Below, one piece after another: positions 1 through 55,646 of a stretch of DNA of 55,646 nt. The notes under the pieces are model-generated. The model was given only the letters and a program-made list of their open reading frames with translations, ran no database searches and had not been told where the DNA came from. The position numbers and the translations under genes were made by a program. Origin of the DNA: Gammaproteobacteria bacterium (lineage in GTDB: Bacteria > Pseudomonadota > Gammaproteobacteria > JAADGQ01); assembly GCA_015490755.1 (NCBI GenBank), contig WFXF01000049.1:1-55646 (forward strand), in the 5' to 3' direction. Numbering within the stretch: position 1 is the first letter of the stretch; each line of letters begins with the position of its first letter.

Positions 1-156
1 TCAGCCATTCATAAATATTTTAGCTATTTGGAGTTCCATCAGGCGCTCCTATTTTTTTGGTATATATCTTCAAGTACATATTGCTAGCTTGCAAAATCAA
101 GCCAAGGTGTATCTTATGTATTTAAAGAAAAATATAGTATTATGCCATCGCTACTA

Positions 157-206
157 AACTCTGTGTAACCCCCTCAATGGGAAAGGATAGGCAGTTACAC
201 AGAGTT
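157..206. repeat. Inverted repeat near left edge, possible IS remnant
   Basis: Perfect 13-bp arms at 157-169 and 194-206 (aactctgtgtaac and its complement) flank a 24-base centre. Allowing one mismatch, the arms extend to 17 bp (153-169 and 194-210). It lies downstream of the last glycan-locus gene. The arms recall terminal repeats of IS256/mutator-type elements, but that is from memory. It could equally be a long-loop hairpin ending the glycan operon. The rest of 1-249 shows no gene that I recognise. Confidence 0.5.
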
Positions 207-249
207 CAGTACAGTTTTTAACCAAGAATAAAGCTTCTTCAGAGATTCC

Positions 250-1095
250 TTAACTATCTTTATTGACCTTCATTACAAACATTTTATGCCTGTATATTGA
301 GCGACCAACCCCTTTAAAGTCATGAGCAGGAATACCAAACATACCCAAAACTCTAATAAATATTCGACCTATTATTTCACCTTCTAAAATAGCTTCTTTT
401 AATGATGAAAATTTATTCAAAATACGTTTAGGAATACCTTCTTTCTCTCGAGGAATTTTCGAATTACTGGTTTCCATATTAATCCAAACCACATCATCTT
501 CAATATCTTCCGCCTTAATAATTTCAAAATACTTACTAAGTAAATTGCTATAACTTGACATAGTAAAATGATAAGGGTGATGCGGTTCTAGTATTCTTTG
601 AAACCTTTGCCATATCTTTTCACTCCATTTTTTTTCATGACAATTAACAGCTAATACAACATAACCTTTGCCATCTGACAACTGTGAAAGCTTCAAAAGA
701 AAAGCATCTATATCATCACAATGATCTATACAGTTAATTGCAAATACAGAGTTATATTTTTTCTTTATTTCAAAATCTTCAAGTTTCTGAGATACTATTT
801 CTTGCTTACCAAACAAATGAGAAGACAGCTCAACATAACTATCATTTAATGGGTCTAATATAGTATAGCTTTCATGCTCTGGAAATAGCATAAACATCCC
901 GCTGGGACCCGCTCCTATCTCAATCACTGATTCATTTTTTAATACTGTTTTATTTAAACCAGATTTTTCTATTAATCTCTCCCAATATTCCTTCTTTTTT
1001 TGAATATATAGTGGGGTTTTTAACTTATGAGCTACTGATTCCCAACAATTCAGCTCTTCTTCTTGTGCATGTATCCATTTACGACTATCACTCAT
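250..1095 (-). CDS. SAM-dependent methyltransferase (class I), glycan locus
   Basis: This 281-residue protein is probably a class I S-adenosylmethionine methyltransferase. The SAM-binding glycine motif is visible as VIEIGAGPSGMF near residues 56-67, followed by an acidic motif (YTILDPLND) and later FAINCIDHCDD, which fits motif II/post-I positions. The substrate cannot be told; in this setting it may methylate a sugar or a lipid-linked glycan. It is the last gene of the minus-strand glycan locus, about 100 bases after the Wzy-like gene. Composition is strongly AT-rich, like its two upstream neighbours. The start is an ATG. Confidence 0.75.
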   Translation of the reverse strand: MSDSRKWIHAQEEELNCWESVAHKLKTPLYIQKKKEYWERLIEKSGLNKTVLKNESVIEIGAGPSGMFMLFPEHESYTILDPLNDSYVELSSHLFGKQEIVSQKLEDFEIKKKYNSVFAINCIDHCDDIDAFLLKLSQLSDGKGYVVLAVNCHEKKWSEKIWQRFQRILEPHHPYHFTMSSYSNLLSKYFEIIKAEDIEDDVVWINMETSNSKIPREKEGIPKRILNKFSSLKEAILEGEIIGRIFIRVLGMFGIPAHDFKGVGRSIYRHKMFVMKVNKDS

Positions 1096-1199
1096 AACTA
1101 ATCACTCATCCGTTTTGATTATAAAAATACATCTACTTTATTGCTTATAATATTATTCTAAGCTCGACAAACTCCTAACGATTTATCACTCCATGCTAT

Positions 1200-2564
1200 T
1201 TATTGTTTATAACAAGATGTACCTGACCTAATAGATCCATAAACACATTTATTTATAATTACATTTTTAATATTTGTTTCACCTAAGATGAAATATCTAT
1301 TTTCATATTTTGTAAAGTATTTAAGCATTAACAATGTTACAGGAATAGTAATAATTCCAGTCTCAAACAAAAATGTTTCATCCATCCGATATAAAGAGAA
1401 TGGCAATGCAGTGATGTAATAAAAATAAATACCTAGTGTATACGGATTAGTAGCACGTTTTATTAATACCCCAAAAAATATTCCTACTAAAAAGTAAAGG
1501 GTCACTACACCTATTCCTGCCCCATAAATATAAGCAGCACCTACGCCACCTAAACCAACCCCCCATGGATATTCTTCTGGGTCATAATTCAAAATATTGA
1601 TCAAAAACCACGTATTCGTATTAAACATGCTTGGTTTTTCTCCAAAAAACCATAAAGATTCAGGGAGCATAAATAATCCTAAATTATAAATAGGCATAAA
1701 TGGCTCAATTTTAGCTCCAGAATCAATAGCCACCATGACCTGCATAGCATTGCTAAGAATTAATACATCTCCACCAATAGTAGTTATAAGCTCTAGTCCA
1801 AAAATAAGAACAACAATACTTAAAAATATACCAACTAAAAATAATGCTTTTAATGACAAAGGTGAAAGCGCTTTTTCCCTAAAAGCAAATACTGAAATAA
1901 TATATAAAATAAATAGCTTTAATAGACTATATCTACTTACATCACTAGCAATAAACATTGCAGATAGTAAAAAAACTAAAACAGTAATGAAAAATAGAAA
2001 ATGAAACAAAGCTTTTGAATATATAGATAAAGTCATTAATGCAGCAAAAAGAGACATAAATGCTATGCCTTTTGTTGTAAAGGCAATGCCTTTTCCTAAC
2101 AATCCACCATATGCTAAAAGTAATTGATCAATAACCAAAATGGCTAAGGAAAACAGCGCAATATAAAAAAATACTTTTGGTTTTTTTATATAAGACTTAA
2201 CAATATTTACTTTCCACTTTAACTCTCCCCTAGCCATTATTATACCGAGCCATATCATAACAATCGACACACAGTAAAAAAAACCCAATTTAATCAAATA
2301 AATATCAGGTAATTCTGCAATAAAAAATAGCCCTATAGGGTAGTAAAAAATTATAGGTATTAAATATATGAATGGGTTTGTAAAAGAATTGGAATATGCC
2401 GAAAAAAGTATTATTAATACAAAGAAAATGAAAAATGGAAAAATAGCAGGTATTGAGCTATATAATATAGAAAACCAACAAAATATCAGAATAAAAAAAA
2501 CTGAAAACAAAACCAACAATGGCCACACATCTTGAATATAAAAGTTTTCAGCTCGATGGTTCAT
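1200..2564 (-). CDS. Wzy-like O-antigen/exopolysaccharide polymerase
   Basis: A 454-residue, very hydrophobic protein with roughly ten or more predicted transmembrane segments and a longer loop containing a conserved-looking MLPESLWFFGEKP stretch and GVGLGGVGAAYIYG. This architecture is typical of oligosaccharide repeat-unit polymerases, which join lipid-linked repeat units in the periplasm. Sequence conservation in this class is poor, so the call rests on topology plus position among a flippase, glycosyltransferases and Wzz. It starts 2 bases after the upstream methyltransferase stop. Its base composition is among the most AT-rich of the window, as is usual for wzy genes. Confidence 0.7.
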   Translation of the reverse strand: MNHRAENFYIQDVWPLLVLFSVFFILIFCWFSILYSSIPAIFPFFIFFVLIILFSAYSNSFTNPFIYLIPIIFYYPIGLFFIAELPDIYLIKLGFFYCVSIVMIWLGIIMARGELKWKVNIVKSYIKKPKVFFYIALFSLAILVIDQLLLAYGGLLGKGIAFTTKGIAFMSLFAALMTLSIYSKALFHFLFFITVLVFLLSAMFIASDVSRYSLLKLFILYIISVFAFREKALSPLSLKALFLVGIFLSIVVLIFGLELITTIGGDVLILSNAMQVMVAIDSGAKIEPFMPIYNLGLFMLPESLWFFGEKPSMFNTNTWFLINILNYDPEEYPWGVGLGGVGAAYIYGAGIGVVTLYFLVGIFFGVLIKRATNPYTLGIYFYYITALPFSLYRMDETFLFETGIITIPVTLLMLKYFTKYENRYFILGETNIKNVIINKCVYGSIRSGTSCYKQ

Positions 2565-2566
2565 GA

Positions 2567-3436
2567 TTAAGTATTACTTATTTTTTTAGCAGATACTAAG
2601 CACCCAGCTGTATCAACTAAAGGGATCATTTTAGATAAGACTAAATTAATCTGTGAATATACTATCTCTGTTAATCTATTCTGGAATATTGATAGAAAAA
2701 GAGATACGACATACAAAGGAAAGTTGACTTGCTTTAATTTTTTCACATATCGCTTAGGGTAAAAAAGAAACCTAACTGGATCATAGGGGTATACCTTTAC
2801 ATTTTCAAAGTGTGCTTTTTCCAAATATTTTTTTAATTCTTTTACGGGATACAGACTTATATGCTCTTCTTCGCTGTCATCCATCACAAACCCTTTATCA
2901 CTAAGGTAAGTAGGTATCACAAGCATTTTTCCTGTGATGCTCTCAGAAAATGCATACATTTCTCCACCGGCTTCAAGTACTTCAAATAACTCTTCAAACA
3001 TCTTTGGTAGATCGGGCACATGGCCAAAAACATCACAAGAGACTATTACATCAAATTTAGTACCTTCAAAATACTTTTTGATATTACATTCCTGATCCAG
3101 ATGAAATCTCACATTGCTCGATAGTTTCTTTTTATTTAATTCTGCATATTCAACTGCTTTTGGGCTGACTTCATAACCAACTACAGTAACTTTATCTTTA
3201 AAATAGGTTGCTATATCAATAGCTAACCCACCATGACCTGAGCCAAACTCCAGTACACTAATTTTTTTCTTGCCAGTTTTTTTTATATATCTCTTTATTT
3301 TTTTAATAATAAAGTAACGCTTTGTGTCATGAAAAAACTTCAAATAATCAATGACATTCATATTTGGACCAAACTTAGGTGGGTGTATCCACTTATCTAT
3401 AGCAATCTCGTTTTTTTCAAGTACTAATGTATCCAT
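2567..3436 (-). CDS. SAM-dependent methyltransferase, glycan locus
   Basis: A class I methyltransferase, 289 residues from the preferred start. The SAM motif VLEFGSGHGGLAIDIA, the following VVGYEVSP acidic loop and FDVIVSCDVFGHVPD are all visible. The ATG at 3436 is preferred because GAGGA lies just upstream. A GTG at 3463 would give 298 residues but would overlap the preceding glycosyltransferase gene. The substrate is unknown; a glycan or lipid-linked intermediate is inferred from context. The C-terminal third (basic, hydrophobic patches) could contact the membrane. Confidence 0.78.
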   Translation of the reverse strand: MDTLVLEKNEIAIDKWIHPPKFGPNMNVIDYLKFFHDTKRYFIIKKIKRYIKKTGKKKISVLEFGSGHGGLAIDIATYFKDKVTVVGYEVSPKAVEYAELNKKKLSSNVRFHLDQECNIKKYFEGTKFDVIVSCDVFGHVPDLPKMFEELFEVLEAGGEMYAFSESITGKMLVIPTYLSDKGFVMDDSEEEHISLYPVKELKKYLEKAHFENVKVYPYDPVRFLFYPKRYVKKLKQVNFPLYVVSLFLSIFQNRLTEIVYSQINLVLSKMIPLVDTAGCLVSAKKISNT

Positions 3437-3449
3437 GTCATCCTCTTTC

Positions 3450-4571
3450 CTATTTTCTTTCACAGACTTTTATAAAAACTTCCTTCATCTTTCCAACCGA
3501 AACATTTGATATATGATCAACTATCGCCTGGCTATGATATTTTTTTTGAGTGAATTTTTGAAAGCTTTCGCAAAGCTCTTTTTTATTATTCGATATTACT
3601 CCAACAGAGTCATTCACTATATCAATGGCTCCAACTTCCTTTGAAACTAACACGGGCTTTCCAAAAAGCATGGCTTCATTCACCACCATTCCCCACGGTT
3701 CATCATCAGAAAGCAAGACCAAACCATCACTCGCGACATAAAGCTGACTGAGCTTATCAGGAGCAACAAAGCCACAAAAATTTATATTAGTGAAAGCACA
3801 ATTTTCAGCCTCTTTTTTTAGTGCAGGTTCTAAAGAGCCAGTACCCGCAAAAATCAAATGAACAGATTGAGATTCAGATATGCTGATTATATTTTTTAAA
3901 ACTTCAAATGGTTGCTTTCGTTCAATAAGTTGCCCCACAAAAATAAATACGAATGCATTCTCAACAATCCCTAAATTTTTTCTAATTTGCGCTCTTTCTG
4001 GCTCATATTGCTCTCTTTTTTTCAAGTAAAAAGAGTTATCAATCGCATTCCATGCAATGGCTATTTTTTCTTGTTTGCAGCCATTATTCAGTAAAAATTG
4101 CTCTGATTGACTGCAAGATGCGATACACACTTTTGCATAATTAAAAAGTGACCGCCTCATAGAAGCAATAACGCCTTCACTTACTTTTGAGTTGATTGTA
4201 ATTTCATTCCAGACCACGAGAGGAATATTAAAAACCTTACATGCAAACAGTGCCAAGAAAGATGTCCACGATGCATCACCTACAATCAAATAGTCTGGGC
4301 GGTATCGTAGTAACTCCCAAAAAATTCCCAAGCGAATATGAATGATTCTTTTAGCATGTTTCGCTTTGTTTAAATTTAATGTCAACCCAAAGAGCTTGAC
4401 AGCTTTGTAGCTCGGATCATTTTTAATTTCCCATTGCCGATCCACTTCCCTATCGACACAAACAAGAACCCTTAAACGACTTACTTCGTCAGATTCTGCC
4501 AACGCTTTAAAAAAAGGGACTCGATATGGAGCCATTTGATTGGTCAGCAATGAAAGCTTTAATGAACTCAC
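3450..4571 (-). CDS. Glycosyltransferase family 4 (GT-B fold)
   Basis: A retaining GT4-type glycosyltransferase, 373 residues from the chosen start. The C-terminal donor-binding half shows FIFVGQLIERKQPFEVL and DDEPWGMVVNEAMLFGKPVLVS, the EX7E region of the family. The N-terminal half has the acceptor-side LLTNQMAPYRVPFFKAL motif. The start is taken as GTG at 4571: an AGGAGG Shine-Dalgarno lies 4 bases upstream and the GTG overlaps the TGA of the preceding GT2 gene by 4 bases. The longer frame back to 4655 would run deep inside that gene and adds residues unlike the family. The transferred sugar is not predictable. Confidence 0.88.
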   Translation of the reverse strand: MSSLKLSLLTNQMAPYRVPFFKALAESDEVSRLRVLVCVDREVDRQWEIKNDPSYKAVKLFGLTLNLNKAKHAKRIIHIRLGIFWELLRYRPDYLIVGDASWTSFLALFACKVFNIPLVVWNEITINSKVSEGVIASMRRSLFNYAKVCIASCSQSEQFLLNNGCKQEKIAIAWNAIDNSFYLKKREQYEPERAQIRKNLGIVENAFVFIFVGQLIERKQPFEVLKNIISISESQSVHLIFAGTGSLEPALKKEAENCAFTNINFCGFVAPDKLSQLYVASDGLVLLSDDEPWGMVVNEAMLFGKPVLVSKEVGAIDIVNDSVGVISNNKKELCESFQKFTQKKYHSQAIVDHISNVSVGKMKEVFIKVCERK

Positions 4572-5338
4572 AGCGCCTCCTTTCTCACTGAAAAATATAA
4601 CCAGGCTTTTTTTATGATATTTAAAATGCTCGTATGCTGAACAATAGGCCGCCAATGTTTTTCAAGAAATATCTTGTAGCCCAATCGAGCGCGTGATGAC
4701 AGCCCGATAGATTCCTGACCATGACGGTGGTAAATCGTTAATACTTCTGGAACAACTTTACATGCATAGCCCTTATTCAATATTTTTGCCCACATATCCC
4801 AGTCTTGGCAGCTCGGTAGACTTTCATCAAACATGCCCGCATCCATCACGGCATCTTTCCTTAATAAAACAGAGGCAGATGTGATGAAGTTAGTGGTTAA
4901 TATTTCACGTCTGGCATCACCTTCAATCGTCGCCCTGCTTCCTTCAATGATTTCGCCATCCGGCCCCTTTGTATCAGCCCATGTATAAATCAACCCAACG
5001 TTGCTTTTTGCAGACTCCACAAACGCCCATTGTTTTTCTAACTTTTCAGGTAACCATTCATCATCATCATCAACCAATGCAATCCAGTCATTCTTTGCTT
5101 CTTTAATACCGATATTTCTAGCGTGAGGCGCACCTCTATTTTGCTCATATCGAATATATTTCAGGTTGTTTATTTTACTTTTATATTCATAAATAACCTG
5201 AGTATATTCTTCTGGGTTAGGGGAAGCGTCATCAACTACGATCACCTCGTCAGGTGCGGCTGTTTGCAAAATAATTGAATCCAGTAATCTAGCCAGTAAA
5301 TCAGCTCTTTTGTATGTTGGAATCACCACACTGATCAT
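4568..5338 (-). CDS. Glycosyltransferase family 2 (GT-A fold)
   Basis: A 256-residue GT2 enzyme. It begins with ISVVIPTYKRADLLARLLDSI, then DEVIVVDDASP, and carries the metal-binding acidic motif ALVDDDDEWLPEKL. The later SCQDWDMWAKIL is typical of the acceptor/catalytic region. It likely adds one sugar to a lipid-linked repeat unit at the inner face of the membrane. The ATG at 5338 overlaps the flippase TGA (ATGA) and follows a GGAGGTGGAG ribosome-binding stretch, which settles the start five residues inside the longest frame. Confidence 0.9.
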   Translation of the reverse strand: MISVVIPTYKRADLLARLLDSIILQTAAPDEVIVVDDASPNPEEYTQVIYEYKSKINNLKYIRYEQNRGAPHARNIGIKEAKNDWIALVDDDDEWLPEKLEKQWAFVESAKSNVGLIYTWADTKGPDGEIIEGSRATIEGDARREILTTNFITSASVLLRKDAVMDAGMFDESLPSCQDWDMWAKILNKGYACKVVPEVLTIYHRHGQESIGLSSRARLGYKIFLEKHWRPIVQHTSILNIIKKAWLYFSVRKEAL

Positions 5339-6600
5339 GAACTCCACCTCCACATTGTTGAAAAGCGAAACCCGGATTTATACGAAAATATTATTACCAT
5401 TACAGCAAATACTAAATAAGAGAGCATAGATGCAATCGCACAACCCAGCTCAGAATAACCTGCTGTTAAAGCAGTATATAATGCGATGGAAATAGCCAGC
5501 GAGGGCAAATAGCCAAAAATTAATACTTTTTTCATTCTGGCGTTCAACATTAAATAGCTAATAAATGGCCTAACTATATTTAACATAAGAACACCCGCAT
5601 TAATCCATAGGCCCAGAAAAATAAACTCTTCAACGTTAACACTTTCACCGCGAAACAGAATCGCCAGCCATTCACCAAAATAGATAAAAAATACAAACTG
5701 AGCAATAGAGACGATTAAGCATAAGTAAAACATTTTGTTAAATGCCACCTCTTGCTCTCGCTGATTGGAGATATTTACCAGCATAATTGAGGTCATTAAC
5801 TGGAGAAACATGGGCACCATAAAAAAAAGTGCAGAAACCTTAAGTGTGACGGTATAAAGTGAAATGACTGAGGTGCTCAGTGTGAACCATGCGAGCACCC
5901 ACGGATCAATATTATAGATAATGTAAGTAACAACCCCATTAAAGTGTTGCCAAAGTGAAAAATCCTTCAGTACATCTTTTAATAAATACAGTTTATTCCA
6001 TTGGATATTAAAAAATGAACCATACTCATGGTTTAATTTATTGATCCAGAAAAGTGCACCGAGCACTGACCAAAATAGATATATGGGTAAATAATAAAGA
6101 AGCCCCGGCGTTACAAAAAGCCATAAAACACCACATAAAAGAATAAATTTAAAAATAACCTCAAACTTAAATATATCTTTTTGTTTGAGATCAATTCTGT
6201 AATCCAGACGAGCGATCTCTGCGCATATAATTAACTGATTAATTAACGCTAATACACAGACGACAAAATAAGGATTATCAAGCCCCCAAATCCAACCCGT
6301 CACACACGTTATTAATATTACAAATATTATTTTTAATTGAGAAAACAGGATAAAGACATTGTGATAGTCTTTTATCACGTTCTCTTTTTGCCATTTTAAT
6401 TTATCCCTAATCAGCGCTGTTTCCGGGGTAAGCAGCACGAGATGGAATAGAAAAAGCATCGATGTAGCGATGCCATATGTTGCCAAATCAACTTCAGGGA
6501 GGGTACGCAAAATCACCCAAAGCGTCGCCAGATCGAAAACACGCGCTACAATTTGTTCCAGAGCACCAAAACCAAATGATTTTTTAAATCGTCCCATCAT
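5335..6600 (-). CDS. Wzx-type polysaccharide flippase (MATE/MOP superfamily)
   Basis: A 421-residue integral membrane protein with about twelve hydrophobic segments. It opens with an amphipathic segment (SFGFGALEQIVARVFDLATLWVIL) typical of polysaccharide-transport family members. It would move undecaprenyl-linked repeat units across the inner membrane before polymerisation by the Wzy-like protein. The start ATG overlaps the upstream stop in an ATGA arrangement, so translation is coupled. Lipid II flippase MurJ is a relative, but size and context favour a glycan-locus flippase. Confidence 0.85.
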   Translation of the reverse strand: MMGRFKKSFGFGALEQIVARVFDLATLWVILRTLPEVDLATYGIATSMLFLFHLVLLTPETALIRDKLKWQKENVIKDYHNVFILFSQLKIIFVILITCVTGWIWGLDNPYFVVCVLALINQLIICAEIARLDYRIDLKQKDIFKFEVIFKFILLCGVLWLFVTPGLLYYLPIYLFWSVLGALFWINKLNHEYGSFFNIQWNKLYLLKDVLKDFSLWQHFNGVVTYIIYNIDPWVLAWFTLSTSVISLYTVTLKVSALFFMVPMFLQLMTSIMLVNISNQREQEVAFNKMFYLCLIVSIAQFVFFIYFGEWLAILFRGESVNVEEFIFLGLWINAGVLMLNIVRPFISYLMLNARMKKVLIFGYLPSLAISIALYTALTAGYSELGCAIASMLSYLVFAVMVIIFSYKSGFRFSTMWRWSS

Positions 6601-7280
6601 TCGGGGTGAACCAATAGATGATAAGCGTAACGATAACTTAAGCGATCACCATTAATAAAAGATACATTCTCAAGCTTGACAGTGTGTAACGATGCTGTAC
6701 CAGCAGCAGAACATTGCAACGCGGAATTCGTGAACTTAATATCACTTTCCAATCGTACTGTTGCTTCGCATAGGTGAGCATTTTCATCTTCAAACAAAGG
6801 GATATTCACAGGGTAAAAAACCTCAAATGAAACTGGTTTTTTAAAAATGATCGTATCCTCAATTTGTACTGAAGCATCTTCAATAAGAAACTTTCTTTCA
6901 AAGTGAATCAATGGGCACTCGCCCGAAAACCCTTGTGATAATGGTTTATAGTTTAATTGTTCAAGAAAGTAGAAATTTTTATCTGCTCTACATCGGCTTA
7001 CAAAAATATTTCGCCAGTAAATATTTATATTTTTTCGAAAGGTATTGAATATTCGCTGCTTTAAAGCCCATTCATCTTTTAAAACACCCCAGGGAAGCCC
7101 TACAGTATGTGGTTCACAACCGGCTTGCCCTTCTTCCCCACCAAATCGTGGAGTGAGTTCATTCCCTTTACAATGTATATAAGGTAGTGGTTGTTCATCT
7201 GCTATATGTCCGTACCCTGACATAGGCACTGCCCAAATAACGCTCGCACCTCCATCCAGTTTATGTTGAAAAATCTTCAT
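6597..7280 (-). CDS. Unknown protein, third of a coupled three-gene set
   Basis: A 227-residue protein that I do not recognise. It has no signal peptide or membrane segment. The C-terminal 100 residues alternate short hydrophobic and charged stretches (SVQIEDTIIFKKPVSFEVFY) as in a beta-sandwich. The N-terminal half contains HIADEQPLPYIHCKGNELTP and two cysteines. It overlaps its upstream neighbour by 4 bases (ATGA) and overlaps the flippase start. One inference is that it supplies the beta domain to the alpha-helical toroid protein encoded just upstream, since several polysaccharide lyases carry both on one chain. Confidence 0.6.
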   Translation of the reverse strand: MKIFQHKLDGGASVIWAVPMSGYGHIADEQPLPYIHCKGNELTPRFGGEEGQAGCEPHTVGLPWGVLKDEWALKQRIFNTFRKNINIYWRNIFVSRCRADKNFYFLEQLNYKPLSQGFSGECPLIHFERKFLIEDASVQIEDTIIFKKPVSFEVFYPVNIPLFEDENAHLCEATVRLESDIKFTNSALQCSAAGTASLHTVKLENVSFINGDRLSYRYAYHLLVHPE

Positions 7281-8179
7281 AGCCTTCCCGTTTTAAGAAG
7301 ACAGTATGCTAAAAAAGGCTGGTAGTCATATAACGTATTGTATCCATACCACCCTGGTGGCTTATCTCTCTTGAAAGAGACCTCTGCCTGCTCTGGCTGA
7401 CGCTTACGTAGAACTAATGGAAAGCTGCCATCGTCCCTCTGAAACCCTAGTACCCGCTTTTGAAGTGCATCAAGAATAGAAGAATTAATCGCTTGGTAAT
7501 TTTTATTATATTTCTCTAAAGAGTAGATCAAGGCGCCATAGCCAAAAATCTGCTCCTGGCCACGCCCTATATATAAAGCTGTACCATCATCAAGAATGGT
7601 AGACAGACTATATTTTATGCCATTGCAGAACCATTTTTGAATAAATTCATGCTCTGGATAACGATCCATTAACTCAGCTAAAATAAACAGACAAAAGGCA
7701 TGATATTGCAGTGATCGGGTTCGCTTTTCATCAAGCACGAGTCCCTCTTTTGTCGTATAAAAAAATTTTGCCATTCTTAATAGAAAAATCTCGGCAATAT
7801 TCAATTGACGAAAATAACTTTTATTGAGCTGCCTGAGTAGATACCAGTTCAACATGCGTGTGCCCTTTTTATTATATTTATTAAAGGGTAAATCTACTTT
7901 TGTATTGTTAATTAATGAACGGCAGTTTTGAACGGCATAAACAATAAATTCCCATGGAAAATTTACGGTTGAACTATTTTGATTAGATAAAAATTTGGCG
8001 GCACGTTGAGCCAGATTATTTTCAAGATAATCTGAATTATATTGAAGTGCTGCCATCAGCGTGAATGCATAACCCCAGCTTGGCTCATCGGGAAAACCAG
8101 ATTCAGCATTTAACTGAGCATCAAGATGTACTAAAAGCTTTTTTCCAGATTCAGTGTAAGATTCAATTCTGTTTTTCAT
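7277..8179 (-). CDS. Alpha/alpha-toroid-like protein, second of a coupled three-gene set
   Basis: A 300-residue, mostly helical protein without a signal peptide. Repeated helix pairs and the motifs YHAFCLFILAELMDRY, ALYIGRGQEQIFGYGALIYSLE and GWYGYNTLYDYQPFLAYCLL resemble the (alpha/alpha) toroid of heparinase-type lyases and related carbohydrate enzymes. The fold family is inferred from pattern, and no catalytic residue can be assigned. It overlaps the upstream gene by 17 bases and the downstream one by 4, so all three are probably translated together. Being apparently cytoplasmic, it might act on a lipid-linked precursor rather than on exported polymer. Confidence 0.6.
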   Translation of the reverse strand: MKNRIESYTESGKKLLVHLDAQLNAESGFPDEPSWGYAFTLMAALQYNSDYLENNLAQRAAKFLSNQNSSTVNFPWEFIVYAVQNCRSLINNTKVDLPFNKYNKKGTRMLNWYLLRQLNKSYFRQLNIAEIFLLRMAKFFYTTKEGLVLDEKRTRSLQYHAFCLFILAELMDRYPEHEFIQKWFCNGIKYSLSTILDDGTALYIGRGQEQIFGYGALIYSLEKYNKNYQAINSSILDALQKRVLGFQRDDGSFPLVLRKRQPEQAEVSFKRDKPPGWYGYNTLYDYQPFLAYCLLKTGRL

Positions 8180-8867
8180 TTGTCACTTGAATCTTTGTTC
8201 TTATAAAGAACTTTGTATTTTCAGGAATACAGACCTCACCCACCGATTGAATTGGGAAGAAAGGGTAATCACTCTCCCTTATTCGATATAGTTTTCTTTT
8301 TAACCACGCTGGCCATAGCGCTTGAAATTTGAATGGTTTATTAAACTTGGGGTGACACCCTCTTACGATTAACTCAGCAGATTCTATTTTCGCAATAAAC
8401 CTGTGATGAATAATCCATTTATAACCTTTTTCATCGCATGATTCATCCCGAACATAAAAGACATTATCAAACCCAGCAGGATAATCAGAAAGGTTATCTT
8501 CAAAAGTGATCCAATCATCGTCTCCAATGGGGATCCGTGGTTTGCTATGGGAGTATTGTTGGTAGATATTAGAATTACTATGCCATATCTTTTGGTCAGC
8601 AATATAAGCAGGTCGGTTACTTCGCGAGTACACTACAAATCTAGAGACTGCATCGAAGAGAAAACTTTCATCTAATGCCAAAAAAGATAAATCCCTTATT
8701 GCTTGTCCGGTTTCAAATTTTACCGTATCTATGATATCCAGTTTTGCAGCCGGTATCATGGCATTCATAAGTAGAGGGTTATTTTCTAGTGCTGAAAAAA
8801 AGTTATGTGAATTCCCAAACTCGACCCCCAAAGCCAGGTTTCCAGTATTTAATAAATTATTAATCAT
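8163..8867 (-). CDS. Unknown protein, first of a coupled three-gene set
   Basis: A 234-residue protein of no family I recognise, lacking a signal peptide. Notable parts are AMIPAAKLDIIDTVKFETGQ, a D/E-rich stretch (IGDDDWITFEDNLSDYPAGF) and several aromatic-rich beta-like strands towards the end. The ATG at 8867 lies 8 bases after the Wzz stop. An in-frame TTG at 8903 would lengthen it by 12 residues into the Wzz gene and is less likely. No strong Shine-Dalgarno is visible for the ATG, so coupling to Wzz translation is plausible. Confidence 0.6.
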   Translation of the reverse strand: MINNLLNTGNLALGVEFGNSHNFFSALENNPLLMNAMIPAAKLDIIDTVKFETGQAIRDLSFLALDESFLFDAVSRFVVYSRSNRPAYIADQKIWHSNSNIYQQYSHSKPRIPIGDDDWITFEDNLSDYPAGFDNVFYVRDESCDEKGYKWIIHHRFIAKIESAELIVRGCHPKFNKPFKFQALWPAWLKRKLYRIRESDYPFFPIQSVGEVCIPENTKFFIRTKIQVTNEKQN

Positions 8868-8874
8868 TAAAATA

Positions 8875-9831
8875 CTATTTTGCAGCTTCCCGCTGCTTAG
8901 CAATAAATGATAATAAAAAAGCTAAAAATATTGAGAACATAAAGCCTGCTAAAAAGCCAAGAACAACGATCACCGCACGTTTTGGTTTGATCTTCTCTTC
9001 AGGCACTACCGCAGGATCAATGACTTTAAAGGCGTACTGTTCACGCACTTTGGCTAACATGATTTTTTGTGTTTCCGATTCAATTAATCGGTAAAGTACC
9101 TGATGCATATCAACCACAGAGGTTTGCTGGAGCTGCTCTTGCAAGTAATTAATACTATTTTCAGCCTCAGCCACAGCAATAGTGCGTAGCTTTTGATTGA
9201 GGCGAACAATCAGATCATTGGCCCACTTTGCTGCCAGTTCAGGGTCTTTCCAATCGATGGAAATCGTCACTAAACCACTCTCTTTATCAATAGAACTCAT
9301 CAAAATTGATTTACTAAAGACTTTGTAGGCCTTCCACATTGAAGGTGGATCTTGCCCCTCTTCAAGGATCCACTGGCCAGAAGAGTCATCCCACATATCG
9401 GAAAATAAAATGGGTAGTATTTTTTCCTCTTGAAAAAACACATCTAAAAATTGCCGCGATGTCAATACTGCTAATGAGTGTTCTGTGCTATTACTGCCAA
9501 CGTCAACACCGACCATGGATGCCAATCCTCCAAACTGACCAAGAGCACTGGCTGCACCTCCACTCTCCTCGTCTCCCATCGGAGCAAGGAGCACTTCAGC
9601 GCGATAAATAGGTGTCGCCAATAGTGCAACCACAATAGATGCAATGGTAAAAATCAGCGTGATAAAAATAATTAATTTTTTACGTTCGATCAAAATCCAC
9701 CAATAATCCATCAGGTTGATTTTGTCTTCATCTGTAACAATGGGTTGAGGGTAATATGCATAAGGCGGAACAGCTTGTTGCTCATCTTTGGAAGCGCTTT
9801 GTCTCTTTTCGTTATTCATCATGGGATTCAT
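8875..9831 (-). CDS. Wzz-family polysaccharide chain-length determinant
   Basis: A 318-residue polysaccharide co-polymerase. It has a short cytoplasmic N-terminus, a first transmembrane segment (LIIFITLIFTIASIVVALLA, about 54-73), a periplasmic domain and a second transmembrane segment near the C-terminus. Before the latter comes a proline-rich stretch (DPAVVPEEKIKPKRA), the classical Wzz signature. There is no C-terminal tyrosine-kinase domain, so it is the kinase-free type. It would set chain length together with the Wzy-like polymerase. Three ATGs lie close together (9831, 9822, 9819) and the true start is not decided. Confidence 0.88.
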   Translation of the reverse strand: MNPMMNNEKRQSASKDEQQAVPPYAYYPQPIVTDEDKINLMDYWWILIERKKLIIFITLIFTIASIVVALLATPIYRAEVLLAPMGDEESGGAASALGQFGGLASMVGVDVGSNSTEHSLAVLTSRQFLDVFFQEEKILPILFSDMWDDSSGQWILEEGQDPPSMWKAYKVFSKSILMSSIDKESGLVTISIDWKDPELAAKWANDLIVRLNQKLRTIAVAEAENSINYLQEQLQQTSVVDMHQVLYRLIESETQKIMLAKVREQYAFKVIDPAVVPEEKIKPKRAVIVVLGFLAGFMFSIFLAFLLSFIAKQREAAK

Positions 9832-9846
9832 TATAAAAAGCCAACT

Positions 9847-12534
9847 CTATAAAAGATTAAACACTTTCAAGCTTGCCGCAGAAACAGCTAACTGATAAAT
9901 AATCTGGCTCACATCTGTAAACAACTTAAGTTTGCTGATTCGATCGACTTTAACCGGAACAATAATAGTATCCCCTGGCCCTATCTCTACTGGCTTTTGA
10001 TACCACTTTTCTGGCGGACTTACGGAACCATTGGCATGCACAACATATACAGCTTTTTTATTTCCTCTTTCAGTAATACCACCACTAAGGCGCACATATT
10101 CATCACGTTTCATTCCCTGTTTATAAAGGTGGGATGTCAGGTGGTAAACTTCCCCTACCACAGTCACTTCATCAGGCCTTTTGGGAATATAAAGCTTATC
10201 CCCTCCCTGAAGTGCCACATCATATGTAGCGGGCTCATCTAATGTGGCAGGTAAATTTATAACCATACGACCCATCGCTTCTATCGAACGAATCTGATCC
10301 AGTAGCACTCGACCTTCAAGAAGTGTTTGCCCTTTTTCCAGACCAATTTCATTACCATGAGCCTGTACAACAGCAAGGTCACGCTCCAATTGCATTGCCA
10401 TTCTTTTTAGATGCTTACTCTCCCTTTGGCGTACTGATTCACGTATAAATACTGCACCTTTTGCATAACCCATATCAGTTAAACCACCGGCACGTTTTAT
10501 CACGTCACTCAAGCGCTCACCTCGGCCAATGGAGTAGATACCCGGAAATTCAACTTCACCTAAAATTTCTATATGTCCTGCTTCGTCCCAATTTGGAATG
10601 CGTCGCACCAACAACTCATCATAGGGCTTTAATAGAACATCAAACGATTGATCCCCTGCTAACACACGATCCAGATTAATATCCTGCCGCAATAGTTCAC
10701 GGCGCTCACCTTCCAATATTTCATATGATGCCAGCTCTGCTCGCAATGTATAGGCCTTATCAGTCAACCCGCCCGCAGCGCGTAAAAGATCACTCACTCT
10801 CATATTTTCAGTTAATGGATAACGGTCAGGGTGATGCAATAAACCTTTTATACTTACAACTTTAAGCGGCTGATCAGGGCTTGTCTGACTTTTTATCAAA
10901 TTAAGCCAGGGGTTGAGAGTAGCAGACCGGGCATTGCGTGAATCAAAAACATAAACTTCATCTTTAGAATTTAAAATAATATTTTTTTCTTTAGAAGTTG
11001 TATTCAAAATCTCCTCGAGATTGATATCTAGTAATTCAATGCCTCTTTTATCCTGAAACTGACGTTTAATCACAAGGTAACGTTTATCCGCTCCTGGAAG
11101 AAGCATATCAAAAGAAGGAATCAAGTCACGAACACGCATTCCTTCGAACCATGGATAGTCACCTGGTGATTCAACATACCCCTGCAGGCTGACAAATTTT
11201 TCCAGTTTATCGGGCTGTGAAAGTACGGTGACAATATCGCCATCAACCAGATTCGCCAAACCATTTCCAGGGTTCGTTAAATCAATCGTCTGCAGTGAAC
11301 GACCGCCACTCTTTTTGATTCTTTTTATTTGAATACTGTCAAGTAACGCTTCTGGAGAAAACCCGCCGGCCATTTCCACCAAATCATTAATACTCTTTTC
11401 ATTCTTTAGTTCATAAATCGCTGGGCGCAAAATCTCACCTGAAATCCCGACCGTTTTACCAATCGGTGGAACAAAAATGACATCGCCGGGAAGCAGTCGT
11501 TTATCTGATTGAGTATTTCCATGCAAAAGCAAGTCATACAGATCAAAGTTTGAAATGACCTTACCTTTCCTTTTTAACTGTATATTTCTGAGTGAACCAA
11601 TATTTTTCACACCACCACTGGCAAACAAAGCATTGGTTAATGTTGATAAACCACTTACGGTATATGAACCCGCCTGCATAACTTCACCCAATACAAAGAT
11701 ACGTATTGAACGTAAACGCCCCATTGTCACTGATACTTTTGTGCCAATAAACTGCCTCTTTACACGAGACTTAATCTCATTTTTTAATGACAAAAAATCA
11801 AGGCCAGCCACCTGAATAGGACCAACTCCAGGAAATGATAGTGAACCATTTCTTCTGATACTCAGCTCATACTCTGCATTCTCTTTGCCAAACATCTGAA
11901 TGATCACAGTATCACCTGGGCCAACTACATAATTTTCAGGTGCAGGAAGTACGGTAACAGAATTGAATGATCGAGCAGAGCCATAAAAAAGATCATAACC
12001 AAAAGGTGCGAGACCTCCATTAATAGGCATTCTTTTTATAGAAATATTCAAACCCTTGAGTGCGGGTTCAATTGAAATAAGCTCTTCGGCCTGATTAATG
12101 GTCAGGCCAGAGATAACAATGTGCCCCAGTGATGGCAAGCTGATTGATCCGGTTCGATCAAGTGTATAAATAATACTTTCTGGTATACGCGAATCTTCAC
12201 CATCATTTGAGGTCATGCGTAATAGAATGGTATCTCCGATCGCGAGTGGATCTGAATCTGAGGGTCGCCGGGTCTGTCTGTTTGTATTGGCTTGTGGTTG
12301 TAGCTCTGATCCCTGAGAAGATATCTCATCATCATCCGAAGAGTTACTATTTACTTGCCCACTATTGCTGCGCCCTTTGATTGCCCCCATCACAGCTTGC
12401 TGTTGTGATAGGGGCATCTTCATGAAACTTTGTATTTGTCCTTGTGTGACTTCGGCAAAGGCTGTGGCCCCAGATAAAGCGACACTTGCAGACAACCAAA
12501 ATAAAGCCAGTAATTTTAAGCAATTATTTTTCAT
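9847..12534 (-). CDS. SLBB-domain polysaccharide export protein (Wza-like)
   Basis: An 895-residue exported protein. A signal peptide (about 1-27, ending ATAFA) is followed by a disordered Ser/Gln/Asn linker. Next comes a polysaccharide-export domain (DSDPLAIGDTILLRM and again ENYVVGPGDTVIIQMFGKE). A series of SLBB-type repeats follows, with recurring GEV..PG.Y...G.R..D.I..AGG patterns (for example VLGEVMQAGSYTVSGL, EILGEVEFPGIYSIGRGERL). It is about twice the size of E. coli Wza and resembles the multi-SLBB outer-membrane export proteins. No lipobox is seen. It probably forms the outer-membrane exit for the glycan, with the YjbH-like protein encoded just upstream. Confidence 0.88.
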   Translation of the reverse strand: MKNNCLKLLALFWLSASVALSGATAFAEVTQGQIQSFMKMPLSQQQAVMGAIKGRSNSGQVNSNSSDDDEISSQGSELQPQANTNRQTRRPSDSDPLAIGDTILLRMTSNDGEDSRIPESIIYTLDRTGSISLPSLGHIVISGLTINQAEELISIEPALKGLNISIKRMPINGGLAPFGYDLFYGSARSFNSVTVLPAPENYVVGPGDTVIIQMFGKENAEYELSIRRNGSLSFPGVGPIQVAGLDFLSLKNEIKSRVKRQFIGTKVSVTMGRLRSIRIFVLGEVMQAGSYTVSGLSTLTNALFASGGVKNIGSLRNIQLKRKGKVISNFDLYDLLLHGNTQSDKRLLPGDVIFVPPIGKTVGISGEILRPAIYELKNEKSINDLVEMAGGFSPEALLDSIQIKRIKKSGGRSLQTIDLTNPGNGLANLVDGDIVTVLSQPDKLEKFVSLQGYVESPGDYPWFEGMRVRDLIPSFDMLLPGADKRYLVIKRQFQDKRGIELLDINLEEILNTTSKEKNIILNSKDEVYVFDSRNARSATLNPWLNLIKSQTSPDQPLKVVSIKGLLHHPDRYPLTENMRVSDLLRAAGGLTDKAYTLRAELASYEILEGERRELLRQDINLDRVLAGDQSFDVLLKPYDELLVRRIPNWDEAGHIEILGEVEFPGIYSIGRGERLSDVIKRAGGLTDMGYAKGAVFIRESVRQRESKHLKRMAMQLERDLAVVQAHGNEIGLEKGQTLLEGRVLLDQIRSIEAMGRMVINLPATLDEPATYDVALQGGDKLYIPKRPDEVTVVGEVYHLTSHLYKQGMKRDEYVRLSGGITERGNKKAVYVVHANGSVSPPEKWYQKPVEIGPGDTIIVPVKVDRISKLKLFTDVSQIIYQLAVSAASLKVFNLL

Positions 12535-12566
12535 ATTTTTATTGTGTATTGTATTAATTTAAAAAT

Positions 12567-14747
12567 TTAACGTTCAAAATCTGTTAGATAGTCATGCTCT
12601 GCACTATCAAGCATCAGTGGCCGCTCCAGAAGTCGATAAAGATCCCCAGGAGATTCCACCATCTGACCTACATCACGACTCCATGCGGAAAGCGACATAT
12701 CTGAGCGCGCTTGTGTATCTTCAGTCAACATGGAACCCAACGGGACCGATAAAAATATACCCTTATCAAAATATGGGTTTTCAGGTGTACCTGGCGATGT
12801 AATATCATTTCCATTTGTGCGTGTATACCATACACCTGCTTCAACTCCACTTCTAAATCGGCGCTTCAGCTCAAAACGCACCCCCTCATCTTTCGCTAAA
12901 AACTTTCCTATGCGTGAAGTCATCGTAACGCCATAGCGTGGAATACGATAATGAAACGATCCAATCACTGTTGCTGTTTTATATTTCCTAAAAGCAAAAC
13001 TTGTGCCTGGTTTACGCTGCTTAACCCAATCAATTGATAAATCAACTGCCCAATCTCCTTTTTCAGGCAAATAGAGTGATTGAGCACCTAAGCCTGCAAA
13101 CATTTCATCGTAGTAACCCGCTGAAATGCGGTTATAAACTCTTTTCCTCATTTGAAAATACTTATTAACAAACAATCTTTCCAGACGAAGAGGGTCTCCT
13201 TCTCTTTGATAAGTTGCAATATCTGAACGCACATGGGGCAATAAGCTACTTGATGGCTGTGTAACATCACTGACATCTTCAACAATAGTCAGCCTTGCTG
13301 CTGCATTCAAAAACCAGCCTGGCCAAAAATGCTGGCTGTATTTTGCGGTAGAAAAAAGATCATAGTGGAATACTCCACTAGGATCGTTAAAGAAAAAGCG
13401 CACATTTAATGGGATAAAACTTAGTTTTGATAACAAGCGGTTCTCCGCTTTTAAGCTGACGATATGCCCTTCATCACCAAGCTTTGTATTGATATCAAAG
13501 TCATTTGAACCTTTTCGATCAAAATCCATTTGCTTTTGGTTAAGAAATTTATTTAGGTCACCTGGTTGGCTATATTCAATATCAATCGTTGATTCAAGTT
13601 CCTGCCAGGTTTTTTTACCTGTCAAATACCCGTCAAGAACCACCATATTATTTAATGTATAAGTTAACAACGCCAAATCATTGACGGTATAAATAATTTT
13701 TATTGTTTCAAGTTCTGAAGGAGCAAGCAATAGAACTGTTCGGGCCGCACGCCCGATGGCTCGCCCCATTAATGAAATTCTTGTATGGGTCAAGCTTATC
13801 TCAATTTGGCCTTTATCTACAGCCAGATGAATATTTTTAAACCCCTGCTGTTCGAGTGCTTTGAGTAGTTCTTGATGAAAACCAAAGGGGTCAGAGTCAT
13901 TGATTTCATTGCCTGATCCTAGTGGAGTGAACACTGATTTATTTAAAATCAATGACTCTGACCCCTTTGGTTTTGATACGTCCAAATTAAAGGGTACTGA
14001 CCTCTTTTTAAGCCCATAAGGAGCTGGTTCTTCAATTTTGGGTATAAACTCTCGCTTCATCAATGGAATTGATAAATAAAGATTCGCTAAAAGCTGACCA
14101 TCCTGATAAGCAAGTTGTGATCTGATCCAGCCAAAACGATACTCCAAACCATAAGCCATACCATTATTGCGATAACCTGCTTTTGATTCATCTGCTCTGG
14201 GATCATTAAGGTAATCATACGCATCATACTCAGCAACCAATGAAAAGTTTTTATAGCGTGACGGGATATATCGTAGACCAGCAAACAAGCCGTCAATACG
14301 TTTGCTGCCATAGCCTAATGTCAAATCAATATTGGAAAATCTCTTGCTGATCGCAAGATATTCAGCCGAAAACAGCTCTGTACCTAAAAAATCCTGCTTG
14401 CCAATAGCTACATTAGGTAAATAAGAGGTCTCTTTAAGTAAAATCAGCTTGGCATCAAAAGCTTTATCTTTATAATCACCAAAGTCGTCATTATCTTCAA
14501 AACCTGACACTCCATTAATTTGGGTATAACGGCCTGACAACTCCAATCGAGGCAAAAGTGAAATGCTGCCCCACATTACAGCATAAGGAGAGGAGTAACT
14601 TAAACCTAAACGTAAATCTCCATCATTACCTATTCGCCCATCAGGCATACTAATTATCCCTGTTTGGCCTGTCAGGCTCGCTCCAGCAATAGAAAAAGAA
14701 GAGTAAAGCGAAAGAGCAGTAACAAAGATAAAAGTAAAGTATCGCAT
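12567..14747 (-). CDS. YjbH-like exopolysaccharide outer-membrane beta-barrel protein
   Basis: A 726-residue exported protein with a signal peptide (about 1-22). The N-terminus (SLTGQTGIISMPDGRIGNDG, then RLGLSYSSPYAVMWGS) is characteristic of the YjbH/GfcD family. The rest has alternating amphipathic strands consistent with a barrel. YjbH-type proteins act in capsule or exopolysaccharide secretion together with Wza-like exporters, which fits the next gene. Residues about 258-290 are encoded by a 97-bp inverted-repeat element that leaves the frame open, making the protein a little longer than the roughly 700 residues usual for the family. Confidence 0.85.
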   Translation of the reverse strand: MRYFTFIFVTALSLYSSFSIAGASLTGQTGIISMPDGRIGNDGDLRLGLSYSSPYAVMWGSISLLPRLELSGRYTQINGVSGFEDNDDFGDYKDKAFDAKLILLKETSYLPNVAIGKQDFLGTELFSAEYLAISKRFSNIDLTLGYGSKRIDGLFAGLRYIPSRYKNFSLVAEYDAYDYLNDPRADESKAGYRNNGMAYGLEYRFGWIRSQLAYQDGQLLANLYLSIPLMKREFIPKIEEPAPYGLKKRSVPFNLDVSKPKGSESLILNKSVFTPLGSGNEINDSDPFGFHQELLKALEQQGFKNIHLAVDKGQIEISLTHTRISLMGRAIGRAARTVLLLAPSELETIKIIYTVNDLALLTYTLNNMVVLDGYLTGKKTWQELESTIDIEYSQPGDLNKFLNQKQMDFDRKGSNDFDINTKLGDEGHIVSLKAENRLLSKLSFIPLNVRFFFNDPSGVFHYDLFSTAKYSQHFWPGWFLNAAARLTIVEDVSDVTQPSSSLLPHVRSDIATYQREGDPLRLERLFVNKYFQMRKRVYNRISAGYYDEMFAGLGAQSLYLPEKGDWAVDLSIDWVKQRKPGTSFAFRKYKTATVIGSFHYRIPRYGVTMTSRIGKFLAKDEGVRFELKRRFRSGVEAGVWYTRTNGNDITSPGTPENPYFDKGIFLSVPLGSMLTEDTQARSDMSLSAWSRDVGQMVESPGDLYRLLERPLMLDSAEHDYLTDFER
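13878..13974. mobile_element. REP/MITE-like palindromic element inside the yjbH-like gene
   Basis: Two perfect 29-bp inverted arms, 13878-13906 and 13946-13974, flank a 39-base centre. The arm core on the plus strand is aaaggggtcagagtcattga. Such GGGGTCAGAGTC palindromes are, as far as I recall, scattered in gammaproteobacterial genomes and often linked to REP-associated tyrosine transposases; that link is not provable here. No transposase is present in the window. A related-looking tract (aagaggtcag on the minus strand) lies at 13983-14009, so the inserted segment may be longer. The element is translated in frame. Confidence 0.75.
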
Positions 14748-14769
14748 AAAAATGGATAAACCACAGAAC

Positions 14770-14793
14770 TGGCTCTTATTTATATAAGAGCCA
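14770..14793 (-). terminator. Hairpin between the FecR-like and yjbH-like genes
   Basis: Perfect 9-bp arms (tggctctta at 14770-14778 and its complement at 14785-14793) flank a 6-base loop, in the 104-base gap upstream of the YjbH-like gene. No clear U-run follows on the minus strand. It may be a processing or partial-termination hairpin inside the operon rather than a strong terminator. Confidence 0.4.
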
Positions 14794-14851
14794 ACACACT
14801 ATTTGCTATAGCAACAACTAAGGAGCGTTCAAAAATGCATGGTTTATTTGT

Positions 14852-15460
14852 TTAATGATTCGTAGTTGAGCTACCTCCCCCACCCGCTACTGCAGCTAAA
14901 ACTGCGGCTGCACCTACACCAATCGCAATCATAGTGCTCGTTGAAACACCTGCAAGTACACCAGCGTTTGTTGCCGCTGTAACGGCTCCTGCTCCAGCAC
15001 TTTCAGTCGCTGTACCTACAGCAGGTTCTTCGAAAGCTGATTGCTCAGCACCTTCAAAAATAGGTTCTGATGAAGAGTCTTTAGCTGTAGGGATTTTTTT
15101 AGAGGGCCGCACACCAATCGCGGCGGCGACAAAAGGCCCACTCTTTTTCAAAGAGCCATTATTGCTTTTACAAACACTCACATGCTCCATTTTAACCATG
15201 GAGTTTTCTGCCAATTGCGCAATGCAACCATCATTATGCTTAAGTATAGCCCCGGAAGCATCCATAGTGACTACGCGATCCCCCTTTTGCAATACTTCAC
15301 CACGATGAGCAATTGAATATCCCTCACCACGATCAATCATTACCGTACCTTGTATTTCATCGAGAATAGCAACATCACCTGCATGAACCTCCGCCGCAAG
15401 CATGAAAGGAACCGCTACCAATACAAATTTCCCACACCATAGTCCATTATTATTTTTCAT
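14852..15460 (-). CDS. FecR-like secreted protein with Gly/Ala-rich hydrophobic tail
   Basis: A 202-residue exported protein with a signal peptide (about 1-28, ending VHAG). Residues 30-100 match a FecR-like beta fold (VAILDEIQGTVMIDRGEGY, GEVLQKGDRVVTMDASGAIL). A low-complexity linker follows, then a hydrophobic Gly/Ala tail (MIAIGVGAAAVLAAVAGGGG). FecR-like domains of this kind are found in envelope and surface-glycan loci. The ATG at 15460 has a GGGGGAAG ribosome-binding stretch; the longer frame to 15496 lacks one and would push the signal peptide inward. Exact role unknown. Confidence 0.7.
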   Translation of the reverse strand: MKNNNGLWCGKFVLVAVPFMLAAEVHAGDVAILDEIQGTVMIDRGEGYSIAHRGEVLQKGDRVVTMDASGAILKHNDGCIAQLAENSMVKMEHVSVCKSNNGSLKKSGPFVAAAIGVRPSKKIPTAKDSSSEPIFEGAEQSAFEEPAVGTATESAGAGAVTAATNAGVLAGVSTSTMIAIGVGAAAVLAAVAGGGGSSTTNH

Positions 15461-15604
15461 TATCTTCCCCCTGAAAAAAGTACTTAAAACGAACATTTTT
15501 TATTATAGAATCTTTATTCTTATTATCTTTAAAAACCACATCTAATTGATAAATAAAGATTAAATTTTTAATCGGATACTTTTGATTTTTCTTTAATTAT
15601 GCTT

Positions 15605-17470
15605 CTATTCGTTATATTGATGATATAGCCCTGTAATTAATAAAGCGCCATCTCGCTCCTCTATGTAAAAAGTAATCTCACCTGTATATTCTGCAAACCG
15701 ATCTTCTCCAAGTGCTTGAATAAACAAAACAAAGTCAGCCGTCCCTAATCCATTACTTTCGTCTAACATAACCCATCGAACATCATCAATCAAAAATTTA
15801 CGCTTAACTGTTAAATTAAAAGCATCTGCATAATCTTCCCGAATTCCATTTCTATTTTCACGATCATCTGTTTTAGCATCTTCAGCAAACAGTTGAATAA
15901 ACTTATCCAGATTACCCGCATCGTAATAGCGAACAAAATCACGAACAACAGCTGAAAGCTTTTCAGCATTCAGCTCTTCAACAGAAATTTCACCATCACC
16001 TGTCTCTTTATCAAGGTCAGTTAAATCGTCATTATCAAACAGCATATCCTCTTCTTCAGGCATTGAATCATCCAGCAACTCGTCAGCAGCATCAGAGAGC
16101 CCGGTTATATCATCTGTTTCAAAAAATTCAGCAACTCCATAATCAGGAGCTTCTTGCTCTGGCTCTGTTTGAATCTCCTCACCGTTACCAGTCAACCCTT
16201 CCTCGTCGTTACTTGCCTCAATATTTTCGGTAATAACATCTGTTAAATCATCTACTTCGCTCAGATCTATCATAACATCTTTTAAATCATCCACTTCACT
16301 CAGATCTGTCACAACTGCTTCTGCTTCAACTACATTAACATCACTTCTATTCTCAGTTTCATCAGGTTCAATATTTTCCTCTTTAGCCAAATCACCAACG
16401 ATATTATCATCAGGCATGATTTCAACTTTTTCGACTATTTCTGCGGAAGGCTCTTGAGGGGTTTCTTGAGGAGTCTCTTCGGGTTCCAGAGCAGTTGTTT
16501 TATATTCATCAGAAGTATTTAATGCCGGTTGAAAGCTCTCTGAAAAATAGATCACCGCAATACCGATAGCAACTAGAAGTAAAATACCAAGCAGCGAATA
16601 GAGACCCTTTCGTGATGGTGGCTTGTCAATATTTGACACGCCTGCTTTTTCATGATCAACGCCCCCTTTACTCTCTGCTACTGAACGGTCACCGACTCCC
16701 TCACTTCGTTCAGAATTTTCATTGACTTCATCACTTGGCTCATACAAGTTTTCAGGGCTGGCACTATCGATATCTTTAGCAACGGCAACTGTCTCTGTAA
16801 CCTTATCAACAGACTCTTTACCATCTTCTGCTGGCTCATGATCTTTGGACAGATAGGCACGATCAATGTTCGTAGCAATAAAAGAGCTGTTTACACTTCC
16901 CTTTTCACTCTTTGAACCCAACCCTTCTGTATCTGACCCTGATGAGTCACCATCAAGAACCTTACGGGGCTCGCTCCGTTTCTCAACTCCAGAAAATTCA
17001 CTTACGACGATATTGTTCTGCTTATTATATTTTTCTCGTTTATCAGGAATACGCAACACACTGTATGCACGATTAATCCGCATCGCATAGGCTTCATCCC
17101 ACTGTGCGGCTTTATCATCCTGATCTAAACAGAGAATATGAATTAATGCACTATAATGAGCGCGAATTTGATCTTGTGTGGCGTTAGAATTTAACCCAAG
17201 CGTACGATAAAAATTTGCATTTGAGTTAAAAAAGACGTGTTCAATATAAGATACAGCAGCGGCTTTCAGATCTTCGACTGGAACACCTTTCAAGCTACCT
17301 TGCAATTCATCACTGTTTAGCCCCACCTTGCCTGCAACCAGATCCAATAAAAAATCAATCCCTTGAGGCAGTGGCGCATCAACATCAACCAGCTCAGGAT
17401 ATTGTGAAGGGGAACGGTAATAATTTAGAACAAGTTCCAATATGCTCTGTTCCACAGAATTTAACTCCAC
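15605..17470 (-). CDS. Membrane protein with degenerate J-like domain and NTF2-like C-terminus
   Basis: A 621-residue protein in four parts. An N-terminal helical region is followed by a J-domain-like segment (about 87-150: FYRTLGLNSNATQDQIRAHY, then AMRINRAYSVLRIPDKREKY). There is one transmembrane helix (about 289-309), a very acidic low-complexity linker, and a C-terminal NTF2/SnoaL-like domain (about 507-621). The HPD tripeptide needed to stimulate Hsp70 is absent; the sequence there reads IHILCLDQ. It is probably a scaffold or assembly factor for the glycan machinery. The start is a GTG. It is the first gene of the minus-strand locus, facing a 249-base divergent promoter region. Confidence 0.7.
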   Translation of the reverse strand: MELNSVEQSILELVLNYYRSPSQYPELVDVDAPLPQGIDFLLDLVAGKVGLNSDELQGSLKGVPVEDLKAAAVSYIEHVFFNSNANFYRTLGLNSNATQDQIRAHYSALIHILCLDQDDKAAQWDEAYAMRINRAYSVLRIPDKREKYNKQNNIVVSEFSGVEKRSEPRKVLDGDSSGSDTEGLGSKSEKGSVNSSFIATNIDRAYLSKDHEPAEDGKESVDKVTETVAVAKDIDSASPENLYEPSDEVNENSERSEGVGDRSVAESKGGVDHEKAGVSNIDKPPSRKGLYSLLGILLLVAIGIAVIYFSESFQPALNTSDEYKTTALEPEETPQETPQEPSAEIVEKVEIMPDDNIVGDLAKEENIEPDETENRSDVNVVEAEAVVTDLSEVDDLKDVMIDLSEVDDLTDVITENIEASNDEEGLTGNGEEIQTEPEQEAPDYGVAEFFETDDITGLSDAADELLDDSMPEEEDMLFDNDDLTDLDKETGDGEISVEELNAEKLSAVVRDFVRYYDAGNLDKFIQLFAEDAKTDDRENRNGIREDYADAFNLTVKRKFLIDDVRWVMLDESNGLGTADFVLFIQALGEDRFAEYTGEITFYIEERDGALLITGLYHQYNE

Positions 17471-17719
17471 GCTCGGCCTGACTGCCAGCTTATATATAGT
17501 ATATTAAGAAAAAATAAAAAATGAATACTCATTAATACCAACAATTGTAATTTCCGACATTATAAATTATTACCACTCCAATTACACCTCACCCTAAAAC
17601 TGTCAGTTTTTTTTACAAAAAGGCATTCTACCTTGACTGATAACAATTTCAAGTATCACAATGAATAGCAATATATTGGCAATTTCGAACACCAAATTAA
17701 CATTAAACAATATCAACTC

Positions 17720-18442
17720 ATGTCATTATTAGAATCATTAAAAAATATTGTTGATGAAAACTCGACATTTGCAGGAAAAACGTTTGATATCACCATACAA
17801 ACGCTCATCGTCCTTTCACTTGCCACACTATCTGTTGCATCATTTCCTGACCTTTCACCCTCCAACGAACAAAAACTCCAATGGCTGGAGCTATTCTTTA
17901 TTGCTGTATTCAGTGCTGAATATCTGCTTCGCATTATTACTGCGGATAACAAACTAAAATATATATTCAGCTTTTTTGGCATTATTGATCTTTTGGCAAT
18001 TCTGCCTTTTTATCTCACACAAGGCAGTGACTTAATTGCCTTAAGAGCACTTCGACTATTATTACTGTTTAAACTGTTTCGTTATAATGCCGCACTACAC
18101 CGCTATCGATATGCATTTATCCTGATGAAAGATGAGCTGGTTCTATTTAGTGGTTTAATGCTCATCATACTCTACATTGCTGCGGCTGGAATCTGGTATT
18201 TTGAACACGCTGCACAGCCCGATCACTTCAAATCGATACTTCACAGCCTTTGGTGGGCAATCGTTACATTAACAACCGTGGGTTACGGTGATGTATATCC
18301 AATTACTATAGGTGGCAAAATTTTTACTTTTATTCTATTGATGATCGGGTTAGGTATTGTTGCCGTCCCAACGGGTTTACTCGCATCAGCCTTGGCCACC
18401 GCAAGAGCTGAAGACAAACAAAATGTCCAACAAGAGAAATAA
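17720..18442 (+). CDS. Voltage-gated-type potassium channel (ion transporter family)
   Basis: A 240-residue, six-transmembrane channel. The selectivity filter TTVGYGD is at about 185-191. A short S4-like segment with spaced basic residues (ALRALRLLLLFKLFRYN, about 107-123) precedes S5, and a final S6 ends in ALATARAEDK. There is no cytosolic RCK/TrkA-N domain, unlike many bacterial K+ channels. It is the only plus-strand gene between the glycan locus and the array to its right, and is divergent from the former. Likely a K+ leak or voltage-responsive channel of the inner membrane. Confidence 0.88.
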   Translation: MSLLESLKNIVDENSTFAGKTFDITIQTLIVLSLATLSVASFPDLSPSNEQKLQWLELFFIAVFSAEYLLRIITADNKLKYIFSFFGIIDLLAILPFYLTQGSDLIALRALRLLLLFKLFRYNAALHRYRYAFILMKDELVLFSGLMLIILYIAAAGIWYFEHAAQPDHFKSILHSLWWAIVTLTTVGYGDVYPITIGGKIFTFILLMIGLGIVAVPTGLLASALATARAEDKQNVQQEK

Positions 18443-18500
18443 CCACCGAAGATCGCCCCTCCTACGATCCCTGGCAGCCTTGATGATTCATAAATCTTAA

Positions 18501-18827
18501 TCAGGTTTTATCAATCACACGTGCATCAGGTGCTACTTTCTGCATTAAACTCACACCTTCATTAACAGCTGCTTCATTGTAATATTGCAGCGAATGTGCG
18601 ACAGGTTGATGATTTTTAGCTTTTAAAGCAAAAGAATACTTTCCATCTGGACGCTGGGAAATTTTATATTGTCCCAGACTTGCTGCATTTTTTTTGATTG
18701 ACTCAATTCCGTTTTGTGCACTGGCCTTGCTTGTATAAGTTTCAGAATTGACAAGCACTTGCCCACTATCCGCTTTCAATACAAAGCGAAACCCTTTCTC
18801 ATCTTTAGTAATTTCAAAAACTGCCAT
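18501..18827 (-). CDS. YegP-like DUF1508 (UPF0339) protein
   Basis: A 108-residue protein made of two tandem copies of the short DUF1508 unit. The first is FEITKDEKGFRFVLKADSGQ with SAQNGIESIKKNA. The second is YKISQRPDGKYSFALKAKNH with AAVNEGVSLMQKVA. The family is small and cytoplasmic with no firmly established biochemical role. It is last in the minus-strand array, 33 bases after the amphi-Trp gene. Confidence 0.88.
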   Translation of the reverse strand: MAVFEITKDEKGFRFVLKADSGQVLVNSETYTSKASAQNGIESIKKNAASLGQYKISQRPDGKYSFALKAKNHQPVAHSLQYYNEAAVNEGVSLMQKVAPDARVIDKT

Positions 18828-18860
18828 TATTCAGCTCCTCACTTTATAGTTATAAAATTA

Positions 18861-19088
18861 TTATTTGACTCGCTTCCATTTAAATTGAAACTCCACTTCT
18901 TCAATGTCTCCCTCCCGCTCATGCTCAATACTTAACACAGCTCGGGCTGGAACATAGATTCGTTCACCAGCGATCTGAATTTCGAATGGTCGATCTTTCT
19001 CCAAACAGTCTGCCAAACGCCTTAATTTTGAAACAGCCTCGGAAATCGAATAGGTTTTTTCAATATCACGATCTTTTTTATTTGTCAC
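18861..19088 (-). CDS. Amphi-Trp domain-containing protein
   Basis: A 75-residue protein with a helical front half (YSISEAVSKLRRLADCLEKD). Two strands follow (PFEIQIAGERIYVPARAVLS, EEVEFQFKWKR), the arrangement of the amphi-Trp domain family. The function of the family is unknown. It sits about 140 bases downstream of the HerA-like gene and 33 bases upstream of the DUF1508 gene. Confidence 0.8.
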   Translation of the reverse strand: MTNKKDRDIEKTYSISEAVSKLRRLADCLEKDRPFEIQIAGERIYVPARAVLSIEHEREGDIEEVEFQFKWKRVK

Positions 19089-19231
19089 TATTTGCCACCT
19101 CTTCTGATTGACTTTTTTGGGGGTATAAAATCTTTGGGTTCAAAATTAACCAGAGACACCTTCGGAACGATCACGGAATGGCTTCCCCAACTCCTGTGCC
19201 ATCACCGGGTAGCTTATTCTGTGCTCACTCC

Positions 19232-20713
19232 TTAACGCCCACGAAAAATTGACCCTAAAATTCCCCGTACAATTTGCCTTCCCAAACGGCTGCCAATGGC
19301 ACGCATTGCACTTTTCAAAAAAGCTTCCCCCATACTTTGGCGAGCTCTACCTCTCTTTTTCGGCACACGTTCCTCTTTTTGGATCTTGGAAGCAGCTTCT
19401 GCTGCTTCAATTTGTCTCTTGCTTCTCTCTTGTAAACTTTCATAAGCAGAGAGGCGATCAATTGTTTGGTCATAACGCCCCCGAAGCCAGCTGCTATCCA
19501 TCACTGCTTGGCGCTCATTTTTGTCGACCGGTCCAATCTGTGATGCAGGTGGTACAATCAGCGTCTGTTGAACCATAGAAGGTATCCCTTTGTCTTGTAA
19601 CACTGAAACAAGTGCTTCACCTACGCCCAGCTCACCAATGACCTTTTGCGTATCAAGGTTAGGGTTTGTCCGCATTGTTTGTGCCACAGTTCGCACCGCC
19701 TTTTGATCTCGCGGTGTAAAAGCACGTAACGCATGCTGTACACGATTACCTAATTGCCCAAGCACAGATTCAGGGATATCCAGTGGACTCTGTGTAATAA
19801 AATAGATCCCCACCCCTTTTGATCGAATCAGTCTCACCACCATTTCAATTTTTTCAATCAACGCATTTGGCGCTTCTTTAAAAAGCAGATGCGCTTCATC
19901 AAAAAAGAAGACAAAACGAGGTTTTTCCAGATCACCTACTTCAGGCAACTCCTCAAATAATTCAGATAGCAGCCACAGCAAAAAAGTCGCATAAAGGCGG
20001 GGGCTGTGCATCAACTTGTCCGCTGCCAGAATATTAATATAGCCTCGGCCTTCATGATCAGTTTTAATAAAATCATTCAATTCCAGCTCAGGCTCGCCGA
20101 AAAACTGATCAGCCCCCTCTTGCTCCAACACAAGCAAACGACGCTGAATAGCGCCAATCGATGCTTTATTGATATTGCCGTAACTTGTGGTAATGCTCTT
20201 GGCGTTATCACCCACAAATTTTAGTGTTGAACGCAGATCTTTTAGATCAAGCAATAACATGCCTTCATCATCTGCAAATTCAAAAATGATATTTAAAACA
20301 CCTTCCTGAGTTTCATTCAGATTCATCAAACGGGCCAGCAAGGTCGGCCCCATATCTGAAATTGTGGTACGCACCGGATGCCCCTGCTCACCAAACAAAT
20401 CCCAAAACACTACGGGGTTCGATGCGAAAGCAAAATCTTCAATACCTATTTTTGAAACACGCTCATCAATTTTTTGGTGTGGCTTACCTTTCTGACTGAT
20501 GCCGCTCAAATCACCTTTTATATCCGATAAAAATACTGGCACACCCATGCGTGAAAATCCTTCAGCGAGCACCTGTAAGGTAATTGTTTTTCCTGTACCC
20601 GTTGCGCCTGCAATCAGACCATGCCGATTGGCAAAAGCCGGATCAAGAAAAACCTTCTCTTCACCCAAACCTATTAAAATCCCATTATTCACCACTTTAA
20701 CTTGCTCCTTCAT
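19232..20713 (-). CDS. HerA-like ATPase, DUF853 (YjgR-type)
   Basis: A 493-residue P-loop ATPase of the DUF853/HerA-FtsK type. Walker A is GATGTGKT (36-43), Walker B is FVFFFDEAH (about 267-275), and a downstream SKGVGIYFITQSPLDIP sensor-like motif and TPRDQKAVR are visible. The C-terminal tail is basic. YjgR-type proteins are common in proteobacteria and their role is not settled; relatives pump DNA or help repair. Its start overlaps the end of the PotD-like gene by 17 bases, so it is co-translated with an otherwise periplasmic gene set, which is unexpected. Confidence 0.88.
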   Translation of the reverse strand: MKEQVKVVNNGILIGLGEEKVFLDPAFANRHGLIAGATGTGKTITLQVLAEGFSRMGVPVFLSDIKGDLSGISQKGKPHQKIDERVSKIGIEDFAFASNPVVFWDLFGEQGHPVRTTISDMGPTLLARLMNLNETQEGVLNIIFEFADDEGMLLLDLKDLRSTLKFVGDNAKSITTSYGNINKASIGAIQRRLLVLEQEGADQFFGEPELELNDFIKTDHEGRGYINILAADKLMHSPRLYATFLLWLLSELFEELPEVGDLEKPRFVFFFDEAHLLFKEAPNALIEKIEMVVRLIRSKGVGIYFITQSPLDIPESVLGQLGNRVQHALRAFTPRDQKAVRTVAQTMRTNPNLDTQKVIGELGVGEALVSVLQDKGIPSMVQQTLIVPPASQIGPVDKNERQAVMDSSWLRGRYDQTIDRLSAYESLQERSKRQIEAAEAASKIQKEERVPKKRGRARQSMGEAFLKSAMRAIGSRLGRQIVRGILGSIFRGR

Positions 20714-21761
20714 TTAATATCTGGCTCCAAACTTCGTTATAAAGCTGACTCACCCGGCTTCCTGCGTATTTAGCAGACTCACAGCGCGCCAGCGTCTCTT
20801 TCGATGGAAAAATAGCACTGTTTTTTTGATAACTTTCAGAGGTCAATGCCAATGCTGCCAAATTAGGTGTTGCATAAGCAATCTCTTCAGCCAACTCAGC
20901 GCCTGCTTTAGCATCAAAAATAAAATTTATAAACTGGTGCGCTTTCATAACATGAGGTGATCGCCTTGGAATACAAAGGTTATCCTGCCATACAAGTGAA
21001 CCCTCTTTGGGTACGGTATAAGCGATATCATTATCCTCTTCCATTAATTGCAAAATATCGCCATTCCACTCCATGACCAGATCCACTTCACCACTCTGCA
21101 GCAGATCTTGCCCGTTATCCCCAGCAAAATATTTAATATGTGGTTTTTGCTTAACGAGCAAAGCCCCTGCTTTTTTAATCTCGCTTGCATCTGTGGTATT
21201 GATGGAATACCCCAAATATTTCAATGCCATCTGAATCAGTGTGCTTTGCTCATCCAGCACGGCAATACGCCCTGAATACTTATCTGAATCCAGCAACCAT
21301 TTCCAGCTGTCGACGGGCCCCTTCACCGCTGATTTTCGATAACCAATTCCCAGTGTTCCCCACATATATGGCAAACTATAGCGGCGGCCTTTATCAAACT
21401 CGGCATCCATAAACTGTGGGTTGATATTGCTGATATTAGGAATCAATGATCGATCCAGTGGAGTTAACAGTTCAGCACGAATCAGGCGCATGACGCTATA
21501 ATCAGAAGCCACCACAACATCATAACGCGGATTGCTCATTAATAGTTTTGCAACAAAATCGGCCTCACTGGTAAATACATCCATCGCAACATCAACCCCG
21601 CTTCGTTGCGTAAAATCTCTTAATGTTGTTTGACCAATGTAGGTGTCCCAATTCAGCAAACGCAATAGCTTATGAGCCTGCTGTGGCTGCGCTAACAAAG
21701 CATGAGGCATCATCATCCCCAACAGAACTGATTGCAAAAAGTTGCGCCTTGAAAATGACAT
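20697..21761 (-). CDS. PotD/PotF-like periplasmic polyamine-type binding protein
   Basis: A 354-residue extracellular solute-binding protein. The chosen ATG gives a twin-arginine-like signal (SRRNFLQSVLLGMM, cleavage near ALLA). The mature part begins with LLRLLNWDTYIGQTTLRDF and contains YDVVVASDYSVMRLIRAELL, YSLPYMWGTLGIGYRKSA and MEWNGDILQLME, typical of spermidine/putrescine-binding proteins. The longer frame to 21842 would run into the upstream gene and bury the signal. No potABC permease or ATPase genes are adjacent. It starts 2 bases after the CACHE gene stop, so it may be sensory rather than transport-linked. Confidence 0.85.
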   Translation of the reverse strand: MSFSRRNFLQSVLLGMMMPHALLAQPQQAHKLLRLLNWDTYIGQTTLRDFTQRSGVDVAMDVFTSEADFVAKLLMSNPRYDVVVASDYSVMRLIRAELLTPLDRSLIPNISNINPQFMDAEFDKGRRYSLPYMWGTLGIGYRKSAVKGPVDSWKWLLDSDKYSGRIAVLDEQSTLIQMALKYLGYSINTTDASEIKKAGALLVKQKPHIKYFAGDNGQDLLQSGEVDLVMEWNGDILQLMEEDNDIAYTVPKEGSLVWQDNLCIPRRSPHVMKAHQFINFIFDAKAGAELAEEIAYATPNLAALALTSESYQKNSAIFPSKETLARCESAKYAGSRVSQLYNEVWSQILNEGAS

Positions 21762-21763
21762 AT

Positions 21764-22837
21764 TCAGCGATACACCCAACGAAATGAGATAAACAACAGC
21801 ATGGAAACAAGCAGCATGAATAAAAATATTCCCGTAACACAATATAAAAATCGCTGCATGACAGGCTGCAAGACTTCATCACGATCAATTTCAGCCAATA
21901 CGACCCATATTGTATTGTCGAACTTAAAGCTTCCATAAGCAGATAGCACGTCAACACCACGGTAATCCAATGCTTCCAATACACCATTTTCACCCTGGAG
22001 TGCTTTTTTAACAGGCTCTGTTTCAACGCGAACTTTCAATACCGATGAAGCTTTAGAAAAACGGGATTGACTTCGCATTAAAAAATCTTTGCCAACAATA
22101 TAAGTCTCTCCCGTTTCGCCCATGCCTGTTGTCACATGCATAATTTTATTAATGGCTTGATTGGCTATTTGAAACGCAAGTACTCCCATCAATTCACCAT
22201 CAATATCTGAAATACTCGAAGCGACAAAAAGTGCTGGCTTCCCTTCGCTGGGTTCATAAGCAGAAAAGTCAGAAAACTCAACAGCATCTGTTTTTTTCTC
22301 GTTTAAAATGACTCCAGCAATCACTGCCAGGGATGTATCCTTCCATGGTCCATCTATTAAATTAGTTGCGAAATCCGGTTCTTTTTCAATACTGTAAATA
22401 ACATTCCCTTTAGCATCTATCAGTAAGAGATCATAATAACCACGAGTTTTTTGAAACTGACTGAAAATAGTATGCAACGCACTATGCAAGTGATCATAAT
22501 CCGTCCCCCCTGAGGCACCGCTGACCGATTTGTCTCTATATTTTTTTTTCAAATTAGTACCAGAATCACCTCCAAGCTTCACCCATGCCTCATTCACCGA
22601 CTCCAGCAACAACCGTATCTCACCATTTCCACTCCAGAAAATAATTTCTGAACGTAAGGTCTCAAAATAGTTTTCAAGCTTCGATTGTCGTAAATCTCTA
22701 AAAAGCATCAGGTCACTTTTTGCGCTCTCTACTGTTTTGGAAACCATGCGTTGATAAACAATTGCAGCAGTCAAAATAAACACCAAACAAAAAAACAATA
22801 CTGCCATACGTTTTTTATGCTTGAATAAAAATTGCAT
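21764..22837 (-). CDS. Membrane CACHE-domain sensor without an output domain
   Basis: A 357-residue protein. A first transmembrane helix (about 10-30) is followed by a periplasmic region of some 300 residues. That region holds double-CACHE features (YYDLLLIDAKGNVIYSIEKE, GVLAFQIANQAINKIM, TGETYIVGKDFLMRSQS). A second transmembrane helix ends three residues before the C-terminus. Such domains normally sit in chemoreceptors, kinases or cyclases; here nothing follows the last helix, so any signal must pass through a partner. It overlaps the TAXI gene by 1 base. Confidence 0.82.
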   Translation of the reverse strand: MQFLFKHKKRMAVLFFCLVFILTAAIVYQRMVSKTVESAKSDLMLFRDLRQSKLENYFETLRSEIIFWSGNGEIRLLLESVNEAWVKLGGDSGTNLKKKYRDKSVSGASGGTDYDHLHSALHTIFSQFQKTRGYYDLLLIDAKGNVIYSIEKEPDFATNLIDGPWKDTSLAVIAGVILNEKKTDAVEFSDFSAYEPSEGKPALFVASSISDIDGELMGVLAFQIANQAINKIMHVTTGMGETGETYIVGKDFLMRSQSRFSKASSVLKVRVETEPVKKALQGENGVLEALDYRGVDVLSAYGSFKFDNTIWVVLAEIDRDEVLQPVMQRFLYCVTGIFLFMLLVSMLLFISFRWVYR

Positions 22838-24126
22838 CAGGATCGTCCTTTTTCAAAGGATGCCTGATCTAATGCATTCAGCATCTCTTCATCACCAATA
22901 GCATCATTCACTGCTTGCCAGGTCACCGAGAAATAATTAAAGCCCTCAGCATTAACCTTGCCATTACGTACATCCAGAGTGACCTCTTTCAAAACTCGCA
23001 TTAATTTAGCCTTCGCTTCGGCAATAAGCTGTGAATCATGCATAGAGTGCATATCTTCAAATATTGCCATCACCTGATCAGTATATTGATCGATCCGGCT
23101 TTTTTGATGGCGTTGTTGCAGTTGAAGCAGTCCAGAAATAAGTAATACGGACAATGTAACCATTAAAGCGATGGGCTCAGCTTGTTCCTGCAAAAAGGAG
23201 GGTTTATCTCGATCATAATAACTTTGCGCCCCCTCATGAACAGGCATAAATGTCCCTTGAGAGCGATCAGGCGGGCGAATGAAGCCTGCCAGGGGGGCCA
23301 ATGTCAGCAACTCTTTACGCTGCTCAAATAATACTTCGGTGACTTGGTATACCAACTCTTTTGAAACATTTTTATTAGCAACCAATAAACGCTGTACTGC
23401 CACAGTTTCCAGATCCACTTCAGGCAAAGCGGGCTCTCCTTGATATGAGCCTTTCGGAATGACACCAACATCCAGTGTGGGGGTTTTTAATTTCAGTGCC
23501 GAAGCCTGATCAATCGTGATAATACGTGAAGGTATCTTTTCAATTAATTCCAGAATAGAAGGATTGCCGGGGCCACGCACACGGAAGACAGCATCAACGG
23601 CATTAGAGATAAAAGCCCAGTTTGCAGCTGAAGTTGACATGGACATTGCTTCAATATCACCTTCATATATTCCATAGTGATTCGCTAAAAACCAAAAGCT
23701 GTTGTATTGCCCACTGCTTTTAGAAGCAATGGCAATCTGCTTGCCTCTGAGATCAGCAACACTTTGAATATCAGACTCCTGGCGTACCACTAATTGAAAT
23801 GCATCTGGATAAAGCTGTGCGATCAGGCGAGCTGCCGGAAGGGTTTTCGTATCCGCCTGAATGGTTGCCATCTGTACTTTTTGAGACTCAAGAAGCTGCA
23901 TATTCTGATTAGAGCCTTGAGTTTCCAACACTTCAACAATGAGATTAGGATTAGAGCGCTGAACCATTAAAGCGATTGATTGCGCAATCGTAAAAGACTC
24001 AGAACCTTTAGAGCCGGCAGCTATACGAATTTTTTCTATTTCAATTTTATCAAAATAGATCCAGAGACCTAAAAGAGAAATAGCCAAAGCTAGAGATACA
24101 ACGATCGCAGGAAGCAACTTTCTCAT
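22837..24126 (-). CDS. TAXI-family solute-binding protein with two membrane anchors
   Basis: A 429-residue protein. An N-terminal transmembrane helix (about 4-25) leads into a TAXI-type binding domain (KIRIAAGSKGSESFTIAQSI, SVADLRGKQIAIASKSSGQY, TLDVGVIPKGSYQGEPALPE). A second transmembrane helix lies at about 316-335, followed by a 90-residue, probably cytoplasmic, helical tail. Classical TAXI proteins are soluble receptors for TRAP permeases; no TRAP permease genes are next to it. Tethering on both sides suggests it reports ligand binding to the cytoplasm or to the CACHE protein. It starts 72 bases after the 70-residue gene. Confidence 0.82.
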   Translation of the reverse strand: MRKLLPAIVVSLALAISLLGLWIYFDKIEIEKIRIAAGSKGSESFTIAQSIALMVQRSNPNLIVEVLETQGSNQNMQLLESQKVQMATIQADTKTLPAARLIAQLYPDAFQLVVRQESDIQSVADLRGKQIAIASKSSGQYNSFWFLANHYGIYEGDIEAMSMSTSAANWAFISNAVDAVFRVRGPGNPSILELIEKIPSRIITIDQASALKLKTPTLDVGVIPKGSYQGEPALPEVDLETVAVQRLLVANKNVSKELVYQVTEVLFEQRKELLTLAPLAGFIRPPDRSQGTFMPVHEGAQSYYDRDKPSFLQEQAEPIALMVTLSVLLISGLLQLQQRHQKSRIDQYTDQVMAIFEDMHSMHDSQLIAEAKAKLMRVLKEVTLDVRNGKVNAEGFNYFSVTWQAVNDAIGDEEMLNALDQASFEKGRS

Positions 24127-24198
24127 GGTAGTATGGAGTCATCAAATTAAATCACCGGCCATGAAGCAAATTCATTCATGGTCAGCGATCTATGCCAA

Positions 24199-24411
24199 TC
24201 ATGCTTCCATGCTGTCAAATGCATTTTTATCCTCAATATACTGATAAAACTCTTTGCGCATATGGGGTTTGTACTCCTCAAACTTAACAAAGCCATTCAG
24301 TAAATCGATCATTTTCTCCCGATTTTTTTCGCTCTGTTTTTTTCCATACTTTTTAAGTACGTAATTAAGCTCATGTGTCTGTTTTGATATCATTTCGCTA
24401 TCTTTAAACAT
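24199..24411 (-). CDS. Small helical protein of unknown function
   Basis: A 70-residue, highly charged and probably all-helical protein (KTHELNYVLKKYG-like pattern, then NREKMIDLLNGFVKFEEYKP), without signal peptide or membrane segment. I do not recognise the family. It has a convincing AGGAG ribosome-binding site 9 bases before its ATG. It lies 34 bases after the DUF4332 gene and 72 before the TAXI gene, so it is probably a real member of the same transcript. Confidence 0.6.
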   Translation of the reverse strand: MFKDSEMISKQTHELNYVLKKYGKKQSEKNREKMIDLLNGFVKFEEYKPHMRKEFYQYIEDKNAFDSMEA

Positions 24412-24445
24412 GATATGTCTCTCCTGCGTAATGCCTTTAACAAAA

Positions 24446-25129
24446 TCAAGCTAAATCCTTAGCACTTCTGATCCATTCAGAAACCATATCCTCCGTTGGA
24501 TTGATCCGTGTACGGTGTTCCCTCTCGTTGACCTCCTCCATTTTTTTAGTTAAAACATCGGCACTTTGCAGTGCAAGATGTTCTACAGATTTGATGCCTG
24601 ATGCCTCCAAAAGCTCTGCAAATTGCCCTCGAATGCCTGGCACCCTGATCAAATCAGCCATGCTCACCCACTTGCCAATAACAAATGTTTCAACTTTTAC
24701 AGTTTTCGCAATCAATTCGTTCGCGCCAGACTCTTCACTCTTAGCAAGCAGGTCAGACGTTGTTTCAATACCTATACTGCGCAAGCGCCTGCCATAACCT
24801 TGCCCAATCCCTTCTATTTCCTCAATATCGTAACTATCCCTGGGACCATCTATACCATCACCGACACCCAGTGAAGAGGCGGAGGCTTCGATATCATAAG
24901 CCTTCTCTTTAAATTGATCGCGCTCTTTTGTTAAGCCTGCTATCCGCATATTCATATCATTAGCATCACTATCAGCCTGATTGATACGCACTTTGTAATC
25001 ATCGATTTCAGCCAACAATGCATCTTCACGCTTTTTACAGCACAGTGATTTTAAAAACCACCCTATAATTCCACCAATGATGGCTGCAATCAGTAAACAA
25101 AACAGCATTTGCAAAATCAAATAACCCAT
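24446..25129 (-). CDS. Membrane-anchored DUF4332 (helix-hairpin-helix) protein
   Basis: A 227-residue protein. An N-terminal transmembrane helix rich in small residues (about 3-27) is followed by a double cysteine, then a coiled coil (about 35-80). The C-terminal DUF4332-like domain has tandem helix-hairpin-helix motifs (IEEIEGIGQGYGRRLRSIGI, then LIRVPGIRGQFAELLEASGI). Such motifs usually bind DNA or protein. The gene begins 3 bases after the OmpA/BON stop, so the two are co-transcribed. Confidence 0.8.
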   Translation of the reverse strand: MGYLILQMLFCLLIAAIIGGIIGWFLKSLCCKKREDALLAEIDDYKVRINQADSDANDMNMRIAGLTKERDQFKEKAYDIEASASSLGVGDGIDGPRDSYDIEEIEGIGQGYGRRLRSIGIETTSDLLAKSEESGANELIAKTVKVETFVIGKWVSMADLIRVPGIRGQFAELLEASGIKSVEHLALQSADVLTKKMEEVNEREHRTRINPTEDMVSEWIRSAKDLA

Positions 25130-25132
25130 AAC

Positions 25133-26182
25133 CTAATCTCCAAGAATATTAAATTCAATACGACGATTTTTCGACCGACCTTCATCCGTTTTATTATCAG
25201 CAATTGGCCTCATCTCACCATATCCAACTGCGATCAAACGATCGGCACTAATATTTTCTGCCACAAGTCGTTGCACGACTGCACTGGCACGCATTTCACT
25301 GAGTTTTTGATTCATCGCGCGAGGGCCACTGGAATCGGTATGCCCTGCAATTTCGATTTTGGTATCAGGGCATTTCAAAGCAACATCTGCCAATTGACTG
25401 ATTAATGCATCACTCTCACTTTTAATCCGCGCCCTGGATACTTCAAAATATATTTTTTGGTCTGAAAGCAGGTCATTAAACAGTTTTTGACAATCAAGTG
25501 CAGCCACATGAATGGCATCAGGCTTAACTTTTACATTAAAAGCGGTGAGCGAATATGGAGTTTTCAGTGATTGACTAAAATAGTGCTGCAACTGATCATG
25601 TAAATCTTCAGAAGCAACATGGCCAGAGATAGAGAGCTCTGTATTATGAAAGCGTGCTGTCATATCAGTATAGTCACCCATATGCGCGATGGCGGCCTGT
25701 TTAACCAAATCACCCCAACCTGCCGGTGCTCCTGATAAAACCGATAACTTATCAATAACATTCAAGGTGTCCAGATGCGATTGTGCAGCCTTAACAATAT
25801 CGCTACGCGTTACTTCATCAGGAACATAACCTTCAAGCAAAACGCTGACGCCATCATAAACCACGACTAAATCATAGTTCTCCACGTCAGTAGCGGCCAT
25901 GGATTCAACTGTGAGTTGATTATCCACGGTTCTAACACCCCATACGCCCCTTACAGTATCACCCGCCTGCGCACGAAACTCTTCTGTAGGCACAACACCT
26001 GTCAAGCGCAATTCACGACCATCGGTAGAAACATTTGCCGATACTATTCCTTCAGAAGCCAAAGCTGCTTCAGAACGGGCCACAAGATCATCTTCAATAG
26101 CTGGGGAGTTTATTTTGATACAAAAGTAGGCTAATAGAAAAACAGCCAAAAGACTCAAGACAATAATAATTTTTCTTGACAT
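25133..26182 (-). CDS. OmpA-family peptidoglycan-binding protein with BON domains
   Basis: A 349-residue envelope protein. An N-terminal membrane anchor or signal (about 4-22) is followed by BON-like repeats (EGIVSANVSTDGRELRLTGV, VVVYDGVSVLLEGYVPDEVT, and a third degenerate one). The C-terminal OmpA domain (about 265-349) shows IEIAGHTDSSGPRAMNQKLS and NRRIEF, the peptidoglycan-binding signature. The ATG at 26182 has a GAGGGT ribosome-binding site; the longer frame to 26290 adds residues unlike a signal sequence. First gene of the minus-strand array. Confidence 0.87.
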   Translation of the reverse strand: MSRKIIIVLSLLAVFLLAYFCIKINSPAIEDDLVARSEAALASEGIVSANVSTDGRELRLTGVVPTEEFRAQAGDTVRGVWGVRTVDNQLTVESMAATDVENYDLVVVYDGVSVLLEGYVPDEVTRSDIVKAAQSHLDTLNVIDKLSVLSGAPAGWGDLVKQAAIAHMGDYTDMTARFHNTELSISGHVASEDLHDQLQHYFSQSLKTPYSLTAFNVKVKPDAIHVAALDCQKLFNDLLSDQKIYFEVSRARIKSESDALISQLADVALKCPDTKIEIAGHTDSSGPRAMNQKLSEMRASAVVQRLVAENISADRLIAVGYGEMRPIADNKTDEGRSKNRRIEFNILGD

Positions 26183-26519
26183 GGCACCCTCATAAATCCA
26201 CATACCACTATCATCCCTGGCAGTCATGCAGTGCTGTGTATTAAATTCACAAAGATCCCTGTTGCTCAACCATTCTCCTCCCATTTTCAACGAAGTGTCA
26301 AGCTCAAAATCACCTATTTCATGCCAAATAAGTATTCACACTTACAGTCATATTTTTTATAAAAATTTATAATTTTCAGATCATATAAATGACATACCAA
26401 TCATTCATTGATAGTAATAAAAATCATACGGCGGTATGATTTCAAGAGGGTTCATTGATTTTATGGGCTCTGGTTTTCAACATGCATTAACGATCAAAAA
26501 CAGGTACTGGAGAACAACG
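26183..26519. promoter_or_regulatory. Divergent intergenic region with a short palindrome
   Basis: This 337-base gap separates the divergent OmpA/BON and YidB-like genes, so it must hold both promoters. It is AT-rich in the middle. A perfect palindrome, aaatcatac-ggcg-gtatgattt, occupies 26421-26442, about 80 bases before the YidB-like ATG. It could be an operator or the stem of a short 5' UTR hairpin. No clear -35/-10 pair can be assigned with confidence. Confidence 0.4.
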
Positions 26520-26942
26520 ATGAGTATTGCAAATCTGGCCACTGAAATATTTATGAACAAAATCGGTGCTTCTGGCAATTCAAGCGACATTGCCTCTGCA
26601 TTGACAAACCTTTTAGGCGGTAGCACTGGTGACGGTAACGGTGATGTCGACATCATGGGGTTGATATCAAAATTTCAGTCAGAAGGTCTGGGGGGGGCTG
26701 TCTCCTCATGGCTTGGAGATGGTGACAATGATGGCATTTCCACGGATCAGGTTTCCAATATGCTGGGTGAATCAAACATCTCTGAATTTGCATCCAGAAT
26801 CGGCATAGATCCAGGCACGGCGCTGAATGGTTTAAAAGATACTATTCCAGATATGATCGACCAGTCCAGTAGCGGTGGCTCACTTCTGGATAGCGTGGGC
26901 GGATTGGGTGGTGTGTTGAATATTGCTAAAAAATTCTTCTAA
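26520..26942 (+). CDS. YidB-like DUF937 protein
   Basis: A 140-residue, glycine- and serine-rich protein starting SIANLATEIFMNKIG. The repeated GLGGAVSSWLGDGDNDGIST and ISEFASRIGIDPGTALNGLK patterns are characteristic of the YidB/DUF937 family. The family's biochemical role is unknown to me. The ATG at 26520 has a GGAG site 8 bases upstream; the longer frame from 26436 starts within the palindrome and is rejected. It is followed by a strong hairpin and then the DUF2959 gene. Confidence 0.8.
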   Translation: MSIANLATEIFMNKIGASGNSSDIASALTNLLGGSTGDGNGDVDIMGLISKFQSEGLGGAVSSWLGDGDNDGISTDQVSNMLGESNISEFASRIGIDPGTALNGLKDTIPDMIDQSSSGGSLLDSVGGLGGVLNIAKKFF

Positions 26943-26949
26943 TTCAGCC

Positions 26950-26988
26950 TACAATACAGAGACTGATAAGGTCCGTCTCTGTATTGTA
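26950..26988. terminator. Strong hairpin between YidB-like and DUF2959 genes
   Basis: Perfect 14-bp arms (26950-26963 and 26975-26988; left arm tacaatacagagac) enclose an 11-base loop. They start 8 bases after the YidB-like stop and end 14 bases before the DUF2959 ATG. No U-run follows, so it may be an attenuator, a processing site or an RNA-stabilising stem rather than a plain terminator. Confidence 0.55.
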
Positions 26989-27002
26989 TTCAGGATAACT
27001 CT

Positions 27003-27656
27003 ATGAAACGACTCAACCTCCCTTCTTTACTATCTATATTTTTTTCCAGTTTTTTACTCATAGGCTGCTCCACTGCTTATTACAAAACCATGGAGAGCAT
27101 TGGAATCCATAAACGTGACATTTTGGTCGACCGTGTAGAGGAAGCTCGTGATGCCCAGGAGGAGTCAAAAGAGCAGTTTCAATCTGCTCTGGAACGTTTT
27201 ACTACGGTATTAAATTTCGATGGCGGTGAACTGGAAGATAAATATAACCAGCTCAACAAAGAGTACGAGCAAAGTGCTGACCGCGCTGAAGAGGTCAGTG
27301 AACGCATTGAAAGTGTTGAAGATGTTGCACAAGCACTGTTTAAAGAGTGGAAAGTGGAACTCCAGGAGTACCAAAGCAGTAAATTACGCCAATCCAGTGA
27401 GAAAAAACTAAAACAGACACAACGCGAATACAAAAAATTGATCACTGCTATGAAAAAGGCTGAATCAAAAATTGATCCCGTATTAACAGCTCTGCACGAT
27501 CAAGTCCTGTTTCTAAAACACAATTTGAATGCCAAAGCGATCGCCTCACTGCATTCAGAATTAGGCAACATCAAGAGTGATGTATCCCAACTGATCAAAG
27601 AGATGGAGACCTCTATCAGAGAGGCAGATACTTTCATCAATAAAATGGAAGATTAA
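27003..27656 (+). CDS. DUF2959 lipoprotein
   Basis: A 217-residue lipoprotein. The signal peptide ends in the lipobox LIGC (Cys about 22), and the mature part is almost entirely coiled coil (VEEARDAQEESKEQFQSALE and NKEYEQSADRAEEVSERIES). The C-terminus (SLHSELGNIKSDVSQLIKEM) also looks helical. These features match DUF2959, a family of unknown function common in gammaproteobacteria. It probably lies at the inner leaflet of the outer membrane. The last base of its stop is the first base of the cupin ATG. Confidence 0.85.
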   Translation: MKRLNLPSLLSIFFSSFLLIGCSTAYYKTMESIGIHKRDILVDRVEEARDAQEESKEQFQSALERFTTVLNFDGGELEDKYNQLNKEYEQSADRAEEVSERIESVEDVAQALFKEWKVELQEYQSSKLRQSSEKKLKQTQREYKKLITAMKKAESKIDPVLTALHDQVLFLKHNLNAKAIASLHSELGNIKSDVSQLIKEMETSIREADTFINKMED

Positions 27657-28066
27657 TGCCTCATAAAAAGCTGGAAATCTATACCACCCACGCTCTTGGA
27701 ATTGAACCATTTATCACAAAAGATGGCTCAATTATCAGGGAGCTGATGCACCCGGACCATCACTCAAGTGAGCGCCAAAGTATTGCTGAAGCGACGATTC
27801 CTATCAGAAATAAAACCCTGCTTCATCGACACAATAAAACCGAAGAGATTTATCATATAAAAGAGGGAACAGGCCGTATGACACTTGGTAATAAAGACTT
27901 TACTGTAGCCCCAAACGATACTATTTGCATCAAACCCGGAACGGCACACTGTATAGAAAATATTGGTGAAAAACCTCTCGTTCTATTGTGCTGCTGTGTT
28001 CCGGGCTATTCCCATGAAGATACAGAGTTACTCACCCTACCTTTTAAAAAAGAGCAGTGCGACTAA
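27656..28066 (+). CDS. Cupin-domain protein
   Basis: A 136-residue single-domain cupin. The first motif shows LLHRHNKTEEIYHIKEGTGR, which supplies His, His and Glu metal ligands. The second, IKPGTAHCIENIG, supplies the last histidine. The substrate is unknown; many such proteins are sugar isomerases, dioxygenases or binding proteins. Its last 30 bases overlap, tail to tail, the end of the large secreted protein on the other strand. Confidence 0.85.
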   Translation: MPHKKLEIYTTHALGIEPFITKDGSIIRELMHPDHHSSERQSIAEATIPIRNKTLLHRHNKTEEIYHIKEGTGRMTLGNKDFTVAPNDTICIKPGTAHCIENIGEKPLVLLCCCVPGYSHEDTELLTLPFKKEQCD

Positions 28067-30475
28067 CATTGCAAAAAATCCATACAACCCCATTGCTCCA
28101 CCACCACTTGAAGCGCTATTGCCTATCTCTGGCAATGCACTATCAGGGGATATAACTTGCTGTCCGCTCTCCTTCTCACCATCTGACTTTACTGCTACGG
28201 TCACCTGCTTACTCTTACGTCCTTCAATCCCGTCACAAGTAATCATATACTTATTAGTATAATCAACCTGAATAATCTCACTACCACTTACAGCCTTACT
28301 CCCTGACCAACCACCCGATGCAGCACAATTTTCAGCATTCATCGCAGACCAGCTTAATGTGAATGCCCCCCCAGGCCTGACTACTGCCGGGTTCGCTGAA
28401 AAAATAATACGTGGCACACGGTCAGAAGTTCTTGGTTCAACTGCCCATTGCGGCTTATCGTTATAATCAGGTCGTACTGGTGTTTTTTCATAAAATCGAA
28501 AACGTGCCAGCTCTGCACCATCCAGACCAGCATCCACAGCAACTGCGACAGCTGGCTGCATATTGGAATAATAGCTGTCCGCTGCATGTGAAGCACTGGA
28601 TTTCGACATCTGGCTTTTCAAAAAACCGCGTCCCATCCATTCTGCCATTTCATTTGAGTCACAAGCAACATCCCTAAGGTATTTTCCATTAGACTTTTTA
28701 TACCCCCAATTTCCTTCCCAATATTCATCAAAATTTTTATACCAATTTTCCGGGTTACTTTTATCTAAATCATAGGGACCTTGGTAGGTTCGGTAAAAAG
28801 CAGAAAACTGCCAACAAAACCCACCTTTTCTGTTCTCTCTTCCCAGACGGTTAATAACATATTTGGCCTTCCAGTCACGCATTTTAATTGCTTCATCAAA
28901 GCCAAGATCAACGAGATAACCGTATGCAAAAGTAAAAAAGTCATCCATCCAGGGAGCAGCCAGGCGTAACCCATCATAGTTTTGAACCATCCCCAGCCTG
29001 TTCGCTGCGGGGTTATCAACATAAAGAGCATTATTGTAGTCAATATTATGCTGTAAATTTTCAATAAAAAGTGACTTTAACGGATCATCATCAGGTGTGA
29101 TGTATGCCGCCTGACCAAGTGTTCTTAATGACCATGCAATTCCTCTAACCTGCATTCCTTGCTGATTAAATACCCCTTTTTCACCCAAGCGATAGCTTGC
29201 ATTTGTCGATATAAAATTCCAGGTAGCCCAGAACTGAAGCTCTTCCAGATAGTAATAGTCGCCAGTGACCAGGTATGCAACAAACGCCATCGAAGGTTGA
29301 TGAGCTTTATCTGCTGAATATGGATTTTCACTTGAAACTTTAGGCAATGTAAGTACGGTATATTCATTCGGGTGATCATGAATAGATACTGGTAAACCTG
29401 TTCTTTTATCTCTGTAGTGTGAAGGATATGCGCCCGCACCATCGGAGTTGGCTATCATTGAGTTATAAGCTCGTCGATCACCACTGACAATATAGGTTGC
29501 ATCCCACCGTGGTAGAGGGCCTATTGCATCTTGAGCACCGGTAGCTCCCATATAGTCAGTATGATCACCATTATCCATTGGCTCCGTATGATCACGCAAG
29601 CTATCCAGATACGTTTCGGTTGGTATCAAATCCGAGTAATTAGGTACAGCTTTGCTCTCTTGCAAATAGATCGTATCATGCTTCACATAAACTTCGGGCT
29701 TGCCCCCCCACCAAAACTGCTTATGCCAACGCGCATGACTATAATGCCTCAGGCCCTGTTTACTATATACAATATCAGCCCCAACTCTAACGTCCAGATC
29801 ATAAGTAAAATCTTTTTGATTTTCTTCAAAGGTCCAACCATTTTCTACAACCACATCAACACGCACCCGTTTTATTCCTGTGTAAGCGCGTACATGAAAA
29901 TAAACGGCCAAGTGTGGATGAATCTGACCCGAGCTATTTTTTATTGCACCTCCAACAATCCACTCAGTAACCTCACTGCCTTTAAGCCACAGCTTTGGAT
30001 TTCCATTTTTCAACCGTTCCTTAACAGAAATTTGAAAGGTTTGCCCGGAAGATTTTAGTGTAATATTTGCATCAAAATTACTATTTAATAATGTTGAAAG
30101 AGACAAGCCTGGGGAGACCAGATGCTCGCTACCATGGGCGAGTACAATAGTTTTTGTTGCTTTTCCATCCAGCGATGGAATATGAGAGCTAAGAATGGCA
30201 TGGCGTAGTGAACCATCATTATGCACTGCTTTTTTATCCACCTGGAGTGGCAAAGGCTCACCATTTGGCAATCTTGCAACAATCCCTGAATTTTCAGGAA
30301 TATCTCCCTCTTTAAAGGTGTGGCCTATCGTAAATGGAATATTGAACTGTTTAGACTTTGATTCACTGATCACCTGAAAGCTGACAAGATCTTCTGCGAC
30401 AACCTGGCTTCCAAAATAGGCTAACCATACAGTGACCACTACCAACAATAGTCGCAGTAATCGGCTCTGAAACAT
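28037..30475 (-). CDS. Secreted PcRGLX/YetA-like protein with GlyGly-CTERM-like tail
   Basis: An 812-residue exported protein with a signal peptide (about 1-27). The N-terminal part (FNIPFTIGHTFKEGDIPENS, then LQVDKKAVHNDGSLRHAILS) resembles the RIFT-barrel start of exo-rhamnogalacturonan-lyase-like (PcRGLX/YetA) proteins. A helical middle looks toroid-like (AYLVTGDYYYLEELQFWATW). Near residue 690 an Ig-like domain follows (ANPAVVRPGGAFTLSWSA). The extreme C-terminus, a Gly triplet then a hydrophobic run ending FFKR, fits a GlyGly-CTERM sorting tail cut by rhombosortase. Polysaccharide cleavage is inferred. Confidence 0.65.
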   Translation of the reverse strand: MFQSRLLRLLLVVVTVWLAYFGSQVVAEDLVSFQVISESKSKQFNIPFTIGHTFKEGDIPENSGIVARLPNGEPLPLQVDKKAVHNDGSLRHAILSSHIPSLDGKATKTIVLAHGSEHLVSPGLSLSTLLNSNFDANITLKSSGQTFQISVKERLKNGNPKLWLKGSEVTEWIVGGAIKNSSGQIHPHLAVYFHVRAYTGIKRVRVDVVVENGWTFEENQKDFTYDLDVRVGADIVYSKQGLRHYSHARWHKQFWWGGKPEVYVKHDTIYLQESKAVPNYSDLIPTETYLDSLRDHTEPMDNGDHTDYMGATGAQDAIGPLPRWDATYIVSGDRRAYNSMIANSDGAGAYPSHYRDKRTGLPVSIHDHPNEYTVLTLPKVSSENPYSADKAHQPSMAFVAYLVTGDYYYLEELQFWATWNFISTNASYRLGEKGVFNQQGMQVRGIAWSLRTLGQAAYITPDDDPLKSLFIENLQHNIDYNNALYVDNPAANRLGMVQNYDGLRLAAPWMDDFFTFAYGYLVDLGFDEAIKMRDWKAKYVINRLGRENRKGGFCWQFSAFYRTYQGPYDLDKSNPENWYKNFDEYWEGNWGYKKSNGKYLRDVACDSNEMAEWMGRGFLKSQMSKSSASHAADSYYSNMQPAVAVAVDAGLDGAELARFRFYEKTPVRPDYNDKPQWAVEPRTSDRVPRIIFSANPAVVRPGGAFTLSWSAMNAENCAASGGWSGSKAVSGSEIIQVDYTNKYMITCDGIEGRKSKQVTVAVKSDGEKESGQQVISPDSALPEIGNSASSGGGAMGLYGFFAMLVALLFFKR

Positions 30476-30682
30476 ATTAACCTCCCATTAACGTATATTT
30501 TTAACGTCCATGTGACTTACCAGCCTAAAGGCGTATTAGTTCATAAAATCCGTTACTGATCTATTCTTTTGATACTGCAATAACTCTATTTTTTTATATG
30601 TGATACATTTCAAATATTAGCCCATATCAATCGACCAATATTAAACTTTCTTTAGAGTTCAAAACAGGAAATAAGCACATCA

Positions 30683-32188
30683 TTATTTACCCCCTATTAT
30701 GTGCCTTTTTTGTCTGAAAATAGTTTTTGACTTCTCTTTTAGCCTGTTTTTATCAACAAAACCAGGCTGCCCTTTTAAACCACTCTCTTTAAAGTCGCTG
30801 AATAACGCACCTGAAACAGCCACTTCGCTCAACAAATGACTTTCAATCAACCCTTGATATAAAAGCTTAAACAAGCGGGGCAATGCAAACCGATGTGTCT
30901 GCCCGGTTGTTTTATACAGCCAGTCACACAATTGCATAAAACGCTCAAAAGGTTGTTCCCCCAGGATAAGTGGCAAAGTGTTTTTAAAACGCCCATTATT
31001 TGCAATTAAATCCCAGTAACGTGCAAAACGAGCCAATCGCTGCATAGTAAAAAAATCAACTTCCTTCGTATTTAATACCTGATAAGGCGGATAAGGTGCG
31101 TATTTCATCTCATACACTTCAGTATGCCGAACCAGCGGCGTTCCACGTAACCGTTTTAGAATTCCAACCTGAATTTCATGAGGTTTGCATGCAACCAGCT
31201 GATTAAAGCCATGAGCAATACTTTCAAGGCTCTCACCAGGTAGACCCAGAATTAAATCGGTATGCAGGTGTACGTTAGTTTCATGGCGTAACCAAAGAAT
31301 ATTAGCCTTGCTTTTTTCACTGTTTTGCCTGCGGCTGATTAAACTTTGCACTTCTGTATTAAATGTTTGCACACCAATCTCAAACTGCAGTGACCCTTCC
31401 GAAAACTTTTGAATAACCACCTTCAATTTTTCAGGCAAATGATCAGGAATGACTTCAAAATGTAAAAACAGATCATCATCTAATCTTTTAAGAAAAAACT
31501 CCAGCACTTTTATGCTGCTATCAATTTTCAGATTAAATGTCCGGTCAACAAACTTAAAACGTCGTGCGCCCCTCTCATAGAGATCGCTCATTGCCTGAAG
31601 AAATTGATCAATATCAAACGACCAAGCCGTTTTATCAAGTGCTGACAAACAAAACTCACACTTAAACGGGCAACCCCGTGATGCCTCAACATAAAGTATA
31701 CGATGAGAAATATCTTCATCTGTGTACAAGTCATAAGGCATGACTAACTCTGAAAGAGGAGCAGCACTGGATGGAATGACCTTTATGGATGGTAAATCAC
31801 CATCCATGATTTTCTGACATAACTGGCTAAAACTCACCTCACCCGCACCACGCACAACATAATCAGCTAAATGTACTATGGGCTGTGAATCACACTCATA
31901 ACTGACTTCAGGGCCACCCAATACAATAACAATGTCGGGGCGAATCTCTTTTAACAGCGCCACAACCCGGGTTGTCTGTTCAACATTCCAGATATATACA
32001 CCCAACCCGATAATGCGTGGCTGATGCATCAAAAGCTGCTCAACAATATCAATCGGCCGGGTCGTTACAATAAATTCAATAATTTGTGCTTCTGATTGTA
32101 AATCCCCCAAATTCGCTTTCAGATAGCGAAGCCCTAACGCCGAATGGATGTAACGCGCATTAAGCGTGGAAAGGATGATAGATGGCAT
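30683..32188 (-). CDS. B12-binding-domain radical SAM protein (DUF4080-like)
   Basis: A 501-residue enzyme. An N-terminal cobalamin-binding-like Rossmann region (about 1-125, with GLGVYIWNVEQTTRVVALLK and VLGGPEVSYE) precedes the radical SAM core. The core has the CxxxCxxC iron-sulfur motif at about 173-180 (RGCPFKCEFC). A C-terminal region follows as in DUF4080 proteins. The reaction is unknown; relatives methylate or rearrange unactivated carbons. The ATG at 32188 is preferred to a TTG 15 bases upstream. It is a single gene, divergent from the mnh operon across 215 bases. Confidence 0.82.
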   Translation of the reverse strand: MPSIILSTLNARYIHSALGLRYLKANLGDLQSEAQIIEFIVTTRPIDIVEQLLMHQPRIIGLGVYIWNVEQTTRVVALLKEIRPDIVIVLGGPEVSYECDSQPIVHLADYVVRGAGEVSFSQLCQKIMDGDLPSIKVIPSSAAPLSELVMPYDLYTDEDISHRILYVEASRGCPFKCEFCLSALDKTAWSFDIDQFLQAMSDLYERGARRFKFVDRTFNLKIDSSIKVLEFFLKRLDDDLFLHFEVIPDHLPEKLKVVIQKFSEGSLQFEIGVQTFNTEVQSLISRRQNSEKSKANILWLRHETNVHLHTDLILGLPGESLESIAHGFNQLVACKPHEIQVGILKRLRGTPLVRHTEVYEMKYAPYPPYQVLNTKEVDFFTMQRLARFARYWDLIANNGRFKNTLPLILGEQPFERFMQLCDWLYKTTGQTHRFALPRLFKLLYQGLIESHLLSEVAVSGALFSDFKESGLKGQPGFVDKNRLKEKSKTIFRQKRHIIGGK

Positions 32189-32403
32189 TATTAAAGCTGA
32201 CAATTTAAATTTAGTCTACAAGGATACCACTGCTTTATTCTCGAATCACTAAATAGGACAATGGTATTCCCAAGCAAGAAGGCTGGTCAGTTCAATAATT
32301 GCTTGCAGGAGGGTTTAGGCTATCACTAATTATGATAAGCTTCCCCCCCTAAATTAAAGGTATTTATTTTCGCGCCAAACATATTTTATATAACAGGTAA
32401 ATC

Positions 32404-35247
32404 ATGACACTGACAGCGCTTTTAAATTTTAACTTGCCTATTGTGGCTTTACTGCCTTTTGTAGGAGCGGTTTTTGCCGCCTGGGCATCTAAAATTAATC
32501 GTTTGGCCTCGGCATGGGTGGCAGCTTTTGTCACTATTTTATCGTTGGCATTTTTAGCTCCCTTAATGGCATTGCCTTTTGCGGGTGAAACACTGATTCA
32601 AAGCTGGCAGTGGATACCTTCCATTGGCCTGGAGTTTGCCTTTCGCCTGGATGGTTTGGCGTTGCTGTTTGCCTTGTTGATTTTGGTCATTGGTTTACTG
32701 GTCATTATCTATGCACGTTATTACCTCTCTAAAAAAGATTCCATGGGGCGTTTTTTCTCCTATTTTTTGATGTTTATGGGATCAATGTTAGGGGTTGTCT
32801 TATCAGAAAACCTGATTCAACTTGTTGTCTTTTGGGAGCTGACCTCTCTAACGTCCTTTTTATTAATCAGCTACTGGCAACACCGTCAAGATGCACGAGC
32901 GGGTGCGCGAATGGCGTTAGTGATTACTGGAATGGGTGGTTTGGCTTTATTGGCAGGTGTTTTATTATTAGGGCATGTCGTCGGCAGTTATAATCTGACC
33001 GATGTGCTGGCCTCTGGTGAGCTGATTCAGTCGCATGAATTGTATGTACCAATTTTGATATTGATTTTACTGGGCGTGTTTACCAAGTCGGCACAGTTCC
33101 CATTTCATTTCTGGCTACCTCATGCCATGGCCGCACCTACGCCTGTATCAGCCTATTTGCACTCTGCCACGATGGTAAAAGCGGGTATTTTCCTGTTAGC
33201 ACGATTTTTTCCTGTACTTTCTGGCTCGCCTGAATGGGCGTGGCTGGTAGGAGGCGCGGGATTAGTTACCTTATTGATCGGTGCTTATGCAGCACTGTTT
33301 CAGCATGATATGAAAGGGCTGCTAGCCTACTCTACCATCAGTCATTTAGGGCTCATTACTCTGCTATTTGGTTTTGGTACGGAACTGGCTGCGGTGGCTG
33401 CGATTTTTCATATTATTAACCATGCAACGTTTAAAGCATCCCTGTTTATGGTGGCGGGAATTATTGATCATGAAACAGGCACGCGGGACATGCGACGCAT
33501 TAATGGTTTGCTTAAATACATGCCTCATACTGCAGTGCTTGCAATAATTGCCTCCTCTGCCATGGCTGGTGTGCCACTTTTAAATGGTTTTCTAAGTAAA
33601 GAGATGTTTTTTGACCAGGCCTTAACCGCATCACACACATCGAGCTGGGCTTGGGGTATCCCCTTTTTGGTTGTGATTGCGGCAGTGTTCTCTGTGGCAT
33701 ATTCATTACGCTTTATTCATGACGTTTTCTTCAATGGCGAGCCTGTAAACTTGCCAAAAACACCACATGAACCGCCACGATTCATGAAAATTCCAGTCGA
33801 TTTACTGGTCGTAATCTGTTTAGCGGTTGGAATTGCCCCCATGTTTACCGTTGCGCCTATTTTAGCGGTAGCGGTTGCTGGTACACTACAAACCACACCT
33901 CCAGAGTACAGCCTGGCAATTTGGCATGGTTTTAACTTGCCTCTCATGATGAGTTTTGTGGCATTGGTGTTAGGGGGGTTGGTGTACTTTTACCGTAAAC
34001 GCTTATTTGAATGGCATGAATCTAACGTGGCGCATTGGGATGCACGTGTTATTTTTAATGCTGTTTTAGGCTGGGTCAATGCCTTGGCGACCGTCGTAAC
34101 GCGTTCGTTTGATAAAGGTTCTTTGCAACATGCATCGGTTTGGGTTATTGCAACAGGGTTACTCGCAGGCTTTATTGGGTTTGCAACCGTTTCAGCCCCT
34201 TTATTGGGCGAACGTGCCTTATTACCAATGGACGCAATAAGTATTTTAGTGGTGATCGTTTTAATTTTAGCCAGTGTTTTAACGGTTACGTTACATCAAA
34301 AACGTTTGGTGGCATTGATAATGCTGGGTGTCGTTGGCTTAATTGTGTCTTTGGCGTTTGTTAAATTTTCAGCACCAGACCTGGCGTTAACGCAACTGTC
34401 GGTCGAAGTGGTGACGGTGGTTTTGTTATTACTCGCTTTGTATTTCTTGCCACAGACCACACCTAAAGAGACCAGCCATTTTCGAGTAAGTAGAGATATT
34501 GTGATAGCCGTACTGTCTGGGGTCGGCGTGATGTTATTTACCATGGCAGTTCTATCGCGTGATTTTTCGCCAATTTCAGAGTTCTTCCTGTTAAATTCCG
34601 TTCCTGGTGGTGGTGGAACCAATGTGGTTAATGTGATTTTAGTCGATTTCAGGGGCACAGATACCTTGGGTGAAATCGCAGTACTGGCTTTGGCCGGGCT
34701 GGGTATTTATGCCATGTTGCAAGGCATGAAACTGCCTGCGCCTGACCATGATAGTCACGGTCGTTTATGGAACAGGGATTTGCACCCTGAAATCATGCAA
34801 ACGCTAACCCGTCTGCTGTTGCCATTGATGACTATGATCGCCATTTATATTTTCTTGCGAGGTCATAACTTACCTGGTGGAGGATTTATTGCAGGCTTAA
34901 TTGCAGCGGTGGCCTTAATTGTTCAGTATTTAGCCAATGGTATTGCATGGACAAATGATCGCCTTAAGTTTGATATGCATTGGGTGATTGGCTTAGGGCT
35001 GTTAATTGCAACCGCAACAGGATTGGTGGCGATGGGCTTAGGTTACCCATTCTTAACCACAACCTTCACCTATTTAAACTGGCCTGTGGTTGGCAAGTTT
35101 GAAGTGGCCAGTGCTATCGCCTTTGATCTCGGGGTGTTCCTGGTCGTAGTGGGGGCAACGGTGCTGAGCTTGGTGGAGTTAGGAAAACTCAGTGACCAGT
35201 CTCATAAAACACAGTCCCCGCTTAAACCACAACAGGAGAATTCATAA
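32404..35247 (+). CDS. mnhA: Mrp antiporter subunit A fused to subunit B
   Basis: A 947-residue membrane protein. The N-terminal NuoL/MrpA-like domain contains VFWELTSLTSFLLISYW (key glutamate) and FTKSAQFPFHFWLPHAMAAP. A DUF4040-like stretch precedes a C-terminal MnhB domain with LRGHNLPGGGFIAGLIAAVA. Subunits A and B are therefore one chain, as in group-2 Mrp systems. The complex exchanges Na+ (or K+) for protons across the inner membrane. It leads a tightly packed six-gene operon and overlaps mnhC by 1 base. Confidence 0.93.
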   Translation: MTLTALLNFNLPIVALLPFVGAVFAAWASKINRLASAWVAAFVTILSLAFLAPLMALPFAGETLIQSWQWIPSIGLEFAFRLDGLALLFALLILVIGLLVIIYARYYLSKKDSMGRFFSYFLMFMGSMLGVVLSENLIQLVVFWELTSLTSFLLISYWQHRQDARAGARMALVITGMGGLALLAGVLLLGHVVGSYNLTDVLASGELIQSHELYVPILILILLGVFTKSAQFPFHFWLPHAMAAPTPVSAYLHSATMVKAGIFLLARFFPVLSGSPEWAWLVGGAGLVTLLIGAYAALFQHDMKGLLAYSTISHLGLITLLFGFGTELAAVAAIFHIINHATFKASLFMVAGIIDHETGTRDMRRINGLLKYMPHTAVLAIIASSAMAGVPLLNGFLSKEMFFDQALTASHTSSWAWGIPFLVVIAAVFSVAYSLRFIHDVFFNGEPVNLPKTPHEPPRFMKIPVDLLVVICLAVGIAPMFTVAPILAVAVAGTLQTTPPEYSLAIWHGFNLPLMMSFVALVLGGLVYFYRKRLFEWHESNVAHWDARVIFNAVLGWVNALATVVTRSFDKGSLQHASVWVIATGLLAGFIGFATVSAPLLGERALLPMDAISILVVIVLILASVLTVTLHQKRLVALIMLGVVGLIVSLAFVKFSAPDLALTQLSVEVVTVVLLLLALYFLPQTTPKETSHFRVSRDIVIAVLSGVGVMLFTMAVLSRDFSPISEFFLLNSVPGGGGTNVVNVILVDFRGTDTLGEIAVLALAGLGIYAMLQGMKLPAPDHDSHGRLWNRDLHPEIMQTLTRLLLPLMTMIAIYIFLRGHNLPGGGFIAGLIAAVALIVQYLANGIAWTNDRLKFDMHWVIGLGLLIATATGLVAMGLGYPFLTTTFTYLNWPVVGKFEVASAIAFDLGVFLVVVGATVLSLVELGKLSDQSHKTQSPLKPQQENS

Positions 35248-35618
35248 TGGAGTGGCTTATTTCGTTATCAATTGGCGTATTGACGGCCACAGGCATCTAC
35301 CTAACATTACGTGCCAGAACCTTTCCCGTAGTGATGGGATTAACCTTATTGGCGTATGCGGTGAATATTTTCTTGTTTGCAATGGGGCGTTTAACCATTG
35401 GTTTGCCTGCCGTGATTGATAAATATGCGACAAGTGCAGTGCAATACAGTGACCCGTTACCTCAAGCATTGGTACTAACCGCCATTGTCATTGCCTTTGG
35501 AATGACTGCCTTTTTGATTGTGCTGGCTTTAAAAGCACGTGGTGAGCTGGACAATGATCATGTAGATGGCGTGGAAGACAAACCTGCAACATCCACTGTT
35601 AAGCAGGAGGTGAAATAA
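35247..35618 (+). CDS. mnhC: Mrp antiporter subunit C
   Basis: A 123-residue, three-transmembrane protein homologous to NuoK. It shows ATGIYLTLRARTFPVVMGLT and DPLPQALVLTAIVIAFGMTA, the typical MnhC signature. The C-terminal tail is soluble. The start ATG shares a base with the mnhA stop, and mnhD begins immediately after its stop. Confidence 0.92.
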   Translation: MEWLISLSIGVLTATGIYLTLRARTFPVVMGLTLLAYAVNIFLFAMGRLTIGLPAVIDKYATSAVQYSDPLPQALVLTAIVIAFGMTAFLIVLALKARGELDNDHVDGVEDKPATSTVKQEVK

Positions 35619-37178
35619 ATGAGTCATTTAACCGCATGGCCTGTTTTTTTACCTTTAATAACAGGTTTTTTTCTGATTATTGCCCATATGGGTGGGATAC
35701 GTCTTCAGCGTAGCATCAGCTTTTTGGCGACCTTAGGTTTGGTGGTTTTAAGTTTTTTCTTGGTCTCGGCATCCATGTCGGTCGACCATCATGTTTACCT
35801 ATTAGGTAACTGGGAAGCCCCTTTTGGTATTGTGTTGGTGTTGGATAAACTCTCCGCACTAATGGTAATCATCACATCGATATTGGCTGTTGGAGCCTTG
35901 TGGTACGCCATAACCACTAAAACCGATGAAAAAGGTGCTCACTTTCATATTCTGTTTCAATTGCAACTGTTTGGTTTAAATGGTGCTTTTTTAACAGGAG
36001 ACGTATTTAATCTGTTTGTTTTCTTTGAGGTGTTGCTACTGGCTTCTTACGGTTTGTTGTTGCACGGCAGTGGGCGTTTGCGCACCAAGGCTGGATTGCA
36101 TTATGTGGTAATTAACCTGATTGGTTCCACGCTGTTTTTGTTTGCTGTGGGTGCTTTATATGGTGTATTGGGTACGCTTAATATGGCCGACATGGCAGCT
36201 AAAATTGCGGCAGCCCCTTCTGATGATCTTGGGTTAATTGCAGCGGCGGGGTTACTGCTATTAGTGGTGTTTGGTGTCAAAGCGGCCATGTTTCCACTAT
36301 ATTTGTGGATGCCACGTGCTTACGCCAATACATCTGCACCCGTTGCGGCGTTATTTGCCATCATGACCAAAGTAGGTATTTACGCCATTATTCGTGTGCA
36401 TGGCACTATTTTTAGTGACGAAGCGGGTGATCTGGCACACTTTTATACGCCTTGGGTGCTTGGATTAGGGTTAGTTACCTTATTGTTTGCCGCGCTTGGC
36501 GTGATGGCCGCTCATGGGTTACGAGAGCAAGTGGCGTATTTGGTATTGGCTTCGGTAGCCACCCTGTTAATTGGCGTTGGATTAAATTCTCCAGAAGCGC
36601 TGAGTGCAACGCTCTATTATCTGATTCACTCCACGTTAATCGCAGGGGGAATGTTTCTCTTGGCCGATCTGGTTTTAAGAGGGCGTGGTGCTTACGAAGA
36701 CCGTTTTGAAAGCGGGCCTTTCATGCCTGGCGCCATCGTCATTGGTTCGATCTTTATGTTTGGTGCGATTGCCATGACAGGAATGCCACCGCTATCAGGT
36801 TTTTTTGGTAAGGTACTTATTTTAAATGCCGCACTTGATAGCTCCTGGTTTGCATGGGTTATCTCCACTGTTTTAATCGCTGGCCTGTTAATGATTTTGT
36901 CTGTGGCGCGTTCAGGTTCGTTGATTTTTTACAAGACATTATCGCAAGAAGCAGGCTCAGGCTCTTCTGCGGTTGGTGAACCTTTAAACCGCATGGCTTT
37001 TGTGGCGGTGATTGGTCTGTTTTTAGCCAGCCCAGTATTGGTCATTTTTGCACAACCTATTACAGCCTTTACCGACTTAACGGCCACGCAGTTGTTTAAC
37101 AGTGCCGATTACATTCAAGCTGTGCTTTCAACAGAAGCGGTTGCCACAACGGCTACCGTGGTGGAGATTAAACCATAA
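35619..37178 (+). CDS. mnhD: Mrp antiporter subunit D
   Basis: A 519-residue, about 14-transmembrane NuoM/N-like subunit. It has FNLFVFFEVLLLASYGLLLH with the conserved glutamate, KAAMFPLYLWMPRAYANTSA with its lysine, and AMTGMPPLSGFFGKVLILNA. Subunits A and D together form the ion-translocating part of the complex. The stop overlaps the mnhE start by one base. Confidence 0.93.
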   Translation: MSHLTAWPVFLPLITGFFLIIAHMGGIRLQRSISFLATLGLVVLSFFLVSASMSVDHHVYLLGNWEAPFGIVLVLDKLSALMVIITSILAVGALWYAITTKTDEKGAHFHILFQLQLFGLNGAFLTGDVFNLFVFFEVLLLASYGLLLHGSGRLRTKAGLHYVVINLIGSTLFLFAVGALYGVLGTLNMADMAAKIAAAPSDDLGLIAAAGLLLLVVFGVKAAMFPLYLWMPRAYANTSAPVAALFAIMTKVGIYAIIRVHGTIFSDEAGDLAHFYTPWVLGLGLVTLLFAALGVMAAHGLREQVAYLVLASVATLLIGVGLNSPEALSATLYYLIHSTLIAGGMFLLADLVLRGRGAYEDRFESGPFMPGAIVIGSIFMFGAIAMTGMPPLSGFFGKVLILNAALDSSWFAWVISTVLIAGLLMILSVARSGSLIFYKTLSQEAGSGSSAVGEPLNRMAFVAVIGLFLASPVLVIFAQPITAFTDLTATQLFNSADYIQAVLSTEAVATTATVVEIKP

Positions 37179-37678
37179 TGAATCTATTGAACAAAATTTT
37201 CCCCCATCCCATTTTAACCTTCGTGTTATGGGGTATTTGGTTGCTACTTAACAATACGGTAGCCGCAGGGCATGTAGTATTAGGTTTGGTACTTGCTATT
37301 TTGATTCCTTGGCTTACCTCTGGATTTTGGCCTGAAAAGGTGCGTATTAGAGCGCCGTTTACCCTGTTAAAGTTTTTAGGCATCGTGCTGTGGGATATTT
37401 TGGTTGCCAATATGGCCGTTGCCAAATTAATTTTAGGACACAATAAAGAGCTGAGACCGGGATTTTTCTATATCGATCTGGACATTCAAACGCCATTAGG
37501 TATCAGTTTTTTAGCCAACACGATTTCACTCACACCCGGAACCGTCTCTTGTGATTTAATCGAAGACCGAAAACGTTTGCTGGTTCATGCGTTGCATATC
37601 GAAGACATTCCTGCAACGGTGAAAGAGATTAAAGAGCGTTATGAAACGCCCTTAAAAGAGGTATTTACAGAATGTTAG
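37178..37678 (+). CDS. mnhE: Mrp antiporter subunit E
   Basis: A 166-residue membrane protein of the MnhE family. It has LLLNNTVAAGHVVLGLVLAI, the conserved NTISLTPGTVSCDLIEDRKR segment and a short soluble tail. It overlaps mnhF by 7 bases. Confidence 0.92.
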   Translation: MNLLNKIFPHPILTFVLWGIWLLLNNTVAAGHVVLGLVLAILIPWLTSGFWPEKVRIRAPFTLLKFLGIVLWDILVANMAVAKLILGHNKELRPGFFYIDLDIQTPLGISFLANTISLTPGTVSCDLIEDRKRLLVHALHIEDIPATVKEIKERYETPLKEVFTEC

Positions 37679-37941
37679 AAACAACTTTGTTAATTGCTTT
37701 TGCCTGTGTAAGTTTGGCCTTTTTGTTCAGTTTTATGCGCTTGATTAAAGGCCCAGACTTACCCGATCGTATTTTAGCACTCGACACACTTTACATTAAT
37801 GCCATTGCCCTGTTGGTGCTACTAGGGTTGTATTTTCAAAGTGCATTGTATTTTGAAGCGGCTTTATTGATTGCCGTAATGGGCTTTGTGGCCACCATTG
37901 GTTTAAGCAAATATTTGCTTCGTGGCGATATTATGGAGTAA
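37672..37941 (+). CDS. mnhF: Mrp antiporter subunit F
   Basis: An 89-residue, three-transmembrane protein with the family core FMRLIKGPDLPDRILALDTL. It ends in AVMGFVATIGLSKYLLRGDI, as MnhF proteins do. A 42-base gap separates it from mnhG. Confidence 0.92.
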   Translation: MLETTLLIAFACVSLAFLFSFMRLIKGPDLPDRILALDTLYINAIALLVLLGLYFQSALYFEAALLIAVMGFVATIGLSKYLLRGDIME

Positions 37942-37983
37942 CAACCCTGCAAAAATTCCCCTGTTTTTTAAAAGGACAATATT

Positions 37984-38301
37984 ATGTTCGAATTGATTTT
38001 ATCGGCTCTTATCCTGTTGGGTGCTTTTTTTACCCTCGTAGGGTCATTTGGGTTGTATAAGCTGCCTGATTTTTTTATGCGTTTACATGGACCAACCAAA
38101 GCCACAACGTTAGGGGTAGGGGCACTTCTTATCGCCTCAGCACTCTATTTTAGTTTTAAAACAGACTATATCAGTATGCATGAAATACTGGTTACACTCT
38201 TTTTATTCATAACTGCACCCGTCAGTGCTCATTTAATGGCCAAAGCAGCCATTCACATTAAAATCAAACAAGTTAAGCGCACTCAAAATCAAATAAAATA
38301 A
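37984..38301 (+). CDS. mnhG: Mrp antiporter subunit G
   Basis: A 105-residue membrane protein. LVGSFGLYKLPDFFMRLHGP, then TKATTLGVGALLIASALYFS and FLFITAPVSAHLMAKAAI, are diagnostic for MnhG. It is the last gene of the operon and is followed by two hairpins before the convergent purF. Confidence 0.92.
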   Translation: MFELILSALILLGAFFTLVGSFGLYKLPDFFMRLHGPTKATTLGVGALLIASALYFSFKTDYISMHEILVTLFLFITAPVSAHLMAKAAIHIKIKQVKRTQNQIK

Positions 38302-38309
38302 AACCACCT

Positions 38310-38342
38310 GCCCTATTGCATCAGATAGAAATGCGATAGGGC
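38310..38342 (-). terminator. Terminator hairpin, probably for purF
   Basis: The stem gccctattgcat (38310-38321) pairs with 38331-38342, with one non-Watson-Crick position and a 9-base loop. On the minus strand it is followed by a T-rich tract, so it should end the purF transcript. It might also slow transcripts from mnhG. Confidence 0.65.
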
Positions 38343-38386
38343 GTGTAAAACTCATGCAATAAAGAAGTTGTTCCGTGCTCGTTCCC

Positions 38387-38427
38387 AAGGCAGTAAACCC
38401 GGATATTCACTGCCTTTTCTTTTATCT
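38387..38427 (+). terminator. Terminator hairpin, probably for the mnh operon
   Basis: Perfect 8-bp arms aaggcagt (38387-38394) and 38409-38416 enclose a 14-base loop. A T-rich run (ttcttttatct) follows on the plus strand, as in intrinsic terminators. It lies about 85 bases after mnhG. Confidence 0.6.
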
Positions 38428-38445
38428 AAAAGCCGCCCTGTCTTC

Positions 38446-39963
38446 TTACGTATTATCGTTATGCAAACCTATCTCGCTAGCCTCACCAATATCAGAACAA
38501 TCTTTGGCAGAATCATTTCGACGCAACTCCAAGCCTTCAAGGTACTCTGGTGTAATATCCCCAGTCACGTATTCACCTGTAAAACAAGAGGTATCAAAAC
38601 CCTTCACTGCGGTAGTTTCGCGTAAGACTGATTGTACCAAACCATCCAGATCCTGATAGACAACCCAGTCAGCACCAATTTCGGCAGCCACTTCGTCGTC
38701 ACTGCGATTATGAGCCAGTAACTCTTCAACCGCAGGCATATCAATTCCATAAACATTCGGATAACGAACCGCCGGAGCTGCTGAAGCAAAATAAACTTTT
38801 TTTGCACCGGCTTCCCGAGCCATTTTTATAATTTGACTGGAGGTGGTTCCGCGAACAATCGAATCGTCAACAAGCAATACATTTTTGCCACTAAACTCCA
38901 GATCAATCACATTCAACTTTTGTCTTACAGACTTTTTACGCTGCTGCTGCCCAGGCATAATAAAAGTGCGACCAATGTAGCGATTTTTGATAAATCCTTC
39001 TCGATATTTGACACCCAGATTGTAGGCAAGCGGCAGCGCAGAAGTTCGACTGGTGTCTGGAATTGGGATAACCACATCAATATCATGCTCAGGATATTCT
39101 CGTAAAATCTTTTCTGCCAGCTGTTCCCCCATACGTAAACGCGCTTTATACACTGAAATGTCATCAATAATAGAGTCCGGACGCGCCAGATAGACAAATT
39201 CAAAAATACAGGGCGAGTAAGTGGGCGCTTCTATACATTGGTGTGTAAACAGCTCACCATCAGAACGAATAAAAATAGCCTCACCGGGTGCGATATCACG
39301 TATCAGCTCAAACCCTAATGCATCTAAAGCAACACTTTCAGAAGAAACCATATACTCCGGTCCATACTCTGTTTCGCGCTTTCCAAACACAACCGGGCGG
39401 ATACCATAAGGATCACGAAATGCAACCATACCATAGCCCGTAATCATCGCAACCGCAGCATACCCCCCACGGCAACGCCGATGTACTCCGGAAACGGCCT
39501 TAAAAATATCGTGCTCATCAATGCGTAACTTGCCGGCTTGCTGCAACTCATGAGCAAATACGTTCAGCAATACTTCTGAGTCAGATTCAGTATTAATGTG
39601 TCGCAAGTCTTCCCGAAACAGCTCATCTTTCAAATGTTCTGCATTGGTTAAATTACCATTATGTGCCAATGCAATTCCATAGGGGGAGTTTACATAAAAG
39701 GGTTGAGCTTCGGCCGTTGATGAACATCCGGCTGTTGGATAACGGACATGTCCAACCCCCATTTTTCCGGTTAACCCTCTCATATGTCGTGTTTTAAATA
39801 CATCACGCACCAATCCATTTGCTTTACGCAAATGAAATTTACCCTTATCACAGGTCACAATACCTGCCGCATCTTGCCCTCGATGCTGAATAACTGTTAA
39901 GGCATCATAAATTGCCTGATTGACATTACCATTACTACCCACTATGCCAATGATGCCACACAT
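38446..39963 (-). CDS. purF: Amidophosphoribosyltransferase
   Basis: A 505-residue enzyme for the first committed step of purine synthesis: PRPP plus glutamine to phosphoribosylamine. The N-terminal catalytic cysteine follows the initiator Met (MCGIIGIVG). The glutaminase domain contains [11 protein letters not shown] and [11 protein letters not shown]. The PRPP-binding motif [14 protein letters not shown] lies at about 362-375. It follows cvpA, the usual gammaproteobacterial order. Confidence 0.97.
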
Positions 39964-40002
39964 CAGAAGATCTCCAATTTTATAAATTTTAAGAAGGAAG
40001 GG

Positions 40003-40509
40003 TTAAAATTGCTGTTTCAGCTGTTCAAAATAATTATTAGGAATTTCAGCCGATGCGTAATCGATCATACCTGCTGCCAATGGTTTGAAATACTGCAAAA
40101 GCTCTGATTCAGCCCACCAAGCTGTTTCAGGCATTGAAGTCATTCCCAATAAAACCACCAACACCGTAATAATCAACACTCCGCGTATCGTACCAAATAG
40201 TGCACCAATCAAACGATCTAATCCGCTCAATCCGGCAGAGCGAATAAACTTCCCGACTTGATGATTAATAAGTGTCGATATCACCAACACACCAACAAAT
40301 AGCAAAAAGAAAGTGACACCCACTCGTAACGATGGAGTATCAATTGCACCTTCAAATACTACCGATGCATTGTCCGCAAACTCTAAAGAGACCCATACGG
40401 CAATAATCCACCCCGCAAGCGACATGCCTTCACGCACAAAACCGCGAATAATACTGATAATGACTGAAACGGTAACAATGCCAATAATTACATAATCAAG
40501 CCAACTCAT
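40003..40509 (-). CDS. cvpA: CvpA family membrane protein
   Basis: A 168-residue inner-membrane protein with four transmembrane segments. The start WLDYVIIGIVTVSVIISIIR and the GLSGLDRLIGALFGTIRGVL segment are typical of CvpA. It is needed for colicin V production in E. coli and is linked to envelope homeostasis. It is 3 bases after dedD and 39 before purF. Confidence 0.93.
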   Translation of the reverse strand: MSWLDYVIIGIVTVSVIISIIRGFVREGMSLAGWIIAVWVSLEFADNASVVFEGAIDTPSLRVGVTFFLLFVGVLVISTLINHQVGKFIRSAGLSGLDRLIGALFGTIRGVLIITVLVVLLGMTSMPETAWWAESELLQYFKPLAAGMIDYASAEIPNNYFEQLKQQF

Positions 40510-40512
40510 ACA

Positions 40513-41109
40513 TTACTCCCCGGCTGTGACCACGCTTGTGCCCGCGAGATGCTTAACAACCACGCCTTTTAATAAAAATTCATCCATTAAATCGATCTGC
40601 AGACTCTTAGCAATATTTTTTGATAGCTCAGGCCCAACCTTGACTCTGAATTTTTTATCTGCCGCAATATTAATTCGTTCTATAAAAGCACGATAACCTG
40701 CTTTTTGCAGTTTATTACGCAGTGCCAGCGCATTTTTTTCACTAGAGAAACTTGCAAGTTGCACAACCCACGCTTGAGGTTTTTTCAGGGATTTTTTGAT
40801 CTCTATAACAGCCTCAGGAGGTTCTGACTGAAAAGATCCGGGCAACTTTTGACTTTCAACTATTTTAGTCGGATTAGAAGTAGCAGGTTGCTCTACAGGC
40901 TTTGGAACTCCATCTAGCTCAGCTAATTTTTGAGGGGCATCCAGTGACAGTCGTTTGACGATAAAACCATCAGGTTTATCAGGAATTGGGCTCACAATCA
41001 TATCGGTTTGACTGCTTTGTGATATATCAAGCAAAATGGGGACAATAATAGCTGTCATGGCACCCAATACAAGCAAGCCAACAATTCGCTGTTTTAATTT
41101 TTTAGACAC
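40513..41109 (-). CDS. dedD: DedD-like SPOR-domain cell-division protein
   Basis: A 198-residue protein. A short cytoplasmic N-terminus and one transmembrane helix (IVGLLVLGAMTAIIVPILLD) are followed by a proline-rich linker and a C-terminal SPOR domain (AWVVQLASFSSEKNALALRN, then INIAADKKFRVKVGP). SPOR domains bind denuded septal peptidoglycan. Its place before cvpA-purF supports dedD rather than another SPOR protein; the usual accD-folC upstream are missing. Confidence 0.85.
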   Translation of the reverse strand: MSKKLKQRIVGLLVLGAMTAIIVPILLDISQSSQTDMIVSPIPDKPDGFIVKRLSLDAPQKLAELDGVPKPVEQPATSNPTKIVESQKLPGSFQSEPPEAVIEIKKSLKKPQAWVVQLASFSSEKNALALRNKLQKAGYRAFIERINIAADKKFRVKVGPELSKNIAKSLQIDLMDEFLLKGVVVKHLAGTSVVTAGE

Positions 41110-41127
41110 AACAATTTATAAAAATAA

Positions 41128-41760
41128 TCAGTGAACCAAGTTTGCGATAATATCAGTCCCGGCCGTCACTTTACTACCCACACTGACATTCATTTTAGAG
41201 TTTTCGGGTAAATAGAGCACGATCCTTGCCGGAAAAAGATTAAAACCACTTCGCCGCCCCTGCCCCATACGTTCCCCCGCCTGAAAAAAGCAGTGTATCC
41301 CCTGTTTGATAGGTGAACAAACAATCATCATAACATCATCTTTTTCATCGGTTTGAATTTGCAATGCATAACGTGGCTTATAGTGGCCACTCCCCATTTT
41401 CTTTAAAGCGGAGCGTGTCCATAGTGCCGCAATCCGCCCTTCAACAGGGCTGCGCACAAGGCGACACCCTAAATATCGCATGCGCACAACAATTCGAATG
41501 GCAGGCCGGTCAAGATAAACATCAGTACGTTTACCAATAACTTCAACGATACCATCAACAGGACAAATAACCCCTAGCGGAGCCGCAGGAACCTTACGTT
41601 TTGGATCACGAAAAAAGAATAGAAGAAAGGCAACAAATAACCAGACAGGCAGAGCAATCAAGAACCCAAGTTCATGCTGCAACACAACAACAAAAACAAG
41701 TGAAACAGCGATATAGACAAAGCCCTCACGGGAAACAACAGGGCGATTATGATCAACCAT
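41128..41760 (-). CDS. Phosphatidylserine decarboxylase-family protein lacking the GS cleavage site
   Basis: A 210-residue protein with a hydrophobic N-terminal hairpin (about 14-52) and a PSD-like domain: FFFRDPKRKVP, GVICPVDGIVEVIG and VRSPVEGRIAALW. The maturation site of short PSD enzymes, an F/L-G-S motif, is replaced; the sequence reads RRSGFNLFPARIVLYLP. Without Gly-Ser the pyruvoyl group cannot form in the usual way, so it may be non-catalytic or work differently. It lies 55 bases after ilvC, past a terminator, and 18 before dedD. Confidence 0.72.
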   Translation of the reverse strand: MVDHNRPVVSREGFVYIAVSLVFVVVLQHELGFLIALPVWLFVAFLLFFFRDPKRKVPAAPLGVICPVDGIVEVIGKRTDVYLDRPAIRIVVRMRYLGCRLVRSPVEGRIAALWTRSALKKMGSGHYKPRYALQIQTDEKDDVMMIVCSPIKQGIHCFFQAGERMGQGRRSGFNLFPARIVLYLPENSKMNVSVGSKVTAGTDIIANLVH

Positions 41761-41770
41761 AATTCAAAAT

Positions 41771-41806
41771 AAAAAGGCAGTAATAAACCCTTATCACTGC
41801 CTTTTT
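41771..41806 (-). terminator. Terminator hairpin downstream of ilvC
   Basis: A 16-bp stem with one mismatch (41771-41786 against 41791-41806) has a 4-base loop. The stem ends in an A/T stretch that reads as a U-run on the minus strand. It starts 9 bases after the ilvC stop and should separate ilvBHC from the PSD-like gene. Confidence 0.8.
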
Positions 41807-41815
41807 CATCTCTAA

Positions 41816-43362
<1,547 letters not shown>

Positions 43363-45057
43363 TTACACCAACAGCATTTCATTTAATCCCGCACCAGCGG
43401 GAATCATCGGATAGACATTTTCAGTTGGATCAGTATGGAAATCCAGAAAGACCAGGCGATCTTTCAGCTTCATGGCTTCTTCCATCGCCGACTTCACATC
43501 CTCAGGTTTATCAATACGAATCCCGACATGACCATAACTTTCAGCTAATTTAACAAAGTCAGGCAATGACTCCATGTATGACATCGCGTAACGCTTCTCA
43601 TAAAAAAACTCTTGCCACTGGCGCACCATTCCCAAAAAGCCATTATTCAAATTTACAATTTTAATGGGCAGACCATACTGAAGGCAGGTTGAAAGCTCCT
43701 GAATACACATCTGGATACTACCCTCCCCCGTTACAACAGCAACAGTTTCATCGGGATGTGCAAGCTGTGCACCCATAGCGGCTGGCAAGCCAAAACCCAT
43801 TGTGCCAAGCCCACCAGAGGTAATCCAGCGATGTGGTTTATCAAATTTGTAAAACTGAGCAGCCCACATCTGATGCTGCCCTACGTCAGTTGTCACATAA
43901 GCACTACCTTTTGTCACATCATAAAGAGTCTGAACTACAGCTTGCGGTTTAATTTTTTTAGCGCAGGTATCAAACTTCAAACATTCAACTTTACGCCAAC
44001 CCTCTATTTTATCCCACCAATCACTCAAAGCTTGCTCATCAGGGGTTCTTTCAATAACACTGAGCAACTTGAACATCTCTTTTAATACATTGCCGACAGA
44101 TCCCACAATCGGCACATCAACCTTAACATTTTTTGAGATCGATGCAGGATCAATATCGATATGAATAATTTTTGCAGTCGGACAAAACTTTTCGATTTTA
44201 CCAGTCACACGATCATCAAAACGTGCACCGATAGCAATCAATAAATCACACTCATGCATCGCCATATTAGCTTCATAAGTGCCATGCATTCCCAACATTC
44301 CCAGGAATTGTTTGTCCGTTGCAGGATATGCTCCTAACCCCATCATAGTACTTGTGATGGGAAAGTTTAACGTTTGAACAAATTCAGTCAGCTCTGCCGA
44401 TGCCCCATCAAGAACGACACCTCCGCCACTATAAATTATCGGACGACGTGAATTCAGTATCATTTCCACAGCACGCTTTATTTGCCCTGCATGCCCTTTC
44501 ACTACAGGGTTATAAGAGCGAATGCTGATATTTTCAGGGTAATCAAACAGAGCTTTATCCGCAGTAATATCTTTTGGAATATCAATGACTACAGGGCCAG
44601 GTCGCCCCGTAGTCGCAATGTAAAATGCTTTTTTAATCGTTTCAGCAAGGTCTTTAACATCTTTGACCATAAAGTTATGCTTAACACAAGGACGTGTAAT
44701 TCCTATCGAATCCACCTCCTGAAAAGCATCATTACCGATCAAACTTGTAAATACCTGCCCTGTAAAAACGACCATAGGGATAGAGTCCATATAAGCCGTA
44801 GCAATACCCGTAACTGCATTTGTTGCGCCCGGACCTGAAGTCACCAGCACAACACCAGGTTTACCTGTTGCACGCGCATAGCCATCTGCTGCATGGGTTG
44901 CTGCTTGCTCATGCCGAACCAGTATATGCTTTATATCTTCCTGCTGTTCAAGTGCATCATAAAGATTGAGCACCGCTCCTCCTGGATAACCAAAAAGATA
45001 CTCAACCTTCTCTTCCTTTAAACAACGAATGAATATCTCCGCGCCGCTTAGCTCCAC
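43363..45057 (-). CDS. ilvB: Acetolactate synthase large (catalytic) subunit
   Basis: A 564-residue thiamine-diphosphate enzyme, counted from the GTG at 45057. That start has a GAGGGG ribosome-binding site 8 bases upstream; a TTG at 45072 would add 5 residues. The catalytic glutamate is in LVRHEQAATHAADGYARATG (about 50). The ThDP motif reads TGEGSIQMCIQELSTC then NLNNGFLGM. It leads the ilvBHC unit. The closely related ilvI symbol is equally possible. Confidence 0.95.
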   Translation of the reverse strand: MELSGAEIFIRCLKEEKVEYLFGYPGGAVLNLYDALEQQEDIKHILVRHEQAATHAADGYARATGKPGVVLVTSGPGATNAVTGIATAYMDSIPMVVFTGQVFTSLIGNDAFQEVDSIGITRPCVKHNFMVKDVKDLAETIKKAFYIATTGRPGPVVIDIPKDITADKALFDYPENISIRSYNPVVKGHAGQIKRAVEMILNSRRPIIYSGGGVVLDGASAELTEFVQTLNFPITSTMMGLGAYPATDKQFLGMLGMHGTYEANMAMHECDLLIAIGARFDDRVTGKIEKFCPTAKIIHIDIDPASISKNVKVDVPIVGSVGNVLKEMFKLLSVIERTPDEQALSDWWDKIEGWRKVECLKFDTCAKKIKPQAVVQTLYDVTKGSAYVTTDVGQHQMWAAQFYKFDKPHRWITSGGLGTMGFGLPAAMGAQLAHPDETVAVVTGEGSIQMCIQELSTCLQYGLPIKIVNLNNGFLGMVRQWQEFFYEKRYAMSYMESLPDFVKLAESYGHVGIRIDKPEDVKSAMEEAMKLKDRLVFLDFHTDPTENVYPMIPAGAGLNEMLLV

Positions 45058-45797
45058 GACAACACCCCTCAAATAGAACCGCCAATAAACAAACGCGCAA
45101 TTGTAGAAAGGTGCTGAGCAAATAGCAATTTTTCGTCACGCTTTATAAAAAGAGTTACTAATAGCCAATCAGTCAAACCAAGTTACACACATACCCATTT
45201 CACTATATATGTCAACTATCTTTACAAAAAAAATAAAAGAATAACAACATAAACTCGATATAACATATTGTTTTATATAAACTAAATAACTACTTAATTC
45301 AATTTAAAAAATTTTCACTAACAATAAACAAGTAATTTTTTGCAAATTCACCACATTTAATCCACACACTTATCCACAAGGCATCACATCAAACACAATT
45401 TTGTCAAAAATTTTAAAAGTCAATAGAAATCAGCGTAAAATTTACTTTTTTTTATAAAAAAAGGATTGACAAAGTCATTTACACACAATTTCTAATTGCA
45501 AAAACCACAAATATAAAGCGTATATATATACAAACAAAGAATCTAGCCACTAAAACTGTAACGCATTGATTTTATTAAAATATATATAAAAGATGTTTTT
45601 TTGTTCAATTTAACAGAATGATAGTAATAGTGCGGCTTAGAAGCATTTCACCCCAATTCATCCACAAAGTTATCCACAAATTTTGTGGATAACTAAAAAA
45701 TCAGGAAAATTCAATAGATTAACAGCGAAATAAAAAGAAAATTCACCCACTAAAATAAGAAAGCAAGAGCGATAAAAAAGCTTCAAAAAAAACCTGA
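45058..45797. other. AT-rich intergenic region with clustered DnaA boxes
   Basis: This 740-base gap between ilvB and dnaQ is among the most AT-rich of the window; 45241-45360 has about 18% G+C by hand count. It contains perfect DnaA boxes (TTATCCACA) at 45370-45378 and 45670-45678, and one in the reverse direction at 45684-45692. One-mismatch boxes lie at 45358-45366 and 45658-45666. The 45668-45694 pair forms a 27-base palindrome. No GATC was seen. No gene is evident. It must also hold the ilvB promoter. Confidence 0.65.
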
Positions 45798-46538
45798 TTA
45801 GTTAGGCAATGATTTCCACAGACATTCGTCTTTACTCCCTTTAGAAACAGCATCAAGAGACCGCATATGCAATGCCAGCTCTTCTGCTGTTGGCTGAATC
45901 ACTTTTAACCTGGAGCGATCTTCAGGCAGACGATGAATCTCTTGCTGGGTATTTTTTATTCCCGCACTATTTTCATCATCACCCTTTCGATCTTCATCAC
46001 CGAGCAGCAGGCTCACCTGCCCTCCAGTCATGGTCAAATAAACTTCAGCAAGAATCTCTGAATCGAGCAATGCGCCATGCAAATCACGCTGAGAGTTATC
46101 GATACCCAGTCGCCGACACAGCGCATCCAGACTATTGCGCTGACCAGGGTATTTTTGGCGAGCCATTTTAAGAGTATCAATCACACTACAATGATCATCT
46201 ACTTTTGACCATACAGCTCCTTTTAGCCTTTTTAGTTCATGATCGATAAAGCCAACATCAAACGCAGCATTATGAATAATGAGTTCAGCGCCCTCTATAA
46301 AGCGCATAAACTCATCAACGACATCTTCAAAACGCGGTTTATCAACCAGGAATTCGTTCGTGATTCCATGAACCTCCATAGCTCCCGAATCGATTTTTTG
46401 ATCGGGTTGTAAATATTGATGATAATGCCGCCCGGTTAAGCGGCGTTCAACAATTTCCACACAACCGATCTCTATAATGCGATGCCCTTGCCTGGGTTCC
46501 AGACCCGTTGTTTCAGTATCTAATACGACTTGCCTCAC
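45798..46538 (-). CDS. dnaQ: DNA polymerase III epsilon subunit (3'-5' exonuclease)
   Basis: A 246-residue proofreading exonuclease of the DEDDh type. Exo I is VLDTETTGLEP, Exo II is HNAAFDVGFIDHEL, and Exo III is HGALLDSEILAEVY. A QVSLLL stretch shortly after may be the sliding-clamp contact, and the C-terminal tail would bind the alpha subunit. The start is a GTG preceded by AAGGTG and lies 3 bases after the trmB stop. Confidence 0.95.
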   Translation of the reverse strand: MRQVVLDTETTGLEPRQGHRIIEIGCVEIVERRLTGRHYHQYLQPDQKIDSGAMEVHGITNEFLVDKPRFEDVVDEFMRFIEGAELIIHNAAFDVGFIDHELKRLKGAVWSKVDDHCSVIDTLKMARQKYPGQRNSLDALCRRLGIDNSQRDLHGALLDSEILAEVYLTMTGGQVSLLLGDEDRKGDDENSAGIKNTQQEIHRLPEDRSRLKVIQPTAEELALHMRSLDAVSKGSKDECLWKSLPN

Positions 46539-46541
46539 GAG

Positions 46542-47243
46542 TTACACCTTTTCAAAAATCAAGTCCCAAACACCGTGCCCTAAAAGCTTTCCTCTGATCT
46601 CAAATTTTGTCAACGGACGATAATTGGGACGCTCTGAAAATTGCCGGTCGCCCGCGCAATTGATATAACCAGAAGCAGCACTCATCACATCCATCATTTG
46701 ATTGGCGTAATCCTCCCAGTCAGTGGCCATATGGAATCGACCTTTCGAACGCAACAGACGACTGATCAGTACAGCAAAATCAGGCTGAACAATACGGCGC
46801 TTATTATGCCGTTTTTTATGCCAGGGATCGGGAAAAAAAAGGTGCACCGCATCAAGAGAATTTTCAGGAATACGCTTTTCCAACAACTCTACTGCATCGG
46901 TACATGCTACACGTAAGTTATTCAGCCCAAGTTCATCAATCTGGCGCAATAACGTACCCACGCCCGGTCGATGAACCTCAACCCCCAGATAATCAATTTC
47001 AGGCGATGCTTTTGCCATCTCAATTAATGAGCCGCCCATTCCAAACCCGATTTCAAGAATGCAAGGCGCTTTACGGCCAAATAACAAACCCAGATCAATT
47101 CTATCCAAACCATCAGGTATTCCGTATCTTCCCAGGCGCGCTACCATCGCTCGGCGCTGCCCATCCGTCATACGGCCTTCACGCAGTACATAACTTTTTA
47201 TACGGCGTGGATAGGTCACATTACCAGCCTCTGATAAACCCAC
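46542..47243 (-). CDS. trmB: tRNA (guanine-N7-)-methyltransferase
   Basis: About 233 residues. A class I SAM fold carries the TrmB motifs CILEIGFGMGGSLIEMA and HLFFPDPWHKKRHNKRRIVQ. It makes m7G46 in tRNA. The start is uncertain: a GTG at 47243 gives the longest form, while a second GTG at 47219 has a better placed AGAGG site. Confidence 0.94.
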   Translation of the reverse strand: MGLSEAGNVTYPRRIKSYVLREGRMTDGQRRAMVARLGRYGIPDGLDRIDLGLLFGRKAPCILEIGFGMGGSLIEMAKASPEIDYLGVEVHRPGVGTLLRQIDELGLNNLRVACTDAVELLEKRIPENSLDAVHLFFPDPWHKKRHNKRRIVQPDFAVLISRLLRSKGRFHMATDWEDYANQMMDVMSAASGYINCAGDRQFSERPNYRPLTKFEIRGKLLGHGVWDLIFEKV

Positions 47244-47245
47244 GA

Positions 47246-48055
47246 TTAGAAAATGGTACCATCAAGTGGTGATGATGCACTTGCAAAGCGTTTACGTGGA
47301 ATACGCCCTGCACGAAATGCTTCGCGCCCGGCTTCTATAGCCTTCTTCATTGCTGATGCCATCAATACAGAATCCTTTGCCGCCGCAATGGCGGTATTCA
47401 TCAGTACACCATCACAACCCAGCTCCATTGCGACCGCTGCATCGGAAGCTGTCCCCACGCCTGCATCAACAATAATAGGAACATTGGCATTTTCGACAAT
47501 CGTTAAAATATTATAGGGATTTTGAATCCCCATACCTGAGCCAATCGGTGCAGCGAGTGGCATCACAGCAACACACCCCATCTCTTCAAAGCGTTTAGCA
47601 ATGATCGGATCATCATTGGTATAAACCATGATTTTAAAGCTCTCTTTGATCAATCGTTCAGCCGCTTTCAAGGTTGCAGGAATATCTGGAAACAGTGTTT
47701 TCTGATCGCCCAAAACTTCCAGTTTAACCAGATCATGTCCATCCAGCAGCTCACGGGCCAACAGACAGGTACGCACCGCATCTTCTTCTGTAAAACAACC
47801 GGCTGTATTCGGCAACAAGGTATATTTATCTAGCGGGATCACATCCAGTAAATTAGGCTCATCAGAGTTTTGACCAATATTGGTACGACGAATAGCGACT
47901 GTAATAATTTCTGCACCACTCTCTTTAACAGCCAGGCGCGTCTCTTCCAAATCACGATACTTACCCGTTCCAACCAATAAACGTGAGCTATAATCCACTC
48001 CGGCAATTGTTAAAGCATCTTTTTTAGAGCCCTGCTCTTTTTTTATTTGAACCAT
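47246..48055 (-). CDS. thiG: Thiazole synthase
   Basis: A 269-residue TIM-barrel enzyme that forms the thiazole phosphate moiety of thiamine from DXP, dehydroglycine and sulfur carried on ThiS. Typical segments are [40 protein letters not shown] and [16 protein letters not shown]. The ATG follows AGGAAGTGAC. It lies 51 bases after thiS and 2 bases before trmB. Confidence 0.96.
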
Positions 48056-48106
48056 GTCACTTCCTGACCATAATTATTAAGTAAAACTAAACTAATATTA
48101 ATAATA

Positions 48107-48307
48107 CTAGCCCCCACCAATGGCATGAACAATTTCAACCCGATCATTTTGCTTGAGTAAATATTGTTCATGCTGACTACGCGGTACGATTTCCAGATTA
48201 ACCTCAACAGCCAAGCGCTTGCCCAGCAAATTCATCTCTCTCAGCAATTGAACTATATTAGAATTACCAGATATTTGCCGTAACTCACCATTAACTGTTA
48301 TTTCCAC
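48107..48307 (-). CDS. thiS: Sulfur-carrier protein ThiS
   Basis: A 66-residue ubiquitin-like protein ending in the diglycine tail needed for adenylation and thiocarboxylation (VEIVHAIGGG). The start is a GTG with an AGGTGG site. No TPP riboswitch was found upstream. Confidence 0.93.
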   Translation of the reverse strand: MEITVNGELRQISGNSNIVQLLREMNLLGKRLAVEVNLEIVPRSQHEQYLLKQNDRVEIVHAIGGG

Positions 48308-48552
48308 TGATACCCACCTTTCAACTCAACAGCACCACAAATTCATAAATCAGCGCATAATCTAACATATAGATAGCAAGTTCAAGAGCACCCACTCTTT
48401 CATAAAGTAAAACTTTTATTACAACGACCGATATAAAGGTAATAACAAAAAATAGTGTCAAGTTTTTTTACAAGCATATTTCCACAGGAACTTAAGTTAA
48501 ATAAAGCAGACCACCTCAACCCAAGCCACGAGCTAAAAGGCAGTACAAAGGT

Positions 48553-49647
48553 ATGCTTCTTGCTTACCTAAATAAAAATAACAAAACAACTAAATCGAAG
48601 TGTTTTCGAACTATTCTTATGCAGTTATTTTCTGAAATAAAACACAAACTTTTTGCACAGCATAATAAAGTGCGTAATACCCTCAGTCGTACAAATAACA
48701 AGATTCAGCATAATCCACACTATTCGAAGGAGTTATCAGCCAATACCATCATGACTCATATGAAGGATGGTCTGATTACATTTAATGAACAAGGAATCAT
48801 CGAACACTTCAACCCAGCAGCTCAGCAGCTATTTGGTTACTCACATGAAGAGACCCTTGGTTGCCACCTGGGCATGATATTCCCGGAAAAGCTCCCTTCT
48901 GATGCTATTTTACCTTTTGAAAGTGTAAATACTCTCAAACAGCACCCCAACAACTGGCATCTGGCAGCAATATCAGGAGATGACGAGGAGATTTATGGTC
49001 AACGAAAAAGCGGGCAAATCTTCCCTGTTGAAATCTCTATTGGTAAAACATACCTGGATAGTAGTATAAAATATATTGCCAATATCCGGGATATTACTGA
49101 ACGTAAACAAGCGGAGCAGGATTTAAAACAGCTCGCACACAACGACCCGTTAACAAGCCTTCCCAATCGAAATTTATTCAAGGATCGCATGCAATACGCC
49201 ATCGCCAATGCGCGGCGTAACCAACAAAAGTTCCACTTGATGTTTATTGACCTTGATCATTTCAAAGCAATCAATGATACTCAAGGACATGCCGTAGGAG
49301 ATAAAGTTTTAAAGCAGGTTGCCAAACGCCTCGTTGCTTGTATACGTGAAAATGATACGATTGCTCGAATGGGTGGGGATGAGTTTGCAGTTATTCTCAC
49401 TAATATCACCAGCCCGAACCATACAAAGGCTATTGCAAAAAAAATACTAAAATCCCTATCAGATCCTTATATTATTAATAATCAAAAACTTTACATATCA
49501 GCCAGTATTGGTATCACCCAGTACCCAGGTGATGGCCGAACCATGAATGAATTATTAAAAAAATCAGACAGCGCAATGTATCATGCAAAGACACATCGAA
49601 ATAATTTCGAGTTCTTTTCTAACAATAAAATTCACACACCTAAATAG
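48553..49647 (+). CDS. PAS-GGDEF diguanylate cyclase
   Basis: A 364-residue soluble protein. A PAS domain (about 64-182: FNEQGIIEHFNPAAQQLFGY, ending IRDITERKQAEQDL) is followed by a GGDEF domain (about 195-360). The active motif GGDEF (274-278) is intact. The inhibitory RxxD site (R265-D268) sits five residues before it, so it should make c-di-GMP under product control. An alternative start is Met23 (48619). It ends 8 bases inside the convergent tsaC gene. Confidence 0.93.
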   Translation: MLLAYLNKNNKTTKSKCFRTILMQLFSEIKHKLFAQHNKVRNTLSRTNNKIQHNPHYSKELSANTIMTHMKDGLITFNEQGIIEHFNPAAQQLFGYSHEETLGCHLGMIFPEKLPSDAILPFESVNTLKQHPNNWHLAAISGDDEEIYGQRKSGQIFPVEISIGKTYLDSSIKYIANIRDITERKQAEQDLKQLAHNDPLTSLPNRNLFKDRMQYAIANARRNQQKFHLMFIDLDHFKAINDTQGHAVGDKVLKQVAKRLVACIRENDTIARMGGDEFAVILTNITSPNHTKAIAKKILKSLSDPYIINNQKLYISASIGITQYPGDGRTMNELLKKSDSAMYHAKTHRNNFEFFSNNKIHTPK

Positions 49648-50212
49648 CCGGGCGAATCACTAATCCTGTTTGAGCATGACAAATTTTGCTCGGAGATAAC
49701 GCTCTATCTGTTTCACCTGATAAAATATAGCCCAACTGATTACCAAAGATCTGACGAACCCGAAGCGAAGTGCGCGCTGCGTCCCTCCCCTGAATATTTG
49801 CACTCGTAGAAACTAACGCCGAATCAAGCTCATTACATAAAGCAACAACCAGTGGATGATTTGTCACTCTCACGGCAATTGTATTATGTTGGCCATACAG
49901 AAACGAAGGGCAACATGAAACAGGGGGTATCAACCAGGTAACAGGCCCAGGCCAAGTGGGTAAAACACGCCTTTTTATCGACGGATCTAAATCCCCTACA
50001 AAAGGGGCTAACTGCTGCAGGTTTGACGCAATTAATATCAAACCTTTATTCACTGAACGTTTTTTTAATGATAGTAGTGAAAAAACAGCACTTTCATTCC
50101 AAGGGTCACAACCTAACCCATAAACGGCTTCAGTGGGATAAGCAATCACCTCGCCATTTCGAACAGCGTTGGCTGCCAAACTTAACTTCCAATTACTCAA
50201 TTGTTGCAACAA
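49640..50212 (-). CDS. tsaC: Threonylcarbamoyl-AMP synthase (TsaC/YrdC)
   Basis: A 190-residue YrdC-fold protein that makes threonylcarbamoyl-AMP for the t6A37 modification of ANN-decoding tRNAs. VIAYPTEAVYGLGCDPWNES, LKKRSVNKGLILIA (the KRSxxKG site) and ALVSTSANIQGRDAA are diagnostic. Length fits short TsaC rather than long Sua5. Lies 15 bases after purD. Confidence 0.94.
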   Translation of the reverse strand: MLQQLSNWKLSLAANAVRNGEVIAYPTEAVYGLGCDPWNESAVFSLLSLKKRSVNKGLILIASNLQQLAPFVGDLDPSIKRRVLPTWPGPVTWLIPPVSCCPSFLYGQHNTIAVRVTNHPLVVALCNELDSALVSTSANIQGRDAARTSLRVRQIFGNQLGYILSGETDRALSPSKICHAQTGLVIRPAI

Positions 50213-50227
50213 TAGGTCATCTCACAA

Positions 50228-51523
50228 CTATTTTCTATCCTGATTTTCACGCTCAATAGCACGATAACCAATATCTTTTCGGTAAAACATTTCGTTCCAG
50301 CTTATTTGCTTAACAAGCCGATAAGCACGTTGCTGAGCTTCACTCACTGAGTCACCCAAAGCACATGCACATAATACACGTCCCCCAGCGGTCACTATAT
50401 CACCACTCTTACTCTCTGTTCCTGCGTGGAACACCTTTGCATAATCCATACTGTTTTTATCAAGACCATAAATCACATCACCTTTGTTATATTGCTCAGG
50501 ATAACCACCCGCAGCCAATACAACACCCAGTGCCGCACGGGAGTCCCATTCAGCGGTAACTTGATCCAGCCGTTTATCTAAGGCAGCTTCACATAACTCG
50601 ACAATATCAGATTTTAAACGCATTAAAATAGGCTGGGTTTCAGGGTCACCAAAGCGGCAATTATATTCAAGCACTTTTGGGACACCCGCCGCATCAATCA
50701 TCACACCCGCATACAAAAAACCTGTATAAGGTATCCCTTCACTTGACAGACCCTTCACTGTCGGCTCAATCACTTCACTCATGATGCGATCAAACATAAC
50801 TTTCGTTACAACAGGAGCAGGCGAGTATGCTCCCATCCCACCTGTATTCGGCCCTTTGTCTTGTTCATCACGCGCCTTGTGATCTTGCGAAGTTGCCAAT
50901 GGTAAAATATTTTCACCATCCACCATCACAATAAAACTGGCTTCTTCGCCCAACAAAAACTCTTCAATCACCACGCGATGACCTGCTTCACCAAAGCCAT
51001 TACCAGATAACATATCTTCAACAGCGGCAATCGCTTCACCCTCTGTTTGAGCAAGAATAACACCTTTGCCCGCAGCTAATCCGTCAGCTTTCACAACAAT
51101 AGGCGCACCTTGCTGGCGAATAAAATCAATCGCGGGTCTCGCTTCAGTAAATGCTCCATAAGTCGCTGTGGGTATATGGTGACGTGCGAGAAAATCTTTG
51201 GTAAATACTTTTGAGCCTTCCAGCTGCGCTGCATCACTCGTTGGCCCAAAGCAGCGTAACCCAGCCTCAGTAAATGCATCAACAATACCAATAACTAAAG
51301 GTGCTTCTGGCCCGACAATTGTGAGGTCAATTTTTTCTTTTTGTGAAAAATCAATAAGTGCTGCGACATCATCTGCGGCAATTTCAATATTTTTTACTTT
51401 TCTTTCAAGGGCTGTGCCAGCATTGCCGGGAGCAACAAAAACCTGGCTTACTCTAGGTGATTGAGCGGCTTTCCAAGCCAAAGCATGCTCACGCCCACCA
51501 GCACCAACAACAAGAATTTTCAT
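50228..51523 (-). CDS. purD: Phosphoribosylamine-glycine ligase
   Basis: A 431-residue ATP-grasp enzyme that joins phosphoribosylamine and glycine. MKILVVGAGGREHALAWKAA opens the protein. The ATP-grasp part shows IVVKADGLAAGKGVILAQT, and GFLYAGVMIDAAGVPKVLEY with EYNCRFGDPETQPILMRL. It is here without purH. Upstream lies 95 bases to purK. Confidence 0.97.
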   Translation of the reverse strand: MKILVVGAGGREHALAWKAAQSPRVSQVFVAPGNAGTALERKVKNIEIAADDVAALIDFSQKEKIDLTIVGPEAPLVIGIVDAFTEAGLRCFGPTSDAAQLEGSKVFTKDFLARHHIPTATYGAFTEARPAIDFIRQQGAPIVVKADGLAAGKGVILAQTEGEAIAAVEDMLSGNGFGEAGHRVVIEEFLLGEEASFIVMVDGENILPLATSQDHKARDEQDKGPNTGGMGAYSPAPVVTKVMFDRIMSEVIEPTVKGLSSEGIPYTGFLYAGVMIDAAGVPKVLEYNCRFGDPETQPILMRLKSDIVELCEAALDKRLDQVTAEWDSRAALGVVLAAGGYPEQYNKGDVIYGLDKNSMDYAKVFHAGTESKSGDIVTAGGRVLCACALGDSVSEAQQRAYRLVKQISWNEMFYRKDIGYRAIERENQDRK

Positions 51524-51618
51524 ACCACATCTATCCAGAAACTTTAAGAGGTTTCCGCATTATACACATCCAGAATATTTAGTAAAAAACATAACTATTA
51601 CCCAAAATGTCCCCTCTG

Positions 51619-52719
51619 TCAGGGTAGTTCTGCCGTAGTATTGTTCGCCAAGGCTTGCATGGCTCTAAATTCAGCCTCAAATACAGCTAAATCATCACAT
51701 TGGATATTGATGTGTCCGACCTTACGCCCCAAACGCGGCTCTTTACCATAGAGATGTAGATGGCAGTAAGGGTGTACCAGTATCTGATCACTACTTGGTG
51801 CATCGCCAATCAGATTAACCATGCCAGCATAACCGACCGCATTGGTGAAACCCAATGGCAAACCGCTGATAGCACGGAGATGATTCTCAAACTGGCAGGT
51901 AGTGGCACCATCCTGAGTCCAGTGGCCAGAGTTATGAACCCGTGGTGCACACTCATTTGCAAGTAGTTGAGCACCGTCCTGGAACAGTTCCAGAGTCATC
52001 ACTCCCACGTACTCCATTCGATCTAGCAGACGGACGATGTAGTCGTGAGCCTGGGATTCTACCGGCTCATGGGAACAGGTTATAGAAGTACGCAGAATAC
52101 CGTTGTCATGAGTATTTTCGGTCATCGGGTAGCAACGAGTGTGGCCGTTGCGGTCACGGACGGCAATGACCGACACCTCGCGGTCGAAATTGACAAATTC
52201 CTCCACGATGGCTGGCTTGTTATTCATTATTTGCCAGGCGGACTCCAGCTTATCAGCTGAACGTAATACCACTTGACCCTTGCCATCATAGCCTTCACGG
52301 CGGGTCTTCAATACTGCAGGGTAGCCAATATACTCCATCACTTGCTGCAATTCGGCCAGTGACTTGACGGGAGCAAATTTTGGGGTAGGGATGTTTATCT
52401 CACGGAACAGGGTCTTTTCATTAAGGCGATCCTGCGCTACTGCCAGAGCCTGCGCAGGAGGATAAACCTCCACGTTTCCATTTAGAAACTCCACTGATCT
52501 GGCCGGAACATTTTCAAATTCATAGGTGACCACATCAGCTATTTCGGCCAGCTCAGCCAGCAGCGCCTCATCATCATAGTTCCCCTGAAGCTGCATTGCC
52601 GCAGGTGTGGCACAAGCATCTTCAACCGGCTCCAGCACAATGAATTTCATGCCCAATGGATAACCCGCCAAAGTCATCATGCGTGCCAGCTGGCCGCCAC
52701 CTAAAATCCCAACGACCAT
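51619..52719 (-). CDS. purK: N5-carboxyaminoimidazole ribonucleotide synthetase
   Basis: A 366-residue ATP-grasp enzyme that carboxylates AIR with bicarbonate. It starts VVGILGGGQLARMMTLAGYP. It contains YPAVLKTRREGYDGKGQVVL, EEFVNFDREVSVIAVRDRNG and NECAPRVHNSGHWTQDGATT. The start follows the purE stop by 4 bases, so the pair forms a unit. Confidence 0.97.
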   Translation of the reverse strand: MVVGILGGGQLARMMTLAGYPLGMKFIVLEPVEDACATPAAMQLQGNYDDEALLAELAEIADVVTYEFENVPARSVEFLNGNVEVYPPAQALAVAQDRLNEKTLFREINIPTPKFAPVKSLAELQQVMEYIGYPAVLKTRREGYDGKGQVVLRSADKLESAWQIMNNKPAIVEEFVNFDREVSVIAVRDRNGHTRCYPMTENTHDNGILRTSITCSHEPVESQAHDYIVRLLDRMEYVGVMTLELFQDGAQLLANECAPRVHNSGHWTQDGATTCQFENHLRAISGLPLGFTNAVGYAGMVNLIGDAPSSDQILVHPYCHLHLYGKEPRLGRKVGHINIQCDDLAVFEAEFRAMQALANNTTAELP

Positions 52720-52723
52720 AACT

Positions 52724-53233
52724 TTAAACCTCGCGGGGATCGGATTTTGCCAGTACCGTTTCGGTTTGCCTGGCGCGGAAGGCCTTCAGTGCCTCACGGT
52801 ATTCAGGGTATTTATTGCCAAGGATAGATGCTGCAAACAGCCCTGCATTGATGGCGCCGGCCTTGCCAATGGCCAGAGTTCCCACCGGAATGCCGCCGGG
52901 CATCTGCACAATGGAGAGTAGCGAATCCATGCCATTGAGAGCCTTGGATTGTACCGGCACTCCCAGTACCGGCAGCGAGGTCTTGGCTGCCACCATACCA
53001 GGCAGATGAGCCGCACCACCCGCTCCAGCAATGATTACCTCAATACCGCGACCCATAGCGGATTGTGCATATCTAAACAACTTATCCGGAGTACGGTGAG
53101 CAGAGACCACCTCCACCTCATGGGGAATGCTCAGTTTTTCCAGAGTCTCGGCGGCATTTCTCATGGTATCCCAGTCTGAAGTGGAACCCATAATGATACC
53201 AACCAGGGGTTGTGCGATCGTTGTATCAGTCAT
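52724..53233 (-). CDS. purE: N5-carboxyaminoimidazole ribonucleotide mutase (class I PurE)
   Basis: A 169-residue class I PurE that shifts the carboxylate of N5-CAIR to C4. [24 protein letters not shown] and [20 protein letters not shown] mark the active site. The ATG at 53233 has an AGGA site; the longer frame to 53287 adds 18 residues not expected for PurE. By hand count some stretches reach 57-60% G+C. Confidence 0.97.
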
Positions 53234-53340
53234 TGTTATTTCCTGCGGCTGCCTGCTCAATGGCATAAAATTAAGGTAGCGCGGCATTATACAGCAGAAT
53301 GTAAGGGATAGTGATGACCGCTATTGGGTATTAAAATAGA

Positions 53341-53769
53341 CTACCACTTATTTTCATTCGCATAAGTTTTCCCACCGGCAGAGTTCAAGGTAAGGTTTCC
53401 ATCGCTGGCTTGTACCCCTATTGCTGTGGCAGTCAGAAGAACACAGACAGCAATATCAGTAGATAACCCGTCATCAGCAGAGCAATTTCCAGCAGTAATT
53501 GTGTAGCGATCACCTTCTACTTTTAATGGGTCACTTGAGTACTTAAGGTCATCTTTCAAAGCCTTGCTATAGGTCATATTACGCACATAGTAATTTTGCT
53601 GCTTATCCATGACTTCCAGCAATTTGGCCTTGGCCGTTGCCCTGTGCGTTTTTAGCACATAGTTGTTATAGCTTGGATAGGCAATCGCTGTGAGAATACC
53701 GATAATAGCTATAGTAATCAGAAGCTCTACCAGTGTTATTCCACTTTTTTTTATCTGATTCAAGCGCAT
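53341..53769 (-). CDS. pilE: Type IV pilin, PilE-like
   Basis: A 142-residue prepilin with a 10-residue basic leader ending in Gly. Mature sequence starts ITLVELLITIAIIGILTAIA, with glutamate at +5 as required; residue +1 is Ile instead of the common Phe. Two cysteines (in NCSADDG and AVCVLL) may form the C-terminal disulfide loop. It starts 2 bases after the pilY1 stop, which favours a minor pilin or PilE of the pilY1 operon. Confidence 0.88.
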   Translation of the reverse strand: MRLNQIKKSGITLVELLITIAIIGILTAIAYPSYNNYVLKTHRATAKAKLLEVMDKQQNYYVRNMTYSKALKDDLKYSSDPLKVEGDRYTITAGNCSADDGLSTDIAVCVLLTATAIGVQASDGNLTLNSAGGKTYANENKW

Positions 53770-53771
53770 TA

Positions 53772-55646
53772 TTATTTGTCCTTACGCCAAAACAGTCGCT
53801 CGGTAATATGTTTCACCTCACCAATTTCCGTTTTCTCTACGTATATATCAGCAGTTGGTGAACCTTTATCGCTTTCTGGCTTATTGAAAACAACATAGGG
53901 TGACCCAGGAATACTTTTAATATCCAGAGAAATAGAACGTTCATAGTCACCACTCTCCGCACCAAGTGCCGACTTCCCATCACGCAGATGCACTACATAA
54001 GCTTTCGCAGTCGCTCCCGCAAGGCTGCAAGTATTATCACCACTGGCACCAAAATCAGGAGTATAAGTGGTAAAGCTCACATTATTATTAAAGATCAAAG
54101 ACTCTGCTAACACTTTTTCGTTTTCCGATAAATCGAAGTACCATCCCACCGTCGTCTCACTGTTCGATACACCTGCATTGGTGACATTTTTCATATCACT
54201 CTCATTGATAGCAGCCGGTACAGATGATGGAGCACCCAATTTCGCATGAGTATCTTCAATTGCATAAAAACGATTCTGAATGCCTGTCGCTAACGGATGG
54301 GCACGATAACCTGAACCTATCGTTATCATGAGCTTTCTATCACGGCTGTAAGCAATACTGGGCGCATAATAGAAGCGGCGATTACCTTCTGCCGTACCAT
54401 CATTAAAATCAGCTAATTGATAGCCGGTACTTTTTGCCACATCACTTTCATTCAAATCAATACGCCAGACTCTGCCCCCGGTATCACCAAAGTAGAGGCG
54501 ATCCGCAAGGCCGTTGCTATCAAGGTCAACAGCACGAATATTAGACGGGATACTATTTTTTAATTCGGAAAACCCTGGCGTTTGAGTATCTACAGACCAT
54601 AATAAACCACCCGTATCAGCGTCCACGATAAAGATTGCACGCCCTACACTATCATCATTGCGCATTAATTTACTGGTATCATCTTGATTCGTATCATAGC
54701 CACCACCAATGATAAGTGCCATTTTTGATTCACCATCATGTGTTACTTTTACAAGCTGAGGCGTAGACCAACTCTGACCCAATTCTTTAAAGTCCCCGTC
54801 GCCTCCCTTGATAATCCATTTCAGCCTGGGAGCTTCAGGATCGGTCACATCCAGTGCGTAATAGTTACGCCCTCCACGGCGCATACCGAAATAAAGAGTA
54901 ACCTGATTATTACCATTGCTGCTTTTTTGTTTCCATACAGTCATTCCTCCATCCAGGCCATAGAGTTTATTGCCAGGAGTGACATTATTCATCAATGTTT
55001 TAAGGTTGGGTAACAACTCTTGCGGAATAAAAGCGAATATCTCACTCGGCTTCGCATCTGTATTTGACACATCAAATGCATGCAAAAACCCATCATTGGT
55101 GGTGGCGTAAAGAATATTTTTTTTATTCGCGTAAGAGACAATCGCCGGTTTTGTATGCAGTGAGCTCCCCATATGCTTTAAAGCACCACCACGACTATCA
55201 ATACCGCGAGCCCAAAGAATAATAGCCTCTCGCTCATCAACACTGCTGTTTAACAGCTCTGAAGTCAGATTAGTATTGTTTTTTGCGACTTTATTACTCG
55301 CGTCAGTCAACTCATTACTACTTCCCGTATAGGTATAAACCTTTCTGGAATTAGTCAATTGATCTGCCAAACTCAAAGCACTGGATTCATCATAACCTGA
55401 TCCATCAACACGGTAACGGATGATATCCCCCTTCCAGCCTGGACTATTTTCCGGAGTAAATTTGGTCATATAGACATACTCACTGGTGGTCAGACGGTTA
55501 TCCATATCAATACTGACAGTAGGTGCAACAAAGCCGCGACTGCCGGTAGTTACTGTATCAATAATGCTCTGAAATACTTTAACCAATTCGCCTGCAGAAT
55601 TAGCATCGAAGTAATCTCCCTGTCCATGATCTTTATCTGAGAGTAA
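53772..55646 (-). CDS. pilY1: PilY1-like pilus-tip/adhesin protein (3' part, cut by window edge)
   Basis: The coding frame is open to the right edge, so the 5' part is missing; 624 residues are visible. The C-terminal beta-propeller shows NILYATTNDGFLHAFDVSNT, FGMRRGGRNYYALDVTDPEA and the calcium-binding loop DLDSNGLAD just before RLYFGDTGGRVWRIDL. The upstream edge (GQGDYFDANSAGELVKVFQS) matches the end of the N-terminal von Willebrand-like region seen in PilY1. It works with type IV pili in adhesion and extension. Confidence 0.9.
   Translation of the reverse strand, partial: LLSDKDHGQGDYFDANSAGELVKVFQSIIDTVTTGSRGFVAPTVSIDMDNRLTTSEYVYMTKFTPENSPGWKGDIIRYRVDGSGYDESSALSLADQLTNSRKVYTYTGSSNELTDASNKVAKNNTNLTSELLNSSVDEREAIILWARGIDSRGGALKHMGSSLHTKPAIVSYANKKNILYATTNDGFLHAFDVSNTDAKPSEIFAFIPQELLPNLKTLMNNVTPGNKLYGLDGGMTVWKQKSSNGNNQVTLYFGMRRGGRNYYALDVTDPEAPRLKWIIKGGDGDFKELGQSWSTPQLVKVTHDGESKMALIIGGGYDTNQDDTSKLMRNDDSVGRAIFIVDADTGGLLWSVDTQTPGFSELKNSIPSNIRAVDLDSNGLADRLYFGDTGGRVWRIDLNESDVAKSTGYQLADFNDGTAEGNRRFYYAPSIAYSRDRKLMITIGSGYRAHPLATGIQNRFYAIEDTHAKLGAPSSVPAAINESDMKNVTNAGVSNSETTVGWYFDLSENEKVLAESLIFNNNVSFTTYTPDFGASGDNTCSLAGATAKAYVVHLRDGKSALGAESGDYERSISLDIKSIPGSPYVVFNKPESDKGSPTADIYVEKTEIGEVKHITERLFWRKDK

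Follow-up and report, generated by a model that had tools for sequence, protein, structure and literature searches.

The AT-rich gap between ilvB and dnaQ in this gammaproteobacterial genome very probably hosts a DnaA-reactivating sequence (DARS) of the DARS2 type, an activity that we infer from the architecture of the locus. Within the window, that is, the whole stretch of 55,646 nt that we analyzed, this gap contains three exact and two one-mismatch DnaA boxes (at 45358, 45370, 45658, 45670 and 45684), as the initial annotation had listed them. Its descriptions of the gap as gene-free and AT-rich, of a 27-nt palindrome that holds two head-to-head boxes and of the absence of GATC across the gap were also borne out, while the fixed 3- and 5-nt spacings between the boxes, the 33-nt repeat, the exact IHF consensus and the weak R-boxes at 45477 and 45479 were not part of it. 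The locus is composed of the following features, with negative distances counted from box III of the respective module.

43363-45072, minus strand: ilvB-type acetolactate synthase large subunit gene (Pfam); its start at 45072 borders the gap
45073-45797, no strand: gap of 725 nt, free of ORFs according to the ORF list, with two tandem DARS2-type modules
45183-45191, plus strand: weak DnaA box of the upstream module, TTACACACA, at -175, found by alignment
45261-45273, plus strand: IHF-like site of the upstream module, TAACATATTGTTT, one mismatch, at -97
45347-45379 and 45647-45679, plus strand: 33-nt direct repeat, 85% identical, copies 300 nt apart
45358-45366, plus strand: DnaA box III of the upstream module, TAATCCACA
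45370-45378, plus strand: DnaA box II of the upstream module, TTATCCACA, exact
45477-45487, plus strand: weak upstream DnaA boxes, ATTTACACA at 45477 (-181) and TTACACACA at 45479 (-179)
45559-45571, plus strand: IHF site, TAACGCATTGATT, at -99
45658-45666, plus strand: DnaA box III of the core, TCATCCACA, one mismatch
45668-45694: palindrome of 27 nt (arms of 13 with 1 nt between), formed by boxes II and I
45670-45678, plus strand: DnaA box II of the core, TTATCCACA, exact, 3 nt past box III
45684-45692, minus strand: DnaA box I of the core, TTATCCACA on the minus strand, exact, 5 nt past box II
45798-46538, minus strand: dnaQ, DNA polymerase III epsilon with an RNase_T exonuclease domain (ORF list and Pfam); its stop at 45798 borders the gap

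The G+C content of the gap is 27.2%, with 15% in the lowest 100-nt window (from 45214) and 21% in the lowest 200-nt window. Three exact DnaA boxes compare with approximately 0.026 expected under the Markov model of the gap itself (0.036 per kb). A non-coding RNA in the gap was rejected because no Rfam match was found there.

The core shows the geometry of both E. coli DARS1 and DARS2: box III and box II on the plus strand 3 nt apart, followed after 5 nt by box I on the minus strand. The two E. coli elements share one spacing, and box I opposes boxes II and III in both (PMC5742627), so that the window holds the three boxes, the orientations and the spacings of a DARS. In the MG1655 sequence, the DARS1 core reads TAATACACA-TGG-TTATCCACA-GGAAT-AGTGGATAA and the DARS2 core TTCTTCACA-ACT-CTATCCACA-GAAAA-GGTGAATAA. 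When the mismatches to TTWTNCACA are summed over the three boxes at the 3- and 5-nt spacings, the window scores 1, DARS1 2 and DARS2 3. Other E. coli DnaA sites score higher (polA 5, datA 6, oriC/mioC 7, purH 7, nrdA 7, nrdD 7 and dnaA 8), and no DARS core was found in oriC, datA, dnaA, polA, purH, nrdA or nrdD of this species. Cores with four or fewer mismatches were also absent from 20 Mb of Markov sequence generated with the model of the gap or of the window.

The region upstream of the core resembles that of E. coli DARS2, which lies between rppH and mutH in MG1655. Besides an intergenic core with the same orientations and the same 3- and 5-nt spacings, both have an IHF site upstream of box III, in the same orientation and with the same consensus, and extra DnaA boxes 180-300 nt upstream. 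The site in the window agrees with the DARS2 IHF consensus TAAnnnnTTGATW (PMC8682772) at every position and lies between the core and the upstream region, as in DARS2. Its position is -99 rather than the -87 of IBS1 in E. coli, a difference of 12 bp, or approximately one helical turn. We located IBS1 at -87 and IBS2 at -71 in the MG1655 sequence, 3 bp apart as published (PMC4245941); in E. coli, more activity survived when the IHF site was shifted 10 bp away from the core than when it was shifted by 5 bp (PMC4245941). Each of the weak boxes at 45477 and 45479 has one mismatch to TTWTNCACA and lies where other cores carry a box, but on the plus strand at -181/-179, whereas the upstream box of E. 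coli DARS2 is on the opposite strand at -185. A further difference concerns Fis. E. coli DARS2 needs FBS2-3, the Fis sites that precede its IHF site, whereas the window has no recognizable ones: with up to two mismatches to the consensus GNTYAWWWTTTRANC, none was found upstream of the core and a single two-mismatch match was found downstream of it. The element also lies between dnaQ and ilvB, away from the mutH neighborhood of DARS2. Because the IHF region is DARS2-like but the Fis sites are missing, we consider the locus a DARS without filing it as a strict member of DARS2.

DARS1, located between bioD and uvrB in E. coli, has the same core but, unlike the window, no IHF consensus upstream, and its accessory region is short (PMC5742627). 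Homologues of DARS2 in Enterobacterales, Vibrio and Shewanella conserve the core and a genome position similar to that in E. coli (PMC8682772, PMC4245941). Compared with these, the host of the window is distant and the neighboring genes differ, and the layout of the window, with its IHF site and a box near -178, is common to many other gammaproteobacterial lineages.

The window further differs from E. coli DARS2 in being a tandem with a decayed second module, as well as in its other neighbor genes. The box pairs at 45358/45370 and 45658/45670 both have a 3-nt spacer and both lie inside the 33-nt repeat. The first pair, 300 nt upstream, belongs to a second module that keeps boxes III and II and the IHF-like site and has lost box I, which is expected at 45384-45392 and reads TCACATCAA there (five mismatches). 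Judged from its sequence, the upstream module is a decayed DARS2-type copy. An intact tandem occurs in G002, a genome of the same family and another genus, where two modules approximately 368 nt apart adjoin dnaQ on its other side.

If the locus acts as its E. coli counterparts do, ADP-DnaA would bind side by side on boxes III and II and head to head on box I (PMC8682772, PMC5742627). IHF would bend the AT-rich DNA so that the upstream stretch and the DnaA box within it touch the core, and the strained ADP-DnaA oligomer would release ADP. Nucleotide-free DnaA would then leave and bind ATP, which would enlarge the pool of ATP-DnaA for the next initiation at oriC. Such a DARS would act in trans and would not itself be an origin. 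The box near -178 may replace the Fis-dependent contact, which is our own addition to the E. coli scheme. The genome of the window encodes DnaA, Hda, IHF-alpha and Fis, all above a family cut-off; a search for DiaA that had no positive control returned no match.

The initial annotation had proposed the locus as a replication origin, and the ingredients of an oriC are indeed there, in that an AT-rich tract (45142-45341) that could serve as unwinding element accompanies the five boxes and the IHF site. The cluster is the densest among the stretches of this genome that we examined, nowhere else in the assembly do three exact boxes fall within 1 kb, and neither dnaA nor mnmG of the same genome has a convincing box cluster. 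However, the locus shows none of the switches in skew and gene direction expected of an origin; ilvB and dnaQ are both on the minus strand, a co-directionality that the annotation had already recorded. Conservation in close relatives is also missing, as the dnaQ-ilvB gap of a congener (G001) is approximately 100 nt long and box-free; the element has thus either arisen in the window's genome or disappeared from the congener. The three-box layout is that of DARS and not of E. coli oriC, and a better candidate for an origin exists elsewhere in the congener (G001:C9:99894-100046). Taken together, the lack of a switch, the absence from the congener and a place upstream of the ilvB promoter segment argue against both an origin and promoter control. 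In the window's genome, the corresponding contig (C72) stops at the tRNA gene, just before the place of that candidate; the oriC of this genome is therefore not located, and we keep the origin reading as a highly improbable one. The gene for DnaA was found on another contig of this 94-contig assembly, in a canonical yidC / dnaA-dnaN-recF-gyrB locus, in agreement with the earlier remark that it does not adjoin the gap. A paralogous cluster at G000:C87:25.9 kb was rejected as a canonical oriC beside mnmG, as its 624-aa neighbor is a GGDEF/EAL regulator and mnmG lies on C56. In the congener, the candidate oriC falls in an AT-rich gap (G001:C9:99720-100070, within the first 3 kb or so of L234) between a tRNA gene and a trmL-like gene of 176 aa, approximately 26 kb from dnaA. 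Five boxes, two of them exact, lie there within 153 nt, with a tract of 16% G+C, a switch from minus- to plus-strand genes and a skew switch.

That the locus is a functional DnaA-binding element, as first annotated, is supported by our analysis, and two further readings concern what such an element might do outside an origin. A datA-like site would titrate DnaA or stimulate the hydrolysis of ATP on DnaA, the latter being the activity of datA and opposite in effect to that of DARS (PMC5742627). The window shares DnaA boxes and an IHF site with E. coli datA, boxes flanking an IHF site are the general plan of datA (PMC5742627), and any high-affinity cluster titrates some DnaA. Of this proposal, the notion of a non-origin site that acts on DnaA stands; the datA layout does not, because E. 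coli datA has no inverted box I at a distance of 5 nt and with it lacks the DARS trio seen in the window (six mismatches over the three boxes), whereas box I is conserved in the class of elements to which the window belongs. A datA-like function is thus unlikely. It is very unlikely that DnaA regulates a promoter of ilvB or of another neighbor from this gap, although the element lies within the upstream region of ilvB and many related cores precede priA by 90-200 nt and point the same way, making local regulation possible in that subgroup. A distance of 586 nt separates the core from the ilvB start upstream of which it lies, and dnaQ ends before the core. The promoter-like site at 45128-45100 falls in the ilvB-proximal segment 45083-45139, which is 95% identical in the congener that lacks the element. 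We rejected promoter control of ilvB on this distance and conservation, which, with the place of the core downstream of dnaQ, make the suggested control of ilvB or dnaQ improbable. In addition, equivalent elements adjoin unrelated genes in both orientations, and the 1.5 kb upstream of priA in the window's own genome contain neither a core nor an exact box.

The reading as a DARS2-type element can also be set against other cores in the same genome and beyond. Another core with an IHF site, beside a hutZ-like gene, is common to the window's genome (G000) and the congener. Two weaker DARS-like cores in G000 (L036:6355-6389 on C8 and L037:4238-4272 on C81) have no IHF site at -99; their neighbors are a BaiN-like/DASS gene pair and an ABC-F-like gene.

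The core geometry recurs widely in related genomes. The pattern TCCACANNNTTATCCACA was found in 34 of 56 of them, with no match for the reversed control, and the inverted pair with a free spacer, TTATCCACAN{0,20}TGTGNATAA, has matches in 30 of the 56. The spacer of this pair is 5 nt at every listed site bar one; the exception, with a spacer of 17 nt, joins box III of a perfect core to the box I of that core. When seeds were defined without box I, it still stands at 5 nt in 23 of 30. Scanning named genomes yielded at least 116 loci, nearly all from Gammaproteobacteria in the GTDB sense among the matches listed, including Legionella, Pseudomonas, Lysobacterales, Woeseiaceae, Nitrosomonas, Methylococcaceae and others. 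Among the matches listed, 132 cores, phylogenetically non-independent, have a complete upstream region. An IHF consensus occurs at -100 to -97 in 58 of these, which is fewer than half (control offsets: mean 0.3, maximum 2); 67 have a plus-strand DnaA box at -181 to -175 (control: mean 1.3, maximum 4) and 40 have both.

The neighbors of the core change with the lineage. Outside the lineage of the window, the recurrent ones are priA (approximately 30 loci), a hemW-like gene, in some cases with an M48 peptidase gene, and xseA. The finding of the same architecture beside priA, hemW-like genes, xseA and dnaQ suggests a function in trans. The rppH/mutH context of E. coli DARS2 is essentially absent, with one rppH neighbor among the cores, and a gene context conserved with E. 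coli DARS2 was accordingly rejected.

These distributions allow a broader proposal, to which we give about even chances. A layout in which the core is accompanied by an IHF site at -99 and, instead of Fis sites, by a DnaA box of the same orientation at approximately -178 may represent an old means of recharging DnaA that is widespread among Gammaproteobacteria (in the GTDB sense, with the former Betaproteobacteria included). Such elements would be fixed at lineage-specific places (priA, hemW-like, xseA and dnaQ) and would be gained, duplicated in tandem and decayed within genera, as in the window. We found no description of the layout with the IHF site at -99 and the box near -178 in the DARS papers that we consulted. 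DARS are known from studies of E. coli and its near relatives. If the proposal is true across distant Gammaproteobacteria, the recharging of DnaA from ADP to ATP would be a general part of the cell cycle, Fis may be a dispensable partner and the site would be able to move between genome positions. Origin finders built on clusters of DnaA boxes will take DARS sites for oriC.

In many gammaproteobacterial lineages, the cores linked to priA share its direction and lie 90-200 nt upstream of it (L165, L204, L207, L208 and approximately 30 more). The location is possibly old and possibly has a role in the control of priA. The hemW-like neighborhood is seen at L087, L084, L097, L102 and L137 and that of xseA at L083, L103, L115 and L121. 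L087 is labeled Candidatus Planktophila (Actinomycetota), but its neighborhood is gammaproteobacterial and the contig is therefore probably misbinned. Over 139 cores, conserved bases also occur at approximately -67 to -47, between the IHF site and the core (around 45591-45611 in the window); they read roughly TTTTTGnnCAA and match neither the DnaA, the IHF nor the Fis consensus. One complete genome, G046, has two DARS-type cores no more than 6.5 kb apart (C1:1738946 and C1:1745437, L208). These lie at 0.14 of the half-chromosome from dnaA, and the cores of other complete genomes at approximately 0.15 and 0.54-0.68.
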